A stretch of DNA of 64,000 bases, taken from Gaeumannomyces sp. JS-464 (taxonomy: Eukaryota; Ascomycota; Sordariomycetes; Magnaporthales; Magnaporthaceae). This document shows positions 1 to 64,000 of this stretch, piece after piece; within the stretch, counting starts at the first letter, position 1; the number at the start of each line of letters is the position of its first letter. Location of the stretch: positions 3,720,001 to 3,784,000 of the forward strand of contig NGZR01000004.1 of the NCBI GenBank assembly GCA_002197995.1, written 5' to 3'. The notes beneath the pieces were generated by a model, which worked only from the letters and a program-made list of their open reading frames with translations, had not been told where the DNA came from and ran no database searches. A program made the translations under genes and the position numbers.

Positions 1-481
1 CGCCGAACTTGTTTGGGCAGGGGCACGGGTTTGGTGCCTCTGCATTCGGCGGCGGGTCCTCCAAGGACTCCAACGATCTGTTGCAAACGCTGATGCGCGG
101 GCGCGGTGGCCAAGGTGCCCCGGCCCACGACGCAGGAAAGCGTGAGTACATGTTTCATTCATTTTCTAACCAGTTTCCTCCCTCATCTGCGTCGTCTACC
201 CCGGCTCCTGCTCCTGGCCTCTTGGCATCGCTCTATGGGAACCAGCCCGGGGCCTTCCAAGATTTTGGATCAAAGCAGAAGAAGAAGGGGAAGAAGCACA
301 GACATGCTAACACTTCCTCCTCTGGGGGAGGTGGCTTAGTAGATCTTGCGGACCCGAGTATCCTGCAGGCGCGGATGCAGCACCAGACCAATGCCAATGT
401 CGGACATGGAATGTTCGGGGGCAGTCGCAAGGTGGGTACAACCCCATGATGTACAACCAGGGGTACAACCGGGGGTGGTAG
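1..481 (+). CDS. Not4-like CCR4-NOT subunit, 5' segment (partial, one frameshift)
   Basis: The reading frame is open from the left edge. It is rich in Gly/Ser/Asn, with a basic cluster (KQKKKGKKHRH near 275-305) followed by a conserved-looking stretch ending in ADPSILQARM. The observed frame stops at 449. In the neighbouring frame the sequence continues as a Gly/Tyr/Asn-rich tail (YNPMMYNQGYNRGW) to a TAG at 479-481. The change of frame falls on a run of five Gs at 419-423, where a sixth G would make the frame continuous. I believe this is the part of Not4 (E3 ligase and scaffold of CCR4-NOT, in mRNA decay and quality control) that follows the RING and RRM domains, which would lie outside the window. 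The assignment rests on remembered composition of Sordariomycete Not4 proteins, not on a catalytic domain. It could be an independent low-complexity protein. Confidence 0.5.
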
Positions 482-1503
482 TCGGGGAGGCGAGCATCTA
501 CAGCATCGCGATACCCAGCACACTGTTTCTTGTTTGACGGGCAGTCATGTACGATTTCTCTTGGCCCTCTTCCTTTTCTACGACATCTGTTCCTTTCGCG
601 TTTCTTTATTCTCGTTTCTTGGGCAGGGGGCCATTTCCATGGATGAGAGCGTTTCTCCCTCCTGACCTATTTATTTATTTTATTGCTCCCTCTCTTCCTC
701 TCACATACTTTTCCTCCCCAGCATCACGGCCACGAGCACGAGACCAAACTACACAAAGGATCTTTGCATTTACCATCTTGTTTTCTGCTTTGTTTTCATT
801 TTGAGCGAGCATCGCAACGTCAAGACCCCCGGGCGAGGGGGCTTGGTTTGCAAGGCGTCTTGGGCTTTTCTGGGGCGCGAGAGGAGCATCGAGGATGGCG
901 TTGCAGAACCACGACTCCTACGGCGAATCCTCCTCGTTTCCCCAGCATCGGGTTTTCCTTCAAGGAAGCATTGAGGAACAAGAGAAGAAAGACACGGTCC
1001 TCCCAACATCGCATTTCATGGCAGCACGGGTTCGGATCATAAAAAACGGTCACGCAGGCAAGCCATCATCGTCTTCCTCGAGGGTATCATTTGTACGTTA
1101 ACACGCCTGGCCCAGCTTTCATCCTAGAGGGCGAGGCGACTGGGCGGCCTTTGGTTCTGTTCGACAAGAGAAATATACTATAGTACTTCTTCAAGAACGG
1201 CCGAGAAAAGAAATGGCTCGCGAAGCTGCCCTGTTTGATGCCCTTGGGAAGATGGTGGTGGTGTAGTGGCTTGCCTGTGCCGTGTCTCCTTTTCCCCGCT
1301 CGTATTTTGTTACACCAACCTGCCCCTAGATGTACATACTCTCTGCCTATCGGTGGTGTGCTCTGCTGTGGTGCGACGCTTGGCTTTTCCCTGACTACCC
1401 GGGCGCTAATTAGGCTCCTGGCCTGGTCAGGCGTGGCTGGCCACATACTTTCTGCAATACCACGGAACACCAAAGGCTAACAGATTTTTTTTTTTTTTTG
1501 CAG
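432..1503 (+). other. Probable 1.07-kb intron (or intergenic gap) inside the Not4-like gene
   Basis: No convincing coding sequence is seen here beyond the alternative tail to 481. The 3' end is a strong intron end: a branch-like GCTAAC near 1479, a long T tract, then GCAG at 1500-1503. The downstream reading frame requires a phase-1 donor. A GTGGGT at 432-437 provides phase 1 if the upstream G run is restored by one base. Splicing would then join the 5' segment directly to the 1504-4136 segment. A second candidate donor, GTACGT at 1093, follows a short ATG ORF (895-1101) but gives the wrong phase as read. The C/T-rich character also fits a 3' or 5' untranslated region if these are two genes. 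Confidence 0.4.
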
Positions 1504-4136
1504 CAGAGGAAGATCTTTCGGCTCTTGATGAGGCGGTCACGAGTAACATCGAGGCCATCATCTCGGACGACTCAAGTGAGACGGTTGTGCCCCCACCGCT
1601 GGGCAACCTAGGCAACCCCGCTGGCCGCTCCGGAACGCCGTCTGTGCCCCCTGGATTTGGTCCGGCCGCCGCCCCGACGCAGCCTGTGCAGACGCCCACC
1701 AAGGCTGCCATCCCGGCTTCTCTCGCACCTACTCCGGCCCGGCAGCCGGCTTCGACTGCGGCCACGCCGTCGAAGAAGTCGGGCACTGAGGCCAAGAAGA
1801 ACATCAAGGCGCTGGCTATCGAGAGCGGCCTCACCAAGGACATCGCGGCGCAGTCCTCCAAGTCGGCCAAATCGTCAAAAACGGTGCTCCAGGAGGAGGA
1901 CTTCCCTGCGCTGGATGCCGTCAAGCCCGCAGCTGTCTCACAACCCGCCGTCCCTGCTGTGCCTGTGATCCCCAAATCATCAGCAGCCAAGCCGGCGGGC
2001 AAAAAGAGTGCCGCCCCGGCTGACACCCAGTCGAACTCGACCCTAAGCAGTGCGGTCACCCCTAGCAAGAAGCAGACCCCAGGCATACTGAACGTGGGAG
2101 CCGCGACCAGGGCCGCGGCCCAGCCTCGTGCCAACGACTCGACCTCGGCTACAGCCTCGGAGAAGCCGGCAGCAGCAGTTGACTCGGCCTCTGCCTTCCC
2201 AGCGTTGCCGACACCGACCACTGCGGCCTTCCCCTCGCCCTCACCCGTTGTCCGGACGGCGCCTAAGACGCTACGCGTGGTGTCAACTCCCAAGGGCGAG
2301 GCGCCTCCTCTGATGACGGCGGCTGCCGCCCTCGCGGCCGCGTCAGCGACCTCTGGCCGGTCTTCGGCCCTCTCATCACATCGTCCCGGGACGCCACATA
2401 GCGAGTTCATCTCGGATACCGCCTCGATAGTGTCGGGCAGCATAACCACGTCGCGCCCCAACTCACCACCCCCTGTCTCCAGGGTCGGGTCAGCGGTGGT
2501 GCGCTCCACTACCAAGAGCCAGCAGCGCAAACAACGCAAGCAGGCCACCAAGCTGGAGTCGGCCGCCCTGATCTCTTCCAGCACCCAGCCTACTCCTGTG
2601 CCCGAGGCCGAAGAGCCTGTCATCGCGCCCATTATCGGCCGCAAGAAGAAGCAGAAGAAGGAAAAGGCAGCCAGTAGCTCGCCGACCCCTGCTGAGACCC
2701 GATCAGCCACACCCGCTTCGCCACAGGTACCGGCGAAGGAGGACGTTGTGACTAAAGACGAGCCTGCCAAGGATGAGCCCACCAAGGATTCGGATGTAGC
2801 AGAGCAGTTGCCCCCGACGCCGCAGCAGCAGCCTGTCAGTAAAGACAAATCAAGCAAGCAGGCTAAAGCTGCCGAGTCCGGAAAAGGCAAGGGCAAAGAA
2901 AAGGATCAAGCAAAGGATGCACCGACGTCGCCTGCTCCCGTGGCGGAGACGCCAGACAAAGAATCGCCCTTGGACGAAGCAAAGACGGCGTCTGGGAAGG
3001 TGGCGCCCACTCCAGCGTCAACCTTGCGCGAACTTGAGGAGATAGGGCTTGTAGAGGACGCGTCCAAGATCAAATTTCTGGAACACATCGCTGGTCTCGG
3101 CCACAAGCCTGATCGGACCGACGCTGCAGCTGCGGCAGCAGCAGCAGCAGCAGCCGCCGCCGCCGCCGCTGCTGCATCGAAGGACACCTCTGCGTCGACA
3201 AAGTCGATCGTGAACGACGAGGACCACGCGGCACTGCTTGGTGGGCAGGTGGTACGCAAGGTGATCGATGGGGTGCGCATCCTGCTGACGCCCAATGGAG
3301 ACTGCGTGCGCAACCTGACGGAGGAGGAGGAGGACCGGTTTCTTGAGCTTCAGGAGTCGCTCGCGGCGACGGTGGGCACGCCAGCTTTCTACACGCATCC
3401 GAGGCATGAGGCCACGGGCGGCTTCAGCCTGATCAAGGGCCGCGCTGTACCGAACGGGCCGCCGTCCTTCTTCCCGCCGCCGCGCGGCTCGTACGCGACC
3501 GACCCCGTCGGGAAGATCCAGCGCGAGGAGGCTATCTACTACATCAACCAGTACGTCCTGCCCAAGCTGAACCTGGGCGCGTCCAACCTTGGCCTGCCGG
3601 CGCAGTGGAAGTCCGGCTCCGGCGCCGGCGCCGGCGCCGCGACGGCGGGGACGGGCATCGGGCTCGACGGTAGCTTGAACGCCTCGGCCAGCGCCAGCCT
3701 CTCCTCCATCGCGCCGTGGATCTACAGCTCGTCGGCGGGCGGGCCAGTGGACCCCATAGACGCATGGTCCGGCGCGGGGCCTGACGAGGCGCTCCTCTCG
3801 TCGCTTGCGGACGCCGGCGCGGTCCACCATCATCCCCAGGCCCACGCCCACGCCCACGCTACAGCATCGTCGTCTGCCTCGGCGCAGGCCGGCGGGCCGT
3901 CCTCACTGGCCGCCCCGGCGGCGCCGTCGCTGGCGTCGTCCCCGATCGCGTCGGCGACGGCGGCGGCGACGAGCAACCGGGCGTTCGGCAACGTGCCGCT
4001 CATGAGCGTCGAGGACGCCGAGAAGGCGCTGCAGCTGGCGCGGCGCGAGGCGGAGAAGCTGGAGAAGTCGCTCAGCCAGGTGATTAAGAAGAACCGGCGC
4101 CTGCTGCTCGGTGGCGGCGGCGGGCCGGCGAATTGA
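1504..4136 (+). CDS. Not4-like CCR4-NOT subunit, C-terminal segment
   Basis: The open frame runs from the splice acceptor at 1503 to TGA at 4134-4136, about 877 residues in this exon; the true start lies in an upstream exon. Counting from the GTG at 1587: a Pro/Ala-rich linker with PPGF; a DFPALD motif near residue 105; a Ser/Pro-rich region with basic KKKQKKEK near 355; a pure Ala tract at about 512-531; a well-ordered block (GQVVRK...LLTPNGDCVRNLTEEEED, about 555-590) continuing through NGPPSFFPPPRG and KIQREEAIYYINQYVLPKLN; and a C-terminal helix (about 810-845) ending in KKNRRLL. These features match my recollection of the C-terminal half of filamentous-fungal Not4, which would recruit ubiquitin ligase activity to CCR4-NOT. 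No RING or RRM domain is visible in the window. Confidence 0.55.
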
Positions 4137-5383
4137 CTATCCATATCGGGTCTTGGCGCCCGCGCGGGCGACGCCGCGCTGCTGGCCGTCTGGGCTGCTA
4201 TCGCGGCGCTGGGAGGGGTGATCGGCTTTACTGGGGACATCGCGCTCGCTGCGTTTGGGGTTTTTGTGGGCGCTTTGGATTGGGTTGGGGCTGTTTATTG
4301 AGGGAATGGCCTCTCTACATGAACTTTTCTGTTATTTCTTCCTTCTCGGCAATCGTCATCACTTGACTGTCATACTTTTTCTTTTTCTTATTATCTGGTG
4401 TTCAGGGACTTGCGGGAAACTTGTATTTCTGGCTGGGGTATGCGTACTGCTGTATGAGTACAAAGCATGCATAAGTTTTTTTTCTTTCTCCCCTCATCTC
4501 TATGGTCTTTTGTTATACCATCATACAATGGTAATTGGACTGCGGATTGGGACAGCGACGGTTGAGACTGGGATAGCGTTGCGCTTGATTCGGTTTTCCG
4601 TTTATTCTTTTGGTCCAGAATCTCTGTGCAGCAACACTTGTCCTGTAACTACTTTTAACCGGCGGCCCCTTTTCTGGCTTCATTCTGGCGCCAGCTGAAG
4701 AGGACATTGGCCGGACAGGCATGCGTCTAGGAGGGTTTGTTCGTGGATGGCAACGAGTCTGGCGGTTTGGCTTGGGCAGGAATACACGTTTGCTGTTGGC
4801 TCACCCTGGTCTGTCGCTGAACACGGTTCAGCCCTTATTTTCTACCAGCCTTACAGAACAGAGATCTGTAAAAACAAAAACCTGAGTACATGCATGATGG
4901 CTGTCTCCGGGATGCTTCCGGGATGCTTTATTGATATTGAGCCAAGTTGAGATGTGCAAGCCGAGGCTGTTTTACCCTCCTTTTTGTAGCCGCCGTTGCC
5001 CACTCAGAGTCAAACACCTGTATCTTTTCTATTCGGCATCGTTGTATTCCTGACTTTCTCTTGACACCATGTCATGTCGTACCTCTTCAAAGGGGCTTGT
5101 TTTATTGCGAGAATGCCGCGGACGTCGCTCCCAGCTGGCTTGCCACCCCGGCCCCCGAGGTTGGGTTGATTACCAATCCAAAATCGCAGCAAAGGGGACA
5201 CGAAATGGTATTCCCAACCGAGAAAGACATGCAGACAGATGGGTTGAGAAAGCAAATAAAATTGCGACGAGAAAGCATCAATTCAGCCTCGAAATTCCAT
5301 CTAGCCTGCATTCGCTTTAATCCCCATATTTTATCCCTAATTGGTAGCGCACAATCAAAACCGCAACTCCTAGCGCAGGCTCA
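4137..5383. other. Intergenic region, no gene recognised
   Basis: T-rich sequence after the Not4-like stop, then a region leading to the nitroreductase start. An ORF at 4255-4698 is very hydrophobic and T-driven, with no family resemblance. It reads as a 3' UTR artefact. I see no RNA gene here. Confidence 0.6.
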
Positions 5384-6175
5384 ATGGCGCCAACTCCAAA
5401 GTCAGAAGGGCCACCGCTCTGGGTCTGGGCCTTGGTCCTCCCGCTCGCCACCCTGGGGATATTTAGTATTTTCAAGGACGCCCAGTCGTTGCTCTCCCCT
5501 GTTCCCGACGGCCGACCAATACCATCAGCAGCCACCAACACTAAAAACACGTCCGCAGCCCTGTTCGACGCTTTGGGCGCCCGCCGGACGTGGTACAACC
5601 TAGACAAGCACCTGCCCGTCGACCAGCAAAAAATCACCGAGGTGGTGCAGGCCGCGCTGCAGACGGTGCCCAGCGCCTTCAACTCGGAGCCCAACCGGGC
5701 CGTCGTGCTCCTCGGTGCCGAGCACGAGCGGCTCTGGGACGCCATCGCGGCGGCGCGCAGAGCCCGCGTCCCGGCCGAGCAGTGGGCCTCCTCGGCGGCA
5801 GCCAAGATGGCGGGCCACCGGGCGGCGGTCGGCACGGTGCTCTTCTTCGTCGACGGCGGGGTCGTCGGCCGGTACGCGGCCGACATCCCGGCCTACGCCG
5901 ACGCGTTCCCCATCTGGGCCGGCGAGTCCAACGGGATGCTGCAGCTGGCGGTGTGGACGGCGCTGAGCGCAGAGGGGCTGGGCGCCAATCTGCAGCACTA
6001 CCGGCCGCTCGGTGATGGTCCTCTGCCGGAGGCCTGGGGCGTGCGGCCGGGATGGGAGGTGACGGCGCAGCTTGTGTTTGGCGGGCGTGTCGGGGATGCA
6101 CCGCCGCCCAAGGACAAGATCCCGATGCGCGAGAAGCTCGTTGTGCAGGGGGAGGCTCATGGCGGGGAGCTTTGA
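5384..6175 (+). CDS. Nitroreductase family protein (Hbn1/Frm2 type), membrane-anchored
   Basis: Single exon, 263 aa. The first ~15 residues are followed by one hydrophobic segment (about 12-30, LWVWALVLPLATLGIFSIF), suggesting an N-terminal membrane anchor. The rest is the fungal FMN nitroreductase fold: a RRTWYNLDKHLPVDQQKI block (about 67-84), then AAL(Q)TVPSAFNSEPNRAVVLLG (about 90-110), the family's flavin-binding signature; a central VLFFVD; and a C-terminal AWGVRPGWEVTAQLVFGG near 225. Family members use NAD(P)H and FMN to reduce nitro compounds and are linked to lipid and oxidative-stress responses in yeast. The ATG is chosen because it opens the membrane segment and no upstream in-frame start is better. 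Typical members are about 200 aa, so the extra length is the anchor and linker. The frame is intact, unlike several neighbours. Confidence 0.88.
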   Translation: MAPTPKSEGPPLWVWALVLPLATLGIFSIFKDAQSLLSPVPDGRPIPSAATNTKNTSAALFDALGARRTWYNLDKHLPVDQQKITEVVQAALQTVPSAFNSEPNRAVVLLGAEHERLWDAIAAARRARVPAEQWASSAAAKMAGHRAAVGTVLFFVDGGVVGRYAADIPAYADAFPIWAGESNGMLQLAVWTALSAEGLGANLQHYRPLGDGPLPEAWGVRPGWEVTAQLVFGGRVGDAPPPKDKIPMREKLVVQGEAHGGEL

Positions 6176-6369
6176 GGCGGGAGCGGGAGTCTTGGTACAT
6201 ATCCTTCCCGTAGATTTCACGTCGAGTGTGCGAGTCGCATTTGGAAAAAGCATCTATTTCATGTCACATTACAGTCCTGGCGCACATTATCTATTCATGA
6301 GCACATCCATCCCTTTTCTCGCCCTCATGGCCGTCCATGTTCCCGAAGCTTTACACCGTCCTATGTGAC

Positions 6370-7403
6370 TTAAAAGGTAGCCAGCGGCTGTTCAAGGCCC
6401 GACTTGCTTGTCCGCGGTGTCAGCTTCACCTCCTCCGGCACCGTCTCGGGGAAGCCCAGAACCGCCAGTTTCCCCTGGACCTGGTTCTCGGCCTTGCAGT
6501 CGCCGACGCAGTTGGTCGGCGGGTTGGCCACCTCGGTGGCATCGCCACCAGTCACGACGCCCATGCGGCCGCCGCTGGCGACGTCCCAGACGCTGACGCC
6601 GCCGCAGTAGTCCCTGGTCTCGGACAGGCCCAGCGGGTTGGCGAAGTCGGGCCCGCACTCGGGCTGGGCCACGCGCCTGGCCACCTGCGTGCTGTCGCGC
6701 AGCACCAGCTTTGGGCGGTCCTGGCGCCCGATGTTGACGCGGGGCGTCACGCGCACGCAGGCGTCGCCGGCCGGGCCCGCCTCCTCGGACTCGCACCCGC
6801 TGCCCAGGTACTTGCCCAGGTTGGCGCGGAAGTTTGGGTTGTCGTACTGGAACGCGCCCGGGCTGAGCGTGTGGACGACGCGCGTGCTGGCGTTGTCGGC
6901 GCGCTCGGGCTCCATCTGGAAGATGCCGCCCTGGGCGCAGTCCTTGGCCGTGACGGAGACGGACAGGCCCGGGCCGTGACGGAGACGGACAGGCCCGGGC
7001 CGGTCCGGCTGAGCTTGAGGACCTCGTCGCGCAGCTCGACCGAGATGGCCGACGTCAGGTTCAGGCCGCGGTGGTCGGGCACGCGGCTGGCGTAGACGGG
7101 AGTGTATCGCCCGCCCGTCATGTCGCCGGCGTTGTCGCCCTTGCCCACGAAGGCCCAGTCGTAGACGGCAAAGCTGGCCGGGTCGACCTTGAACTCGAGG
7201 TACTTGCCCTGGACCTTGAAGACTTCGGCGGACTTGTAGTCGATGTCGCCGCGGAACCGGTCGTCCCGCGGGCCGTGGCTGACGCCCAGCACGGACCAGC
7301 TGCCGCCTTCGCAGTGCTTGCTGCTGGCGGCCGTGGCCGGGGAGGTGATGGCCAGGACGCTGGCGAGAGCCAGGCCGAGGGAGGTGTTCTTAACGGGTGA
7401 CAT
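6370..7403 (-). CDS. Secreted protein of unknown function, frame broken by a 26-bp duplication
   Basis: Starts at the ATG at 7401-7403 with a classical signal peptide (about residues 1-25, ending TSPATA). A mature domain follows, with scattered Cys (SKHCEGGSW near 30, GSGCESEE, PECGPDF, RDYCGG, TNCVGDCKA), which suggests disulfides. The frame is lost about 140 residues in, at an exact 26-bp direct duplication (6949-6974 and 6975-7000). Downstream, the correct frame continues to a stop at 6370. With one repeat unit discounted the length is 1,008 nt, a multiple of three, giving about 335 aa. I recognise it only as a conserved-looking fungal secreted protein, with no catalytic motif. Whether the duplication is real or an assembly artefact decides gene versus pseudogene. 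Confidence 0.7.
6949..7000. repeat. Perfect 26-bp tandem duplication (2 copies)
   Basis: Two identical adjacent units beginning CGTGACGGAGAC and ending CCCGGGC. The unit length is not a multiple of three, so the second copy shifts the frame of the minus-strand secreted-protein gene. Each copy encodes the same LSVSVTA stretch, the second one in the wrong frame. Confidence 0.9.
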
Positions 7404-9421
7404 GGTGTGTGGAGGAGGTGTGGGTAGCACCAGACAGAAGTAACTACCAAAGGCAGCTTAGGCTTCTCTAAGAGGTAAAGAAGGAGGAGGAGGAGGAGGA
7501 GGACTGGCACTGAGAGTGGTGGCCTCTTGCACAACAAAGATATCACGGCATGGCCGAAGCCACCGTATTTATGGCCAGGAGAGCCCTCATTCGCGAGAGG
7601 ACCAACGTTAGCATGGCGGCCCACAACTACCGCCAGATTTCAGTTACCAGAACGGACGGACGAGAAATCCGGGCATACGACGGCACCAATACGTCGCGAT
7701 AGCCTCTGACTCGGCTTCAAGTCTTGGCAGCAACTGCAGCCGCGCCGGCATGGAGCTGCCATCCCATTTCAGGAAGGCGACGAGCCCTTTGGGTTCGCCC
7801 ACACGTGATTGGAGGATGGGACGGGACTGGAGGGAAACGGGGAGGGCATCCTGGTCTGGAGTCGTGCGCATGGATGGCTGGTTGGATGGGGAGGTCCGCG
7901 GCCGGACAGACGCCAATGAGAGGGACAAAACCTTGATGGTATTGAGAAAACAAGCTTACAAGGGACATGGTAACCCTCGGAAAGAGCTGCCAGGGTATCA
8001 TGGTACCCCCACGCGGATACATGACGGCAGTCCCCCTCGCCGCTAACGCGGGTCCCCCGCCCCGTCTCCCCCGTTTAGACTTGCCTTGGCCCGTTGATGC
8101 CAGGCCGTGCCACGAACACACTCAACCAGACAACCCTAACAGGCGCGGGCTGATTACACATCGCGGGTCCTGCAGCAAGAGAAACCCACCGCGAGGTGAC
8201 ATGCCCACTGGCCAAGGCGGTGTAATCCAAAGCCCGAGGACGTCTTCCAGAAGAGGGGATCACCGATGATGAGGGATGCCAGGGGAGACGAGAGGGACAT
8301 GCAGGCCCAGTTCTTGAGCGACAAAAGTAACCGCACAGTCGTAGGCACGGCAAACCCACAGAACCCACAGAACACACAAACCTGGCCGGCTATCTGACTC
8401 GCCCGCGGCAATAGAAGCTTATCTGTGCTTGGCCTGGTTTTTGACGTCGATGGCACGGCGGCGATATGAAACCAACGCTTCCAGGTTGTCGCAATTGACG
8501 TCGTTTTATAAATCGGTAAAATGTTGCATTTCGATTGCGATCGTTCCCGCGCATAAGAACACATTCGCGCTCAACAAAGATTCTTCTACCTTGGTTCGGT
8601 GGAGATGCAATGGTACCTAATCATTCAGGGGCTCATTGGGATGCGTGTCACGTGCATCCAGGCCACCCGGATTCCCAGAGACAGTTAGTTTGTCGGCGTG
8701 AGGCTTGTTCCTCGAATTCCCGGCTGGCGCACTTCCCATCCTATCAACCCTGCACAATCTACATCGACGCTACACGGCGGCTGGCCCCTCCAGCGGTGCG
8801 GCCTGGCCTCGTCTGATTGGACTCCTCCTCGGCAATAAATGAGACGCGCTGCTGCAAAACCGTCGACCTAAACGCCGACCCACTCTTGGGAAGCAAACCT
8901 GTGTGGCTTCGCAGCCGTCAGGGACTCGCTGGTCAGGGGCGATGCAGCCTCTTGGCAACACCACCGCCCAAAGCCCCGGGACACCCACCGCGCCTTTGAA
9001 GCCCAAATGCGCACGTTTGGTGCTAGGCTTCGTAGATTAGGTGGAGAGACTGGACCAAGCGTGTTGCACAAATTATCATACCAGACGAGAGCTCCCTCTT
9101 TTTCCGTCAGAAATGGGCGACCAGGGAGCCGGGTAGGCGGGCGAGTGTCTGGGGTGCGGCTGTGACGACGGCCTGCATGCCAAGAGGGGAGGGAAGCGTC
9201 CTAGCGCCTAGTGGCGCTAGAAGGAAGCGCCGTCGCAGACCAGCCCATTACCTGCTCCTCGACCCAAGCCTTACCTACCCAACATCTGCTCATAAGCCTT
9301 CTTCTTCGCCCGAGGCCCTCTTTCTCCCACTTTCGCTGCAGTCACACCGATTGTTCCTCTTCCACTCCTTGCTGTCAAGCCAGACAAGGTCAAGATTAGA
9401 AGAAATACAGGTCCTGGGAGG
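7404..9421. other. 2-kb intergenic region, no gene recognised
   Basis: This lies between the divergent secreted-protein gene and the membrane-protein gene, so it holds both promoters. There is a GGA triplet run at about 7480-7501, upstream of the minus-strand start. Short ORFs on both strands (7644-9071) have no coding character, no splice-supported extension and no family resemblance. Confidence 0.6.
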
Positions 9422-10770
9422 ATGAAGGGCGCCGTCGCACTGGTGGCCCTCGCCTGGACGAGTCTGTCCGTTGTCCATGCAGAGGTTCTCCGATGGGACG
9501 ACGGCCCGGACGAGGCGCGCTGGCGGCCGGCCAGACAAACAGCCAGAAACCCACGTCCCCTCGACGACGGGCCGCCGGCGCCCACCCCAGCCCCTTTGCT
9601 TGCGTCGCAGGTGCTTCTACAGCCAAGGGGAGTCAATAACCGAACACTTGGTTTTATAGCGGGAGAATCTGGTCTGCTTCTCCTCCCCTTTGCAGTTGCC
9701 AAAAGCCAAGCAGTACCCAAGCTTAGATGGCCCACTGACAAGTTTACAACTCACAGCATCTCCTCGAAGATGCGGCGTCAGCTCCCACATGAGGATCTGG
9801 TCTAGCTCCAGGGCCGTCGACTGCTGTCCAGATAGATCGACGACACCATGCTATCCGGCCACGATGTGCCTACCTCTGGCTTCGTTGTCTCGATACACCA
9901 CAATCGGCAGCGGTACTACGGTGTGGTACGTCTTGGGTGTCCCGAGTGTGCATCTGGGGAAAATAGCAAGAAACTAAAGCATGCTTCCCGATACGGCTCC
10001 TCCTTTGCCCATGTGCAGCACGGCCTCCTCATATACAAGCTGCGTCAAATACACATATGTTGATGCAAGCATCACCGGGTATACCCTGTGGTGGTGTGGA
10101 ATGACTGTCGCCACGAGGAATCTCGTGCGAGCTACCGCGTCCGCGCCTCCAGGAGGAACAACAACGTCAGAGGAGCCAGATGAAAACGATAAGCCAACCG
10201 TCACCGTTACTACTAGCTATGGCCCGCCAAGCTCGACGTCAACGGACGGGAATATACCAGGTAACAAAAAAACAACCCAGGCTAGACCTGTTTGGTTCTT
10301 CCCCACCTATATACCAAGTGTCTAGGTCACATACACACGCTAACCGCACACATCCGGAACCTCCAGGACCCGCAAACGTACCCGAGGTTGGAGTGATAGT
10401 GGGCTCGGTCGTCGGCGCGCTCGCCGTGGTCCTTGCCGCGGCCTTGGGGTTTGTGTTTTACCGGCGCCGGCGCCGGGGCAAGGAGGGCGACCAAGCTGGG
10501 CCCGGCGACGGCAACCCTTCGGACGACCCGCAGACGCACTCCAGCCACCTCCTCGGGGCCGTCGACGGCAACACGCCCGAGATGGAGGCCAAGACCTCGC
10601 CGCGCCCGCTGAGCGAGCTGGAGGCCAAGGCCCAGCCGCAAGAGATGGAGGCTGCGCCGTTGGGAGAGCAGCTGGTGGGGATCAGGCCAAGTACCCCCGT
10701 GGCGGAGCTGCCGGCCGAGGGGATGGGAGGGTACAGAGAGGTGCATCGCAGCCGCAGCGGGAGGACGTAA
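9422..10770 (+). CDS. Single-pass membrane protein with Cys-rich ectodomain (4 exons)
   Basis: My model is join(9422..9671, 9757..9925, 10019..10260, 10367..10770), 1,065 nt, 354 aa. Intron phases agree: intron 1 (85 nt) has a weaker GTCTGC donor, intron 2 has GTACGT, and intron 3 has GTAACA with a GCTAAC branch. Residues 1-20 are a signal peptide (MKGAVALVALAWTSLSVVHA). The ectodomain follows the fungal pattern GF-x-x-G...CG...VDCCP...TTPCYPATMCLP, then SCVKYTYVDASITGYTLWWCG. A Ser/Thr/Pro linker leads to a transmembrane helix (VIVGSVVGALAVVLAAALGF), a run of Arg and an acidic cytoplasmic tail. The layout resembles cell-wall or surface sensor-like proteins; no ligand or partner can be inferred. 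It is followed on the same strand by a second membrane protein with a similar tail. Confidence 0.75.
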
Positions 10771-11598
10771 TGCGACTTTATTACTGTTGTTTGCTCAAGA
10801 TATCCAACTAGCACTCCGGGAATCGCATAATCATGGCTCCAAACTGCGGGATGGTCGATAGCACGTGCCTTGACGGCACACCAAGAACAGCTCCGATATT
10901 GTGGTGCTCGCTCGCCAAGATGTCTCTGCCTTCTCCCTTGTCCGAAAAGGGTAAAAAGAATCAATCGTACTAGGCGGAGCATGCACAGCCTTGCCATCGT
11001 CCTGGTTCTCCAAGAGAACAGCAGTCACAGCAGCCACTCACAGAACAAGCGAAATGGCCCCCAACGGAACCGCCTCGACCCGGAATCCGTGGAATTGCGA
11101 GTGCAACACCCGCCCTGGGGAGCCCTGTCCAAGTCCGTATCGCCTGTCGTGCTGCTTCCAACCCGCGGCATCGCAGCCGAACCGGGCGCGGTTGGAGCCA
11201 TCGGCACATTGGCCAAACGAGCCAAGATTCGATCCAATATCCGGGATGCCTCGCTTAATAGCTTCGCCCCCAGATGCTGCTGGCAACTTGTATGCAAGGG
11301 CCTTTTGGGGAGAGGCCAGCCCTAGCTACAGTATGCCAACGTGCGGCGGGCTTTGGGATGGCGGACAAGGATCTGCAGCTGTCAAGTTTCTCAGGATTGA
11401 TATAGGGGGGATCAGCGATCAGGTGTAGCCATTCCCCAATCATGAGCAGCCAGCCGATGGTTTTTTGACCATGGAGCCAAGCAAGGCCCCCATTATATCT
11501 TTGTTATTGCCCCTTCGTTCTTCTCCTGAGATTCCGCTCCTTTGCCTGCCTGCCCCATCGCTCTATGGTTTCGAACCTCGGTGACATAAAATTCCAAA
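10771..11598. other. Intergenic region between two membrane-protein genes
   Basis: ORFs at 10870-11325 and 10991-11428 (plus strand) and several minus-strand ORFs exist but lack splice support and recognisable domains. The plus-strand ORF 10991-11428 has a Cys-rich stretch (WNCECN...CCF) and could conceivably be an unrecognised 5' exon of the next gene. I could not connect it in phase. Confidence 0.4.
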
Positions 11599-12683
11599 AT
11601 GCCAGGCACTGGATTAACCGCCTTTGGACTGCGAGCTCCCACGCCCGTCGCGGATATACAGCATCCACGTCCCGGCCAAACCGGCCCAGCAGTATGTTTG
11701 GCGCCCTGTGGTAAGGATCGCATTATGTGTTTTTCTACAGATCTGGACACCTCTGCATCCTAATGCTAAGGACAGACTGACAAAAACCACTGGCGAATAT
11801 CTAGAAAATGCATTCCGAGAGGCCGAACGAATAGGAAAGGCCCCTGAGCTTTGTGTCAAGTCGAGCGCGTACATGGGCCATCTCCAAGCCTGTCTCGTGT
11901 GCCTCAACAACAGACTCAACTCCACCACCAACAGTGTCAGGGGCTATCTAGCAGACGAATTCGCCCCGTACCTTGCCTACTGCCCAGAGACAAACTTCCT
12001 GGTCACAACCATATCTTCCATGGCCACCGGCGGCAAGCCTACCAGCGTCTTGGCCCTCGCTACCGATCTGGCTGGTCCTCTTGCCCCCAGCCTGCCCACC
12101 ACACCGGTTGGTCTCAACACCACGCATAATGCTACCACCAGTAAAAATGGCACCGGAAGCAGCAGACCTTACCCTGTCCCGACCACGACGAATAGGCCGG
12201 CACAGGAACAGTCATTGACGGAACAGGATCCGAGCTCGGGCTCAAAAGACCGTAAGATAGCCCAGACGGTTGCCCAGCAATGCCCGAGGTTTCCCCGCTA
12301 GCCTGCACGTCCATGTACCCGCACGAGATCTGACAGTGTCCCCAATCTTCTTTTTCTTTTTTAGGGGGCCGAGTAACGAATCCCTGTTTGCCCTCGTGCT
12401 GAGCATGCCCTTTGGCGCCGGCGCAATCATCGCCCTCATGACCGGCGCCGTCGTGTTTTGCCAACGGTGGAGGAAGCGGAGAAAGAACGAGCCGGCCCGC
12501 AACGACCTCGAGGACAAGCCGCAGCTGCATTCGGACCACCTGCCCAGGGTGGACGTCCAGGAGATGGAAGCCTGTCAGCCGCCCGGCGAGCTCGCGGGGA
12601 TCCAGCCTCCCCGGCTGGCGGAGCTGCCGGCGAAGGAGCCCGCGGCGAGCGAGATGCCTGCCAGCGACGACAGGCAGAGATGA
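11599..12683 (+). CDS. Second single-pass membrane protein (5' end uncertain)
   Basis: Best model: 11599..11691, 11741..12251, 12365..12683. Intron 1 (GTATGT donor, 49 nt) is in phase. Intron 2 has a good GTAAGA donor at 12252 and a T-rich acceptor ending at 12364, but it fits only if the G run at 12364-12368 lacks one base. A weaker GTTTCC donor at 12289 fits as read. The ectodomain has a helical Cys pattern (LCVKSS...LQACLVCLNN...FAPYLAYC) seen in fungal surface proteins. Next come a Ser/Thr-rich linker, a transmembrane helix (near 12400-12455, ALVLSMPFGAGAIIALMTG), a basic stop-transfer (RWRKRRK) and an acidic tail. That tail resembles the preceding gene's (LHSDHLPRVDVQEMEA against HSSHLLGAVDGNTPEMEA). 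I see no signal peptide, so an upstream exon may be missing. Confidence 0.5.
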
Positions 12684-13318
12684 CCACGCCCCTCGTCGGC
12701 GGCACAGTACATAATATTAAGGACCAGATAGAGGGGCCCGAACCTTGTTTCTTTGCCCCAATCCCCCGTACTCCTTTCGTTGGGCCCTTGACAGCCATCC
12801 ATTGACGAGAGCACGCCAACTTTAACGACACAGGAAGAGCAGTGGTGGCTCATAGCCCTACGAAAGCTCCGGGCATGGAAGAGCAGGAGAATCCTCCATA
12901 ACAGCCGTACGGTGAACAAAACAATGTGCTAGTCCTAGAGGCTCCAGTTGTTTTGTTGAAACGATGGATGGCAGTGGAAGAAACACTCTCCTTGCAAGCC
13001 ACCTACCCACCGAGGGACAGGCCCGTCTTGACAGAGGTTGGGGCTCTAGGCTTCTCAAGTACTAGAGCCCTCGTTGGAATGCTGCTTGCAGCCTTGCGCC
13101 TAGCTTCCATGAGCACCACGTAGTTGATACAATCACTGCCAGTTAAAATCATACTTCTGAGTTCACGCATTAAATGTGGAAAATGAGGAAGGTTTTTTTC
13201 CCTATTGCCTTTGTATTTTTTGTGAAAGCCATGGGCGCCATACAAGGAGAGAATAAATGTCGTCCGGACTTGGCCAAAACAGAAATACAAAATGCAGAGA
13301 GCCTCGGAAACTATACAT
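12684..13318. other. Convergent 3' region, no gene recognised
   Basis: This lies between the convergent membrane-protein and NLR genes. It probably contains both 3' UTRs. No RNA gene or ORF of note. Confidence 0.6.
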
Positions 13319-16300
13319 CTAGAGGAGTCTGCGCCTTTTCCGTAGAAAACCCTCCTTCAACTCCGCCAAATCCAAGTCGTAACCAGTCTTGGCTGCCTTG
13401 TCCCGCAACAGTTGTGCCATCTCTCCATAATTCCAAGACACGGCAATGTCGAGAGCGCTGGGGTATGGGCGCCCGTTGCCACGCGCATTCACATCGGCCC
13501 CCGCGTCCAGCAACATGCACGCCACCTCGAGGTGACCGCGCTCAAGAGCGATATGGAGAGGATAGCTGGCTTGCCCATTGTCGTTTGAATTCACGTTGAC
13601 CCCCATGCTTAGAAGTCGTCTTGCAAAATCTACGTCGCCCACATCTAATGCGGCCCCAAGAAGGCCCGGTAGCCCAAAACCTGCCTCCATATCTGCCCCC
13701 TTGTCCAGGAGCAGCTGCTTGATGTCACCACGGCCTCCTCTTACTGCTGCCTGGAGCGCAGTGCCGTGCGGCGGGCCACACGCGTTGATATCGGCTCCCT
13801 TGTCGAGTAGCAGTCGCACCAGATCCTGGTAGCCGACCCAGGATGCAGCAATAAGGGCGGTTCCATATTCGCCGGCCTGTAAATTTACATTGGCCCTCCT
13901 GTCGGTAGCAATCGCGCCAGGTCCCGGTGGCCGCTTTTGGATGCAGCGATGAGGGCGGTTCCATATTCGCCGGCCTGTGCATTAATGTCGGCTCCCTTGT
14001 CGAGTAGCAGTTCCGCCAGGTCCTGGTGGCCGCATGTGCATGCAGCGATGAGGGCGCTTCCATGTTCGCCAACCCGTCGATTAATATCGGCTCCCCCGTC
14101 CAGGAGCAGTTGCACCACGTCCTGGTGGCCGCCATTGGATGCAGCAATAAGGGCGCTTCCATGTCTGTCGTCCCGTCGATTGATATCGGCCCCCGCGCCG
14201 AGCAACCTTTTCACAACGCCCATATGGCCGTGGGCGCATGCGGTAGCAAAAGCAGTGCCCATTTCGCTTGCTGTTAGGTTGATATCGGCTCCCGCTTCCA
14301 GCAATCGTCGTATGACATCCAGGTGGCCGTTTTCCGATGCCACGCCAAGAGCAGTGCGCTCGACTTTAGCTCCGCCGTTTAATAGGAGCTCGACGACGTC
14401 GTAATGGCCTCCTTGCGATGCAGCAGTAAGAGGGGTGTGTCCATAGCCTGCAGCATTAATATCGGCACCCGCAGACAGCAACTTTTGCACAACGCCCATA
14501 TAGCCGCGGGCGCATGCGGTAGTAAGAGCGGTACCCATTTCGCTTGCTGTTAGGTCGATTTTGGCTCCCGCTTCCAGCAATCGTCGTATGACATCCAGGT
14601 GGCCGTTTTCCGATGCCACGCCAAGAGCAGTGCGCCCGTTTAGACTCCGTGCATCGATTTTAGCTCCGTAGTTCAACAGGAGCTCGACGATGTCGTGATA
14701 GCCTCCTCGCGATGCAGCAGTAAGAGGGGTGTGTTCACAGCCCGCGGCATTAACATCGGCACCCGCAGACAGCAACGTTCGCACAATTTCCAGACGACCG
14801 TCGCAGCAAGCAACCACAAGAGCAGTCTGGCCCTTTCTTTCGCTTTTAGTATCGATGTCGGCCCCCATGTTTAGGAGTAATTGCACGAATCCGAGTTGGC
14901 CAACCTCTGAGGCTGAATGGAGAAGAGTTTGATCGCGCCAACTATACATAGCATTGCAAACGAAACCGTCTGCTTCGCCGTAGGTTTGCACATTACGTGA
15001 GTGCTTGAGGCGCAACGTCGTGGGGGCCGCCTCACTCTGAGCGAGCGTGCTTGGCAGAAGACGCCGGACAACTTTATCAAATCCCCACTCGTCGGCTAGA
15101 TTCAGCAGAGGCCTGCGATCCGGGTCCATCGAATGGGGATGGTTCGGGGGCGCGCGGAAAAAAACGAGCATTAGCTCAACGATATCTTCCGAGTCGTCCT
15201 CCGCCATGGCGACTGCAGCATGGTGCATCCAGTATTGCCAGGCGTACCGATTAAAGGAGCCACGCCTAAGGTCACCTCCAGATCGAATGAAAAGCTGGAG
15301 TTGAATCAAGCAAGTCCATGTGATTGGCCTGCTCGCCGCCGCGCTGCTGAAACCTGCTCGCTCAAGGAGGTATTCTTTGACAGAGAAGTGGGCGAGACTC
15401 AGTTCTTTAGTAGAGTCATCCACGCGAACCAGTCCGGGGCAGTGCTTGAGAAGACCGGCTTGGTTGAATGGCCTTCGTCCAGGGTCGAAATCTCGAGCTC
15501 GAGGGGGTCGACCCGTGTGGCTATGACATCCATGGCTTGACCGACGGTCAACGGTTCTTCAGCATGAACAAGAAACTGAAGTAGTCGGATCGCATCTCCC
15601 ATGATCTTGGTCGGAATCTTCGCCATCATGCGATCATAAGTTTCCTTGAGGTCTCCGGCTTTGGGTAGATTTCGGAGAGCCTCCTCAATAGCTTGCGGGC
15701 TGATACACTCGGCAAGCTCTTCTAGTTGGCATTCCGCCCATCTGAACCTGAACGAAGTGTTAAATATGACGCAAATCGGTAGTGTGGGTTCAATGAGCAA
15801 ACCTTACATGCCGTCTGCCCTGTCTCCGACCTTTCTGGTGATTAGGTCGACGAGATGATCAGGGAGGTTCTTGTCGACAAACTCGGACCAGTTTTTGATC
15901 TTTGCCGTAATGTAAGAGCGGATGTCTGCGTTGACTCCTCCTTTGTCCAATGGTATGCAGTTCTCTTTCCCGATCACAAGGGGCATTTTCTGCTCGAATT
16001 CGGGTTCGGGTCGGCTGGTGAAAATCAGCCGGACGTGCTGCAGCTCTGTTCGGTCCCTCATGTCTTTGATCCATTTCATAATATCTCCTTTCTTGGTAAT
16101 CGACTCATCCAGGGCGTCTACGACGATAAAGACCTCCTTTTGGTCGGCGAGCATCCTGCAGAAGCTGCCCTGCAGGTGCTCCTCCGTCGGCTGATCCCCA
16201 GACACTGGTACCGCGCCAGCAGAGTCGCCATTGGAAGTGAGCTGCCATTGGTACGTCTGGAAGACTAGCGAGCGCAGCATAGCATCCAAAGTCTGTTTTT

Positions 16301-17809
16301 CGGGGTCGCGGAAGTCGAAGAAGAACTTGAGGATAAGACGACCATCGACGGCGGTGTCCATGAGGTAACCAAGAACCGCGGCGCAAAGAACCGTTTTGCC
16401 GCAGCCCGCGAGCGCATGCAGCCATAATTGTGGACGGGAGCCGGAGCAGCACTCCTGGAAGGCCAAATCCTCCAGAAGCCATGTGCAGGTACCGGGGTGG
16501 CGAAGCCTATCCGCGAGGTTGGCGTTTGTGGACGCATCTGCAGGGCGAAGCCACTCTTTCATTTCTGTGATTCGAGCCTTGAGGACGCGATCTTCGAGCT
16601 TTGTCTGAACCGAGAGCGAGACTTGGTGCAGACTATCGACCTTTTGTTCTGTTCGCTCGCACGATGACATCATCGTTGTTAGCGTAAGAAAGGACGGAAG
16701 AATGGTAAAAGCAGAAAGGATCTAAAGGGAAATGGAGCAAATATTTGAATCGAATCTGACAGGATGAAATAATACTACACACCCAGCGACGACATCACGT
16801 CCTTGATGGTTTTCTCTTCAGTAACGCGGTCGGGTGTGATGTGTTGCAAAAGATCCTTTGCATAAGCTGCCGCCATCATAGCCGCATAGCCTTGCCACTC
16901 GTCATTTTTGTGCGAATCCGAATAATCGCAAATGCCCCGAATCACCAGGCAGGGGAAAGTATTCATTAGACCGGCCGCCTCCATTTCGAAGCAGAGGACA
17001 CCCTTCTTAGCCAAGCCGTCCCGAACACAAGCATCTTTCATGACCTGGTTCGCGCTCGCAATCAGGCCATAATGTATTACGGGGTCGTCCTCTTCCTCGT
17101 CCCGTTCGCGCCGTGGAACTAGGTTGCTCGGGTCGTCACCGCAAATTTCTTTGCAAGGTTTCTCCGATGCATCGTGGTTCGGCTGCTCTGGATTCGGGTG
17201 TACATGGTGCGAGCGGTACAGCCTGTCGCTGTCTTTGGGCGGACGAGAGTACTTTTGGCGCAGGCGGGGGTTGTCCTTCAATATCTGATCCAGCTGGGCC
17301 TTGAACTGGTGACCGTCTGGTGCGTGCTTTACTTGCAGGTCATTGACAGCAGTCAAAAGCGTCGCTGGCGGCTGGTTCAGTGACCCCGTAAGTTGGAACT
17401 CCTTGGCCTGGATCGTTCTACCGAAGTCATACTGGAGCACACCGCCATTGCCATCGCCCGGGCTGCTGACAACAACGTCGCCGAGGCGTATATCGTGCTT
17501 CGGGAGTCTCGGTGCACCCCCTCCGATGCCAACCATAAGCCCGAGGCGAACGTTGGGGAAGCTATTGATCATATGGGTGGCTACGACGGCCGCTGACGCT
17601 GTGCCTATATTTCCCATGGGCAGGCAGGCCATGACAACATTGTGCGGCCCGATACTGCCTAGGGTATAGCTGTTGGTATCGCTCGGATGGCGGGATGTCG
17701 GTTTGTCATGCTTCTTATCCAGGAATCGGGAGGCAGCGACCAGCTCGGTTTGGAGGGCAGCAATCCATCCGATTGTATACTGAGTGTTCGGAATGGAATC
17801 CGACATCAT
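13319..17809 (-). CDS. NLR: PNP_UDP - NACHT - ankyrin repeats (3 exons, two -1 frameshifts)
   Basis: Model: complement(13319..15747, 15808..16648, 16783..17809). Exon 1 is a nucleoside-phosphorylase-like effector domain (TIGWIAALQTEL start, MVGIGGGAP, CFEMEAAGLMN, RGICDYSDSHKN). Intron 1 (16649-16782, GTGTGT donor, GCTAAC branch) joins it in phase to a coiled-coil linker and a NACHT domain with Walker A (AGCGKT, about 16395) and Walker B (VVDALDES, about 16115). Intron 2 is 15748-15807. At least ten ankyrin repeats follow. Frameshifts lie at a G5 run (15503-15507) and at about 13901-13908; both behave as single missing bases. With them counted the total is 4,299 nt, exactly 1,433 codons. Fungal PNP-NACHT-ANK proteins are STAND receptors involved in non-self recognition and programmed cell death. 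The start is the first of two adjacent ATGs that open the PNP fold. It may be a pseudogene if the shifts are real. Confidence 0.85.
14290..14840 (-). repeat. Homogenised ankyrin-repeat block with 276-bp periodicity
   Basis: About 65 nt encoding the NGHLDVIRRLLEAGA ankyrin unit is nearly identical at about 14291-14355 and 14567-14632. The flanking TPLTAAS and TASEMGTA units are duplicated in the same order. The offset is 276 bp (92 residues), so a block of nearly three ankyrin repeats was duplicated, with a small deletion in one copy (RSLNG missing). Confidence 0.8.
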
Positions 17810-19325
17810 GGAAGGAGTATCGAGGTGGGTTTGGAGGAGCAAAGATGCAAGTAGATAGTAGAAGGAACGGCAATAGCAGAGAGGCAGATGAATGCCAGGA
17901 AATCGAGTGGAAGAAGCAGACGGCGTGGAAAAGAAAGCAGCGCGCGGAAGACAGGGGTGAGTTACCAAGACGACAGAGCTAACGGTTCGATGGTAGGAAA
18001 AACCAGAGCAGCAGTGTTCGTCAACTTGGGCGGTTGATCTGATATCAAAAGGGTAGTGATGGTATTTGAACATAGATGGTTCTGCGTGGTATCGCGCAGA
18101 GTGGATGAAGACAAAGGCGGAACAAGGGGGGAAACCCGGCCATCGAGAGGGGGAAGTGCCCTGAATCCCCTCTCTGCCTCCCCTCCTTCCCTAGGGAGGC
18201 CGTCGGTTCTTGGAGGGTGGCTTGCAGACAGGCAGCCGCTTGCGGCAGGTTTAACCATCTATGGTTCATGATTGGTACAGCCGGGAGTTGGGTGGGTAGG
18301 AATATCACAAAAGCAAGCTGTTGGGCGCTACCTGGCGCCTGTGGATATTGCACAAAGCCTTACCGGCTGACACAAATGGGGAAAACGGGGCGGGGCGGGC
18401 AAGAGACTGCCTTGTCCAGGTTAGGGGCGCGTGACAGCTTGGGAGGGGGATGCAAACCTCGTTCCAACGGGATATCAGGAGCAACGAGCGGGTGTTTTCA
18501 CTCCGGAAACAGTTCGATAGAGACATCGTGGTGGAAGTGGTGCCCAGGCACCCAGGGCTCCGGGATGTCGGAAATTATTGTTCCAAGGCCCCCCCCCCCC
18601 CCCCCCCCCCCCCCGATTGCTGAAGCTCGCAGGGATGGCTTGGGGGATCATGTGGCCCATTCGTTAGGTAAGGTAGCTTGAAGACTGGACGCGGCCGACA
18701 AGTTTCTCGTGCTGGAGGACAGCGATGAGGGCTGATTGCGTTTGTTTTGTCATCGCAGGAGACGAGGGGTTTTCGAGATCAAAGATTCCATAGTGATGAT
18801 TATTGTGATTATTACGGTCTTCCATTGAACAGGCAATCCTTCCTCTCAGATTTGGAATCACTCAAGGCTGCATTGAGTACCTGCGTAAGCGGGGCGAGGC
18901 CGTCTCAAAAATGTAGCGGGGTCCAGATCGGCGAATTTCATGTTGGCTTGTCCCCGAAGCCGGCCGGCGAACCCACCCCGCGCTGACAAACCGCCATCCG
19001 CCATCCGCCATCCGATTTGATTCCCGCAAAACCTGGACGAGTCGACCGACCTTTGCTTGGCCTTGAGGCGAGCAGCGTATGCATAAATAGGTACCACTTA
19101 AACGGCGAACTTTGTTTGAGCAGCCAGGGCGACGGGCAAGGCAAAACAAACAACACAACCTCCACGAAGCAAACCGCCAAGCTGTTCTCCTCGACCTTCA
19201 GACGCACCCTTCGGTCGAGCGGCCCCGGTTTCTCCGCCGCCATCGCCGCCGCCGGGCTCAACAAGCAGCAAGCCGCCCGTCCGAGCGAGATCCAGTCCAC
19301 CATTGGCGCCGCCGCGAAACGAACC
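17810..19325. other. Intergenic promoter region with poly(C) tract
   Basis: This lies between the divergent NLR and thioredoxin reductase genes. It contains a 26-nt poly(C) run at 18589-18614. ORFs here are products of the homopolymer or low complexity. The last ~145 nt (19182-19325) are open in frame with the thioredoxin reductase ATG and are described separately. Confidence 0.6.
19182..19325 (+). promoter_or_regulatory. In-frame 5' extension resembling a mitochondrial presequence (non-AUG start)
   Basis: The frame upstream of the thioredoxin reductase ATG stays open back to 19017 with no ATG. From the CTG at 19182 (A at -3) it reads 48 codons rich in Arg, Ser and Ala and nearly free of acidic residues, beginning LFSSTFRRTLRSSGPGFSAA. 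That is typical of a cleavable mitochondrial targeting peptide. Translation from this near-cognate codon would give a mitochondrial isoform of the cytosolic enzyme. This is inference from composition and frame only. Confidence 0.4.
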
Positions 19326-20505
19326 ATGCACAGCAAAGTAGTCAGTACGTCATAGCTTACTCATAGTAGCAGCTTCCAAAGCCTCCCCCCGCGCGCGAGA
19401 TGTCGTTGTGTGATTCCAAGACCAAGAGCTTGAACTAACCACTTCCTACCTCCCACGACAGTCATCGGCTCCGGGCCCGCCGCCCACACGGCCGCCATCT
19501 ACCTGGCACGAGCGAACCTGAAGCGTGAGCTGCGACCCCACCGAGAGACGTGACGCACACGATGCTGACGAAGACCACTCCAACAAAAACACAGCCGTCA
19601 TGTACGAGGGCTTCATGGCCAACGGCACCGCGGCAGGCGGCCAGCTGACGACGACGACCGACGTCGAGAACTTCCCCGGCTTCCCGGACGGCATCTCGGG
19701 CCAGGGGCTCATGGACGCCATGCGCGCGCAGTCGGCCCGGTTCGAGACCACCATCATCTCCGAGACGGTCGCCAAGCTGGACCTGTCGTCGCGGCCCTTC
19801 AGGTTCTCGACCGAGTGGTCGCCGGACGAGGTGCACACGGCCGACGCCGTCGTCATCGCCACGGGCGCGTCGGCCCGCCGCCTCGGCCTGCCGGGCGAGG
19901 ACAAGTACTGGCAGAACGGCATCTCGGCCTGCGCCGTCTGCGACGGCGCCGTTCCCATCTTCCGCGACAAGCCGCTCGTCGTCATCGGCGGCGGCGACTC
20001 GGCCGCCGAGGAGGCCATGTTCCTGACCAAGTACGGCAGCCACGTCACGGTCCTGGTGCGCCGCGACAAGCTGCGCGCCAGCAGCATCATGGCCAAGCGC
20101 CTGCTGGCCCACCCCAAGGTCACGGTGCGCTTCAACACGACGGGCGTCGAGGTGAAAGGCGGCGAGGGCGCAAAGGGCCTCATGACGCACATTGTCGTCA
20201 AGGACGTCGTCACGGGCGCGCTCGAGACGCTCGAGGCCAACGGGCTCTTCTACGCCATCGGCCACGACCCGGCCACGCAGCTCGTCAAGGGCCAGCTCGA
20301 GGTGGACGAGGACGGCTACATCAAGACGACCCCCGGAACCCCGATTACGAGCGTCGAGGGCGTCTTCGCCGCCGGTGACGTCCAGGACAAGAGGTACAGG
20401 CAGGCCATCACGAGCGCCGGCTCGGGCTGCATGGCCGCCATGGAGGCCGAGAAGTTCCTGTCGGAGCTGGAGGAGGCCGAGGCCGCGGCCAAGCCCAGCA
20501 TTTGA
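19326..20505 (+). CDS. Thioredoxin reductase (NADPH, FAD)
   Basis: join(19326..19344, 19462..19524, 19595..20505), 993 nt, 330 aa. Both introns keep phase (donors GTACGT and GTGAGC). N-terminal FAD-binding [33 protein letters not shown]; redox-active CAVC ([10 protein letters not shown], about residue 145); NADPH-binding [11 protein letters not shown]-terminal FAD motif [27 protein letters not shown]. The length is that of low-molecular-weight fungal thioredoxin reductases (Neurospora cys-9 type). It reduces thioredoxin with NADPH, feeding ribonucleotide reductase, sulfate assimilation and peroxide defence. The start MHSKVV matches the usual fungal cytosolic start, but an in-frame non-AUG extension upstream could add a mitochondrial form. 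The gene is intact. Confidence 0.96.
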
Positions 20506-20920
20506 AGTTTCCGCGAGCGCTTCGGTTCATCTCCCGGACTATTCGTGTGGCGTCTTGGCCAATATTTGTTGCATGGACAGACACTGCTTAGAGGCGTCGG
20601 GTTTTTTTCATTTATAGAGAATGTGTATAGAAAAATTAGACTGAAGCGATTTTGGCGGCTATTTCTGGGAATAAACAAGAACAAAAAGAGAACAACCTCA
20701 ACACCAGGAGACAACCAAGGGCATCAATCGCTGCGATGTGATTTTGTGTGAAAGGGGAGGCAACAAATCGAAAACTAGCCAAAAAGTTGCAACCTGGCCA
20801 TGGATAATGGATTAGAATACCTGTAAAAAGGCGAGAGTGAACAAAGGGCTAGAGTAAAAACACAGGCAAAAATAATCGTCTTGTTCCGGAGCTTGAACCG
20901 GATTGCTGAGACCTTATAAT
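20506..20920. other. Thioredoxin reductase 3' region
   Basis: A/T-rich 3' flank running up to the tRNA gene. No coding sequence is supported. Confidence 0.6.
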
Positions 20921-20993
20921 GCTCACTACCAGGGTCGAACTGGCGACCTTCGCATTATTAGTACGACGCTCTAACCAACTGAGCTAAGCGAGC
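20921..20993 (-). tRNA. tRNA-Ile (anticodon AAU)
   Basis: A full 73-nt cloverleaf on the minus strand. The acceptor stem GCTCGCT pairs with AGTGAGC (one G-T pair). The D arm is GCTC/GAGC, the anticodon stem TCGTA/TGCGA with loop CTAATAA (anticodon AAT), and the T arm GCCAG/CTGGT with TTCGACC. There is no intron. It sits between the convergent thioredoxin reductase and Vps53 3' ends. Confidence 0.95.
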
Positions 20994-21274
20994 TGATTCG
21001 CTTTGAGTTGATGTCGGATGCAGCCTGGCGGGTCCATCTGTGGGAGGAAGCGCGCACAGGGTTTGGATGAGTGGAGGCTCCCGTCCCATCTCCAGCCGAT
21101 CCTTGGAGTCAATGGTCGTGATGCCGTAGGCTTCGGCGTACATAGCTAAAAATCCAACCACGAGATAACTCTCCTCCCGGACCTTCACTCTATATGTAAG
21201 CGTCTCTGTTGATACGCTGCGCTCATAACGAACTCGAAAAAAAAACAAATCCCTTAAATGCCCCTGAAGCCATT

Positions 21275-24081
21275 TCAGTCCCCACCAGGCCCCGGCCCGC
21301 CCGAGACGTCCCGCTTCCCGAACCGGGCGCCGAGCCCGCCAATGTCCCTGCGGAAGAACTTGCCAATGTTCTTGAGGTTCTCGTTGATCGTGGCCTTGTC
21401 CGCGGCACCCGCGCCGCCCACGCCCACAACACCCGCGTTGACTGCAGGCATGGTGACGCCCAGGCCCGTGACGCCGGCCTGCGCGCCGTCGCGGGCCGCA
21501 CTGAGCAGCTTCTCGCCGAGGCTGCTGGCGGCGTCGAGCCCGGCACCGACGCCGGCCGTCACGCCGACGCCAACGACGCTGCCGCCCACGGACCCGCCGC
21601 CCATGGACGACGAGGCCATGAGCGGCGTCAGCAGCGGCGACTGCGGCACGAGCTGGCGGCCAGCGGCCGGCCCCTCGCGGTGGATGGCGAAGAGCTCCAT
21701 GAGGTGCGACTGGTCCGCCTTCGAGCGCAGGCCCTTGAGGTCGAGTATCTTGCGGAAGTTGACATCGGACCGGTCGCCAATGTGGATTAGATACGCCTGC
21801 ACGAGGCCCTCGGGAGGCGACGCCCGCACCTGCAGCGTCTTGAGCAGGGGTCGACGCGCGCCATGCTTTGGTTGACGCGCTTGACGAAGCTCGCCGAGGG
21901 GTGTGGCCCGAGGGCCCGTTGCTGTTAGAGTGTGTGTGATACGACATGAGGTTCTCGAACGACTTGGTGAGAACATATTTGTCAAGCAGCATCTTTTTAT
22001 GACAAAGTTAGCACCGCCACGGCCCTCTTGTTCTTCCAAACCGGACAAGAATTGAATGCACAAAAACCTACCTGCTCAGCGCCCACCTCCGAGACGGGCC
22101 GACACAGCACGATGTTCGAGACGTATGCGCCAGCCATCTGCTCGACGAGGTTGTCGCAAAAGGCGCGCGCGTACTGTTGCTTGGCCACGAGAGGCAGCAT
22201 CTCCTCGGCGCCTGCGTTGACACACCGGAGCAGCTCGGCCACGTACGAGCTCTGGTCGCCGACACCCTCCATACGGCTCCAGTTCGTGTTCTTCATCTCG
22301 CGCCACGCCCCCTCGCACGCCACCTCGACCCGGTGCACGAGCGCGAGCACCGCCGCGCTGGCCACGCCCAGGAACGCGTCCGACTGAGACGTCAGGTCCA
22401 CCTTGGCCGCCAGATCCGCATCCACCCGCTTCCGGATGTTCTCCTCGAGCTGGTTCGTGTTTGTGTGCCAGAAGTCGGCCGTGTTGAGCACCAGCACCAC
22501 ACCCTGCGCCGGCGGGCCCGCCCCTCCCCCCACGCCCCCTCCTGACCCGTCACTCCTCTGCAGGATTCCGAGCAGGACCTGCTGAGCGTACTCGTCCAAG
22601 TACTTGGCGAAAGTCCGCGTCAGGTCCAGCAGGCGATCACCCGTTGACAGCTTGGCGCACTGCGACAGCGTTGTCTTGTAGAAGTGGAACAGCTCGATAG
22701 CGGACGGGATGACGGCCTGGGGGCTGAACTCGTCGTCCTCGGCCAGCAGCGGCTGGGTCTTGTACTTTGGGATCATGGCGGCCAGCTGGCGGTCCTGCGA
22801 CTCGACCCAGAGGCTGAGGTACGGCTCGAAGGCGACGATATGGAGCCGTTGAACGGCTGAGCCCCCGCGCCGCGCTCGTCGGCTGAACTCAGTGTGTCGA
22901 TGCTGGCGCGGGGCCGGCCGCCGTCGGCACCGGCGAAGCGGCGCTCGAGCGACTGCTCAAAGTCGAGCGTCTCCTGCAGGCAGCTGAGCAGCAGGTTGAC
23001 GTCGACCTTGCCGGCGGCGTCGGGCCTGCGCATGGAGCGCTCGAGCACGCCCTTGAGGTCGTCACGGGTGCCGTCGCAGAAGGCGGCGGCCAGGGTCTCG
23101 TTGACGCGCCAGTGCGGGGGGAAGATGGCGGCGTGCTCGTCCTCGTGGGTCTTGAGGGCGCGGCGGAACCAGGCGTAGCGGCGGCCGATGTTGTCGAGCG
23201 AGCCGGCCTCGTCGTTGCCGCGGAAGACGTGGCGGTACTCGCGCAGCTCCGTGTTGACGTACCAGGTCACGAGGCGCGAGCGCGCGTTGTCGCCCAGGGC
23301 GTCCATGACCAGGCAGGCCTCGACGAGCACGGGCCGGCGGGTGGCGATGTCGTCCTTTGCGAAGGCGAGCTCGAAGTCCTCGCACACCTGCTCGAGCAGC
23401 TCGCGCTGGAGCTCCGACACGTTGCGGCTCAGGGCCGCGATCTGCTCAATAGAGCGGTAGCTGTTGAAGTGGCGCATGAGCTGCAGCACCGCCTGCAGCA
23501 GGCCGGCGCACTCGCGGTACTGGCGCGAGCGGGCCAACCCCCGCAGCTGCTCGTAGGCCGTCGTGAGCATCTGCAGGCGCTTGAGGGCCGTCATGGACAG
23601 CGTCAGGTTGCGCTTGGTGCCGTCGAGGCGCTTGATGTCAGCTGTCATGGTGGTGATGTCGCGCTCCGTCTGCAGCGCCCGCGTGCGCACGCCCTCGATG
23701 CGCTGGAACAGGCCGGCCAGCTCCGCCTGCGCGCTCTGCATCCGCTCCAGCGACGCCGACGGGCCGTAGGCCTGGGCCGTTTCCAGCTCCGCTATCGTGT
23801 CGGAGAGCCCATCCTTGTGCGCCTGCAGCGTGCGGCAGACCGGGTCTAGCGAGCCGACCGATGCCGGGGTCGAGAAGAGGAGGTTGAGGTGCCGTACGGG
23901 GTCGTAGTCGACTAGGGGTTTGCAGAACGTGTCAGCCTTTCGCCCTCGTCATGTCTCGTCTTCAGAGGCAGGCAGGCAGTGCATGCCTGGTGCACACCTT
24001 TGACCATCCCCGGTCTCGCCCAGGGGCTAGTGACTTACCGGCATCCAGCGAGGACGGCTCGGTGAGGGTGCTTCCATTCAT
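21275..24081 (-). CDS. VPS53: Vps53, GARP/EARP tethering complex subunit (3 exons, three -1 frameshifts)
   Basis: Model: complement(21275..21992, 22072..23911, 24039..24081). Exon 1 encodes MNGSTLTEPSSLDA and joins in phase to VDYDPVRHLNLLFS, the family's N-terminal signature. Next come the Vps53 N-terminal coiled coils (ALKRLQMLTTAYEQL, HFNSYRSIEQIAALS), then AFEPYLSLWVESQDRQLA, then PSAIELFHFYKTTL and LVLNTADFWHTNTNQLEE. The C-terminus has KYVLTKSFENLMSYHT and a Gly/Val-rich tail. Frameshifts occur near 22831-22838 and at two G4 runs (21847-21850 and 21898-21901); each behaves as one missing base. With three bases counted the total is 2,604 nt, 867 aa, the usual family length. Vps53 tethers endosome-derived vesicles at the trans-Golgi. 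It is a core gene, so true loss would be surprising and sequence error is the likelier reading. Confidence 0.92.
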
Positions 24082-25031
24082 GGTAACCGTCACATCTGGC
24101 TCGGTTCCCTTGCGGTTTCGGCTAGGCTGTCTTACTTGACGGCTTGGGTGAGCTGCGAGCTCCCGCGATTGATGTCAATTACTGTCACGTGTTAGCGTGC
24201 GTTTTGCGTTGCGTTCCTGGGCCCCAGCCGCAGCGCGTGGGGCTTCACTAGCCTAGACCGGATCAGGCAATTGTTCCTCATCGTCCGAAAACTCCCCAGT
24301 CGACCACCTCGTCTTGCCCCAGATAGTTCACCAGCCAAGAGCCGAGTCGAGCGTAATAGATAGATAACACGCCACCTCGGCTGCAGCTTCGCAACTTTCG
24401 CAGCAGCTTATACACAAGGATGTTGATAAAAACAAAGAAAGAAGAAGCAAAAAGAAAAGAAGCAAGAAACACGAATGACTCGAGGCGCCACATCACAATC
24501 CATGGATGGAAGGAAGCCCATCCGCGCCCTCAGCTCCTTCGTTCCGTCGCTTAGCTATGCCGAGCGTCTTTCTGTCTGACTGGAGCGATCCCTGGTACCA
24601 TCCCATATCCTATCTAGGCACATCTCAGCGAGCCTGGGATCACCTGAACGACACGGATCCAAGAGAGTGTTTCGTCTTCCCACAAAGTCAAGCCAGATCT
24701 ATACGCTCCTTGCGCCATCGTCACCCCAAGGTGAGGTCTAAATGCTCCCTAGATCAAATCAACACAAAGGACATGAGAATAAGCGACGGAATAAGAACAA
24801 AAGAACGAAAAACAGTGTGAACAAGAAGAACCGCCAACCCGGCGTTCGATGCTGTGGCCATCATGAAAGCGTCTCGTGTGCCGCGGCCATTTTCCCAACC
24901 TACAATGAATGTCTATGTCACGACCATGCCCATGTCCTGCTGTGAACTTAACGCCCCGACCCATGCGAACTTTCTCCTCCCTGATGAGCTATCACATACA
25001 CACGGACTCGGAAAGAAAGGAAATCAGGGAT
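24082..25031. other. Intergenic region, no gene recognised
   Basis: This lies between the Vps53 promoter and the chitinase 3' end. A 72-residue hydrophobic minus-strand ORF (24278-24496) has an ATG and a possible membrane segment, but also an A-rich low-complexity origin. I do not call it. Confidence 0.55.
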
Positions 25032-26457
25032 TTACGAGCCGTGCAGCGTGCGGAAGCCGGCCGCAATCAGGCTCCTTTTGCTTTCCTTTGCATCTGCCGG
25101 TCCGGCCCAGTAGAAAAGGCCCTGAGCCATGGAAGAGAGGTGGTTAGCACGTAGTGGCTCCGCTCGAGGAGCTTGGCAAATGATACGGAGGGAGGGAGGA
25201 AGAAGAAGAGAGAAAAAAAACACCCACCCCAAGCCCCTTCTGCTTGCAAAACGTCGCCTTCATCTTGACCGTCTCCGGGTTGTCGTACGTGACGAAGCCG
25301 CCGTCCCCGCCAACGCACTGCGCAGCCGCCGTGCCCTTGTCCACCTGCTCCCTGGTGCCCCTGCGCGGGAGCTCGCGATACTCAAACATGCCGTCCTCCC
25401 CGCCCGCGCCTCTGAACTTGTGCCCGGGACCCGAGGTGTTGAGGAAGCTTCGCCCAAAGACGGGCACCCCGAGAAGGATCTTCCGTGCCGGGAATCGGTT
25501 GGCCATCAGGTGCTGAACCGCGCCCGCGCCCGAGGGCTCATCTCGACCCCTGGCGTACAGCTGCCCGTGGTGGCCGCACTTGTGCGTCCAGTGGCCGTAA
25601 AAGTCATACGCCTTGAGGTTGATGTAGTCGAGGTACTCGGCCGCCGTCGCAAAGTTGATATTCTGCAGCACGGGGATGCCGGCCGGCAGCGCCGCCGTCA
25701 GAATGAACCGGTCTTCGGTGAGATAGAGCCGTATGGTGGCCAGGAGAGCTAAGAAATCCGCCCCTTGCTCCGGCGTGCTCGGATACTCCCAGTCCACTAT
25801 CGAGGAATATTAGCAACCCGGGTTCTTTCTTGGGAGATGTGTCTTCGTGTCCTTTGTGTTTCCGGACGCCTAGATATTTGGGAGGTGGGTGGTCTCGGCT
25901 TGGTTTGGTCCAAGTGGGGAAGGCCGCACCGTCGACGCCGTCTAGCCCAGAAGCCTCAACCAGACCGAGTGCTGACTGGGCAAAGTTGTCGCGGAGTGCC
26001 GCATTGCTAGCAACCAAGGGGAATATTTCGCTCGATGAGCCGCCTCCGATCGACAAAATCACCTGCAGGTGCGGGTAGTTTTGCTTGGTATGCATCAACG
26101 AGCCCAGCCCACCATTCACGCCATCACAAGGCGCCCTGGCATCTGCCCATTCGTCACCGAGCTTCGGGGTTGTAGGATTCTCCAAGTCAGCTAGGCTCTT
26201 CGATGTCGACACACAAGACCATCAAGCCGCAGTATTGAGGAACTACCGTTGCCCGGAAAACTCACAAGGACACTGCCGTCGGTCGATATCTGAGCATACG
26301 CGTAGTAGACATGGCTGATGCAATTATAGTTCATCTGCCCAGGTGAATCCCCGTTGTAAATATGGCGACTGGGGAAGTAGACGGCATTTACAAACGTGAG
26401 GCTCGAGCTGCCGTGAGACTTGCGCGTCTTACGCGATGACGACGATGAGGAGCTCAT
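25032..26457 (-). CDS. GH18 chitinase, probably intracellular (4 exons)
   Basis: Model: complement(25032..25121, 25228..25796, 25930..26161, 26266..26457), 1,083 nt, 360 aa. Donors are GTGAGT, GTGCGG and GTGGGT, all phases consistent. The N-terminus is a Ser-rich stretch without a signal peptide. Then come NAVYFPSRHIY and SHVYYAYAQI (strand 1), VILSIGGGSS (the SxGG motif) and, spanning an intron, the catalytic DG.D.DWEYP motif with its acid/base Glu. MKAYDF-like LKAYDFYGHW, LLGVPVFGRSF and a terminal GLFYWAGPAD follow. The enzyme hydrolyses beta-1,4-GlcNAc chains. The lack of a secretion signal and the short C-terminus fit fungal subgroup-A GH18 enzymes, usually assigned to cytosolic or wall-remodelling and autolysis roles. 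The second acceptor could alternatively be further upstream, adding about ten residues. The gene is intact. Confidence 0.9.
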
Positions 26458-29400
26458 TCTGCAAATATGTGCAAGCAGACTGCCGGTTGTTCGGAATAAT
26501 ATGAGCGGAAAGGATACGGAGAGAAGAGCGAGAAGGTGGAGGGGAAAGTTAATAAATAAAAGAGGAATGTAGTGAGCACAGGGGGCCCTTTCATCGAGAG
26601 GAGGATGACGATGAGTTGGCTTGGCCGATCGGGCAGCAACAAAGCGTCCCGCTGGCAGTCTCCTTTTTTGACTTTCTTCGTCCCAAGTACAGGCGAGAGG
26701 CACTGCAGCTCCAGTTGTCCAGATAAGGAGGGGAAAGCGGAACGATATAGCAGCCGAGAGGCCGGCAGGGCGTGGACGAGAATCCGACGATAGACATCGG
26801 AGCTATTCGACGCCCCACAGAACTCACGACGAGAGCTCGGACAATGTCTGGTGAGCCTCTGAGGAGCGTGGGCACAACGAAAAAGCCCCAAACCCACAGG
26901 GGTTTCGGAGAGACCGCCATGCATAACATAACCGGGGAGAACAAGGCCGGGATAATCCAAAGTGGAGTGAAGGGGACAGCTGTAGGATGCACTCGGATAC
27001 CTACCAAGAGGTAGGCACTATGTCGCAGGCAAAGGTAGGTTCATCAGATCTCATCTCTGGGGGTGTTGAGAGGGTGCTCGAGGGGAGTATGGCGCCGCCA
27101 CAACAAGAGTCCACAGCGGCAGTTGGGCTCATCTGTGTAATGGTCCCTGTCCGGACGCGTGGGGTGCTCGAATGCTAGGAGAGCATAGGCATGGGTGTGC
27201 GTGGGCGACTGGTATCCATGGGCCGTCGGGTGGCGGCATCAGGTAGATCGACAGACCATATTCGCTGATGTTTACCAGCGGGGCCTCCCGGCCTTGGTAG
27301 GAGTGGTACCGAAACGCTGGACTTGGAGGCCTAATCCAACACTGGTTGGATGGGCTCAACACAGATATCTCGGGTGGCAGAGGGCGGGGAGCTAGCGGCT
27401 GTATTCGGGTCGGGTCATCAGGACGCGAAGCCCAAAGCGTAGCTGTGGAAAAGCCAAGGGGAGAGAGTCTAGATAAGACCAAATCAGTGCGCGTTGTGAC
27501 CCCTTGGGAATGGGCGCTTTCCAAAACATTCTGGACGACGGGACGTGACTTCTAGCCCCCTCATTGCGAGATCGCTTAGACGGCATCACGATGCCGGATG
27601 TGCATCTGTGGCGCGCAGCGCGCACGTCTTCGTCCTGAAAAAAGGGCCGCGGTCTGAGAGGCAAGATCTACGAAAGATCTGTTCTCGAGGACCTTCCACT
27701 GGGCACGGCCATCAAGAGAATACGGCAGTCATGGCGAGGGATGTTGATTTGTGACAGGCAGGCTCAGCGGGATGGACGAAATAGGGAAGCTAGGGAAGAC
27801 TTGAAATGTGGCAAGGGGAGAAACGGATGAAGATAAACGCGAGTTCCCGCAAAAAAGTTCAATAGACTGCAAGCCATCTCGGGGACGGGCGCGGTGAATC
27901 ACGCGAGGAGATTGTGGAAAAAGAAAAGAAACACGGCGCACGTCCACGAGGCGGCGCGAGGGCCGCGTGCTGAAACAGCGGGCCAAGAGGTTGTCAGGCG
28001 AAAAGCGAGGACAGGCCCGCCGGAGTAACTCCCGGCGAGGGGGACAGAGCGTGCGCGCCGCACTCTAGTTCAAAGACCCGCTTCCGCCCCTCCGGGCCAC
28101 CAACGTCCCACAGGGCGCTGGCGACAGACAGCTGTAGCCGGCGGTGCTTGGCCGCCCTCGCTAGAACAGCACCGGGCGGTCACATCTGTGCTCAGGAACT
28201 GAACTGGTGGACCCGACAGCAAACGACGGGTGCGCGCGGCTGCATTCGACGTTCCTGGTTGGCGGCTTGGCGCCTCTCGGTATCGTATTTTACCATCACC
28301 TCGCGCTAGCGGCCTGTCCTCACATTCTAGCGTTTCGAGAACAATCCCAAATCCAGTCTAGCAGCAGCGGGCCCACGGGCGAGGCCGAAATGAGGCAGGG
28401 GATGTGACAGCGATGGTGAAGCAGCATGAGGCGGGCGGGCAACTAGCCCAGCAAACACCAGGCAACGCCGCGAAGTCCACAAGGCCAGATGAGCAAGAAG
28501 GAAGATGAGAGGAGGGGGGGGGGGGGGGGGGGGGGCATCCTCCAAGCCAGGGCGAGGTTGGGTACGTGGCTGGCTACCTGTGTGAGCACAGGGACGCGGA
28601 ACGATGATGGGACGAGAGGAAGTTTGAGTGAGCGCCACGCAGAGTCCAAGTGTGGTGGTGACCTGGGTGGTGCGCTGCAGGCCTAGCCTAGTCAGTGCCC
28701 GACAGCTGCAGACGGTGGACATGCCACGGAGCCCGGGACCAGGAACCCTGACGGACGAGCACCTGGTTGGCGATGGTTGGCGATGGCCGGCGGCCAGCCG
28801 AAGTCCTGAGTCGTCGATCGGCCAGCTGAGTGGCTCGTGTTGCGTTCATGTTGCTGCAGACGGATCCATCGCCAGCTTGTCGTCGTGACGAACTGCTGTT
28901 GATGTGAGATTGGACAGGATGGGAACCGTATTCAAGTTTGCGGAACAGGTTGAGTACTCGGCGAATGGAGCTGATAAATGGAGCACAGCTTCGTGGTCAC
29001 GGACTCATGACGTCGAGTTAGGTTTCTCGTTCTTTTTCTGGGCCTCCACAGCTTACCCGAGCAAATTGGGCCGTGTTATGTAAGCCAAGGCGGTCAAGCT
29101 CTGCCATGATAAGCTCGATCGCGTTTCCATGGACCAAAAAAAAAAAAACAAAGATTTCTTCCTGCTGCACCACCAACATTTCCTTCTCATCGCACTTGAC
29201 CAACACCGCCACTTCTCGGCTCAAGCCCGACAAACCTCGTTGATGGTGATGCAATTGCTTGCTTCACGTTTCCCGGCGCATATGCACTTATACTCGGAGG
29301 CTGCGCGGTGGTGATTGACGACTCGGGCAATAAATCCTGCAAATGGGAGAGAGGGATCTGCAACAACATCCGAATGGCGTTCTGGAACCAGCTTCCGCCC

Positions 29401-29940
29401 CCCCCCCCCCCCCCCCCCCCTGTTGTCTCCCGGCACGGTAGGTGGCTTGCCGTGAAGCATTCTCCTTGGCTTCTCCATAGACCATTGCCAGCAATGCATG
29501 CCTCTTCGAGGTGTGCATATCGACATCCACTGTTCCGTCTTCTCTATCGGCGTGGATGTTTTCGCTCTGGCATAGAAGAACGTATTTTGCGGACCCGTTT
29601 TACTGGGCGCCCGGTTTTGAGAGGACGTTTTGCTTCTCTACGAGACTTCGGGAATCAGTAGTGGTTACACCTTTTGTCGTCGAAAATTCGTCTACGTTTT
29701 ATGTTCATAGGTTGTTTTGTCCTTTGTCGTAGCGAGAGTATGTTCATCGATGCATCATCATATGTCCGACCTCCGGGTATTGCCCACCTAGACCTAGTTG
29801 GTAGTAGGGAGTGAGGTCGAAGGATCAAAGAAACAAAAAGGAAGGAGGAAGAGGCCCAGCGGCATATTACACCAAGAAGACGGAGTGATCATGCTACCCG
29901 CGACAGCTCCAACCATCACCACCAGAACAAAAGAAACAAA

Positions 29941-30059
29941 ACATACAACACTGGGAATTCCCCGGTGGTCACCCACCTGAGTACTAATCTGGCCCTCATA
30001 TGTTTTAGTACTTGGAGTGAGGGCTTCCTCAAATGGACGATTTTCCATTCAAAACGGAC
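29941..30059 (-). rRNA. 5S rRNA-like sequence, probably a pseudogene or variant
   Basis: Read on the minus strand, the 3' half matches fungal 5S rRNA closely: GAGGGCCAGATTAGTAC, then GGTGGGTGACCACC (the internal control region) and GAATTCCCAGTGTTGTATGT followed by T-rich sequence. The 5' half is poorly preserved; I cannot find the usual ACATACGACCAT start. Dispersed 5S genes and pseudogenes are normal in Sordariomycetes. Confidence 0.6.
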
Positions 30060-30204
30060 GCCTTTGCTCCCGCACTCTGACTACCGTTCGAAGGACGTAT
30101 CTGACGTCTCGAACCCCCGGATCGGCGTGAGTCACTGTAACGGGGCCGCCTGGAGCGTTAGCTACAGGGGCTTCGGGGCTTGATATACAGTGGTGCCAAA
30201 GGGC

Positions 30205-30223
30205 TCAATCACTTCGTGATTGA
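30205..30223. other. Perfect 8-bp hairpin (loop TTC)
   Basis: TCAATCAC - TTC - GTGATTGA. No T run follows. It lies just left of the inverted repeat arm and its function is unknown. Confidence 0.5.
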
Positions 30224-30300
30224 ACTGTTGGATCTTTTAGTGGAACGGTCACTCTGGCACGCCCCCTACACAAACCTGCTCGCCTGGTAAAACATTGTAG

Positions 30301-30690
30301 GTGCTTGTGCGATCGATTGCTTTAGCCGCGAGTGCGTTTAAGAAGTTCCATTTCTGTATCGCGTACTAGTTGTAAGCGATTAGTTCGTAGCAGTCGCTTC
30401 GCTCGTACATCCAACAGCGGAATGGGATCTGCCTTTGATCAAAAATATAAGTGACAGGACGGCAGCAAAAATGCGGTGGACGGACACTGATGCTGTTCGT
30501 TGGGCGGGGCTGCATTTGCCAGCTCCAGCCTACCCGCTACGTACGTCCCGGTGCCCGACCCTGGCGGCGCAGTGCCCGAGCAATAGTAGCTTGGGGAACA
30601 GTAGCTCAGCCGTCTTTTAAAGGCGGACATGGCCCGGGGCATCGCTTGACCTTTTATATGCCCCGCCTCGAGCGCCTTGCGTCCAGCTGG
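30301..30690. repeat. Left arm of inverted repeat flanking the HET-S-like gene
   Basis: Matches the reverse complement of about 32415-32756. Shared blocks include GTGCGATCGATTGCTT, ATCTGCCTTTGATCAA, GGACGGCAGCAA and GGTGGACGGACACTGATGC, then TAGCTCAGCC and GACATGGCCC. There are many transition differences and a short indel. The right arm covers the NLR promoter up to its ATG, so this is a duplicated, inverted copy of that promoter region. Confidence 0.8.
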
Positions 30691-30961
30691 ACTTTTTCAA
30701 AGCACGCCGACGCATGCGTCGTGGGCGATTGTGGATTGTTGCCGATAGCTGTTCCATTGCGATTCTGCAACCTACCACCGATTCCGACGAGAAATGGCTT
30801 AGCAGTTAGGGTAAGACTGCATCGTCAGTGGCATGCGCTGTGGCGCTGTGAGATCAGCCCACTGCATTACGGCGTCCATTGCAACCCAGATGCCATTCCC
30901 GGCCAGGAGTAATGCAAAAATGCTTGCGCCATTCAGACGCGTTGTTGCATCCGCAAGCTGA

Positions 30962-31849
30962 TTATTGTGTTCCAAGCTCTTTCTCCTGTCCAGGAGCATC
31001 GTAGACGGTCTTTGCGTTTCCGTACCCAATCGTATTGCCAAAGTGAGTGATTGAATGCCCACCAGCTGTGATCCCCCTGAACACATTGCTTCTCGCGCTG
31101 GCCCCGTCCGCAACGATGTCACCAAACTGTCCGCGAGAGTAGTCTTTCACTACGATGTTGCAAAAGAGGTTGGGACGCTGCTGGGCCTCAGCTTGGAGAA
31201 CCGCTCTGAGCATCTCGTCGTCGTCCCCGATGGCCTCGTCCAAAAGAGCCAAACTCTCGATGTCCAAGCCCCTGACCTCGCTTTTACACAACCGCTTCTG
31301 AGCATCGCAGGTTGACGGAAAGAGCTCCACCAACTGGCTTGTGAGAGCAGAGATCGTCTCGATCAGGTTCTGGAACGCGCCTTTCTGGTAAAGAGCCCAC
31401 TTGATCCGGTCTCCCACTTTGGGCTTGACGCGCCGGTCGACCATTCCGCGCATATGCTTGTGCAGCGTCTGAACCGCGCCGCTCCCTTTGCAAAGCAGCG
31501 TGTCCGTGTCCAGAACCTGAAGCTTCTCGGGCTTGGCGATTCGCTTGTACCGCGCCGAGGTCTGTATCGCAGAATCGAAGGCTTGCTGGATTTCGAGAAG
31601 CCAGCGGTAGGCCGTTTTGACTTCTTCTTCATCGTAGCCGTCACTGCGAAACTTCGTCTCTGGATCCCCGATGCCCATGGATGCCCCCCAGCGCGTCAGT
31701 CGCATCTCGGAGGCTTCAAGTTGGCACCATGTTCTTTCAAAGTCGCTCTCGAAGTCGCGTCCGAACTGTATGCGCTCGAAACAGTCCACGCAAGCCGTGA
31801 ATGCCCCGGGGATGCCAGCTACGGCAAGAGCGAGGCTGACTGGTTCCAT
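30962..31849 (-). CDS. HET-S-like protein: HeLo domain plus two HRAM amyloid-type repeats
   Basis: Single exon, 295 aa, about the length of Podospora HET-S (289 aa). Residues 1-220 align by eye to the HeLo domain: an N-terminal hydrophobic helix, AFTACVDCFERIQFGRDFESD, RLTRWGASMGI, KWALYQKGA and a Glu/Asp-rich end. The C-terminal 70 residues hold two pseudo-repeats with the HRAM pattern: SRGQFGD (238-244) and SITHFGN (near 266-272), each followed by a small, Gly/Ala-rich segment. In the known system, HeLo is a membrane-targeting cell-death domain, held inactive until the C-terminal motif is templated into a beta-solenoid amyloid. The divergent neighbour is an NLR carrying a matching N-terminal motif, so this is its probable effector. 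The frame is intact and it is not RIP-mutated. Family assignment is strong; amyloid formation is inferred. Confidence 0.88.
   Translation of the reverse strand: MEPVSLALAVAGIPGAFTACVDCFERIQFGRDFESDFERTWCQLEASEMRLTRWGASMGIGDPETKFRSDGYDEEEVKTAYRWLLEIQQAFDSAIQTSARYKRIAKPEKLQVLDTDTLLCKGSGAVQTLHKHMRGMVDRRVKPKVGDRIKWALYQKGAFQNLIETISALTSQLVELFPSTCDAQKRLCKSEVRGLDIESLALLDEAIGDDDEMLRAVLQAEAQQRPNLFCNIVVKDYSRGQFGDIVADGASARSNVFRGITAGGHSITHFGNTIGYGNAKTVYDAPGQEKELGTQ
30986..31171 (-). other. Two HRAM-type prion-forming pseudo-repeats
   Basis: Residues 227-288 of the HET-S-like protein. Repeat 1 is centred on RGQFGDIVADGA and repeat 2 on GGHSITHFGNTIGYGN. Both share the aromatic-Gly-Asn/Asp turn typical of HET-s beta-solenoid rungs. 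Confidence 0.75.
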
Positions 31850-32414
31850 TGGTCGCTTTATAAACAGTGTGCTAGTAGGTAGGTGTTTTGGGTCAGCGGA
31901 TGCCGCTCAGGTCCCAATAGGGGGTGAGGGACAGAGGAGAGGAGCTGGCCGGAACAACTGACCGCGAGAGGCAAGGCCATGGAAGATAGGAGGACCAGTT
32001 GCCTAGAAGTGGCGGCGCAGTAGATTAGCCGGCACGCAATTTGGTGGGCGAGGGTCTACATAATCCACCACAAGGCGCGTGTGCAACAAATCAAAAGGGC
32101 CAAGGCGTGTATGGTGGTTCACTTGCAGCAGACAGGCGATTGATGGAGCCGTTAGGCTTCGCACTCTGATCAATCGGATAGGATAAAGTAACCACCCTAC
32201 AAGCAGCCTTTAACGAGCCATGGCCTGCTCTTTGCACTCGCACGTATGCTCTGTCTAGGTCCACAACCAGGCCCAATTCCACGAGTGACGCGGATAGGGC
32301 GTGCCGACAGGCAACGGTAGGCCGTCAATGTCGGGCGGCGTGCAGCAACCATTATCAGCCTCCAATACCATCAGGCGGTGGCCTGAATAATACGTGGACT
32401 GGGCGGATGCCAGC
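31850..32414. promoter_or_regulatory. Divergent promoter region of the HET-S-like / NLR pair
   Basis: The two starts face away from each other and are 904 bp apart (31849 and 32754). The half next to the NLR is the right inverted-repeat arm. No conserved operator can be named. Shared regulation is inferred from the layout. Confidence 0.5.
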
Positions 32415-32756
32415 GAACGATGCAGCTGGTGGTGTGCAAAGCTCAAGGCGGGCATGTGGAAAAAGTAAGTGATGTTCTGGGGCCATGTCTGCCTGTGAAT
32501 GGGAAGGCTGAGCTATGCTTCCTCCGAGCTCCTCCTATTGCGGGGCAATGCACCACCTGGGTGCATCAGTGTCCGTCCACCGAATTCTTGCTGCCGTCCC
32601 GTCATTCATATTCTTGATCAAAGGCAGACCCCATTCGGTTGTTGAATTTACGAGCGAAGTGGCCGCGACAACCTGGCGGCTAGCACGCGATACAAAAACG
32701 GGACTCCTTGAACGCACTCGCGACTGAAGCAATCGATCGCACGAGCATTTACGATG
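32415..32756. repeat. Right arm of inverted repeat, overlapping the NLR promoter
   Basis: Reverse-complement partner of 30301-30690. It ends at the NLR start codon; similarity does not continue into the HRAM-coding part. Confidence 0.8.
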
Positions 32757-34611
32757 TCTATTCTGATGCACGGCACTACTGTCGGGGGGAATGCTGCAGT
32801 TCACGTCGGAAACAACGTCTTTTTACCTGCAGAAAATGCAGCCCCAATGTCCCACCGGGTCATCCCGTTTGATCGCAACCTAGATGTCGTCGTCCGCAAT
32901 AGCATCTTCGCGGAGCTCGAGACACTGCTTCCGACGTCCGCCGCTTGTCGGAGCGCCGCCCTCTGGGGTCTTGGCGGGTCTGGGTAAGTCAAAGCGGCCA
33001 GCGCTTAAGGGCAATGCTGGCTTTGGCAATGCTGACGGACCTAGAAAAACGCAGGTTGCACTCGAGTACGCCTGGCGCCGCGCTTTGGACCCCGCCTGCT
33101 TAGTCTTCTGGGTGCATGCGGATGACGAAGCCACGTTCGCGCAGAGCTATAAGAAGATTGCAGAGGAGTTGGGTTTGGGAAACTTCGAAGGGGAGAAACT
33201 CCTGGTAGAGGTGAAGGAGCGGATCCAGGCCGAGCCATGCTGGGTACTCGTCCTTGACAACGCGGACAATCTTAAGCTGTTTGGCGTCGGCCAGGCCTCG
33301 GCAACGGCCAGCCTGAGTGGCTTTGTCCCACGCGCCGCGACGGGGACAGTGCTATGGACGAGCCGTGACGAAGGGATTAAAAGACTCGTCGGACCACCGC
33401 GGGCTATCAACGTTGCCCGTATGACAGACAAAGAAGCGATGACGCTGCTTAAGACGGCCTGGGGCACGACCATCGGCGACCAGATGGACGACGCGAAGGC
33501 CCTCCTTTCGAGCTTGACTGGCTACCGCTCGCGATCTCGCAGGCTGCGGCATATTTGTGGCAAACCGACACGCCGATCAAGGAGTATCTGTCTAAACTGC
33601 GGGACGGCAAAAAGCGCTGGGAGGTGCTTAAGCAGTCACAATTCGACCGGCATCGCCGGGTCGACGTGCCGAATAGCATCCTCGAAACGTGGGCCATTTC
33701 GATCGAGCAAATCCGGAGTAAAAGCAGCATAGCATACAACATCCTCCACGTCCGGGCTTTTTTGGACAACGAGAAAATTCCGTTTGAATTGATCCAGAAG
33801 GCAGCGACCTTGGGCGACGGTAATGGCGGCGACGATGAATGCGTCTGTAAGGCTGCCGCCCGTCTCCGACAATTCTCTTTCTTTACCAAGCGTGCAAACG
33901 GGCTTGTGTACGACATGCACAAGCTCGTCCAAGAGGCCGCACGGTACAGCCTGAAAGAGGACGCGGCGTATTTCGCGCGGGCAGCTCTCCGCGTAATGGC
34001 AGATTTGTTCCCCGAGCGGCGGTGGGAGCTGTGGGACACGTGCGAGAAGTATCTTGTGCATGCGCAGCGGGCAAGCGAGTGGGCGGAGCTGTCTGGGCAG
34101 GCGGTGAGACGGTGAGGCTTTTGATGCGTTTTCGTCGTGGGGGGGGAAAGAAGGAGGCTGTGGATGTAAAAGCGTTTAAGCTTGGAAAAAAAGCGCTCGA
34201 TGAAAGGCATCCCGACATGATCCGAAGTATGGCAAACCTTACGGCGACATATCACGGCCAAGGGAATACGAGATGCCAAAAAAAATTAACGTCGAAGTGC
34301 TGGCATTGCGGCGCGAGGTGCTAGGCGAAAAGCATCCCGACACGATCTGGAGTATGGCGGACATTGCAATAACATATTACGCCCAAAGGAGGTACGACGA
34401 TGCCGAAAAAATCCACAAAGATGCTTTAGCACTACGGCGCGAAATTCTAGGCGTAAATCACCCTCATACATTTTTAAGTGTACATTACCTTGCACAAACA
34501 CGTTACATGCTGGGCCAGACGAAAGAGGCAGCAGAGATGATGCACGAGTGCTGCGAAAAGCGGCGTGTTGTTTTAGGCGCGGACCACCCGGACACGCGAG
34601 AGAGTGAGTGA
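32754..34611 (+). CDS. NLR: HRAM - NB-ARC - TPR (truncated, three -1 frameshifts)
   Basis: join(32754..32983, 33045..34611); the GTAAGT intron is 61 nt and its splice completes the P-loop GLGGSGKTQVALEYAW. Residues 1-25 contain GTTVGGNAAVHVGNNV, which matches repeat 2 of the divergent HET-S-like protein (T-x-G-G-x4-H-x-G-N). NB-ARC features follow: VFWVHADDEATF, WVLVLDNADN (Walker B), GTVLWTSRDE, then WLPLAISQAAAYL and MHKLVQEAARY. TPR units of the kinesin-light-chain type come last (YDDAEKIHKDALALRREILG...HP.T). Frameshifts lie near 33508-33513, 34101-34110 and 34264-34285, each as one missing base; with them counted the length is exactly 600 codons. The TPR array ends abruptly at the LINE boundary. 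The protein would sense a ligand and template its partner's amyloid motif. It could be a pseudogene. Confidence 0.82.
32772..32828 (+). other. N-terminal HRAM motif of the NLR
   Basis: Residues 7-25, centred on GGNAAVHVGNN. It matches repeat 2 of the HET-S-like gene (GGHSITHFGNT) at the G-G, H and G-N positions. In described amyloid-signalling NLRs such a motif sits at the extreme N-terminus, as here. Confidence 0.72.
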
Positions 34612-37600
34612 GTAAGTGAGTATATTTAACGTCAGCTAATCGGGATCTACCAGTCCCTGCCTCCCAAGGGGCATATGACGTGCTAGCGCTACCTAAGCTT
34701 AACACTAGGCTATATGCTGCTATCAAGGCGGCTAACAAATTAAACCCGAAGGCACACGGGGGTCGGGCCGCATTCCGGCGCTCCTTGTTAGCGAGCGGGC
34801 AATCGGCAATCGGGCGTAAAAATACGCCGGGGCGTTGTAAAGCGCTGCGGTGGTAGTAATGCTGTTGGCCGGCGGGTATGCCGGAAAAGGGGTAAAGCCG
34901 GGTTTGGGCGGGGGAGGGGGTTTTCGGGACCTCCCCTGGGCCCGGCCTAAAGTGCGGGGGATTAACGAGCTTACTGTTAATCCTAATAGTACAAAGGAAA
35001 AGGTTAAGTATAGGCTTTTTGGGCTTTGTTATTATCGTCCGGCGATAATATAGTAGTTGGTGGCTTTAACGAACGAAGCAAAAAGGGAGGGCTTTTGGAA
35101 AAGCCGTTTTAATATCCGGGCTTATCGAAGGCCGGGGGAGGGTCCGCTATAAGCTATTTGTTTTTTGCCGCCCTCGCCAGCTTGTAAAATACATGGTGGG
35201 AAGGGGACTTATTTCGCCCGCAACGGCACGGGTTGTCGTCTTCGTGTTAACCTTCGGTAGTACTAGTCGAAATCCCCGTGGCCGGTGCGTGCGGCTATTA
35301 ACCGTTGCAGTACCTTCCGGTGCAATTGCAACGTTTCGGGCGTGTGTTTAGTACCGGCGGGAGGCCTATAGCCTTATACCGATTTGGAAAGTTGTTTTTA
35401 AACCATGCGTTTCGGGCGTCCCGGGTTGTTTTCCGGGCTAAAGCTTTTACTTTAGCCACCGTTTTAAAATGTTAAAGTATTAGCAAGGCCGATTAATTTT
35501 GCTTCGGCGTTTGCCTTTTCGTTTCGGGGATTCCCATATAGCCCGGGAACTAACGTACGTATACCTGGTGTTTATTTATAAAGTAATGGATTTTTTTAAA
35601 AGCTTTTGTAAATTGTTAAAAGCCGTGTTTAAATAGCCGTTAGCCGCCGAGGTGTTATCGAAGCACAAGTGGAAAGTGCAATTGCGGAAATTCCAAACAG
35701 CTTTACGGAGGCCCATTCGGGCCCTTTCCGCTTTGCCGTCGAATATTTCCGCCGAATGCGCTAACCGGCCGTGCTCGGAAAGTTTGCGTTAGCCGGTTTG
35801 GTATATTACCCAGCCGTATTTAACTGCCCCGTTTTTTGCTTTAAACCCGTCGTTATATATTATAACGTTAGTAAGTGGAAAAGTGCGAAGCCACGTTATA
35901 AAAGCTTTTACGGCTGCAGGCTTTTCTTATATAACTACCGTAAGCCTCGTATATTTATAAAGGATATAAGCCGGGCGAATGCAAGCTGGAAGGAGTTCGG
36001 CTATCCTTTGCAACGAGGTTGCAAGCTTGCCGGGTAGGTTTACTTTAGGCCTTCGAGCGTTAAAAGCCGGCTAAACCGCTGCGGCTAAAGGGTAATTTTC
36101 CAGTACCGTATTTATACGGGCCGTAAAACGAAAGCGGGTTTGTTTTAAAAGCGTTTGGGCGTTTAAAATGCCGAATTCGTAATGTAAAGCGTTTATCGGT
36201 GCGGTTTTCCAAGCCGGAGCTATTGCCCGAAAGGACGCGGTTAAAGCTTTATCGACCCGTTCGATTAAATGGCCTTAGCGGATAATTTGCTATTGTGCCG
36301 GCTTGTAAGGATGTGGTTTAGTTTTGCCTTTATACCACACTTCGGCCTCGTATAAAGCCGTAGGGATTATAACCGTCGTAACGGCTTGTAAACCGAGTGT
36401 GCCGGTACCCCCCTATCGAGTTCGTAAGCTTCCGGAGGTAGTTAGCAACGCTTTGGGCTTTTGCAGCCTTATTATTAACGTAAGCTTTAAAATTAAGCCT
36501 TTGGTTAAAAAAAACCCCTAACTACCGTAAAACTCTTATAGCTTGTTAAATGGTAAGGCTTTCCGCCGTAACCGTTAAAGTTATAGGGTTTTTCCGTTTA
36601 AAAAATGCATAAGTTCGTACTTTCCCGGGTCGAAAGCCACTTTGTTAACCCTTCCTTAACGTAGGATTTCCGTTATTGTAACCCTTGCTTTACGAAAGCA
36701 CTTTTTCGAAGTGCTACCCGTTACGCAAATGCCTATATCGTCCGCGTATTCGTACTTAACCGCTTTTGCTTTAGGTAGGATTTCGGCCATATAAAGTATA
36801 AACAAAACCGGTAACGCCGGTAACCTTTAGGGTAGCCCGCAGTTCGGGGAAAAAGGGGGTGCCGTAGCGTTTTTTAAACGCATTTTAACCACCTTGTTTT
36901 TTGCAAAAGATAATACCCATCGTACTAACGTTAAATCCTAGCCTTAGTTTAAAAGCTTTCGAAAAAGCCTCCGGCGGAGTACGGCGTCGAAAGCTTTTTG
37001 TACATTTATGGTAACGAGGGCGGCCGTTTTATGCTTTTGGAAGGCCCGTTTTACCTCGTAAGCCACGCATGCCGTTAAATCGATGGCGGCCTTTTTCGGG
37101 GTAAACCCCGGCGTATTGCGAAGCTATAAACCCGTATTGTAATACGAAAAACGCCATTCGCGAAGTTACCAGCCGCTTTAGCCCTTTCCTTAAGCACGGG
37201 AGCAAAGCTATCGGGCGGTAGGATTTTGGGTTCGTTATATCCGTTTTGTTCGGCTTTTTTAGCATAACCACCTCCGTTATGCGGAAAAGGTTAAAGTGGT
37301 GCCCGGCTTTAAAGCAGGCTTCGAAAAAGCCTTAACGTATTCCTTTATTGCCGGCCACGCCGTTATAAATAGCTTAACCGTTAAAAGTCGACGCTTAGGG
37401 CCGTGTTTACCGTGCTAACGGTGCATTTCCGGCATTTTTCCAAAAGGACGTAGGAGTTTTACGGGAGTTGTGCGGTTTTTAGGTAGCCCTTTAATATAAC
37501 GGGTTTTTTTATAAGTTGTTTTCCGCCGTAAACCTACGAAGGATTTTGCGGCTTAATGCTTCCGCTTTATCCTTTAAGGCTATTATAACCTCCCCGTTAA

Positions 37601-40600
37601 TATTTAACGGGGGAAGCCGTATAGCGGGTATAAGTTTATGCCATTTTACAGCACGGTATAGCGCTTTCGGGAAATCTTTTTTAACACGCTGGCCTAATGC
37701 TGTTTTTTAGCTGTCCGAACCGTTGCTTTTAAAGCACGGGCTTTAGCTGTAAACGGCCCGCCGTTTCCCATAGCTTTTGCAAAATCCCGTTAAGCGTTAG
37801 CGCACTTTTCGTTTACTAAAGTTAGCCTTTTCTTTTAGCTTTAAGCCCCGGCCGAAAGCTATTAACGCATTTTTTAATAGGTTTATTAATGTTTTAGCCG
37901 CTTTATTTAGGTAATCCGCAGTGCTTAGGTTTGTAAATAGTGGCAAGCTGCCGGCCCCCGTTATTACCACGTTTGCGAAAAACGGTAGTTTATCGTTTAA
38001 TAACGTAATACGCCGGCAATCCGGAACGAAGTTATTACGGTTAAAAATTTCGATTCGTATTGTGCGATGGTCCGAATCGGTTGTTAGCGAAGGGCCGATT
38101 TCCGCTATTACTAAAAAGGCGTTAAAAAGGTAAAATTTAAAACGCTTTTATCGTTATGCGTAGGTTAACTTAAGTCGGTAAGTAAAAAGGGTTATAAGTA
38201 TTAGCCTATTAGGCTATATTTTAACCTTTATTCCTATTACTTTTAACCGGATCCCACGCCGAAAACTTTGCGTTAAAATCCCTAGTTATAATGCATTTTG
38301 CCGTTAAGCGCTAACGTAGCAAAAAGTTTAACGAGGGTTTCGAAAAGTCCTTTGGAAGCCTATATACGTTAATAAAAGTGCACCCGGCGACGGTAAGCTA
38401 AAAGATGTTTCGAGTGTTACCTGCCGGCCGGTCCGTTACGGGCCAAAACCCCGGGTTTTTTCGTACGTAAGTTATTACCCGAAGTTTGGTTTAATAGTCG
38501 TGCTAGCTATTTACCGGAGTAAATAGCTCGTATAACGGGTGGGTGTAAAGCATAAGCTTCCTTTTCCACGTGTTAAAAGGCTTTTGCATTAGTACTAAAT
38601 CGATATTTTGGTTTTAAAATAGTTGAAATAAAATAGCCCCCGCTTCCCAGTTACGTCGAACGTTCGCTTAAACGGCGGTTAAAGCACAGCGATCGAAACG
38701 AAGCCCGAGCGCCGGGCTTTATTACCATGCGTTTGTTATATCCGGTTAGCTGCTAGCATACGTAAAAACGGCGTTAATATATTAAAGGCTTTGGTTTTAA
38801 AGTTGTTAGCCGGCGGTACCGTCGGTTTTTTTTAAAAGGTTTCCAGTTATTTCGATAACCTTTTCGGGCTTAGGGAGGTTTAGTTTTATATCCGCCAGTA
38901 CTTCGTATTGGTTATTAAAACTAACCTTAAGTTTTTTAGCAAAGTGCTTTTCCCTACCAGCCGAACAAGCCACGCCTTCCGGGGCCGGCGGGCTTGCCGG
39001 GTTTGCTGTAATGGCGGAGGCGACGGCGGGGGCGGCGGGGGTGGCAACGGCGATAAAAATGGCTAAAGTAACAGTGATAACGGTATTAGCCGTAAGGTTA
39101 ACAACGGCGATAACGGCTATATTAACGATATCGTTAATAATAATAACGGTAGCCGCGGTAATAGCGGTAGCGGTTATAAGGTTTGTCGTTAAATTAACGG
39201 CTATGGCGGAGCCGCCCGTAATAGTAGCGGTTACGGGGAAGGTATCGTTAATAGCAGCGGTAGCGGCGGTAGCGGTAATAACGGCGGCTTTCGCCGCTTT
39301 TACCGCCGCTTGGTACGCTTGTACGCTTAACCTTTAATAGCCCTTTTTCTTTATAAGTTAAGTGTTTTAGCATTTCGTTTACCCGTACGAGTTTTATAAA
39401 CCAGTTCGGGTGGTTAGCAAAGTACGGGCCCGAGCAGTTCGCGCATTGCGGGGGGCTGTATACGGTTATACGTGCCGTCGTCGTTTATTTTCCCGCACCG
39501 AAAGCACTTATCGGCCCGGGCGCAATTGCGGGCTACGTGGAAACCGTGGCAACCAAAGGTATGTTAGGTAACCGGCGGGTATCGTTATACGCGGCGTAAA
39601 AAAAAAAGTAATTTTTTAAAGCCTAAACGCGGCTATTTGCGTATAAAAGGATATAATTTACGATATACGCTTTTAATAGTTAACACCGGTTTTAAAAGCT
39701 TAACGTTTACCGGTTTGTGCTTTATTTAGGCTTTTATTTCTTTTTAAACTAGTTTATTCGATACCGGAACGCATTGTTTAAAACCGTTATTTAAAAAGGT
39801 AAAGCAGCCGGAAATTACGTAATTATATTAAATTTTAAGCTTTTCGATCTTTTCGGCGTTATATAAACGGCTTAGTTCGGATCGGTACTGCAAAGCCGGC
39901 TTTAAATATCGGCCGTTTTTGTTTTTAATACGAACCCGGTAAAAAATCGGTACGCTTCGAGGACGTCGGCTGTTGTAAACGGCAAGTTTTTGCTATCGGC
40001 AAAGGCTTTGCGAATGTTAAAGCCCGTTTATTGGTTAGCTTAAGCCTGCCGTTTTCCCGAAATCCTAACAAACACCCGGAAGTCGGCTTTAAAACTTGTT
40101 AATAAGCGGGGTGCCCGGGTAATTTAAAACGTACGGCTTTGTAAAGCTTATGCGAGTTGTTAAAGTTATTAATAGCCTTTTTAGGCTACCGACGCGTAAG
40201 TAGCCGAAGGGCGCGTTGCGAAAGCTTCGAAGCCCCGTATAAGCTTTTTTCCTTTTCGACCGGCGTAAGTAAGCCGAAAAAAGCTTGTTTAACGTAATCG
40301 ATAAAGCAATCTTTCCAGCCGTTAATTTTAGAAATTGCTTTCGCCGAAAGGGAAGCAATGCCGGCGTTAATAAATCGGGCTAGCGTGGCGCAAATTAGGC
40401 CGTTTGTTGTTATTTGCAGCTATAACTCGCAATAATTTCCTCCGCGGCCGCCGCGGCCGACCCGACAAGTAGGCGCGTACGCCGGCGTTAAAAAAGGGGG
40501 AAAAGCACCTGTGCCGGTGCTACCGTTGTGGGAGCTTTTTGGCTTTAAACGGGCCTTATTAGGTATTGCGAATTCCGCAACGGGGACGGCGTGGTCGGGT

Positions 40601-40865
40601 GCGCTAACGCGCGGGGGGGCCCGGGTGGCAGCGACGCGTTCTTTTAAGCCGTTAGGCCGACGAGGAGGGCGCGCGCCACCTTATTGGCCGAAGGGGGGCT
40701 GTTGGCAACGGCATGTTGCCGTCGCCAGCGTCGTTGGCGAGCGTAGTTATTAGTGTTAAGTCGCTAATTGGCGGGTGTTAAAGATTTGTATGCAATTTAG
40801 CAGTGTGCATTAACAGCGTAATGCTAAGAATTAATAAATTCGAGGAAGGTGGATTTGTGCAAATA
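34592..40865 (-). mobile_element. LINE A: Tad-like non-LTR retrotransposon, full length, RIP-degraded
   Basis: About 6.3 kb, transcription right to left. The 5' end (GGTAAATTCGAGG-like) is at about 40865 and the 3' tail (stretch of GAGTGAGTGAGTAAG) at about 34592-34620, both defined by comparison with LINE B and D. An ORF1 region with low-complexity Ala/Thr/Pro coding lies at about 39000-39350 and a CCHC zinc knuckle at about 39450-39560. ORF2 reverse transcriptase fragments include MLKKPNKTDITNPKSYRPIALL (37029-37271) and the catalytic YADDIG at about 36735-36765. RNase H lies near 35800-35900. The frames are full of TAA/TAG on both strands. It interrupts the TPR array of the NLR. Confidence 0.85.
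37029..37271 (-). pseudogene. LINE A reverse transcriptase fragment
   Basis: An 80-residue surviving frame with the LINE RT motif KSYRPIALLPCLRKGLKRL and a following YGFIASQYAG. It is a fragment of ORF2 between in-frame stops and is not functional. Confidence 0.8.
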
Positions 40866-41403
40866 AATCCTTGCGTTGGAGGGTTTTTTTTTTCGCAAAG
40901 GAACGTTTTCGCACCCGATTAAACATTTCGTTAAATAAAAAGGGAAAAGGAAATGGTAAAAAAGGAAAGTACTTACTAATTAACGAAAAGCGGGGCAATA
41001 AGAAAAGGCTAAAAAGATTTAGCTTAAAAGGGGAAACCTAATGTTACGACCAGTATGCAAACTTTAAAATAACAAGATGGGAGTTTTTTCCTTTTCTTTT
41101 TCGCGTAATAACAAGCTTTTTTCCTAGCATTTAAATGTTGCACTGTGATAAAAACAAAGCTTTAAATTTAAAAAAAGTTAAAAATAAACAACGTGTATAT
41201 AATAAATGGATTTCCTTTTATTTTAAATAGCTTTAACTAAAGCTTCGGCATTAATTAACTTAAGTTAGCTCTTAAGCATTTTTTAAAGCAAGCAATTAGG
41301 TTATTTTTTTAAGTTACGTGTTTTCCTATTTACCAGTACTAACGATACTATCCTTTTTACCCCCGAAGTGCTTTACTTTAAAAGCAAACCCCCGATTATA
41401 ACA
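40866..41403 (+). mobile_element. Remnant of a third Ty3/gypsy element: 3' internal end plus LTR1
   Basis: 40866-41041 matches the internal sequence just before the 3' LTRs of the two larger gypsy elements (TTTCGCACCCG, GGAAATGGTAA, GTACTTACTA). LTR1 runs from TGTTACGACC at 41042 to TATAACA at 41403. The 5' remainder is gone: LINE A abuts on the left and LINE D on the right. Confidence 0.75.
41042..41403 (+). repeat. Gypsy LTR1 (degenerate)
   Basis: 362 bp, TGTTAC...ATAACA. It shares GTATGCAAAC, AAGCTTCGGCATTA and CTTACTTTAAAAGCAAACC-like blocks with LTR2-LTR5. Confidence 0.75.
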
Positions 41404-43245
41404 ATAAAGCCGTTATAACGGTTATTATTTTAACAGCATTATACGAAACCGAGGTTTAATATAAAAGCAAAACCAAACCACACTTATATAAGCCTATATA
41501 GCAACAATACATGCGCTAAAACCATTTAATCGAACGGGTTAATAAAGCTTTAATTACGTCTTTTTAAGCAGCGGTACCAGTTTGGAAAACCATACTAATA
41601 AAAGCTTTGCATTACAAATCTGGTATTTTAAGCGCCGAAACGCCGTTAAAACAAATCCGCTTCCGTTTTACGGCCCGCATTAACACGGTCCCGGAAAACC
41701 ACCTTTTAACCGCAGCGGCCAAACCGATTTTTAACGCTAAAAGGTTTAAAGCTGGCCTACTTAGCAAGCAAACGACCTATTTGCAAAAGGCAGCCAAACT
41801 TTTTCCGGCTTGCACCCGCCCAGCTTACCTTTTTTATAAATATACGGGGCTTACGGTAGCCACACAGGAAAAACGTACAGCCGTTAAAAGCATTTTAGCA
41901 TGGTTTAACACCTTCCTTTTACGACGTTATAATATATAACGACGGGTTTAAAGCAAAAAAACGGAGCAGTTGGATACGGCTGTGTAATACATTAAGCCGG
42001 CTAACGCAAACTTTCCGGGCACGGCAAGCTGGCGAACCCTGCCGAAATATCCGACGGCGAGGCGAAAGGGGCTTGGATAGGCTTTTGCAACGCTATTTAA
42101 AATTCCGCAACTGCATTTACCATTTATGCCTCGATAACACCTCGGCGGTTAAACGGCTTTTTAAACACGGCTTTTAACAGCTCGTAAAAGCTTTTAAAAA
42201 GGGTTATCGCTTTATAAACAAACACTAAGTACACCTTCGTTAAATCCCCGGGCTATACGGGAATTTTTAAAAACGAAAAAGCCGATACCGAAGCAAAATT
42301 AAACACGGCTTTCCCAATACCCCAACACGCTAAACCAATAGTGGCCGGCGTTAAAACTTTAACCCGGAAAATGGCCTGGAACGCTTAAAACGCCTGGTTC
42401 GAAAATAACATCCCGAAACGATACGGGGCTATAAGCTTTCCGCTAATACCACAACGCTTACCCGACGCTTTGCAATTGCACCGGAAGGTATTGCAACGGC
42501 TAATAGCCGCATGTACAAGCCACGGGAATTTCGACTGGTACCACTGAAAATTTAAGCAAAAGGATAACAACTCGTGCCGCTATGAAAAAAACAAGTTTCC
42601 TTCCCACCCTGTATTTTGCAAACTGGCTACGGTAATAGAAAATAAGTGGCTTATAGCGGACCCCGCCCCGACTTTTAACAAGCCCGGGTATTGAAAACGG
42701 TTGCTATAAAAGCCCTTCCTTTTTGCCTCGTTCGTTAAGGCCACCAACTATTTCACTATCGCCAAACGATAATAACAAGGCCAAAAAGCCCGCACGCAAC
42801 TTATTTCCTACTTCTTTGCGTTTATTCCTTTTCCTTTAGCATTTATACCTTTTTTTTATACCACTCGGAATAATAATAGGCTCGTTAATTCCCCGCACCC
42901 CCGGCTAAGCCCAAAAGGGAACCATTGCGGTCCCCCCACCTAACCCGGCCTTTTACTCACTTCGGCACTTCGCCGGCCAACCGCATTACTACCACTTACA
43001 GCGCTTACAACGCCCCGGCGTTTTTATACGCCCTATTGCTAATCGCCCGCTTATTAACAAAAAGCGCCAAAATGCGGCCCAACCTCTATATGCCTTCGAG
43101 TTTGTTTTGTTAGCCGCCTCGATAGCAACATGTAGCCTAATGTTAAGCTTAGGTAGCGCTAGCACGTCGTATGCTTTTAAAAAGGCAAAAACTAGTAAAT
43201 CCCGACTTTACCGACGTTAAATATACTTACTTACTCACTTTCTCT
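41404..43245 (+). mobile_element. LINE D: 3' part of a Tad-like LINE
   Basis: Collinear with LINE B from about 62420 onward: a segment with degraded RNase H (SDG-type motif near 41930-42000) and the 3' tail ending TTTCTCTCTTTTTCGCGTG at about 43240. An ORF at 41607-41939 is a surviving piece of the region before RNase H. The left part was lost at the LTR1 junction. Confidence 0.75.
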
Positions 43246-44856
43246 CTTTTTCGCGTGTTACCTTCCTCGAATTTACCAATTTTTAACATTGCGCTATTAG
43301 TGCACACTGCCAAATTGCATATAAATTCTTAACACCCGCTAATTACCAACTTAACTTTAATAACCACGCCCGTTAACGGCGTTAGCAACGGTAACATGCC
43401 GTTGTTAACAGCCCCCCCTTCGGCTAATAGGGTGGCGCGCGCCCTCCTCGTCGGCCTTACAGCCCGAAAAAAACGCGTCGCTGCCACCCGGGCCCCCCCG
43501 CGTGTTAACGCACCCAATTACGCCGTCCCCGTTGCGGAATTAGCAACACTTAATAAGGCTTAATTAGGGCTAAAAGGCTCCCACGACGGCAGTACTAGCA
43601 CAAGTGCCCTTTCCCTTTTCCCCTAATACCGGCGTACGCGCCCACTTATCAGGTCGGCCGCGGCGGCCGCGAAGGAAATTATTGCAAGCTATAACCGTAA
43701 ATAATAACAACGGTTTTAATTTGCGCCACGTTAACCCGATTTATTAACGCCGGCATTACTTCCCTTTCGGCGAAAGTAATTCCCGAAATTAACGGTTGGA
43801 AAAATTACCTTATTAACTACGCTAAACAAGCCCTTTTCGGCTTATTTACGCCGGTTGAAAAGGAAAAAAGCTTATACGGGGCCCCGAAGCTTTCGTAAAC
43901 GCGCGCCCCCGGCTACTTACGCGTCGGTAGCCCGGGAAAGCCATTAATAACCCCAATAACCCGCATAAGCTTTTCGAAGCCGTACGTTTTTAAACTACCC
44001 GGGCACCACTTTTATTAACAAGCTTTAAAGCCGATTTCCGGGTGTTTGTTAAAATCCCGGAAAACGGCAAGTTTAAGCTAACCAAAAACGGGCTTTAATA
44101 TTCGCAAAACCTTTACCGATAGTAAAAACCTGCCGTTTACGACGGCCGACGTCCCGAAAACGTATTAATCCTTTACCGAATTCGTATTAAAAGCAAAAAC
44201 GGCCGATATTTAAAGCCGGCTTTTGCAGTACCGATTCGAACTAAACTGTTTATATAACGCCGAAAAGATCGAAAAGCTCGAAATTTAGTACAATTACGTA
44301 ATTTCCGGCTGTTTTACCTTTTTAATTAACGGTTTTAAATAATGCGTTTTAATATCGGATAAACTAGTTCGGGAAGAAATAAAGCTTAAATAAAGCATAA
44401 ACCGGTAAAAGTTAAACCTTTCGAGGCCGGCGTCGACCATTAAAAGCGTATATCGTAAATTATATCCCTTTATACGCAAATGGCCTAGTTTAAGCTTTAA
44501 AAGATTACTTTTTTCTTACGCCGCGTATAACGATACCCGCCGGTTACCCAGCATACCTTAGTTGCCACGGCTTTAACGTGGCCCGCAATTGCGCCCGGGC
44601 CGATAAGTGCTTTCGGTGCGGGAAAATAAACGACGAACCGGCACGTATAACCGTATACGGCCCCCCCGCAATGCGCGAACTGCTTAGGCCCGTATTTTGC
44701 AACCACCCGAACCGCTTTATAAAGCCCGTACAGGTAAACGAAATGAATGTTAAAACATTTAATTTATAAGGAAAAAAGCTATTAAAAAGTTAAGCGCATA
44801 AGCGTACCGGGCGGCGGCAAAAGCGGCGGAAGCCGCCGTTGCCACCGCCATCGCCG
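43246..44856 (+). mobile_element. LINE B, 5' part (interrupted by gypsy elements)
   Basis: Starts CTTCCTCGAATTTACC directly after LINE D's 3' tail, and is the inverse of LINE A's 5' end (40500-40865). It contains ORF1 with a surviving CCHC zinc knuckle (CARADKCFRCGKIND, near 44595-44635) and the start of the Ala-rich repeat-coding stretch. It stops at the CGCCG target site (44852-44856) and resumes at 59530. Confidence 0.82.
44852..44856. other. Target-site duplication CGCCG (left; right copy at 59530-59534)
   Basis: A perfect 5-bp repeat directly next to LTR2 and LTR5, showing that the outer gypsy inserted into LINE B. Confidence 0.88.
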
Positions 44857-45913
44857 TGTTACGACCAGTATGCAAACCTTAGGGCGGTAAAACGAAAGGG
44901 GTTCCAAACGGTGCCTTTGCCCCGCACCCGAACACGTGGAGTTACGTAACTATAGCTGGATCTTTAAATTTGTATTAAAAAATCCATAAATCTATAAAGC
45001 TAAAAGGATTTTTGGATTTATATTAAAAGAATTATAAATTTATAAATTTAACCCAATATAAGGTAAAAGCAACGTGTATATAAAAAATGGATTTCCTACT
45101 GTTTTAAATAATTTAACTAAAGCTTCGGCATTAGTTAACCTAAGTTAACTTCCAGGCATACCCTAAGGCAAGCAATTAAATTGTCCTTTTAAATTACGTG
45201 TTCCTTTATTAACCAAATTAAAAATATTATCCTCCTTACCCCCCCCCCCCCCCCCCCCCCCAAGTGCCTTACTTTAAAAGCAAACCTTAATTATAACATT
45301 TTAATTAATCCTGTTTAATACCTCGCTAAAAAGGGAAAACAGTGCAGCTATAGCAAGCAGCAGCAAAAAGCTTAAAAAGAAAAAAACTACGGTTTTTACT
45401 TTTAACGGTGTTAAGTATAACCTTAAAAAAACCACCGATACGGCTAGCCTTTTTAAGCTTATAACGAACGAAATCGCCAAAAGTTAGGCTAAAATAAAGC
45501 AATTTACTGCGAAGCTATTATCCCTCGAAGTACTTATCGCGGTTAAAGCGTACAAATTTCCGTCCCCGGATTTTTACGAAAAAAAGAACGGTAAGTTTAA
45601 AACGTTTCTTACCAAATGCAAAAGCTATTTTAAGTTTTACGAATAATAATTCGCGAGCGAAAAACAAAAAGTCGCTTACGCTGCTACTAAGCTGGATAGC
45701 AAAATAAAAAAGTGGTTTTAACCGACTTAAAGTAACTACCTTACAAGGTATAAAAATAGCTAAAAAGCTATTAAGCTTATTTTCGCCAGCTTCGAAACCT
45801 TTAAAAAAAAAGTCGGAAAAATGTTCGAAACAATTAACGAAACCCGAATCGTTAAAAGAAATTTGCTAGCTTTTAAATAGCGAAAGCTTACAGTTAAATA
45901 CGCAGCGAACTTT
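44857..45913 (+). mobile_element. Outer Ty3/gypsy element, left part: 5' LTR (LTR2) and gag start
   Basis: LTR2 is 44857-45298 and contains a 23-nt poly(C) run at 45239-45261. After it comes degraded gag (KKTTVFTLNGVKYNL-like frame), which ends at the ACTTT target site 45909-45913. The same gag start recurs at 46341 in the inner element. Confidence 0.88.
45909..45913. other. Target-site duplication ACTTT (left; right copy at 53342-53346)
   Basis: A perfect 5-bp repeat directly next to LTR3 and LTR4, showing that the inner gypsy inserted into the outer element's gag. Confidence 0.9.
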
Positions 45914-46340
45914 TATTACGACTAGTATGCAAACCTTAGGGCGGCAGGTCGAAAGGGGTCCAAGCGGTGCCCCTACCCGCACTTAAACACGTGGAGTTAC
46001 GTAACCTTAGTTAGATTTTTGGATTTGTATTAGCGAAACTATAAATCCACAAAGCCAAAAAGATTTTTGGATTTATATCGGCGAAACCACAAATCCACAA
46101 ATCCAACCCAACGTAAAGCAAAAGGCAGCGTATATATAAAAAACGGATTTTTTACTATCTTAGGTAGTTTTAACTAAGGCTTTGGCATTAATTAACTTAA
46201 GTTAGCTTTTAAGCATTTTTTAAGGTAAGTAATTAAATTATCCTTTTAAGTTACGTGTTTTCCTATTTACTAGCACTAGCGATACTATCCTTTCCACCCT
46301 CGAAATGCCTTACTTTAAAAGCAAACCTTTAATTATAACA
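45914..46340 (+). repeat. LTR3 (5' LTR of inner gypsy)
   Basis: 427 bp. The 5' terminus is mutated from TGTTAC to TATTAC (a RIP-type G-to-A change); the 3' terminus is ATAACA. A TTTGGATTTGTATTA block is shared with LTR2, LTR4 and LTR5. Confidence 0.9.
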
Positions 46341-49300
46341 TTTTAACTAATCCTATTTAGTACTTTATTAAAAAAAGGATAATGCAATTATAACAAGCAG
46401 TAGCAAAAAGCCTAAAAAGGAAAAAACCACGGTTTTTACCCTTAACGGTGTTAAGTATAACCTCGACGAAACCGCTAATACGGCTAGCCTTTTTAAGCTT
46501 ATAGCGGACGAGCTTATTAAAAGCTAGGCTAAGGTAAAGCAATTTACCACGAAATTGCTATCCTTTAAAGCGCTTATCGCAATCCGAGCGTATAAATTCC
46601 CGTTTTCGAATCTTTACGAAAAGGAAGACGGCAAATTTAAAACGTTTTTTACCGAATGCAAAAGCTATTTTAAGTTTTACGAATAGCAATTTATAAACGA
46701 AAAATAAAAGGTTGCTTACGCTATTACCAAGCTAAACGGCAAAGTGAAAAAGTGGTTTTAGCTAACCTAAAGCGATTACTTTACGGAATACGAAGGTAGC
46801 TAAAAAGCCATTAAACTTATTTTCGCCAGCTTTAAAACCTTCGAAAAAAAGGTCGAAAAAGTGTTTAAAACGGTCGACAAAACCCAAATCGCAAAAAGAG
46901 ATTTGCTAGCCTTTAAATAGCGAGGGTTTGCAACTAAATACGCAGCGGATTTTTAACGGGTTAGCATTAAGCTTAATTGGAGTAACGCCACGTTAATGCT
47001 GCACTTTTACAACGGATTACGCGAAAACGTAAAGGACGAACTTGCGAAGCAAAATCGCCTAAAGTTTTTTACGGATTACGTTAGGGACGCAATTCGCATT
47101 AACGATAAACTGTACGAACGATAACAAAAAAAAAGGATACGGTTTTAAAAGCGCGGTATAAAATAATAAGGCAAACTAAAAAAGGCTAAGTAATAACCTA
47201 TTACGGCTTATAAAACGCACCCGGGCTTTATAAACCTTAATGCGGGAGCCGTTTACCAGTAATAAAGGTAGTAAAAAGCAAAAACAAAACCTAAAAAATA
47301 GGAAGTGTTTTAAATGCGGCTAAATTGGTTACATAAAGTTAATTGCTTTTAGCAAAATAATAACCGCTAAATAGCGAACTTTTAGCAAACGCAAAAAAGC
47401 TTGATATAAAAAGAACTATGCTTTAAAATAGCGTTTAGCTGGACGTATTACTACGACGAACTATATATTATACGTTAATTCGATAAAAAGGTTACCGGAT
47501 GGTACCCCGGAAATTACGAAGCATTTATATATTTAAAGTTATAAAGTTTAAGTACGATAACGAGGGAAAATAGCGGATTATTTCCGGGTTTAAAAACTCG
47601 AAGGAAAAAAACGACACCGCTTTTTGCAGGACTTAAAAGGGAGCAATTTTAACAAATGGCGCGGCGAAAAAAAAAAAGCTTTTAAGCTAAACACACCTTT
47701 TCCGAAAGTCGAAAAACTTTAACACCGACGCTAAAATAACCGAGGTAATTAAAACTTCGAAACGGCCAAATTTTAGGAATAAGCGAAGGGTTTAAACGGC
47801 GGAACCTCCGTATTTATAATTCGCGAAAAGCAAATAAGTTGGAAAAATTAGCACGCTTTTACGCCTTTTAATATTTCGGCGTATTTTTGGAACGTTAAAG
47901 TTTTAAAATACCTAAATGGCTCGTTATATTACGCCACCCCGGCGGACGGAAATAACGGCTAACCTTTATTATAATTTAGCGACCGGCAGGAAGTTAAGTA
48001 CGTTAGCTACCGGTTTAACGATATAAACGAGCCGAGCAAAGCTGCGCTAAAACCCGAAAACCATTTTAACGTTAATATAAAACACCCCGAACATTTGTAC
48101 CTTTTTTAGGCAAAATGCATTTATAAAAATGCAAATTCCATTTACGACCTAAGCTTAAATACGGTTTCTTTCCACGGAAATTGGGAAACGAGCTTAAAGT
48201 TAAACCCCGTTTAGCATTCCAATTACCACGGTGGGAATTAGCCCGGATCGGCAAATTTACCGCAATTTTTAAACCTAACAAACGGTACCCGATGCTATGC
48301 GTTATTAAAACGCTCGATTAAAAGAAATGCGAAATTGCGAAATGCAAAAAACATATAGCATAAAGGCGGAAATTTAACATTAAGGGATTATACGAGCGTA
48401 TATTTCGTTTAACCCGGATAAAAAAATAAACGTACGGTATTTATTCCTTTTACTAAAAAATTAAAAAAACTTAAACGGAAAGTACGAAATAAAAAAAAGG
48501 AAAACTAATAAAAACCCTCGTAATAGCAAAATTAAATTAACCGTACGACTTATTAACATTCCGGATAAAATATTAAAAGAAAAAAGTTAAAATAATAATC
48601 GATTACGAAGCATAAAGCGATTATATATCGCTATAAGCGGTTAAACGGTATAAAATTCCCACGAAACGGAAAATTAACCGTATTAATTAAAAACGGTTAA
48701 AAAAATACCTATCGCTTATAATAAAAGATAAATCGACCGAAAAACATAGCTAATAACATTACGTACCCGGAATGGGGAAAACGTTACTATTATATTAAAT
48801 AAATTAAATATAAAAAAAGGAAACGTAATTTTCGAAATCCTTTAGCTTAAAAAAAATAACCTACGGATAAATTAAATTACCGGTTAAGTTTAATAAAAAA
48901 GCTACGAATAACTAAAACGGTTTATAAATTACGAACTTTAAACCGTAAACATAGGAAATAACGAAAAGAAGTTACGACGGTAATAAAACTTGGCAATCCA
49001 CCTTTACATTTAACATTAACGAATACGCGACTATTTAAAGCGGAAAGCGATTAAAATAACCTAATTAATATTAAAAAACGGCTCGCAAATGTTCCGGAGG
49101 AATATTATAAATACGAAAAATTATTTCGGAAAAACCTGAAAACGGTGCTTCCTAAATATAAACCGTTCGATTTGGAAATTAAACTTAAGCTAAAAACGTA
49201 ATTTAAATACCAAAAGTTGTATTAGCTTAACCTTCGGTAATAAAAGGTGCTAAAAAAACAGTTAAAGGAAAACTTACGAAAGGGACATATTAAACCTTCC

Positions 49301-49648
49301 GATTTTTTAATAGGATATAAAATCTTATAAAAAAGAAAAAAATGGGACGAAGCGAATATGCGTCGATTACCGCTTATTAAATAAAACTACGATAAAAGAT
49401 CGATATTTTTTGCTTTTTATCGACGAATTACGCAATAAGCTCGGCAAAGCCTAATATTTTACGGCTTTGGACTTACGGAAAACTTATAGCTTAATACGGA
49501 TTAAAAAGGCTAAAAATGGCTTACGGCTTTTAAAACGAAGCTTAAATGCTACAAATTTTTAATAATAACCTTCGGGCTTACTAACGTATTAGTTACGTTC
49601 CAAAGGATAATTAACCATATATTACGCGAGCATTTTAACATTTTTATT

Positions 49649-49680
49649 TTCGCGTATTTGGACGATATTTTAGTTTTTTC
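49649..49680 (+). pseudogene. Inner gypsy RT catalytic motif (YLDDILVF)
   Basis: A surviving stretch reads FAYLDDILVFSK, the Ty3/gypsy reverse transcriptase active-site motif with both Asp residues kept. The surrounding frame has stops. The outer copy has YLNDILV at about 56077, one catalytic Asp replaced. Confidence 0.85.
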
Positions 49681-51928
49681 AAAAACGATGGAAAAGCATA
49701 AATAGCACGTGCATAAGGTGCTTTAAAAGCTGCTTAATGCAAAGCTTTTTATTAAACCAAAAAAGTGCGAATAGCATTCGCAAAAAGTCGCTTTTTTAAG
49801 GTTTGTAATTACATTTAAACAAATTTATATAAACTTTAAAAAAGTCGAAAAAGTTAAAAAATGGCTTATATTTAAAAACGTTACAAAAGTACAAAGGTTT
49901 TTAGGATTTTTAAACTTTTATAAACGGTTTATCCGTAGTTATAACAAAATCGCTATACTATTTACGAACTTTATAAAAAACAACCATTAATTTTATTAGG
50001 GAAAACGAAAATAAAAAGCTTTTAAGCAATTACGGAACGCCGTATTAAAAAAACTAATATTAGCATTTCCAAACCTAAAAAAACCTTTCGAATTTAAAAT
50101 TAACGCGTTAAACTACGCGATCGGCGGCTAACTCGGATAACGGAACGATTAAAAACGGTTACACTTTTACGCGTTTTTTTCGCAAAAGCTAAATAAACCT
50201 AAGTTAAACTACTAAATTTACGATAAAAAACTTTTAGCGATAATTTAAACACTTAAAAAATGGCGGCCATACCTTTATAAAGCGAAACATTAAGTTATAA
50301 TATATATAACTATAAAAACTTAACACATTTTACTATTAGCAAAAACCTAAATAAGCGATAAATCCGGTAAAACGAGTTTTTGCAAAACTACGATATTCGA
50401 ATCGAATATCGAAAAGGGTCGAAAAACGGCCGGGCGAACGCTTTAAACCGACAACCGAATTATCAGGTTATAATACCTAAAAAATACGGGTAATCCTAGC
50501 AAAAAAACCAAACGAATCTTTGGTTTCGGCATAAAAGATATTTGCTAAAACGGTCCAATAGGGAAAAGTTTGAACTTTAAAAAAAATTTAACAATTTATA
50601 ACCAGCTAATACACGGCTATTAAAACGTAAAAAAACGTAAAAACGGTTATAATAACATTACGGGTTCGCAAAAACTCGAGCCGAAATACAAAACGCAATA
50701 AAGGATTGCGAAAGTTATGCCAAAAACAAAGCTAATAGGCATAAACCATACGGGTTATTGCAACCTTTGCTAGCACTAAACGGAGCGTGGCAAAAAGTTA
50801 CTATAAACTTCGTTATTAAACTTCCCTAATCCAAAAAACCGATAATTAAAGTTAAGCACGATAATATACTGGTAGTAATGGATAGGCTTACCAAATACGC
50901 CTTATTCCTACCGTATAAAAAAAGCAGTAACGCTACCGAGCTAACGCACGTTTTTATTAAGCACGTAATAGCGGAATACGGTACGCCGAACCGCTTAATT
51001 ACGGATAAAATAAGCTATTTACGAGCAAATTTTGGAAAAGGTTTACGGCTTTGCTAAAAGCTAAACACTTTTTATTTACGGCCTACCACTTTTAAACAAA
51101 TGGATAAATAAACGGATAAACCAAACCATAAAGCAATATTTACGTTATTACGTTAATTACAAACAAAACGATTAGGTATAACTATTCCCCATAGCTTAGT
51201 TCGCTTATAACAGCTTAATTTACAAAAGCATAAGAATTACACCGTTTTATACGAACTACGGGTTTACGCTGATAGCGTATAAAGAACCCAAAGTAAAAAA
51301 ACATGCTTTAATAGCAAAAATATAAGTAACGGAGCTTACTAAACTGCATAAACACTTCCAAGCAAAACTGGAAAAGTTACGGCACCGCATAACTATTTAA
51401 ACAAATAAAAAAAAATTAAAAAACCGACTTTTAAAAAGGGAAATAGCGTTTACCTTTTTCGACGAAATATTAAAATAAAACGACTAAGCGATAAGCTAAA
51501 CCATAAAAAACTAGGACCGTTTAAAGTACTAAAAAAGGTTTCGAACGTAAATTATAAATTCCAACTACGCTAATTATAAAATCCCACCCGGTTTTTTATA
51601 TTTCCTTACTTAAACCAACGCTATTAGGTTTTAAAAGCGACGAGTTAATGGAAGTTAACCCGGAACAAAAATACGAACTCGAAAAGATTTTGGATTATAA
51701 GCCGAGAAATAGGCTTAAAAAGTACCTAATTAAGTGGAAAAGGTACGGCTACGAGGAAAACACGTGGAAAAAAAACCAACTTTAAAAATTGCTAAAAAGC
51801 TTTATAAAGGTATTAATAAAAGCACTTACAAAAAGGTTAGCAAAAACAAAAAAGCGAGCCGCTTATCGCAGCCGTTTATATACACATCGGCCGTGCCCCG
51901 TGCGTATAAACAACTGTAATAAAAAAAA

Positions 51929-52012
51929 CCCTAGCTTAGTTAGGAATCGAACTTAAAACTTTCGGCTAAAAGGGTAAAAAGTGTTACTATTACACCACTA
52001 GGTTAAAAAAGG
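51929..52012 (-). other. tRNA-like sequence 1 in inner gypsy 3' region
   Basis: On the minus strand it has AGTGGTGTAATAGTAACAC (D-arm-like) and AAGTTCGATTCC (T-loop/B-box-like) at the right spacing. The acceptor stem and anticodon are too degraded to assign. Absent at the corresponding place in the outer copy. Confidence 0.4.
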
Positions 52013-52124
52013 GTACATTTACTAAAACCAAATAAAGCAAAAAAGTTTGCATTAAACGGTTAGTAAAAAAAAAAAAAAGGATAAAGGCTTAATAAGCCTT
52101 AAGGCAAGCTCGAAAACTTATCGA

Positions 52125-52205
52125 CCTTTACGGTCGTGCCGGGGTTTAAACCTAAAACCTCGGCAAAAAAATTAAAACCACGCCTAATGCGCTACAAAAC
52201 TTAAA
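52125..52205 (-). other. tRNA-like sequence 2 in inner gypsy 3' region
   Basis: RIP-altered counterpart of the better-kept copy at 58315-58392. It has GTAGCGCATTAGGCG and a mutated T arm (GGTTTAAACCCC) followed by GGCACGACCG. Confidence 0.45.
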
Positions 52206-52299
52206 GAAATTGTTAAAAAAGTTACAACTTACCCTAGTTAAAAAAGGCAAGCAGGTTTAAATTAGGATTAACCTTAAACGCTTACTAGCTAAAAGAAAA

Positions 52300-52545
52300 A
52301 AAAGGAGCTACGGATAGCTTAAATTGTAAAAAAGCCCGGCGAACCTTCCGGTCGGCCTCCTCCCGCTCGATACGCTCCAACTTTTCCATAGCGTTAATAC
52401 TACGACGAATTGCACGCATTTTCTTTTTAAACTATACTTTTTTTACTTTCGTAAGCGCTTAAGTTTGTTATTTAAAGTACGGCGCTCGTTATTTAGGATA
52501 CAACGCTTTTTTTCCACCGTTTTAACTTTTGCTTCCATTTGTTAA
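52300..52545 (-). pseudogene. Antisense coiled-coil ORF, inner gypsy copy
   Basis: Counterpart of the intact-looking ORF at 58475-58729, here with RIP-type stop changes. It lies between the chromodomain and the 3' LTR on the opposite strand to gag-pol. Confidence 0.6.
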
Positions 52546-52912
52546 TACTAAAAACCGATAAAACGAAGCTGTTTAAGCGAAAAACCTAAAATGTCGCAAT
52601 TTATGCGGTTCCGACTAAAGCACTTTACGCACCGAAAAAAGTCCTAAAAAAAAGCTTCGCACTTTTTCCGCTTTAAAACCTCGTAATAAAAAAAGTAAAA
52701 AGGTATTTTAACAAAGGAAAAAACGATTTAAACAAGCAAATCTTTGCGTTAAAAGGTTTCCCCCGCAAAAAAAACGTTTTCGCACCCGACCAAACATTTT
52801 GTTAAATTAAAAAAGGGATAGGAAATGGTAAGGAAGGAAAGTACTTACTACTAACAAAAAGCGGGGCGATAAAACGTGGCTAAAAAAACTTGGCTTAAAA
52901 GGGGAAACCTAA

Positions 52913-53341
52913 TGTTACAACTAGTATGCAAACCTTAAAGCGGCAAATTAAAAGGGGTTTTAAACGGTGCCTTTGCCCCGCACTTGGACACGTGGAGTTA
53001 CGTAACCTTAACTGGATTTTTGGATTTGTATTAGCGAAACCACAAATCCACAAAGTTAAAAGGGTTTTTAAATTTATGTCGGCGAAACTATAAATTTACA
53101 AATTTAACTTAACGTAAGGCAAAAAGCAGCGTATATATAAAGGACGGATTTTTTACTATTTTAAGTAGCTTTAACTAAGGCTTCGGCATTAGTTAACTTA
53201 AGTTAGCTTTTAGGCATCCTTTAAGGTAAGCAATTAAATTGTCCTTCCAAATCACGTGTTCCCTTATTCACTAGCACCAGCGATACTGTCCTTTTCACCC
53301 CCGAAGTGCTTTACTTTAAAAGCAAACCTTTAATTGTAACA
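52913..53341 (+). repeat. LTR4 (3' LTR of inner gypsy)
   Basis: 429 bp, TGTTACAACTAG...GTAACA, followed directly by the ACTTT target duplication. Confidence 0.9.
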
Positions 53342-56300
53342 ACTTTTAACGGATTAGCACTAAGCTTAATTGGAGCGACGCTACGTTAATACTGCATTTT
53401 TATAACGGATTACGCGAAAACGTAAAGGATAAATTCGCAAAATAGGATCGCCCGGAGTTTTTTACAAATTACGTTAAAAACGCGGTTCGCATTAGTAATA
53501 AACTGTACAAACGATAATAGGAAAAAAAAGGATATGGTTTTAAAAGCGCGGTATAAAATAATAAAGCTAATTAAAAAAAGGCTAAATAGCAACCTATTAC
53601 GGTTTACGAAACGCACCCGGGCTTTATAAACCTTAGTGCGGGAGCCGTTTATTAATAATAAAAGTAATAAAAAAAAACAAAAGCAAAACCCGAAAAGCGG
53701 GAAATGTTTTAAATGCGGCTAAGTTGGCTATATAAAAGTTAATTACTTTTAGCGAAATAATAACCGCTAAATAGCGAGCTTTTAACGAACGTAAAAAAGC
53801 TTAATATAAAAAAGATTATACTTTAAAATAACGTTTAGCTAAATATATTACTATAACGAGCTATATGTTATATATTAATTCGATAAAAAGGTTACCGGGT
53901 AATATTTTTGGAAATTACGAAGCATTTATATGCTTAAAACTACGAGGTTTAAATATAATAGCGAAGGAAAATAGCGGATCGTTTTCGGGCTTGAAAATTC
54001 GAAGGAAAAAAACGACACCGCTTTTTGCGGAACTTAAAAAAGAGCAACTTTAATAAGCGTTTCGGAAAAAGGAAAAGCCCGAAAAAAGCTTTTAAGCTAA
54101 ACACACCTTTTTTAAAAATCGAAGGATTTCGATACTAACGTCGAAATAAACCGAAATGGTTAAACTTTCGAAATAGCCGGGTTTTAAAAATAAGTAAAAA
54201 GCTTAAACGGTATAACCTTTATACCTATAGCCCGTAAAAGCTAAACAAATTAAAAAAACCAACGCGCTTTTATACTTTTTAACGTTTTAAAATGTTTCCG
54301 AAACGTTAAGGTTTTAAAACATTTAAATAGCCCGTTATATTACGCCATTTTAGCGGACGAAAACAATGGCTAACTTTTATCGTAATTTAACGACCAATAG
54401 GAAGTTAAATACGCTAATTACCGGTTCGACGATATAAGCAAACCGGGTAAAGCTGCGCTAAAACCCAAAAACCACTTTAGCGTCGATACAAAGCACTTTA
54501 AACATTTATACCTTTTTTAAGCAAAATGCATTTACGGAAAGTGCAAATTCCACTTATAACCTAAGCTTAAATACGATTTTTTTCCACGGAAAATGGGAAG
54601 CGAGCCAAAAGTTAAACCCCGTTTAGCATTCCAATTACCACGGTGGGAATTAGCCCGAATCGGCAGGTTTACCGCAATTTTCAAACCTAATAAACGGCAC
54701 CCAATGCTATATATTATTAAAACATTCGATTAGGAAAAGTGCGAAACTATAAAATGCAAAAAGCACATAGTATAAAAGGCAAAAGCTTAACATTAAAGGA
54801 TTACGCGAGCGTACATACCGTTTAACCCGAATAAAAAACGAACGTGCGGTATTCGTTCCCTTTATTAAAAAAAAAAAAACCACTTAAGCGAAAAGCACAA
54901 AATGAAAAAGGAAAGAAAAAACCGATAAAAACCTTCGTAATAGCAGCATTAAATCGACCGTACAACCTATTAACATTTTAAATGGATTATTAAAAAAGGA
55001 AATTAAAATAATAATTAATTGCAAAGCATAAAGCAATTATATATCGCTATAAACGGTTAAACGGTATAAAATTCTTATAAAACGGAAACATTAACCGTAA
55101 TATAAACTAAAAACGGTTAAAAAAATACCGGTCGCTTATAATAAAAAAAAAATCGACTAAAAAACATAACTAATAATATTACGCACCCAAAATGGGGAAA
55201 ACGTTATTATTATATTGGATAAGTTAAATATAAAAAAAGGAAATGTAATTTTCGAAATCTTTTAATTTAAAAAAAATAATTTACGGATAAATTAAACTAC
55301 CGGTTATGTTTAAAAGGAAAAGTTACAAATAATTAAAACGGTTTACTAATTACAAACTTTAAACCGTAAGCATAAAAAGCAACGAAAAAAGGTTACAACG
55401 GTAATAAAACTTAATAAGTTACTTTTGCATTTAGCATTAATAAATACGCGATTATTTAAAGCGGAAAGCAATTAAAATAGCTAAATTAATACTAAAAAAC
55501 GGCTTGCGAATATTCCGAAAAAATATTATAAATACGAAAAATTGTTTTGGAAAAACTTAAAAACGGTACTTCCCAAATATAAACCGTTTAATTTGGAAAT
55601 TAAACTTAAGCTAAAAACGCAGCTTAAGTACCAAAAGTTATATTAATTTAACCTTCGGCAATAGGAAGTGCTAAAAAAACAACTAAAGGAAAACTTACGA
55701 AAAGGTTATATTAAACCTTTCGATTTTTCGGTAAAACACGGGATTTTATAAAAAAGAAAAAAAAAAAAAACGGAGCGAATATGCATCGATTACCGCCCGC
55801 TAAACGAAACTACGATTAAAAATCGGTATCTTTTGCTTTTTATTAATAAATTACGAAATAAACTCGGTAAAGCCTAATATTTTACGGTTTTAAACCTACG
55901 GAAAATTTATAGCTTAATACGGATTAAAAAAGGCCAAAAGTGGTTTACGGCTTTTAAAATAAAGTTTAAATGCTACGAGTTTTTAGTAATAACTTTCGGG
56001 CTTATTAACGTATTAGCTACGTTTTAAAGGATAATTAACCATATATTACGCGAAATATTTCGACATTTTTATCCCTCGCGTACCTAAACGATATTTTGGT
56101 TTTTTCGAAAACGATAAAAAGCATAAACAGCACGTATATAAAATGCTTTAAAAGCTGTTTAATGCAAAGCTTTTTATTAAACCAGAAAAGTGCGAATGGC
56201 ATTCGCAAAAAGTCGCTTTTTTAAAGTTCGTAGTTATATTTGGACAAATTTGCATAAATTTTAAAAAAATGAAAAAAGTTAAAAAATGGCTTATATTTAA

Positions 56301-58314
56301 AAACGTAACGGAAATACGAGGGTTTTTAAGATTTTTAAACTTTTATAAACGGTTTATCCGTAATTATAGCAAAATCGCTATACTATTTACGAACCTTACT
56401 AAAAATAACTACCAGTTTTATTAGGAAAGGCAAAAATAAAAGGCATTTAAATAATTACGGAACGCCGTATTAAGGAAACCAATATTAGCATTCCCAAATT
56501 TAAAAAAACCTTTCGAGGTTAAAATTAACGCGTCGAATTACGCGATCGGCGGTTAATTCGGATAGCGAAACGATTAAAAACAGTTGTACCCTTATGCGTT
56601 CTTTTCGCAAAAGTTAAACAACCTAAGTTAAATTACCAAATTTATAATAAAAACTTTTAACGATAATTCGAGCATTTGAAAAATGGCGGCTATACTTTTA
56701 TAAAGCAAAGCATTAGGTTATAATATATACGAATTATAAAAACTTAACGCACTTTATTATAAGCAAAAACTTAAACAAATAATAAATTCGTTAAAGCGAG
56801 TTTTTGCAAAACTACGACGTTCGGATTAAATATTAAAAAGTGTCGAAAAACGGCCGGGCGGACGCTTTAAGCCGACGACCGAACTACTAGGTCGCAATAC
56901 CTAAAAAAACACGAGTAATTCTAACGAAAGGTTAAACGGATTTTTGGTTCCGGTATAAAGGATATTTGTTAAAACGGCCCGGTAAGGAAAAGTTTAAACC
57001 CTAAAAAGAATTTAACAAATTTATATCTAGTTGGCATACGGCCATTAAAGCGTAAAAAAAACGTGGAAACGATTATAACAATATTACGGGTTTGCAAAAA
57101 TTTAAGCCGAAGTATAAAACGCAATAAAAAAATGCGAAAGCTATGCTAAAAACAAAGCAAATAAGTATAAACCGTATAGGTTATTACAACTTTTACTAAT
57201 ACCGAGCGAGCATAGCAAAAAGTTACTATAACTTCGTTATTAAACTTCCCTAATCCAAAAAACCGATTAACCGGAGTAAAGTACGATAATATATTGGTAA
57301 TAATGGATAAGCTTACCAAATACGCTTTATTTTTACCATATAAAAAGTAGCGACGCTATAAAGCTAGCGTACGTTTTATTAAACGTAATAGCGGAACACG
57401 GTACGCTAAACCGCTTAATTACGGATAAAAATAAGCTATTTATAAGCAAATTTTAAAAAGGATTTACGAATAAGCTAAAAGCGGAACACTTTTTATCCAT
57501 AGCTTACCATTTTTAAACAAATGGATAAACAAAACGGACGAATTAAACTATAAAACAATATTTACGTTATTACGTTAATTATAAATAAAACGATTAGGTA
57601 TAACTATTCCCTATAGCTTTATTCGCTTATAACAATTTAATTTATAAAAGCATAAAAACTATACCGTTTTATACGAATTACAGGTTTACGCTTATAACGT
57701 ATAAAGAACTTAAAGCAGGAAAGCACGCTTTAATAGCAGAAATATAAATAATAAAGCTTATTAAACTGCATAAATACCTTTAAATAAAGCTAAAAAAGCT
57801 ACGGCACCGCATAACTACTTAAACAAATAAAAAAAAATTAAAAAATTAACTTTTAAAAAAAGGGATAGCGTTTATCTTTTTTAACGAAATATTAAAACGA
57901 AACGACCGAGCGATAAGCTAAATTATAAAAAACTGGGACCTTTTAAAGTATTAAAAAAGGTTTCGAACGTAAATTACAAACTTCGACTACCGTTAACCAT
58001 AAAATCCCACCCGGTTTTTTATGTTTCCCTATTCGAATTAACGCTACTAAGTTTTAAAAGTAACGAATTAGTAAAAGTCGATTTAAAACAAAAGTACGAA
58101 ATCGAAAAAGTTTTAAACTATAAGCTAAAAATAGGCTTAAAAAGTACTTAATTAAATGAAAAAAGTACGGCTACGAGGAAAACACGTGGGAAAAAGGAAT
58201 TAACCTTATAAATTGTTAAAAAGCTTTAACGGGGTACTGATAAAAGCACTTACAAAAAAGTTAGCAAAAAGGAAAGGTTTTAAAAAAAAAGTCCAACATT
58301 ATTAAACTTTTTTT

Positions 58315-58392
58315 TAAACGGTCGTGCCGGGATTCGAACCCGAAACCTCGGTAAAAAAAACCAAAGCTACGCTTAATGCGCTACAAAACTTA
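58315..58392 (-). other. tRNA-like sequence in outer gypsy 3' region
   Basis: Minus strand: GTAGCGCATTAAGCG (D to anticodon side), CCGAGG, then a complete T arm TCGGG-TTCGAAT-CCCGG and GGCACGACCG as the 3' acceptor side. The 5' acceptor side is not clear (GTTGTG further upstream may be its RIP-altered partner). No amino acid is assigned. Confidence 0.5.
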
Positions 58393-58474
58393 AAAAAGTT
58401 GTTAAAAAAAATCACAACTTACCTTAGTTAAAAAAGGCAAATAAGTTTAGGTTAAAATTAACTTCGAACGCTTG

Positions 58475-58729
58475 CTAGCTAAAAGAAAAGGAAAAAGCTA
58501 CGGATGGTTTAAATTGTAAAAAAGCCCGGCGAGCCTCCCGGTTGGCCTCCTCCCGCTCGATACGCTCCAACTCCTCCATAGCGTCGATACCACGGCGAAT
58601 TGCACGCATTTTCTTTTTAAACCATACCTTTTTTTGTTTTCGTAAACGCTCGAATTTATTATCCAAAGTACGACGTTCGTTATTTAAAGCGCGACGTTTT
58701 TCCTCCACCGTTTCGACTTCCGCTTTCAT
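58475..58729 (-). CDS. Antisense coiled-coil ORF carried by the gypsy element
   Basis: 84 aa from ATG, almost entirely charged helix: KAEVETVEEKRRALNNER, RKQKKVWFKKKMRAIRRG and ELERIEREEANREARR. Leu, Ile, Val and Phe recur at coiled-coil spacing. It lies on the strand opposite to gag-pol, between the chromodomain and LTR5. In my memory similar charged coiled-coil proteins are common near fungal gypsy-type elements, but I cannot name a function. It is one of few long frames without stops in the island. It may be a remnant of an additional element-encoded ORF and not an expressed gene. Confidence 0.4.
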   Translation of the reverse strand: MKAEVETVEEKRRALNNERRTLDNKFERLRKQKKVWFKKKMRAIRRGIDAMEELERIEREEANREARRAFLQFKPSVAFSFSFS

Positions 58730-59101
58730 TTGTTAGTACTAAAGGCCGATAAAACGAAGTTGCTCGAGCGAAGGTTTTAAAATGTCGCAATTTATGCGGT
58801 TTCGATTAAAGCACTTTACGCACCGAAAAGAGTTTTAAAAAAAAGCCTCGCACTTTTTACGCTTTAAAACCTTGTAATAAAATAAGTATAAAGGTATATT
58901 AACAAAGGAAAAAACGATTTAAGCAAGCAAGTTTTTACGTTAAAAGGTTTTTTTTCGCAAAAGGACGTTTTCGCACCCGATTAAACATTTTGTTAAAAAA
59001 AAAAAGGATAGGAAATGGTAAAAAAAAAAAGTACTTACCATTAATAAAAAGCGGGGCGATAAAACGTGGCCAAAAGGATTTAGCTTAAAAGGGAAACCTA
59101 A

Positions 59102-59529
59102 TGTTACGACTAGTATGCAAACCCTAAAACGGTAAAACGAAAGGGGTTTTAAACGGTGCTTTTGCCCCGCACCCAAACACGTGGAGTTACGTAACCACAG
59201 CTGGATTTTTGGATTTGTATTAAAAAAACCACAAATTTATAAAGCTAAAAGGATTTTTGGATTTATGTTAAAAGGATTACAAATTTACAAATTTAACTTA
59301 ATATAAGGCAAAAGGCAGCGTATATATAAAAATGGATTTCCTATTATTTTAAGTAGCTTTAACTAAGGCTTTGGCATTAATTAACTTAAGTTAGCTTTTA
59401 GGCATTTTTTAGGGTAAGTAATTAAATTGTTCTTTTAAATTACGTGTTCCCTGTTAACTAAATTAAAAATGTTGTCCTTTTTACCCCCCCGAGGTGCCTT
59501 ACTTTAAAAGCAAAACCCTAATTGTAACA
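59102..59529 (+). repeat. LTR5 (3' LTR of outer gypsy)
   Basis: 428 bp, TGTTACGACTAG...GTAACA, followed by the CGCCG target duplication and then LINE B sequence. Confidence 0.9.
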
Positions 59530-62500
59530 CGCCGCTGCCGTTGCTACCGACGATACCCTTTTCGTAACCGTTATTATTACGGGCGATTTCGCCGTAGCTG
59601 TTAATTTAACGGCAAACTTTACAACCGCTACCGCTATTGCTACGGTTACCGTTATTACTATTAACGATACCGCTAATACAGCCGTTATCGCCGCTATTAA
59701 CTTTACGGTTAATACCGTTATCGCCGTTACTCCAACTGTCCTTATCGCCGCTGCTACCCCGCCGCCCCCGCCGTTGCCTCCGCCGTTATAGCAAACCCGG
59801 CAAAACCCGCCGGCCTTAAAAGGCGTAGCTTGTACGGCCGGTAAAAAAAAGCACTTTATTAAAAGATTTAAAGTTAATTTTAACAATTAATACGAAGTAT
59901 TAGCGGATATAAAACTAAACCTTTTTAAGCTCGAAAAACCTATCGAAATAACCGAAAACCCCTCGGATAAAACCGACGGTACCGCTAACTAATAACTTTA
60001 AAGCTAAAACCTTTAATACATTAACGCCGCTTTTACGTATGCTAGTAGCCAACCGGATATAACAAACGCATAGCAATAAAGCCCGGCGCCGGGGCTCGCC
60101 TCGATCGCCGTGCTTTAACCGCCGCTTAAATGAACGTTTAACGTAATTAGGAAGCGGGGGCTATTTTATTCCAACTATTTTAAAGTTAAAATATTAACGT
60201 AATGCTAATGCAAAAAGCCTTTTAAACGCGTGGAAAGGAAAGCTTATGCTTTGCACCCACCCGTTATACGAGCTATTTATTCCGGTAAATAGCTGGTATA
60301 ACCACTAAACCAAGCTTCGGGTAATAACTTACGTACGGAAAGATCCGGGGTTTCGGCCCGTAACGAACCGGCCGGCAAGCAACACCCGGGATATCCTTTA
60401 GCTTACCGTCGCCGGGTGCACTTTTATTAACGTATATAAGCTTTTTAAAAACCTTTCGGAACTTTTGTTAAACTTTTTGCTACGTTAACGTTTAACGGTA
60501 AAATGCATTATAGCTAAGGATTTTAACGCAAAGTTTTAGCGTGGGATCCGGTTAAAAGTAATAGGAATAAGGGTTAAAATATAACCCAATAGGCTAATAT
60601 TTATAACCTTTTTTTATTTACCGACCTAAGCTAACTTACGCATAACGATAAAAGCGTTTTAAATTTTACCTTTTCCAACGCCTTTTTAGTAATAGCGGAA
60701 ATCGACCTTTCGCTAGCAACCGATTCGAACCACCGCTTAATATAAATCGAAATTCTTAACCGTAATAACTCCGTTTCGAATTGCCGGCGTATTACGCTAC
60801 CAAACGATAAACTACCGTTTTTCGCAACGCGGTGATAACAAAAGCCGGTAGCTTGCCGCCATTTATAAATCCATACACGGCGGATTATTTAAATAAAGCG
60901 GCTAAAGTATTAATAAACTTGCTAAAAAAATGCGCTAATAGCTTTCGACCGGAAGCTTAAAATTAAAAGAAAAAACCAATTTTAGTGGAACGAAAAGTGT
61001 GCTAACGCTTAACGGGACTTTGCAAAAGCTATAGCAAACGGCGGGCTTTTTACGGCCAAAGCCCGCTTTTTAAAAGCAACGGTTCGGGCGGCTAAAAAAC
61101 AGTATTAAGCTAGCGTGTTAAAAAAAATGGATTTTCCGAAAACGCTATACCGTATTGTAAAATGGCATAAACTTGCACCCGTTATACGGTTTCCCCCGTT
61201 AAATATCGACGGGGAGGTTATAATAGCTTTAAAAGATAAAGCGAAAGCATTAAGCCGTAAAATCCTCCGTAGGTTTACGGCGAAGGATAATTTATAAAAA
61301 AACCCGTTATAGTAAAAAGCTATTTAAAAAACCGCATAACTCCCGTAAAACCCCCACGTCCTTTTAAAAAAATGCCGGAAATGCATTATTAGCACGGCAA
61401 ACACGGCTTTAAACGTTAACTCCTTAACGGTTAAACTGCTTATAACAGCGTGGCCGGCAATAAAGAAATACGTTAAAGCCCTTTTTAAAGCTTGCTTTAA
61501 AGCCGGGCACCACCCTGGCCCTTTCCATATAGCAAAAGTGGTTATGCTAAAAAAGCCGAACAAAACGGATATAACGGACTTAAAAGCCTACCGCTCGATA
61601 GCTTTACTTCCGTGCTTAAAAAAGGGGTTAAAACGTTTAATAGCGTTACGAATGGCTTCCCTCGCGTTATAACACGGGCTAATAGCTTTGCAACACGCCG
61701 GGGCTACCCCGAAAAAAGCTGCCACCGATTTAACAGCGTACGTAACTTACGAAATGAAACGGGCTTTTTAAAAGTATAAATCGGCCGCTTTCGTTACTAT
61801 AAATATATAAAAGGCCTTCGATATTATACTTCGCCGAAAGCTTTTTTAAAAGCTTTTAAAGTAAAGTTAAAACTTAACGTTAATACGATAAGTATTATCT
61901 TTTGCAAAAATAAGGTGGTTAAAATGCGGTTGGAAAACGCTACGGCACCCTTTTTTTCCCCGAATTGCGAGCTACCCTAAGGGTTACTAGCATTACCGGT
62001 TTTATTTATGCTTTATATGGCCGAAATCCTACCGAAAGCAAAAGCGGTTAAGTACGAATACGCGGACGATATAGGCATTTACGTAACGGGTAGCATTTTA
62101 AAAAAGTGCTTTCGTAAAGCAAAAGTTACGGTAACGGAAATCCTACGTTAAGGAAAGGTTAACAAAGTGGCTTTCGACTCGGGAAAGTGCGAACTTATGC
62201 ATTTTTCTAAGCGGAAAAACCCTATAACCCCAGCGGTTACGGCGAAAGGCTTTACCATATAACAAACTATAAAAGCTTTACGGTAATTAGGGGTTTTTTT
62301 CGACCAAAAGCTTAATTTTAAAGCCCACATCGATAATAGGGCTGCAAAAGCTTAAAACGTTGCCAACCACTTTTAAAAGCTTACGAATTCGATAAAAGAA
62401 ATACCGGCACATTCGGTTTACAAAGCCGTTACGACGGTTATAATCCCTACGGCTTTATACAAGGCTAAAGTGTGGTATAAGGGCAAAACCAAACCACTTT

Positions 62501-64000
62501 ATATAAGCCGGCATAATAGCAAATTATCTGCTAAAGCCATTTAATTAAACGGGTTAATAAAGCTTTAACCGCGTCTTTTCGAACAGTAGCTCCGGCTTGG
62601 AAAACCGCACCGATAAATGCTTTACATTACGAATCCGGCATTTCAAACGCCCAGGCGCTTTTAAAATAAGCCCGCTTCCGTTTTGCGACCCGTATAAATA
62701 CGGTACCGGAAAATCACCCCCTAACCGCAGCGGTTAAGCTGGCTTTTAACGCCCGAAAGCCTAAAATAAGCTTGCCCGGGAAGCTTGCGACCTCGTTGCA
62801 AAGGACGGCCGAATTCCTTCCGGTTTGCATTCGCCCGGCTTACGTTTTTTATAAATATACAGGGCTTACGGTGGCCATATAAGAAAAGCCCGCAGCCGCA
62901 AAAGCTTTTATAGCGTAGCTTCGCACCCTCCCATTTACCGACGTTATAATATATAGCGACGGGTTTAAAGCAAAAAACGGGGCAGTTGGATACGGCTGGG
63001 TAATATACCAAGCCGGTTAACGCAAACTTTCCGGGCACGGCCGGTTAGCGCATCCGGCGGAAGTATTCGACGGCGAAGCGAAAGGGGCCCGAATAGGCCT
63101 TCGTAAAGCTGTTTGGAGCTTTCGCAACTGCACTTTCCATTTATGCCTCGATAACACTTCGGCGGTTAACGGCTTTTTAAATACGGCTTTTAATAGTTCG
63201 CAAAAGGCTTTTAAAAAGGTTTATTACTTTATAAATAAGTATTAAATACACGTCCGTTAATCCCCGGGGCATACGGGAATCCCCGGGAACGAAAAGGCCG
63301 ATACCGAAGCAAAGTTAAGTACGGCCCTCCCGATCTCTTAACACGCTAAACTAATAATGGCGGGAGTAAAAGCTTTAGCCCGGAAAATAACCCAGGACGC
63401 TTGGAACGCATGGTTTAAAAATACCTTACCGGAACGGTATAAGGCCATAAGCCTCCCGCCAATACTCCAACGCACGCCCGATACGCTACAACTGCACTAA
63501 AAGGTATTATAACAACTAATGGCCGCACGCACCGGCCACGGGGATTTCGACTGGTACTACCGAAAATTCGAACACGAGGACGATAACCCGTGTCGTTACG
63601 AGCGAAATAAGTCCCCTTTTTACCTTGTATTTTGCAGGCTGGCTAAGGCGGCAAAAAACAAATGGCTTATAACGGACCCTCCCCGGCTTTTAATAAGCCC
63701 GAATATTGGAAACGGCTTTTTTAAAAGCCCTTTTTTTTGCTTCGTTCGTTAAAGCCACCAACTATTACAATATCGCCAAACGATAACAATAGGGCCTAAA
63801 AAGCCTATACTTAACCTTTTTCTTTGTACTATTAGGATTACCAATAGGCTCGTTAATCCCCCGCACTTTAGGCCGGGCCTAAAGGAGGTTTCGAAAACCC
63901 CCTCCCCGCCCAAACACGGCTTTACCCCCTTTCCGGCATACCCGTCAGCTAATAGCATTATTACCACTCGCAGCGCTTTATAACGCCCCGGCGTATTTTT
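59530..64000 (+). mobile_element. LINE B, remainder (ORF1 end, ORF2 RT and RNase H), runs off the window
   Basis: Continues ORF1's Ala/Thr-rich repeat-coding stretch, then a Pro run (about 59755-59790). RT begins with a MLKKPNKTDITDLKAYRSIALL frame near 61550; the catalytic EYADDIGIYV is at about 62048-62080. RNase H reads SDGFKAKNGAVGYGWVIYQAG near 62955-63015. Alignment to LINE A puts the missing 3' end only about 230 bp beyond the window. Scattered stops are present throughout. Confidence 0.85.

Follow-up and report, generated by a model that had tools for sequence, protein, structure and literature searches.

An intact HET-S-like effector gene adjoins a frame-broken NB-ARC-TPR receptor gene with a matching N-terminal motif

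Does this locus encode a working pair, in which an NLR receptor seeds amyloid in the tail of a neighboring cell-death effector, or a pair of that kind whose receptor has been lost? We analyzed a stretch of 64,000 nt (the window); coordinates are positions within it (Table 1). Gene structures, the motif match between the two proteins, charge complementarity, tail conservation and the frame changes described below were all determined by computation. A preliminary description of this DNA had proposed a HET-S/NWD2-type module that works as a functional pair. We found that the anatomy, the motif match and a HET-s-related tail bear out the first part of this proposal. The second part, a functional pair, is not supported because the receptor changes frame three times in this assembly.

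Table 1. Features of the effector-receptor locus
Feature	Position	Strand	Remarks
Inverted repeat, left arm; copy of the receptor's upstream region to its ATG	30292..30493	-	82% over 202 columns
HET-S-like effector gene	30962..31849	-	intact; one open frame of 295 aa
Tail repeat r2, residues 255-275 (NVFRGITAGGHSITHFGNTIG)	31025..31087	-	counterpart in 13/13 close relatives
Tail repeat r1, residues 227-247 (NLFCNIVVKDYSRGQFGDIVA)	31109..31171	-	counterpart in 13/13 close relatives
HeLo domain (PF14479), effector residues 6-202	31244..31834	-	Pfam E 5.7e-36
Inverted repeat, right arm, up to and including receptor ATG	32563..32757	+	
R0 motif, receptor residues 1-23 (MSILMHGTTVGGNAAVHVGNNVF)	32754..32822	+	conserved glycine at residue 19
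Receptor exon 1, 76 codons plus 2 bases, ending within the P-loop	32754..32983	+	relatives match to 32984 in same frame
Predicted intron (GTAAGT...TAG), splitting the P-loop into GLGGSG and KT	32984..33044	+	prediction
Receptor exon 2, first half of NB-ARC-type domain	33045..33516	+	P0098 residues 77-249, 58% identity
Receptor piece, another frame, rest of nucleotide-binding region	33510..34106	+	P0098 residues 248-491, directly after 249
Receptor piece, third frame, start of TPR array	34106..34264	+	P0098 residue 492 on, directly after 491
Receptor piece, exon-2 frame again, TPR repeats and stop	34267..34611	+	TPR_10, TPR_12

Results

The effector gene is intact and encodes a HeLo domain

The effector and receptor genes are divergently transcribed, with 904 bases between their start codons. 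As the preliminary description had said, the effector is a HeLo protein with two C-terminal HRAM-like repeats (r1 and r2) beside an NLR. Published HRAM effectors have an N-terminal HeLo or HeLo-like domain and fewer than 310 aa (PMC4518210), and the effector, with its HeLo domain and 295 aa, fits this pattern. Among solved structures, the HET-s/HET-S N-terminal domains 2wvn (E 5e-28) and 2wvo (E 1e-27) are closest to it, and its predicted model matches the HET-S HeLo structure 2wvo_A (Foldseek, E 1.8e-12).

We compared the effector with 13 close relatives (49-82% identity). Three of them, from Fusarium decemcellulare (P0002), F. albosuccineum (P0003) and Penicillium expansum (P0013), share the HeLo domain as well as the two tail repeats, at 49-61% identity. 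Among the 87 columns on which at least 12 of the 13 relatives agree, the effector deviates at five; the relatives' own deviations range from 1 to 16. Judged from these comparisons, the effector is probably still constrained. Effector residue 32, which aligns with HET-s position 33, is D, and all 14 family members have D or E there. Position 33 is P in HET-s and H in HET-S, so residue 32 does not indicate an allele kind.

The effector tail carries two charge-complementary repeats

The effector ends in two imperfect 21-residue repeats, which we numbered so that the motif occupies positions 3-23 with the glycine at 19. The repeats are 7 residues apart in all 14 sequences (effector plus 13 relatives), within the loop of 6-18 residues found in 154 of 155 published two-repeat proteins (PMC4518210). 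Charges at equal positions 3-20 of r1 and r2 formed 13 opposite pairs and no like pair across the 14 sequences, which was reached by none of 10,000 permutations. The best of eight slid registers gave 7 opposite and 3 like pairs; r1 and r2 are charge-complementary in register. Just outside the motif, at position 1, 10 of the 14 sequences have like charges (R and R).

The repeats agree with the published HRAM pattern at some positions and depart from it at others. The pattern has hydrophobic residues at positions 5, 8, 10, 16 and 18, glycine at 19 and a preference for R or K at 15. Positions 5, 8, 18 and 19 are kept in 14/14 sequences in both repeats. Position 10 is kept in 14/14 for r1 and in 9/14 for r2 (counting A; the remainder have G). 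Position 15, a point of departure from the pattern, is positive in 8/14 for r1 and 0/14 for r2. Position 16 is hydrophobic in 11/14 for r2 and only 1/14 for r1, where, against the published pattern, 13/14 have G.

The tail is related to HET-s-type HeLo tails. We aligned the effector tail with those of 12 of the 13 close relatives (alignment A2, excluding P0013) and compared this family with 74 other HeLo tails, namely those of P0017-P0091 longer than 240 aa, taken from 84 more distant HeLo matches. One of these comparison proteins, P0035, has a precomputed match to the canonical HET-s prion domain, PF11558. The two families aligned with both repeats in register (hhalign score 31.1, P 1.5e-5, probability 79.7), and none of 200 column-permuted controls reached this score (maximum 24.7). 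In a Pfam search at E up to 10, PF11558 did not match the effector; this profile matches only 38 of 155 published two-repeat proteins (PMC4518210). Searching the PDB with the tail profile gave a single chance match (one chain, E 0.86), and HET-s prion domains were absent from the matches at E 10. The predicted tail model is weak (pLDDT 59), with strands at 4-6, 16-18 and 32-34, 44-46, and a Foldseek search with it gave no match. Profile comparison and charge complementarity support the view that the tail would behave as a HET-s-related amyloid motif.

The receptor N-terminus matches the second tail repeat

The preliminary description had noted a matching TxGGx4HxGN at the N-terminus of the NLR. 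We found this pattern letter for letter in the receptor motif R0 (TVGGNAAVHVGN) and in r2 (TAGGHSITHFGN). A profile of r2, built from the 13 relatives with the effector itself excluded, scored R0 at 16.1 bits. When receptor residues 1-60 were shuffled 20,000 times, this score was never reached. As a further control we used 120 listed receptor relatives of 569 matches; across their 91,796 windows the best score was 3.5 bits. The match between R0 and r2 is beyond chance, because 16.1 bits was reached by 0/20,000 shuffles and 0/120 listed relatives. In contrast, the r1 profile did not single out R0 (-8.4 bits, equalled by 460/20,000 shuffles and 10/120 listed relatives). The locus has the two-gene NLR/effector arrangement: an adjacent NLR with one N-terminal motif copy that resembles r2, not r1. 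R0 contains no D, E, K or R, and published r0 motifs have few charges (PMC4518210).

We also looked among receptor-sized proteins for starts that resemble R0 or r2. The search covered 5.8 billion sequences and gave 206 candidates, none of them at E 10. This is weak evidence, because a 23-residue motif can hardly become significant against so many sequences.

The receptor gene changes frame three times

The receptor starts with an ATG at 32754 and has the P-loop GLGGSGKT; after the predicted intron, exon 2 is in frame with R0. Its type is NB-ARC-TPR. The last piece matches TPR_10 (E 1.8e-29) and TPR_12 (E 1.4e-25) in Pfam, and relatives that are ~50% identical to the receptor, e.g., P0108 and P0111, carry PF00931 (NB-ARC) and TPR. 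Apart from the TPR matches, the broken pieces gave only AAA_22 and DUF7779, both below cut-off (DUF7779 in 33510..34106 at E 1.6e-5, 1.5 bits under it), and the Pfam search found no PF00931 in them.

The receptor is not full length in the sequence of this assembly. We used tblastn with 10 of the 120 listed (of 569) receptor relatives as queries and found three frame changes, near 33,513, 34,106 and 34,265, that divide the gene into four pieces in three frames. Introns were rejected as the cause, because the relatives' residues run without a gap across all four pieces. Elsewhere in this assembly, two NB-ARC-TPR loci (L012 and L014) keep one frame over at least 660 residues with four of these queries. 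This isolate probably carries the receptor as a pseudogene, and the effector-receptor pair is probably non-functional here, as judged from an assembly sequence in which errors could mimic frame changes.

The receptor coding sequence ends at a RIP-like island; the labels RIP signature and LINE-like motif are presumptive. Both the three frame changes and this end at the island had been missed in the preliminary description.

Discussion

Our results are most consistent with a HET-S/NWD2-type locus in which an intact HeLo effector lies beside a frame-broken NB-ARC-TPR receptor whose R0 resembles r2 and would once have seeded amyloid in the effector; we give this reading a probability of roughly 0.7. 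We infer from sequence that the tail would form amyloid when seeded, and that a pore would then form and the cell die. The receptor would once have clustered upon binding a ligand, and the R0 motifs of the clustered receptor would have seeded the predicted beta-solenoid amyloid in the effector tail. This amyloid would convert the HeLo domain to a pore in the membrane, and the likely outcome is death of the effector's own cell. With the receptor probably a pseudogene, the effector would now have another trigger or have been retained for a receptor-independent role such as allorecognition.

Gene pairs of this kind are already known; the tail here is of a variety that goes undetected by the standard HET-s profile. 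In Podospora anserina, het-S and nwd2 are described as divergent with 0.6 kb between them, and the NWD2 motif as residues 3-23 with the glycine at residue 19 (PMC4344463). The locus here likewise has a HeLo effector with two C-terminal repeats and a divergent receptor with one motif copy at its start and glycine 19. The same account describes nwd2 as broken (a pseudogene) in every wild het-s strain of Podospora (PMC4344463); the locus here, with its effector intact and the neighboring receptor broken, resembles that state. The system differs in that its receptor is NACHT-WD and in that PF11558, its prion-domain profile, does not match our effector; it is the HRAM1 pair.

The preliminary description had the receptor type right, NB-ARC-TPR and not NACHT-WD, but the novelty it saw in this does not stand. 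An NB-ARC-TPR receptor with a HET-s-related motif is not a new architecture, because the HELLF/FNT1 pair of P. anserina (HRAM5) is already published, with R0 on an NB-ARC-TPR receptor and r1 and r2 at the C-terminus of the effector (PMC7885112, PMC7889193). HELLF fibrils are reported to have the HET-s fold at 17% repeat identity (PMC7885112, PMC7889193). Unlike the effector here, HELLF has a HeLo-like domain, and the descriptions of FNT1 cited here mention no break. Published HeLo/NB-ARC-TPR pairs of Arthroderma also have an effector adjoining the receptor and a terminal motif common to both, but this motif is described as the pseudopalindrome PP and not as a two-repeat HET-s-related tail (PMC3321046).

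Long-read assemblies often err at homopolymer runs. The frame changes could be such errors, leaving an intact NB-ARC-TPR receptor that seeds the tail, as is thought for FNT1/HELLF. A run of eight G (34139-34146) and a run of eight A (34278-34285) near the second and third frame changes agree with this, as does the conservation of the effector. However, the first frame change (33510-33516) has no long homopolymer, and L012 and L014 are each in one frame; we consider a functional pair unlikely. We judge it doubtful to a similar degree that the effector now serves, in the manner of het-s, as an allorecognition or prion gene, the tail amyloid of one allele triggering the HeLo domain of another on cell fusion. 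A conserved, intact effector adjoining a broken receptor is what such a gene would look like, but a single allele is at hand and D at residue 32 does not tell its kind.

Quite unlikely, in our view, is an effector driven by a receptor with a matching motif encoded elsewhere in the genome. Amyloid signaling between non-adjacent genes is suspected in published work (PMC9815663). However, a search with exon 1 (E up to 10), of low sensitivity for 23 residues, recovered, apart from exon 1, only a relic on contig C12, which aligns with residues 28-76 and not with R0. The likeness of R0 to r2 might also reflect nothing more than glycine-rich short N-termini common in the receptor clade. Several relatives do have a somewhat similar stretch, e.g., SVSGGTANVHFHH in Colletotrichum, but no relative among the 120 listed (of 569) scores above 3.5 bits, against 16.1 for R0, which makes this very improbable.

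If the HET-S/NWD2-type reading is true, the locus supplies one more variety of tail and receptor motif with which to test what sets the cross-seeding barriers between amyloid signals. It is also another example of an intact HET-S-type effector whose neighboring receptor is dead, and the proposed route by which an immune pair becomes a prion incompatibility gene could therefore be tested as a repeated path. A bolder version, which we offer tentatively and think rather unlikely, is that H17 and G19 in r2 and R0 mark a sixth HRAM variety, in line with the possible distinct HRAM class of the preliminary description and with the absence of a PF11558 match. Frame changes next to a transposon island would have destroyed its receptor, leaving an intact, constrained effector as a free-standing prion-type allorecognition death gene; this would independently repeat the history of het-s.

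The region upstream of the receptor gene is present as an inverted repeat whose arms lie on either side of the effector gene. Beyond the left arm (30292..30493) we found no receptor coding sequence. The repeat was rejected as a dispersed transposon because it occurs at just two places in the genome, by a search that skips very common words.

The effector and its tail repeats

The effector, a HET-S-like protein, is encoded by one open frame on contig C29 of the assembly (53 Mb, 34 contigs). Introns and the relatives of its genes mark the source of the window as a filamentous fungus. Its residues 6-202 match the HeLo domain (Pfam, E 5.7e-36). The closest solved structures by sequence are HET-s/HET-S N-terminal domains (2wvn, 2wvo, 2wvq; E 5e-28 to 5e-26), and a model of the effector (17 input sequences, mean pLDDT 80) matched chains of the same entries with Foldseek (2wvo at E 1.8e-12). 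We found 97 HeLo proteins, 13 of them close relatives (49-82% identity); the nearest named ones are from Fusarium and Penicillium. The genome has 11 HeLo matches, including the effector. Used as a genome query (E up to 0.01), the effector hit six other places, and its tail matched at none of these. Judged from its sequence, the effector has no sign of decay: at 87 columns conserved in at least 12 of the 13 relatives, it deviates in 5, and the relatives, treated the same way, deviate in 1 to 16.

We found that the tail contains two repeats, r1 and r2, which are kept with their 7-residue spacer in all 13 close relatives. Motif positions (3-23, with glycine 19) follow the numbering of PMC4518210, aligned to NWD2 residues 3-23 [PMC4344463]. 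Both repeats in all 14 sequences (effector and close relatives) have hydrophobic residues at positions 5, 8 and 18 and glycine at 19, in agreement with the published pattern for HET-s-related amyloid motifs (HRAMs) [PMC4518210]. That pattern also has a hydrophobic residue at position 16 (found in 1/14 for r1, 11/14 for r2) and prefers R/K at position 15 (positive in 8/14 for r1, 0/14 for r2).

Comparing r1 with r2 at equal positions (3-20) across the 14 sequences gave 13 cells with opposite charges and no cell with like charges, and no slid register reproduced this. When r2 was permuted among sequences, 0 of 10,000 permutations reached the charge sum; because the sequences share ancestry, this fraction is not a strict probability. 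The count left out position 1, which lies outside the motif and is R in r1 as well as r2 in 10/14 sequences. The same kind of anti-correlation was previously read as in-register stacking [PMC4518210]. A tail profile (effector and 12 relatives, without P0013) aligned over both repeats with 74 other HeLo tails (entries >240 aa in P0017-P0091, from 84 more distant HeLo matches). The score was 31.1; the 200 column-permuted controls reached at most 24.7, and reversal gave 13.7. Based on charge pairing and profile alignment, the tail sequence is related to the HRAM superfamily, an assignment made at superfamily level and to no subclass. A Pfam search of the effector gave no match to PF11558, the canonical HET-s prion domain, which is likewise unmatched in 117/155 published two-repeat proteins [PMC4518210]. 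The tail model has two sets of strands, spaced alike, at low confidence (pLDDT 59); a fold search with it gave no match.

The receptor motif

The divergently transcribed receptor, an NB-ARC-TPR NLR (ATG at 32754), begins with R0 (residues 1-23, MSILMHGTTVGGNAAVHVGNNVF), which lacks charged residues. An r2 profile (13 relatives, effector excluded) gave R0 16.1 bits, the top site in receptor residues 1-235. When residues 1-60 were shuffled 20,000 times, this score was never reached, and the best among the 120 listed receptor relatives (of 569 matches) was 3.5 bits. The r1 profile did not single out R0. Published R0 motifs resemble r2 more than r1 in HRAM1 and HRAM4, and r1 more than r2 in HRAM2 [PMC4518210].

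Several Colletotrichum NLRs of NB-ARC-TPR type (P0155, P0159, P0178, P0181, P0183, P0191, P0214) share a start of the type GPLxGQxVVAGMxVSGGTANxHFHH, and other receptor clades have their own short N-terminal starts. These are possible further signalling motifs.

The receptor is probably broken

We compared 10 of the 120 listed receptor relatives with the window using tblastn; the nearest named relatives among the matches listed are from Ilyonectria. After exon 1, the relatives matched piecewise in changing frames. At the first two changes, the match to P0098 continues at its residues 249/248 and 491/492, which leaves no intron-sized gap. A translation begun at the receptor start and carried across the predicted intron meets a stop at 33732, by which point R0 and half the nucleotide-binding domain have been read. 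The changes could possibly be assembly errors, as two of them lie close to homopolymers (eight G, eight A). However, four of the same queries matched two other NB-ARC-TPR loci in this assembly (L012, L014) in a single frame over at least 660 residues. We conclude that the receptor is probably a broken gene. A related NB-ARC receptor relic with stops (L010/L013; contig C12, ~1372654-1373019) matches receptor residues 28-76 and the exon 2 start, not R0.

Coordinates of features in and around the pair
Feature	Position	Strand	Remark
Effector ORF	31849..30962	minus	295 residues
r1	effector residues 227-247		published motif numbering
r2	effector residues 255-275		published motif numbering
Receptor, first frame	ends 33516 (9/10 queries) or 33525 (P0124)	plus	tblastn
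Receptor, second frame	starts 33510 (P0124: 33483), ends 34106 or 34091	plus	tblastn
Receptor, third frame (short)	ends 34264-34300 in most queries	plus	tblastn
Receptor, first frame again	starts 34267, few bases either way in some HSPs	plus	tblastn
Inverted repeat, right arm	32563-32757	plus	receptor upstream region to ATG
Inverted repeat, left arm	30292-30493	minus	past effector 3' end; 82% identical to right arm
PNP_UDP_1	16778-18190	minus	open-frame match
NPHP3_N/NACHT	15807-16721	minus	open-frame match
Ankyrin repeats	13888-15558	minus	open-frame match
tRNA gene	20920-20993	minus	Rfam

Comparison with Podospora

In Podospora, the N-terminal motifs of a ligand-bound NLR cluster and fold as a beta-solenoid. 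This fold templates the tail of the effector, whose HeLo domain goes on to attack the membrane [PMC4344463, PMC7885112, PMC7889193, PMC4518210]. NWD2 without its repeat domain, strongly expressed in yeast, seeds without ligand [PMC4344463]. The anatomy of the locus fits such a system. The receptor motif would likely have templated the tail, and HeLo would have hit the membrane; amyloid formation, seeding and killing are presumed by analogy. An intact effector next to a dead receptor has precedent, since nwd2 is a pseudogene bearing a transposon scar in all wild het-s strains [PMC4344463]. FNT1, the receptor paired with HELLF, is a published NB-ARC-TPR receptor with an HRAM [PMC7885112, PMC7889193], and HeLo/NB-ARC-TPR pairs with the pseudopalindrome (PP) motif are also published [PMC3321046]. 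Within the effector's family, the variety of the motif and the haplotype with a broken receptor may be new. This family was not named in the titles or abstract openings searched; the motif may still have been described elsewhere.

Surrounding sequence

From ~34.6 kb, just past the receptor, to the window end, TA/AT is 1.3-2.0 and (CA+TG)/(AC+GT) is 0.40-0.88 (2-kb bins), which we take to be a RIP signature; before this point the ratios are 0.6-0.7 and 1.2-1.3. The dinucleotide make-up of the receptor itself is not RIP-like. This AT-rich stretch of ~29 kb (34600-64000) has no open frame of at least 220 aa beyond 35065. One frame (37029-37331, minus) is, by eye, presumably a piece of a LINE reverse transcriptase; it had no Pfam match at E 0.01.

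An inverted repeat flanks the effector. No further copy was found in the genome (by a search that skips very common words), and tblastn of the whole window found no receptor coding sequence after the left arm. The simplest reading is that the repeat is left over from a second copy of the receptor or from an inverted duplication at this site. Just beyond the left arm is a 5S rRNA-like stretch (29940-30065, minus; 27.2 bits, E 0.004, below the family gathering score of 38), probably a relic. Approximately 13 kb from the pair, three successive open frames (13888-18190, minus) make up a second NLR-type gene.
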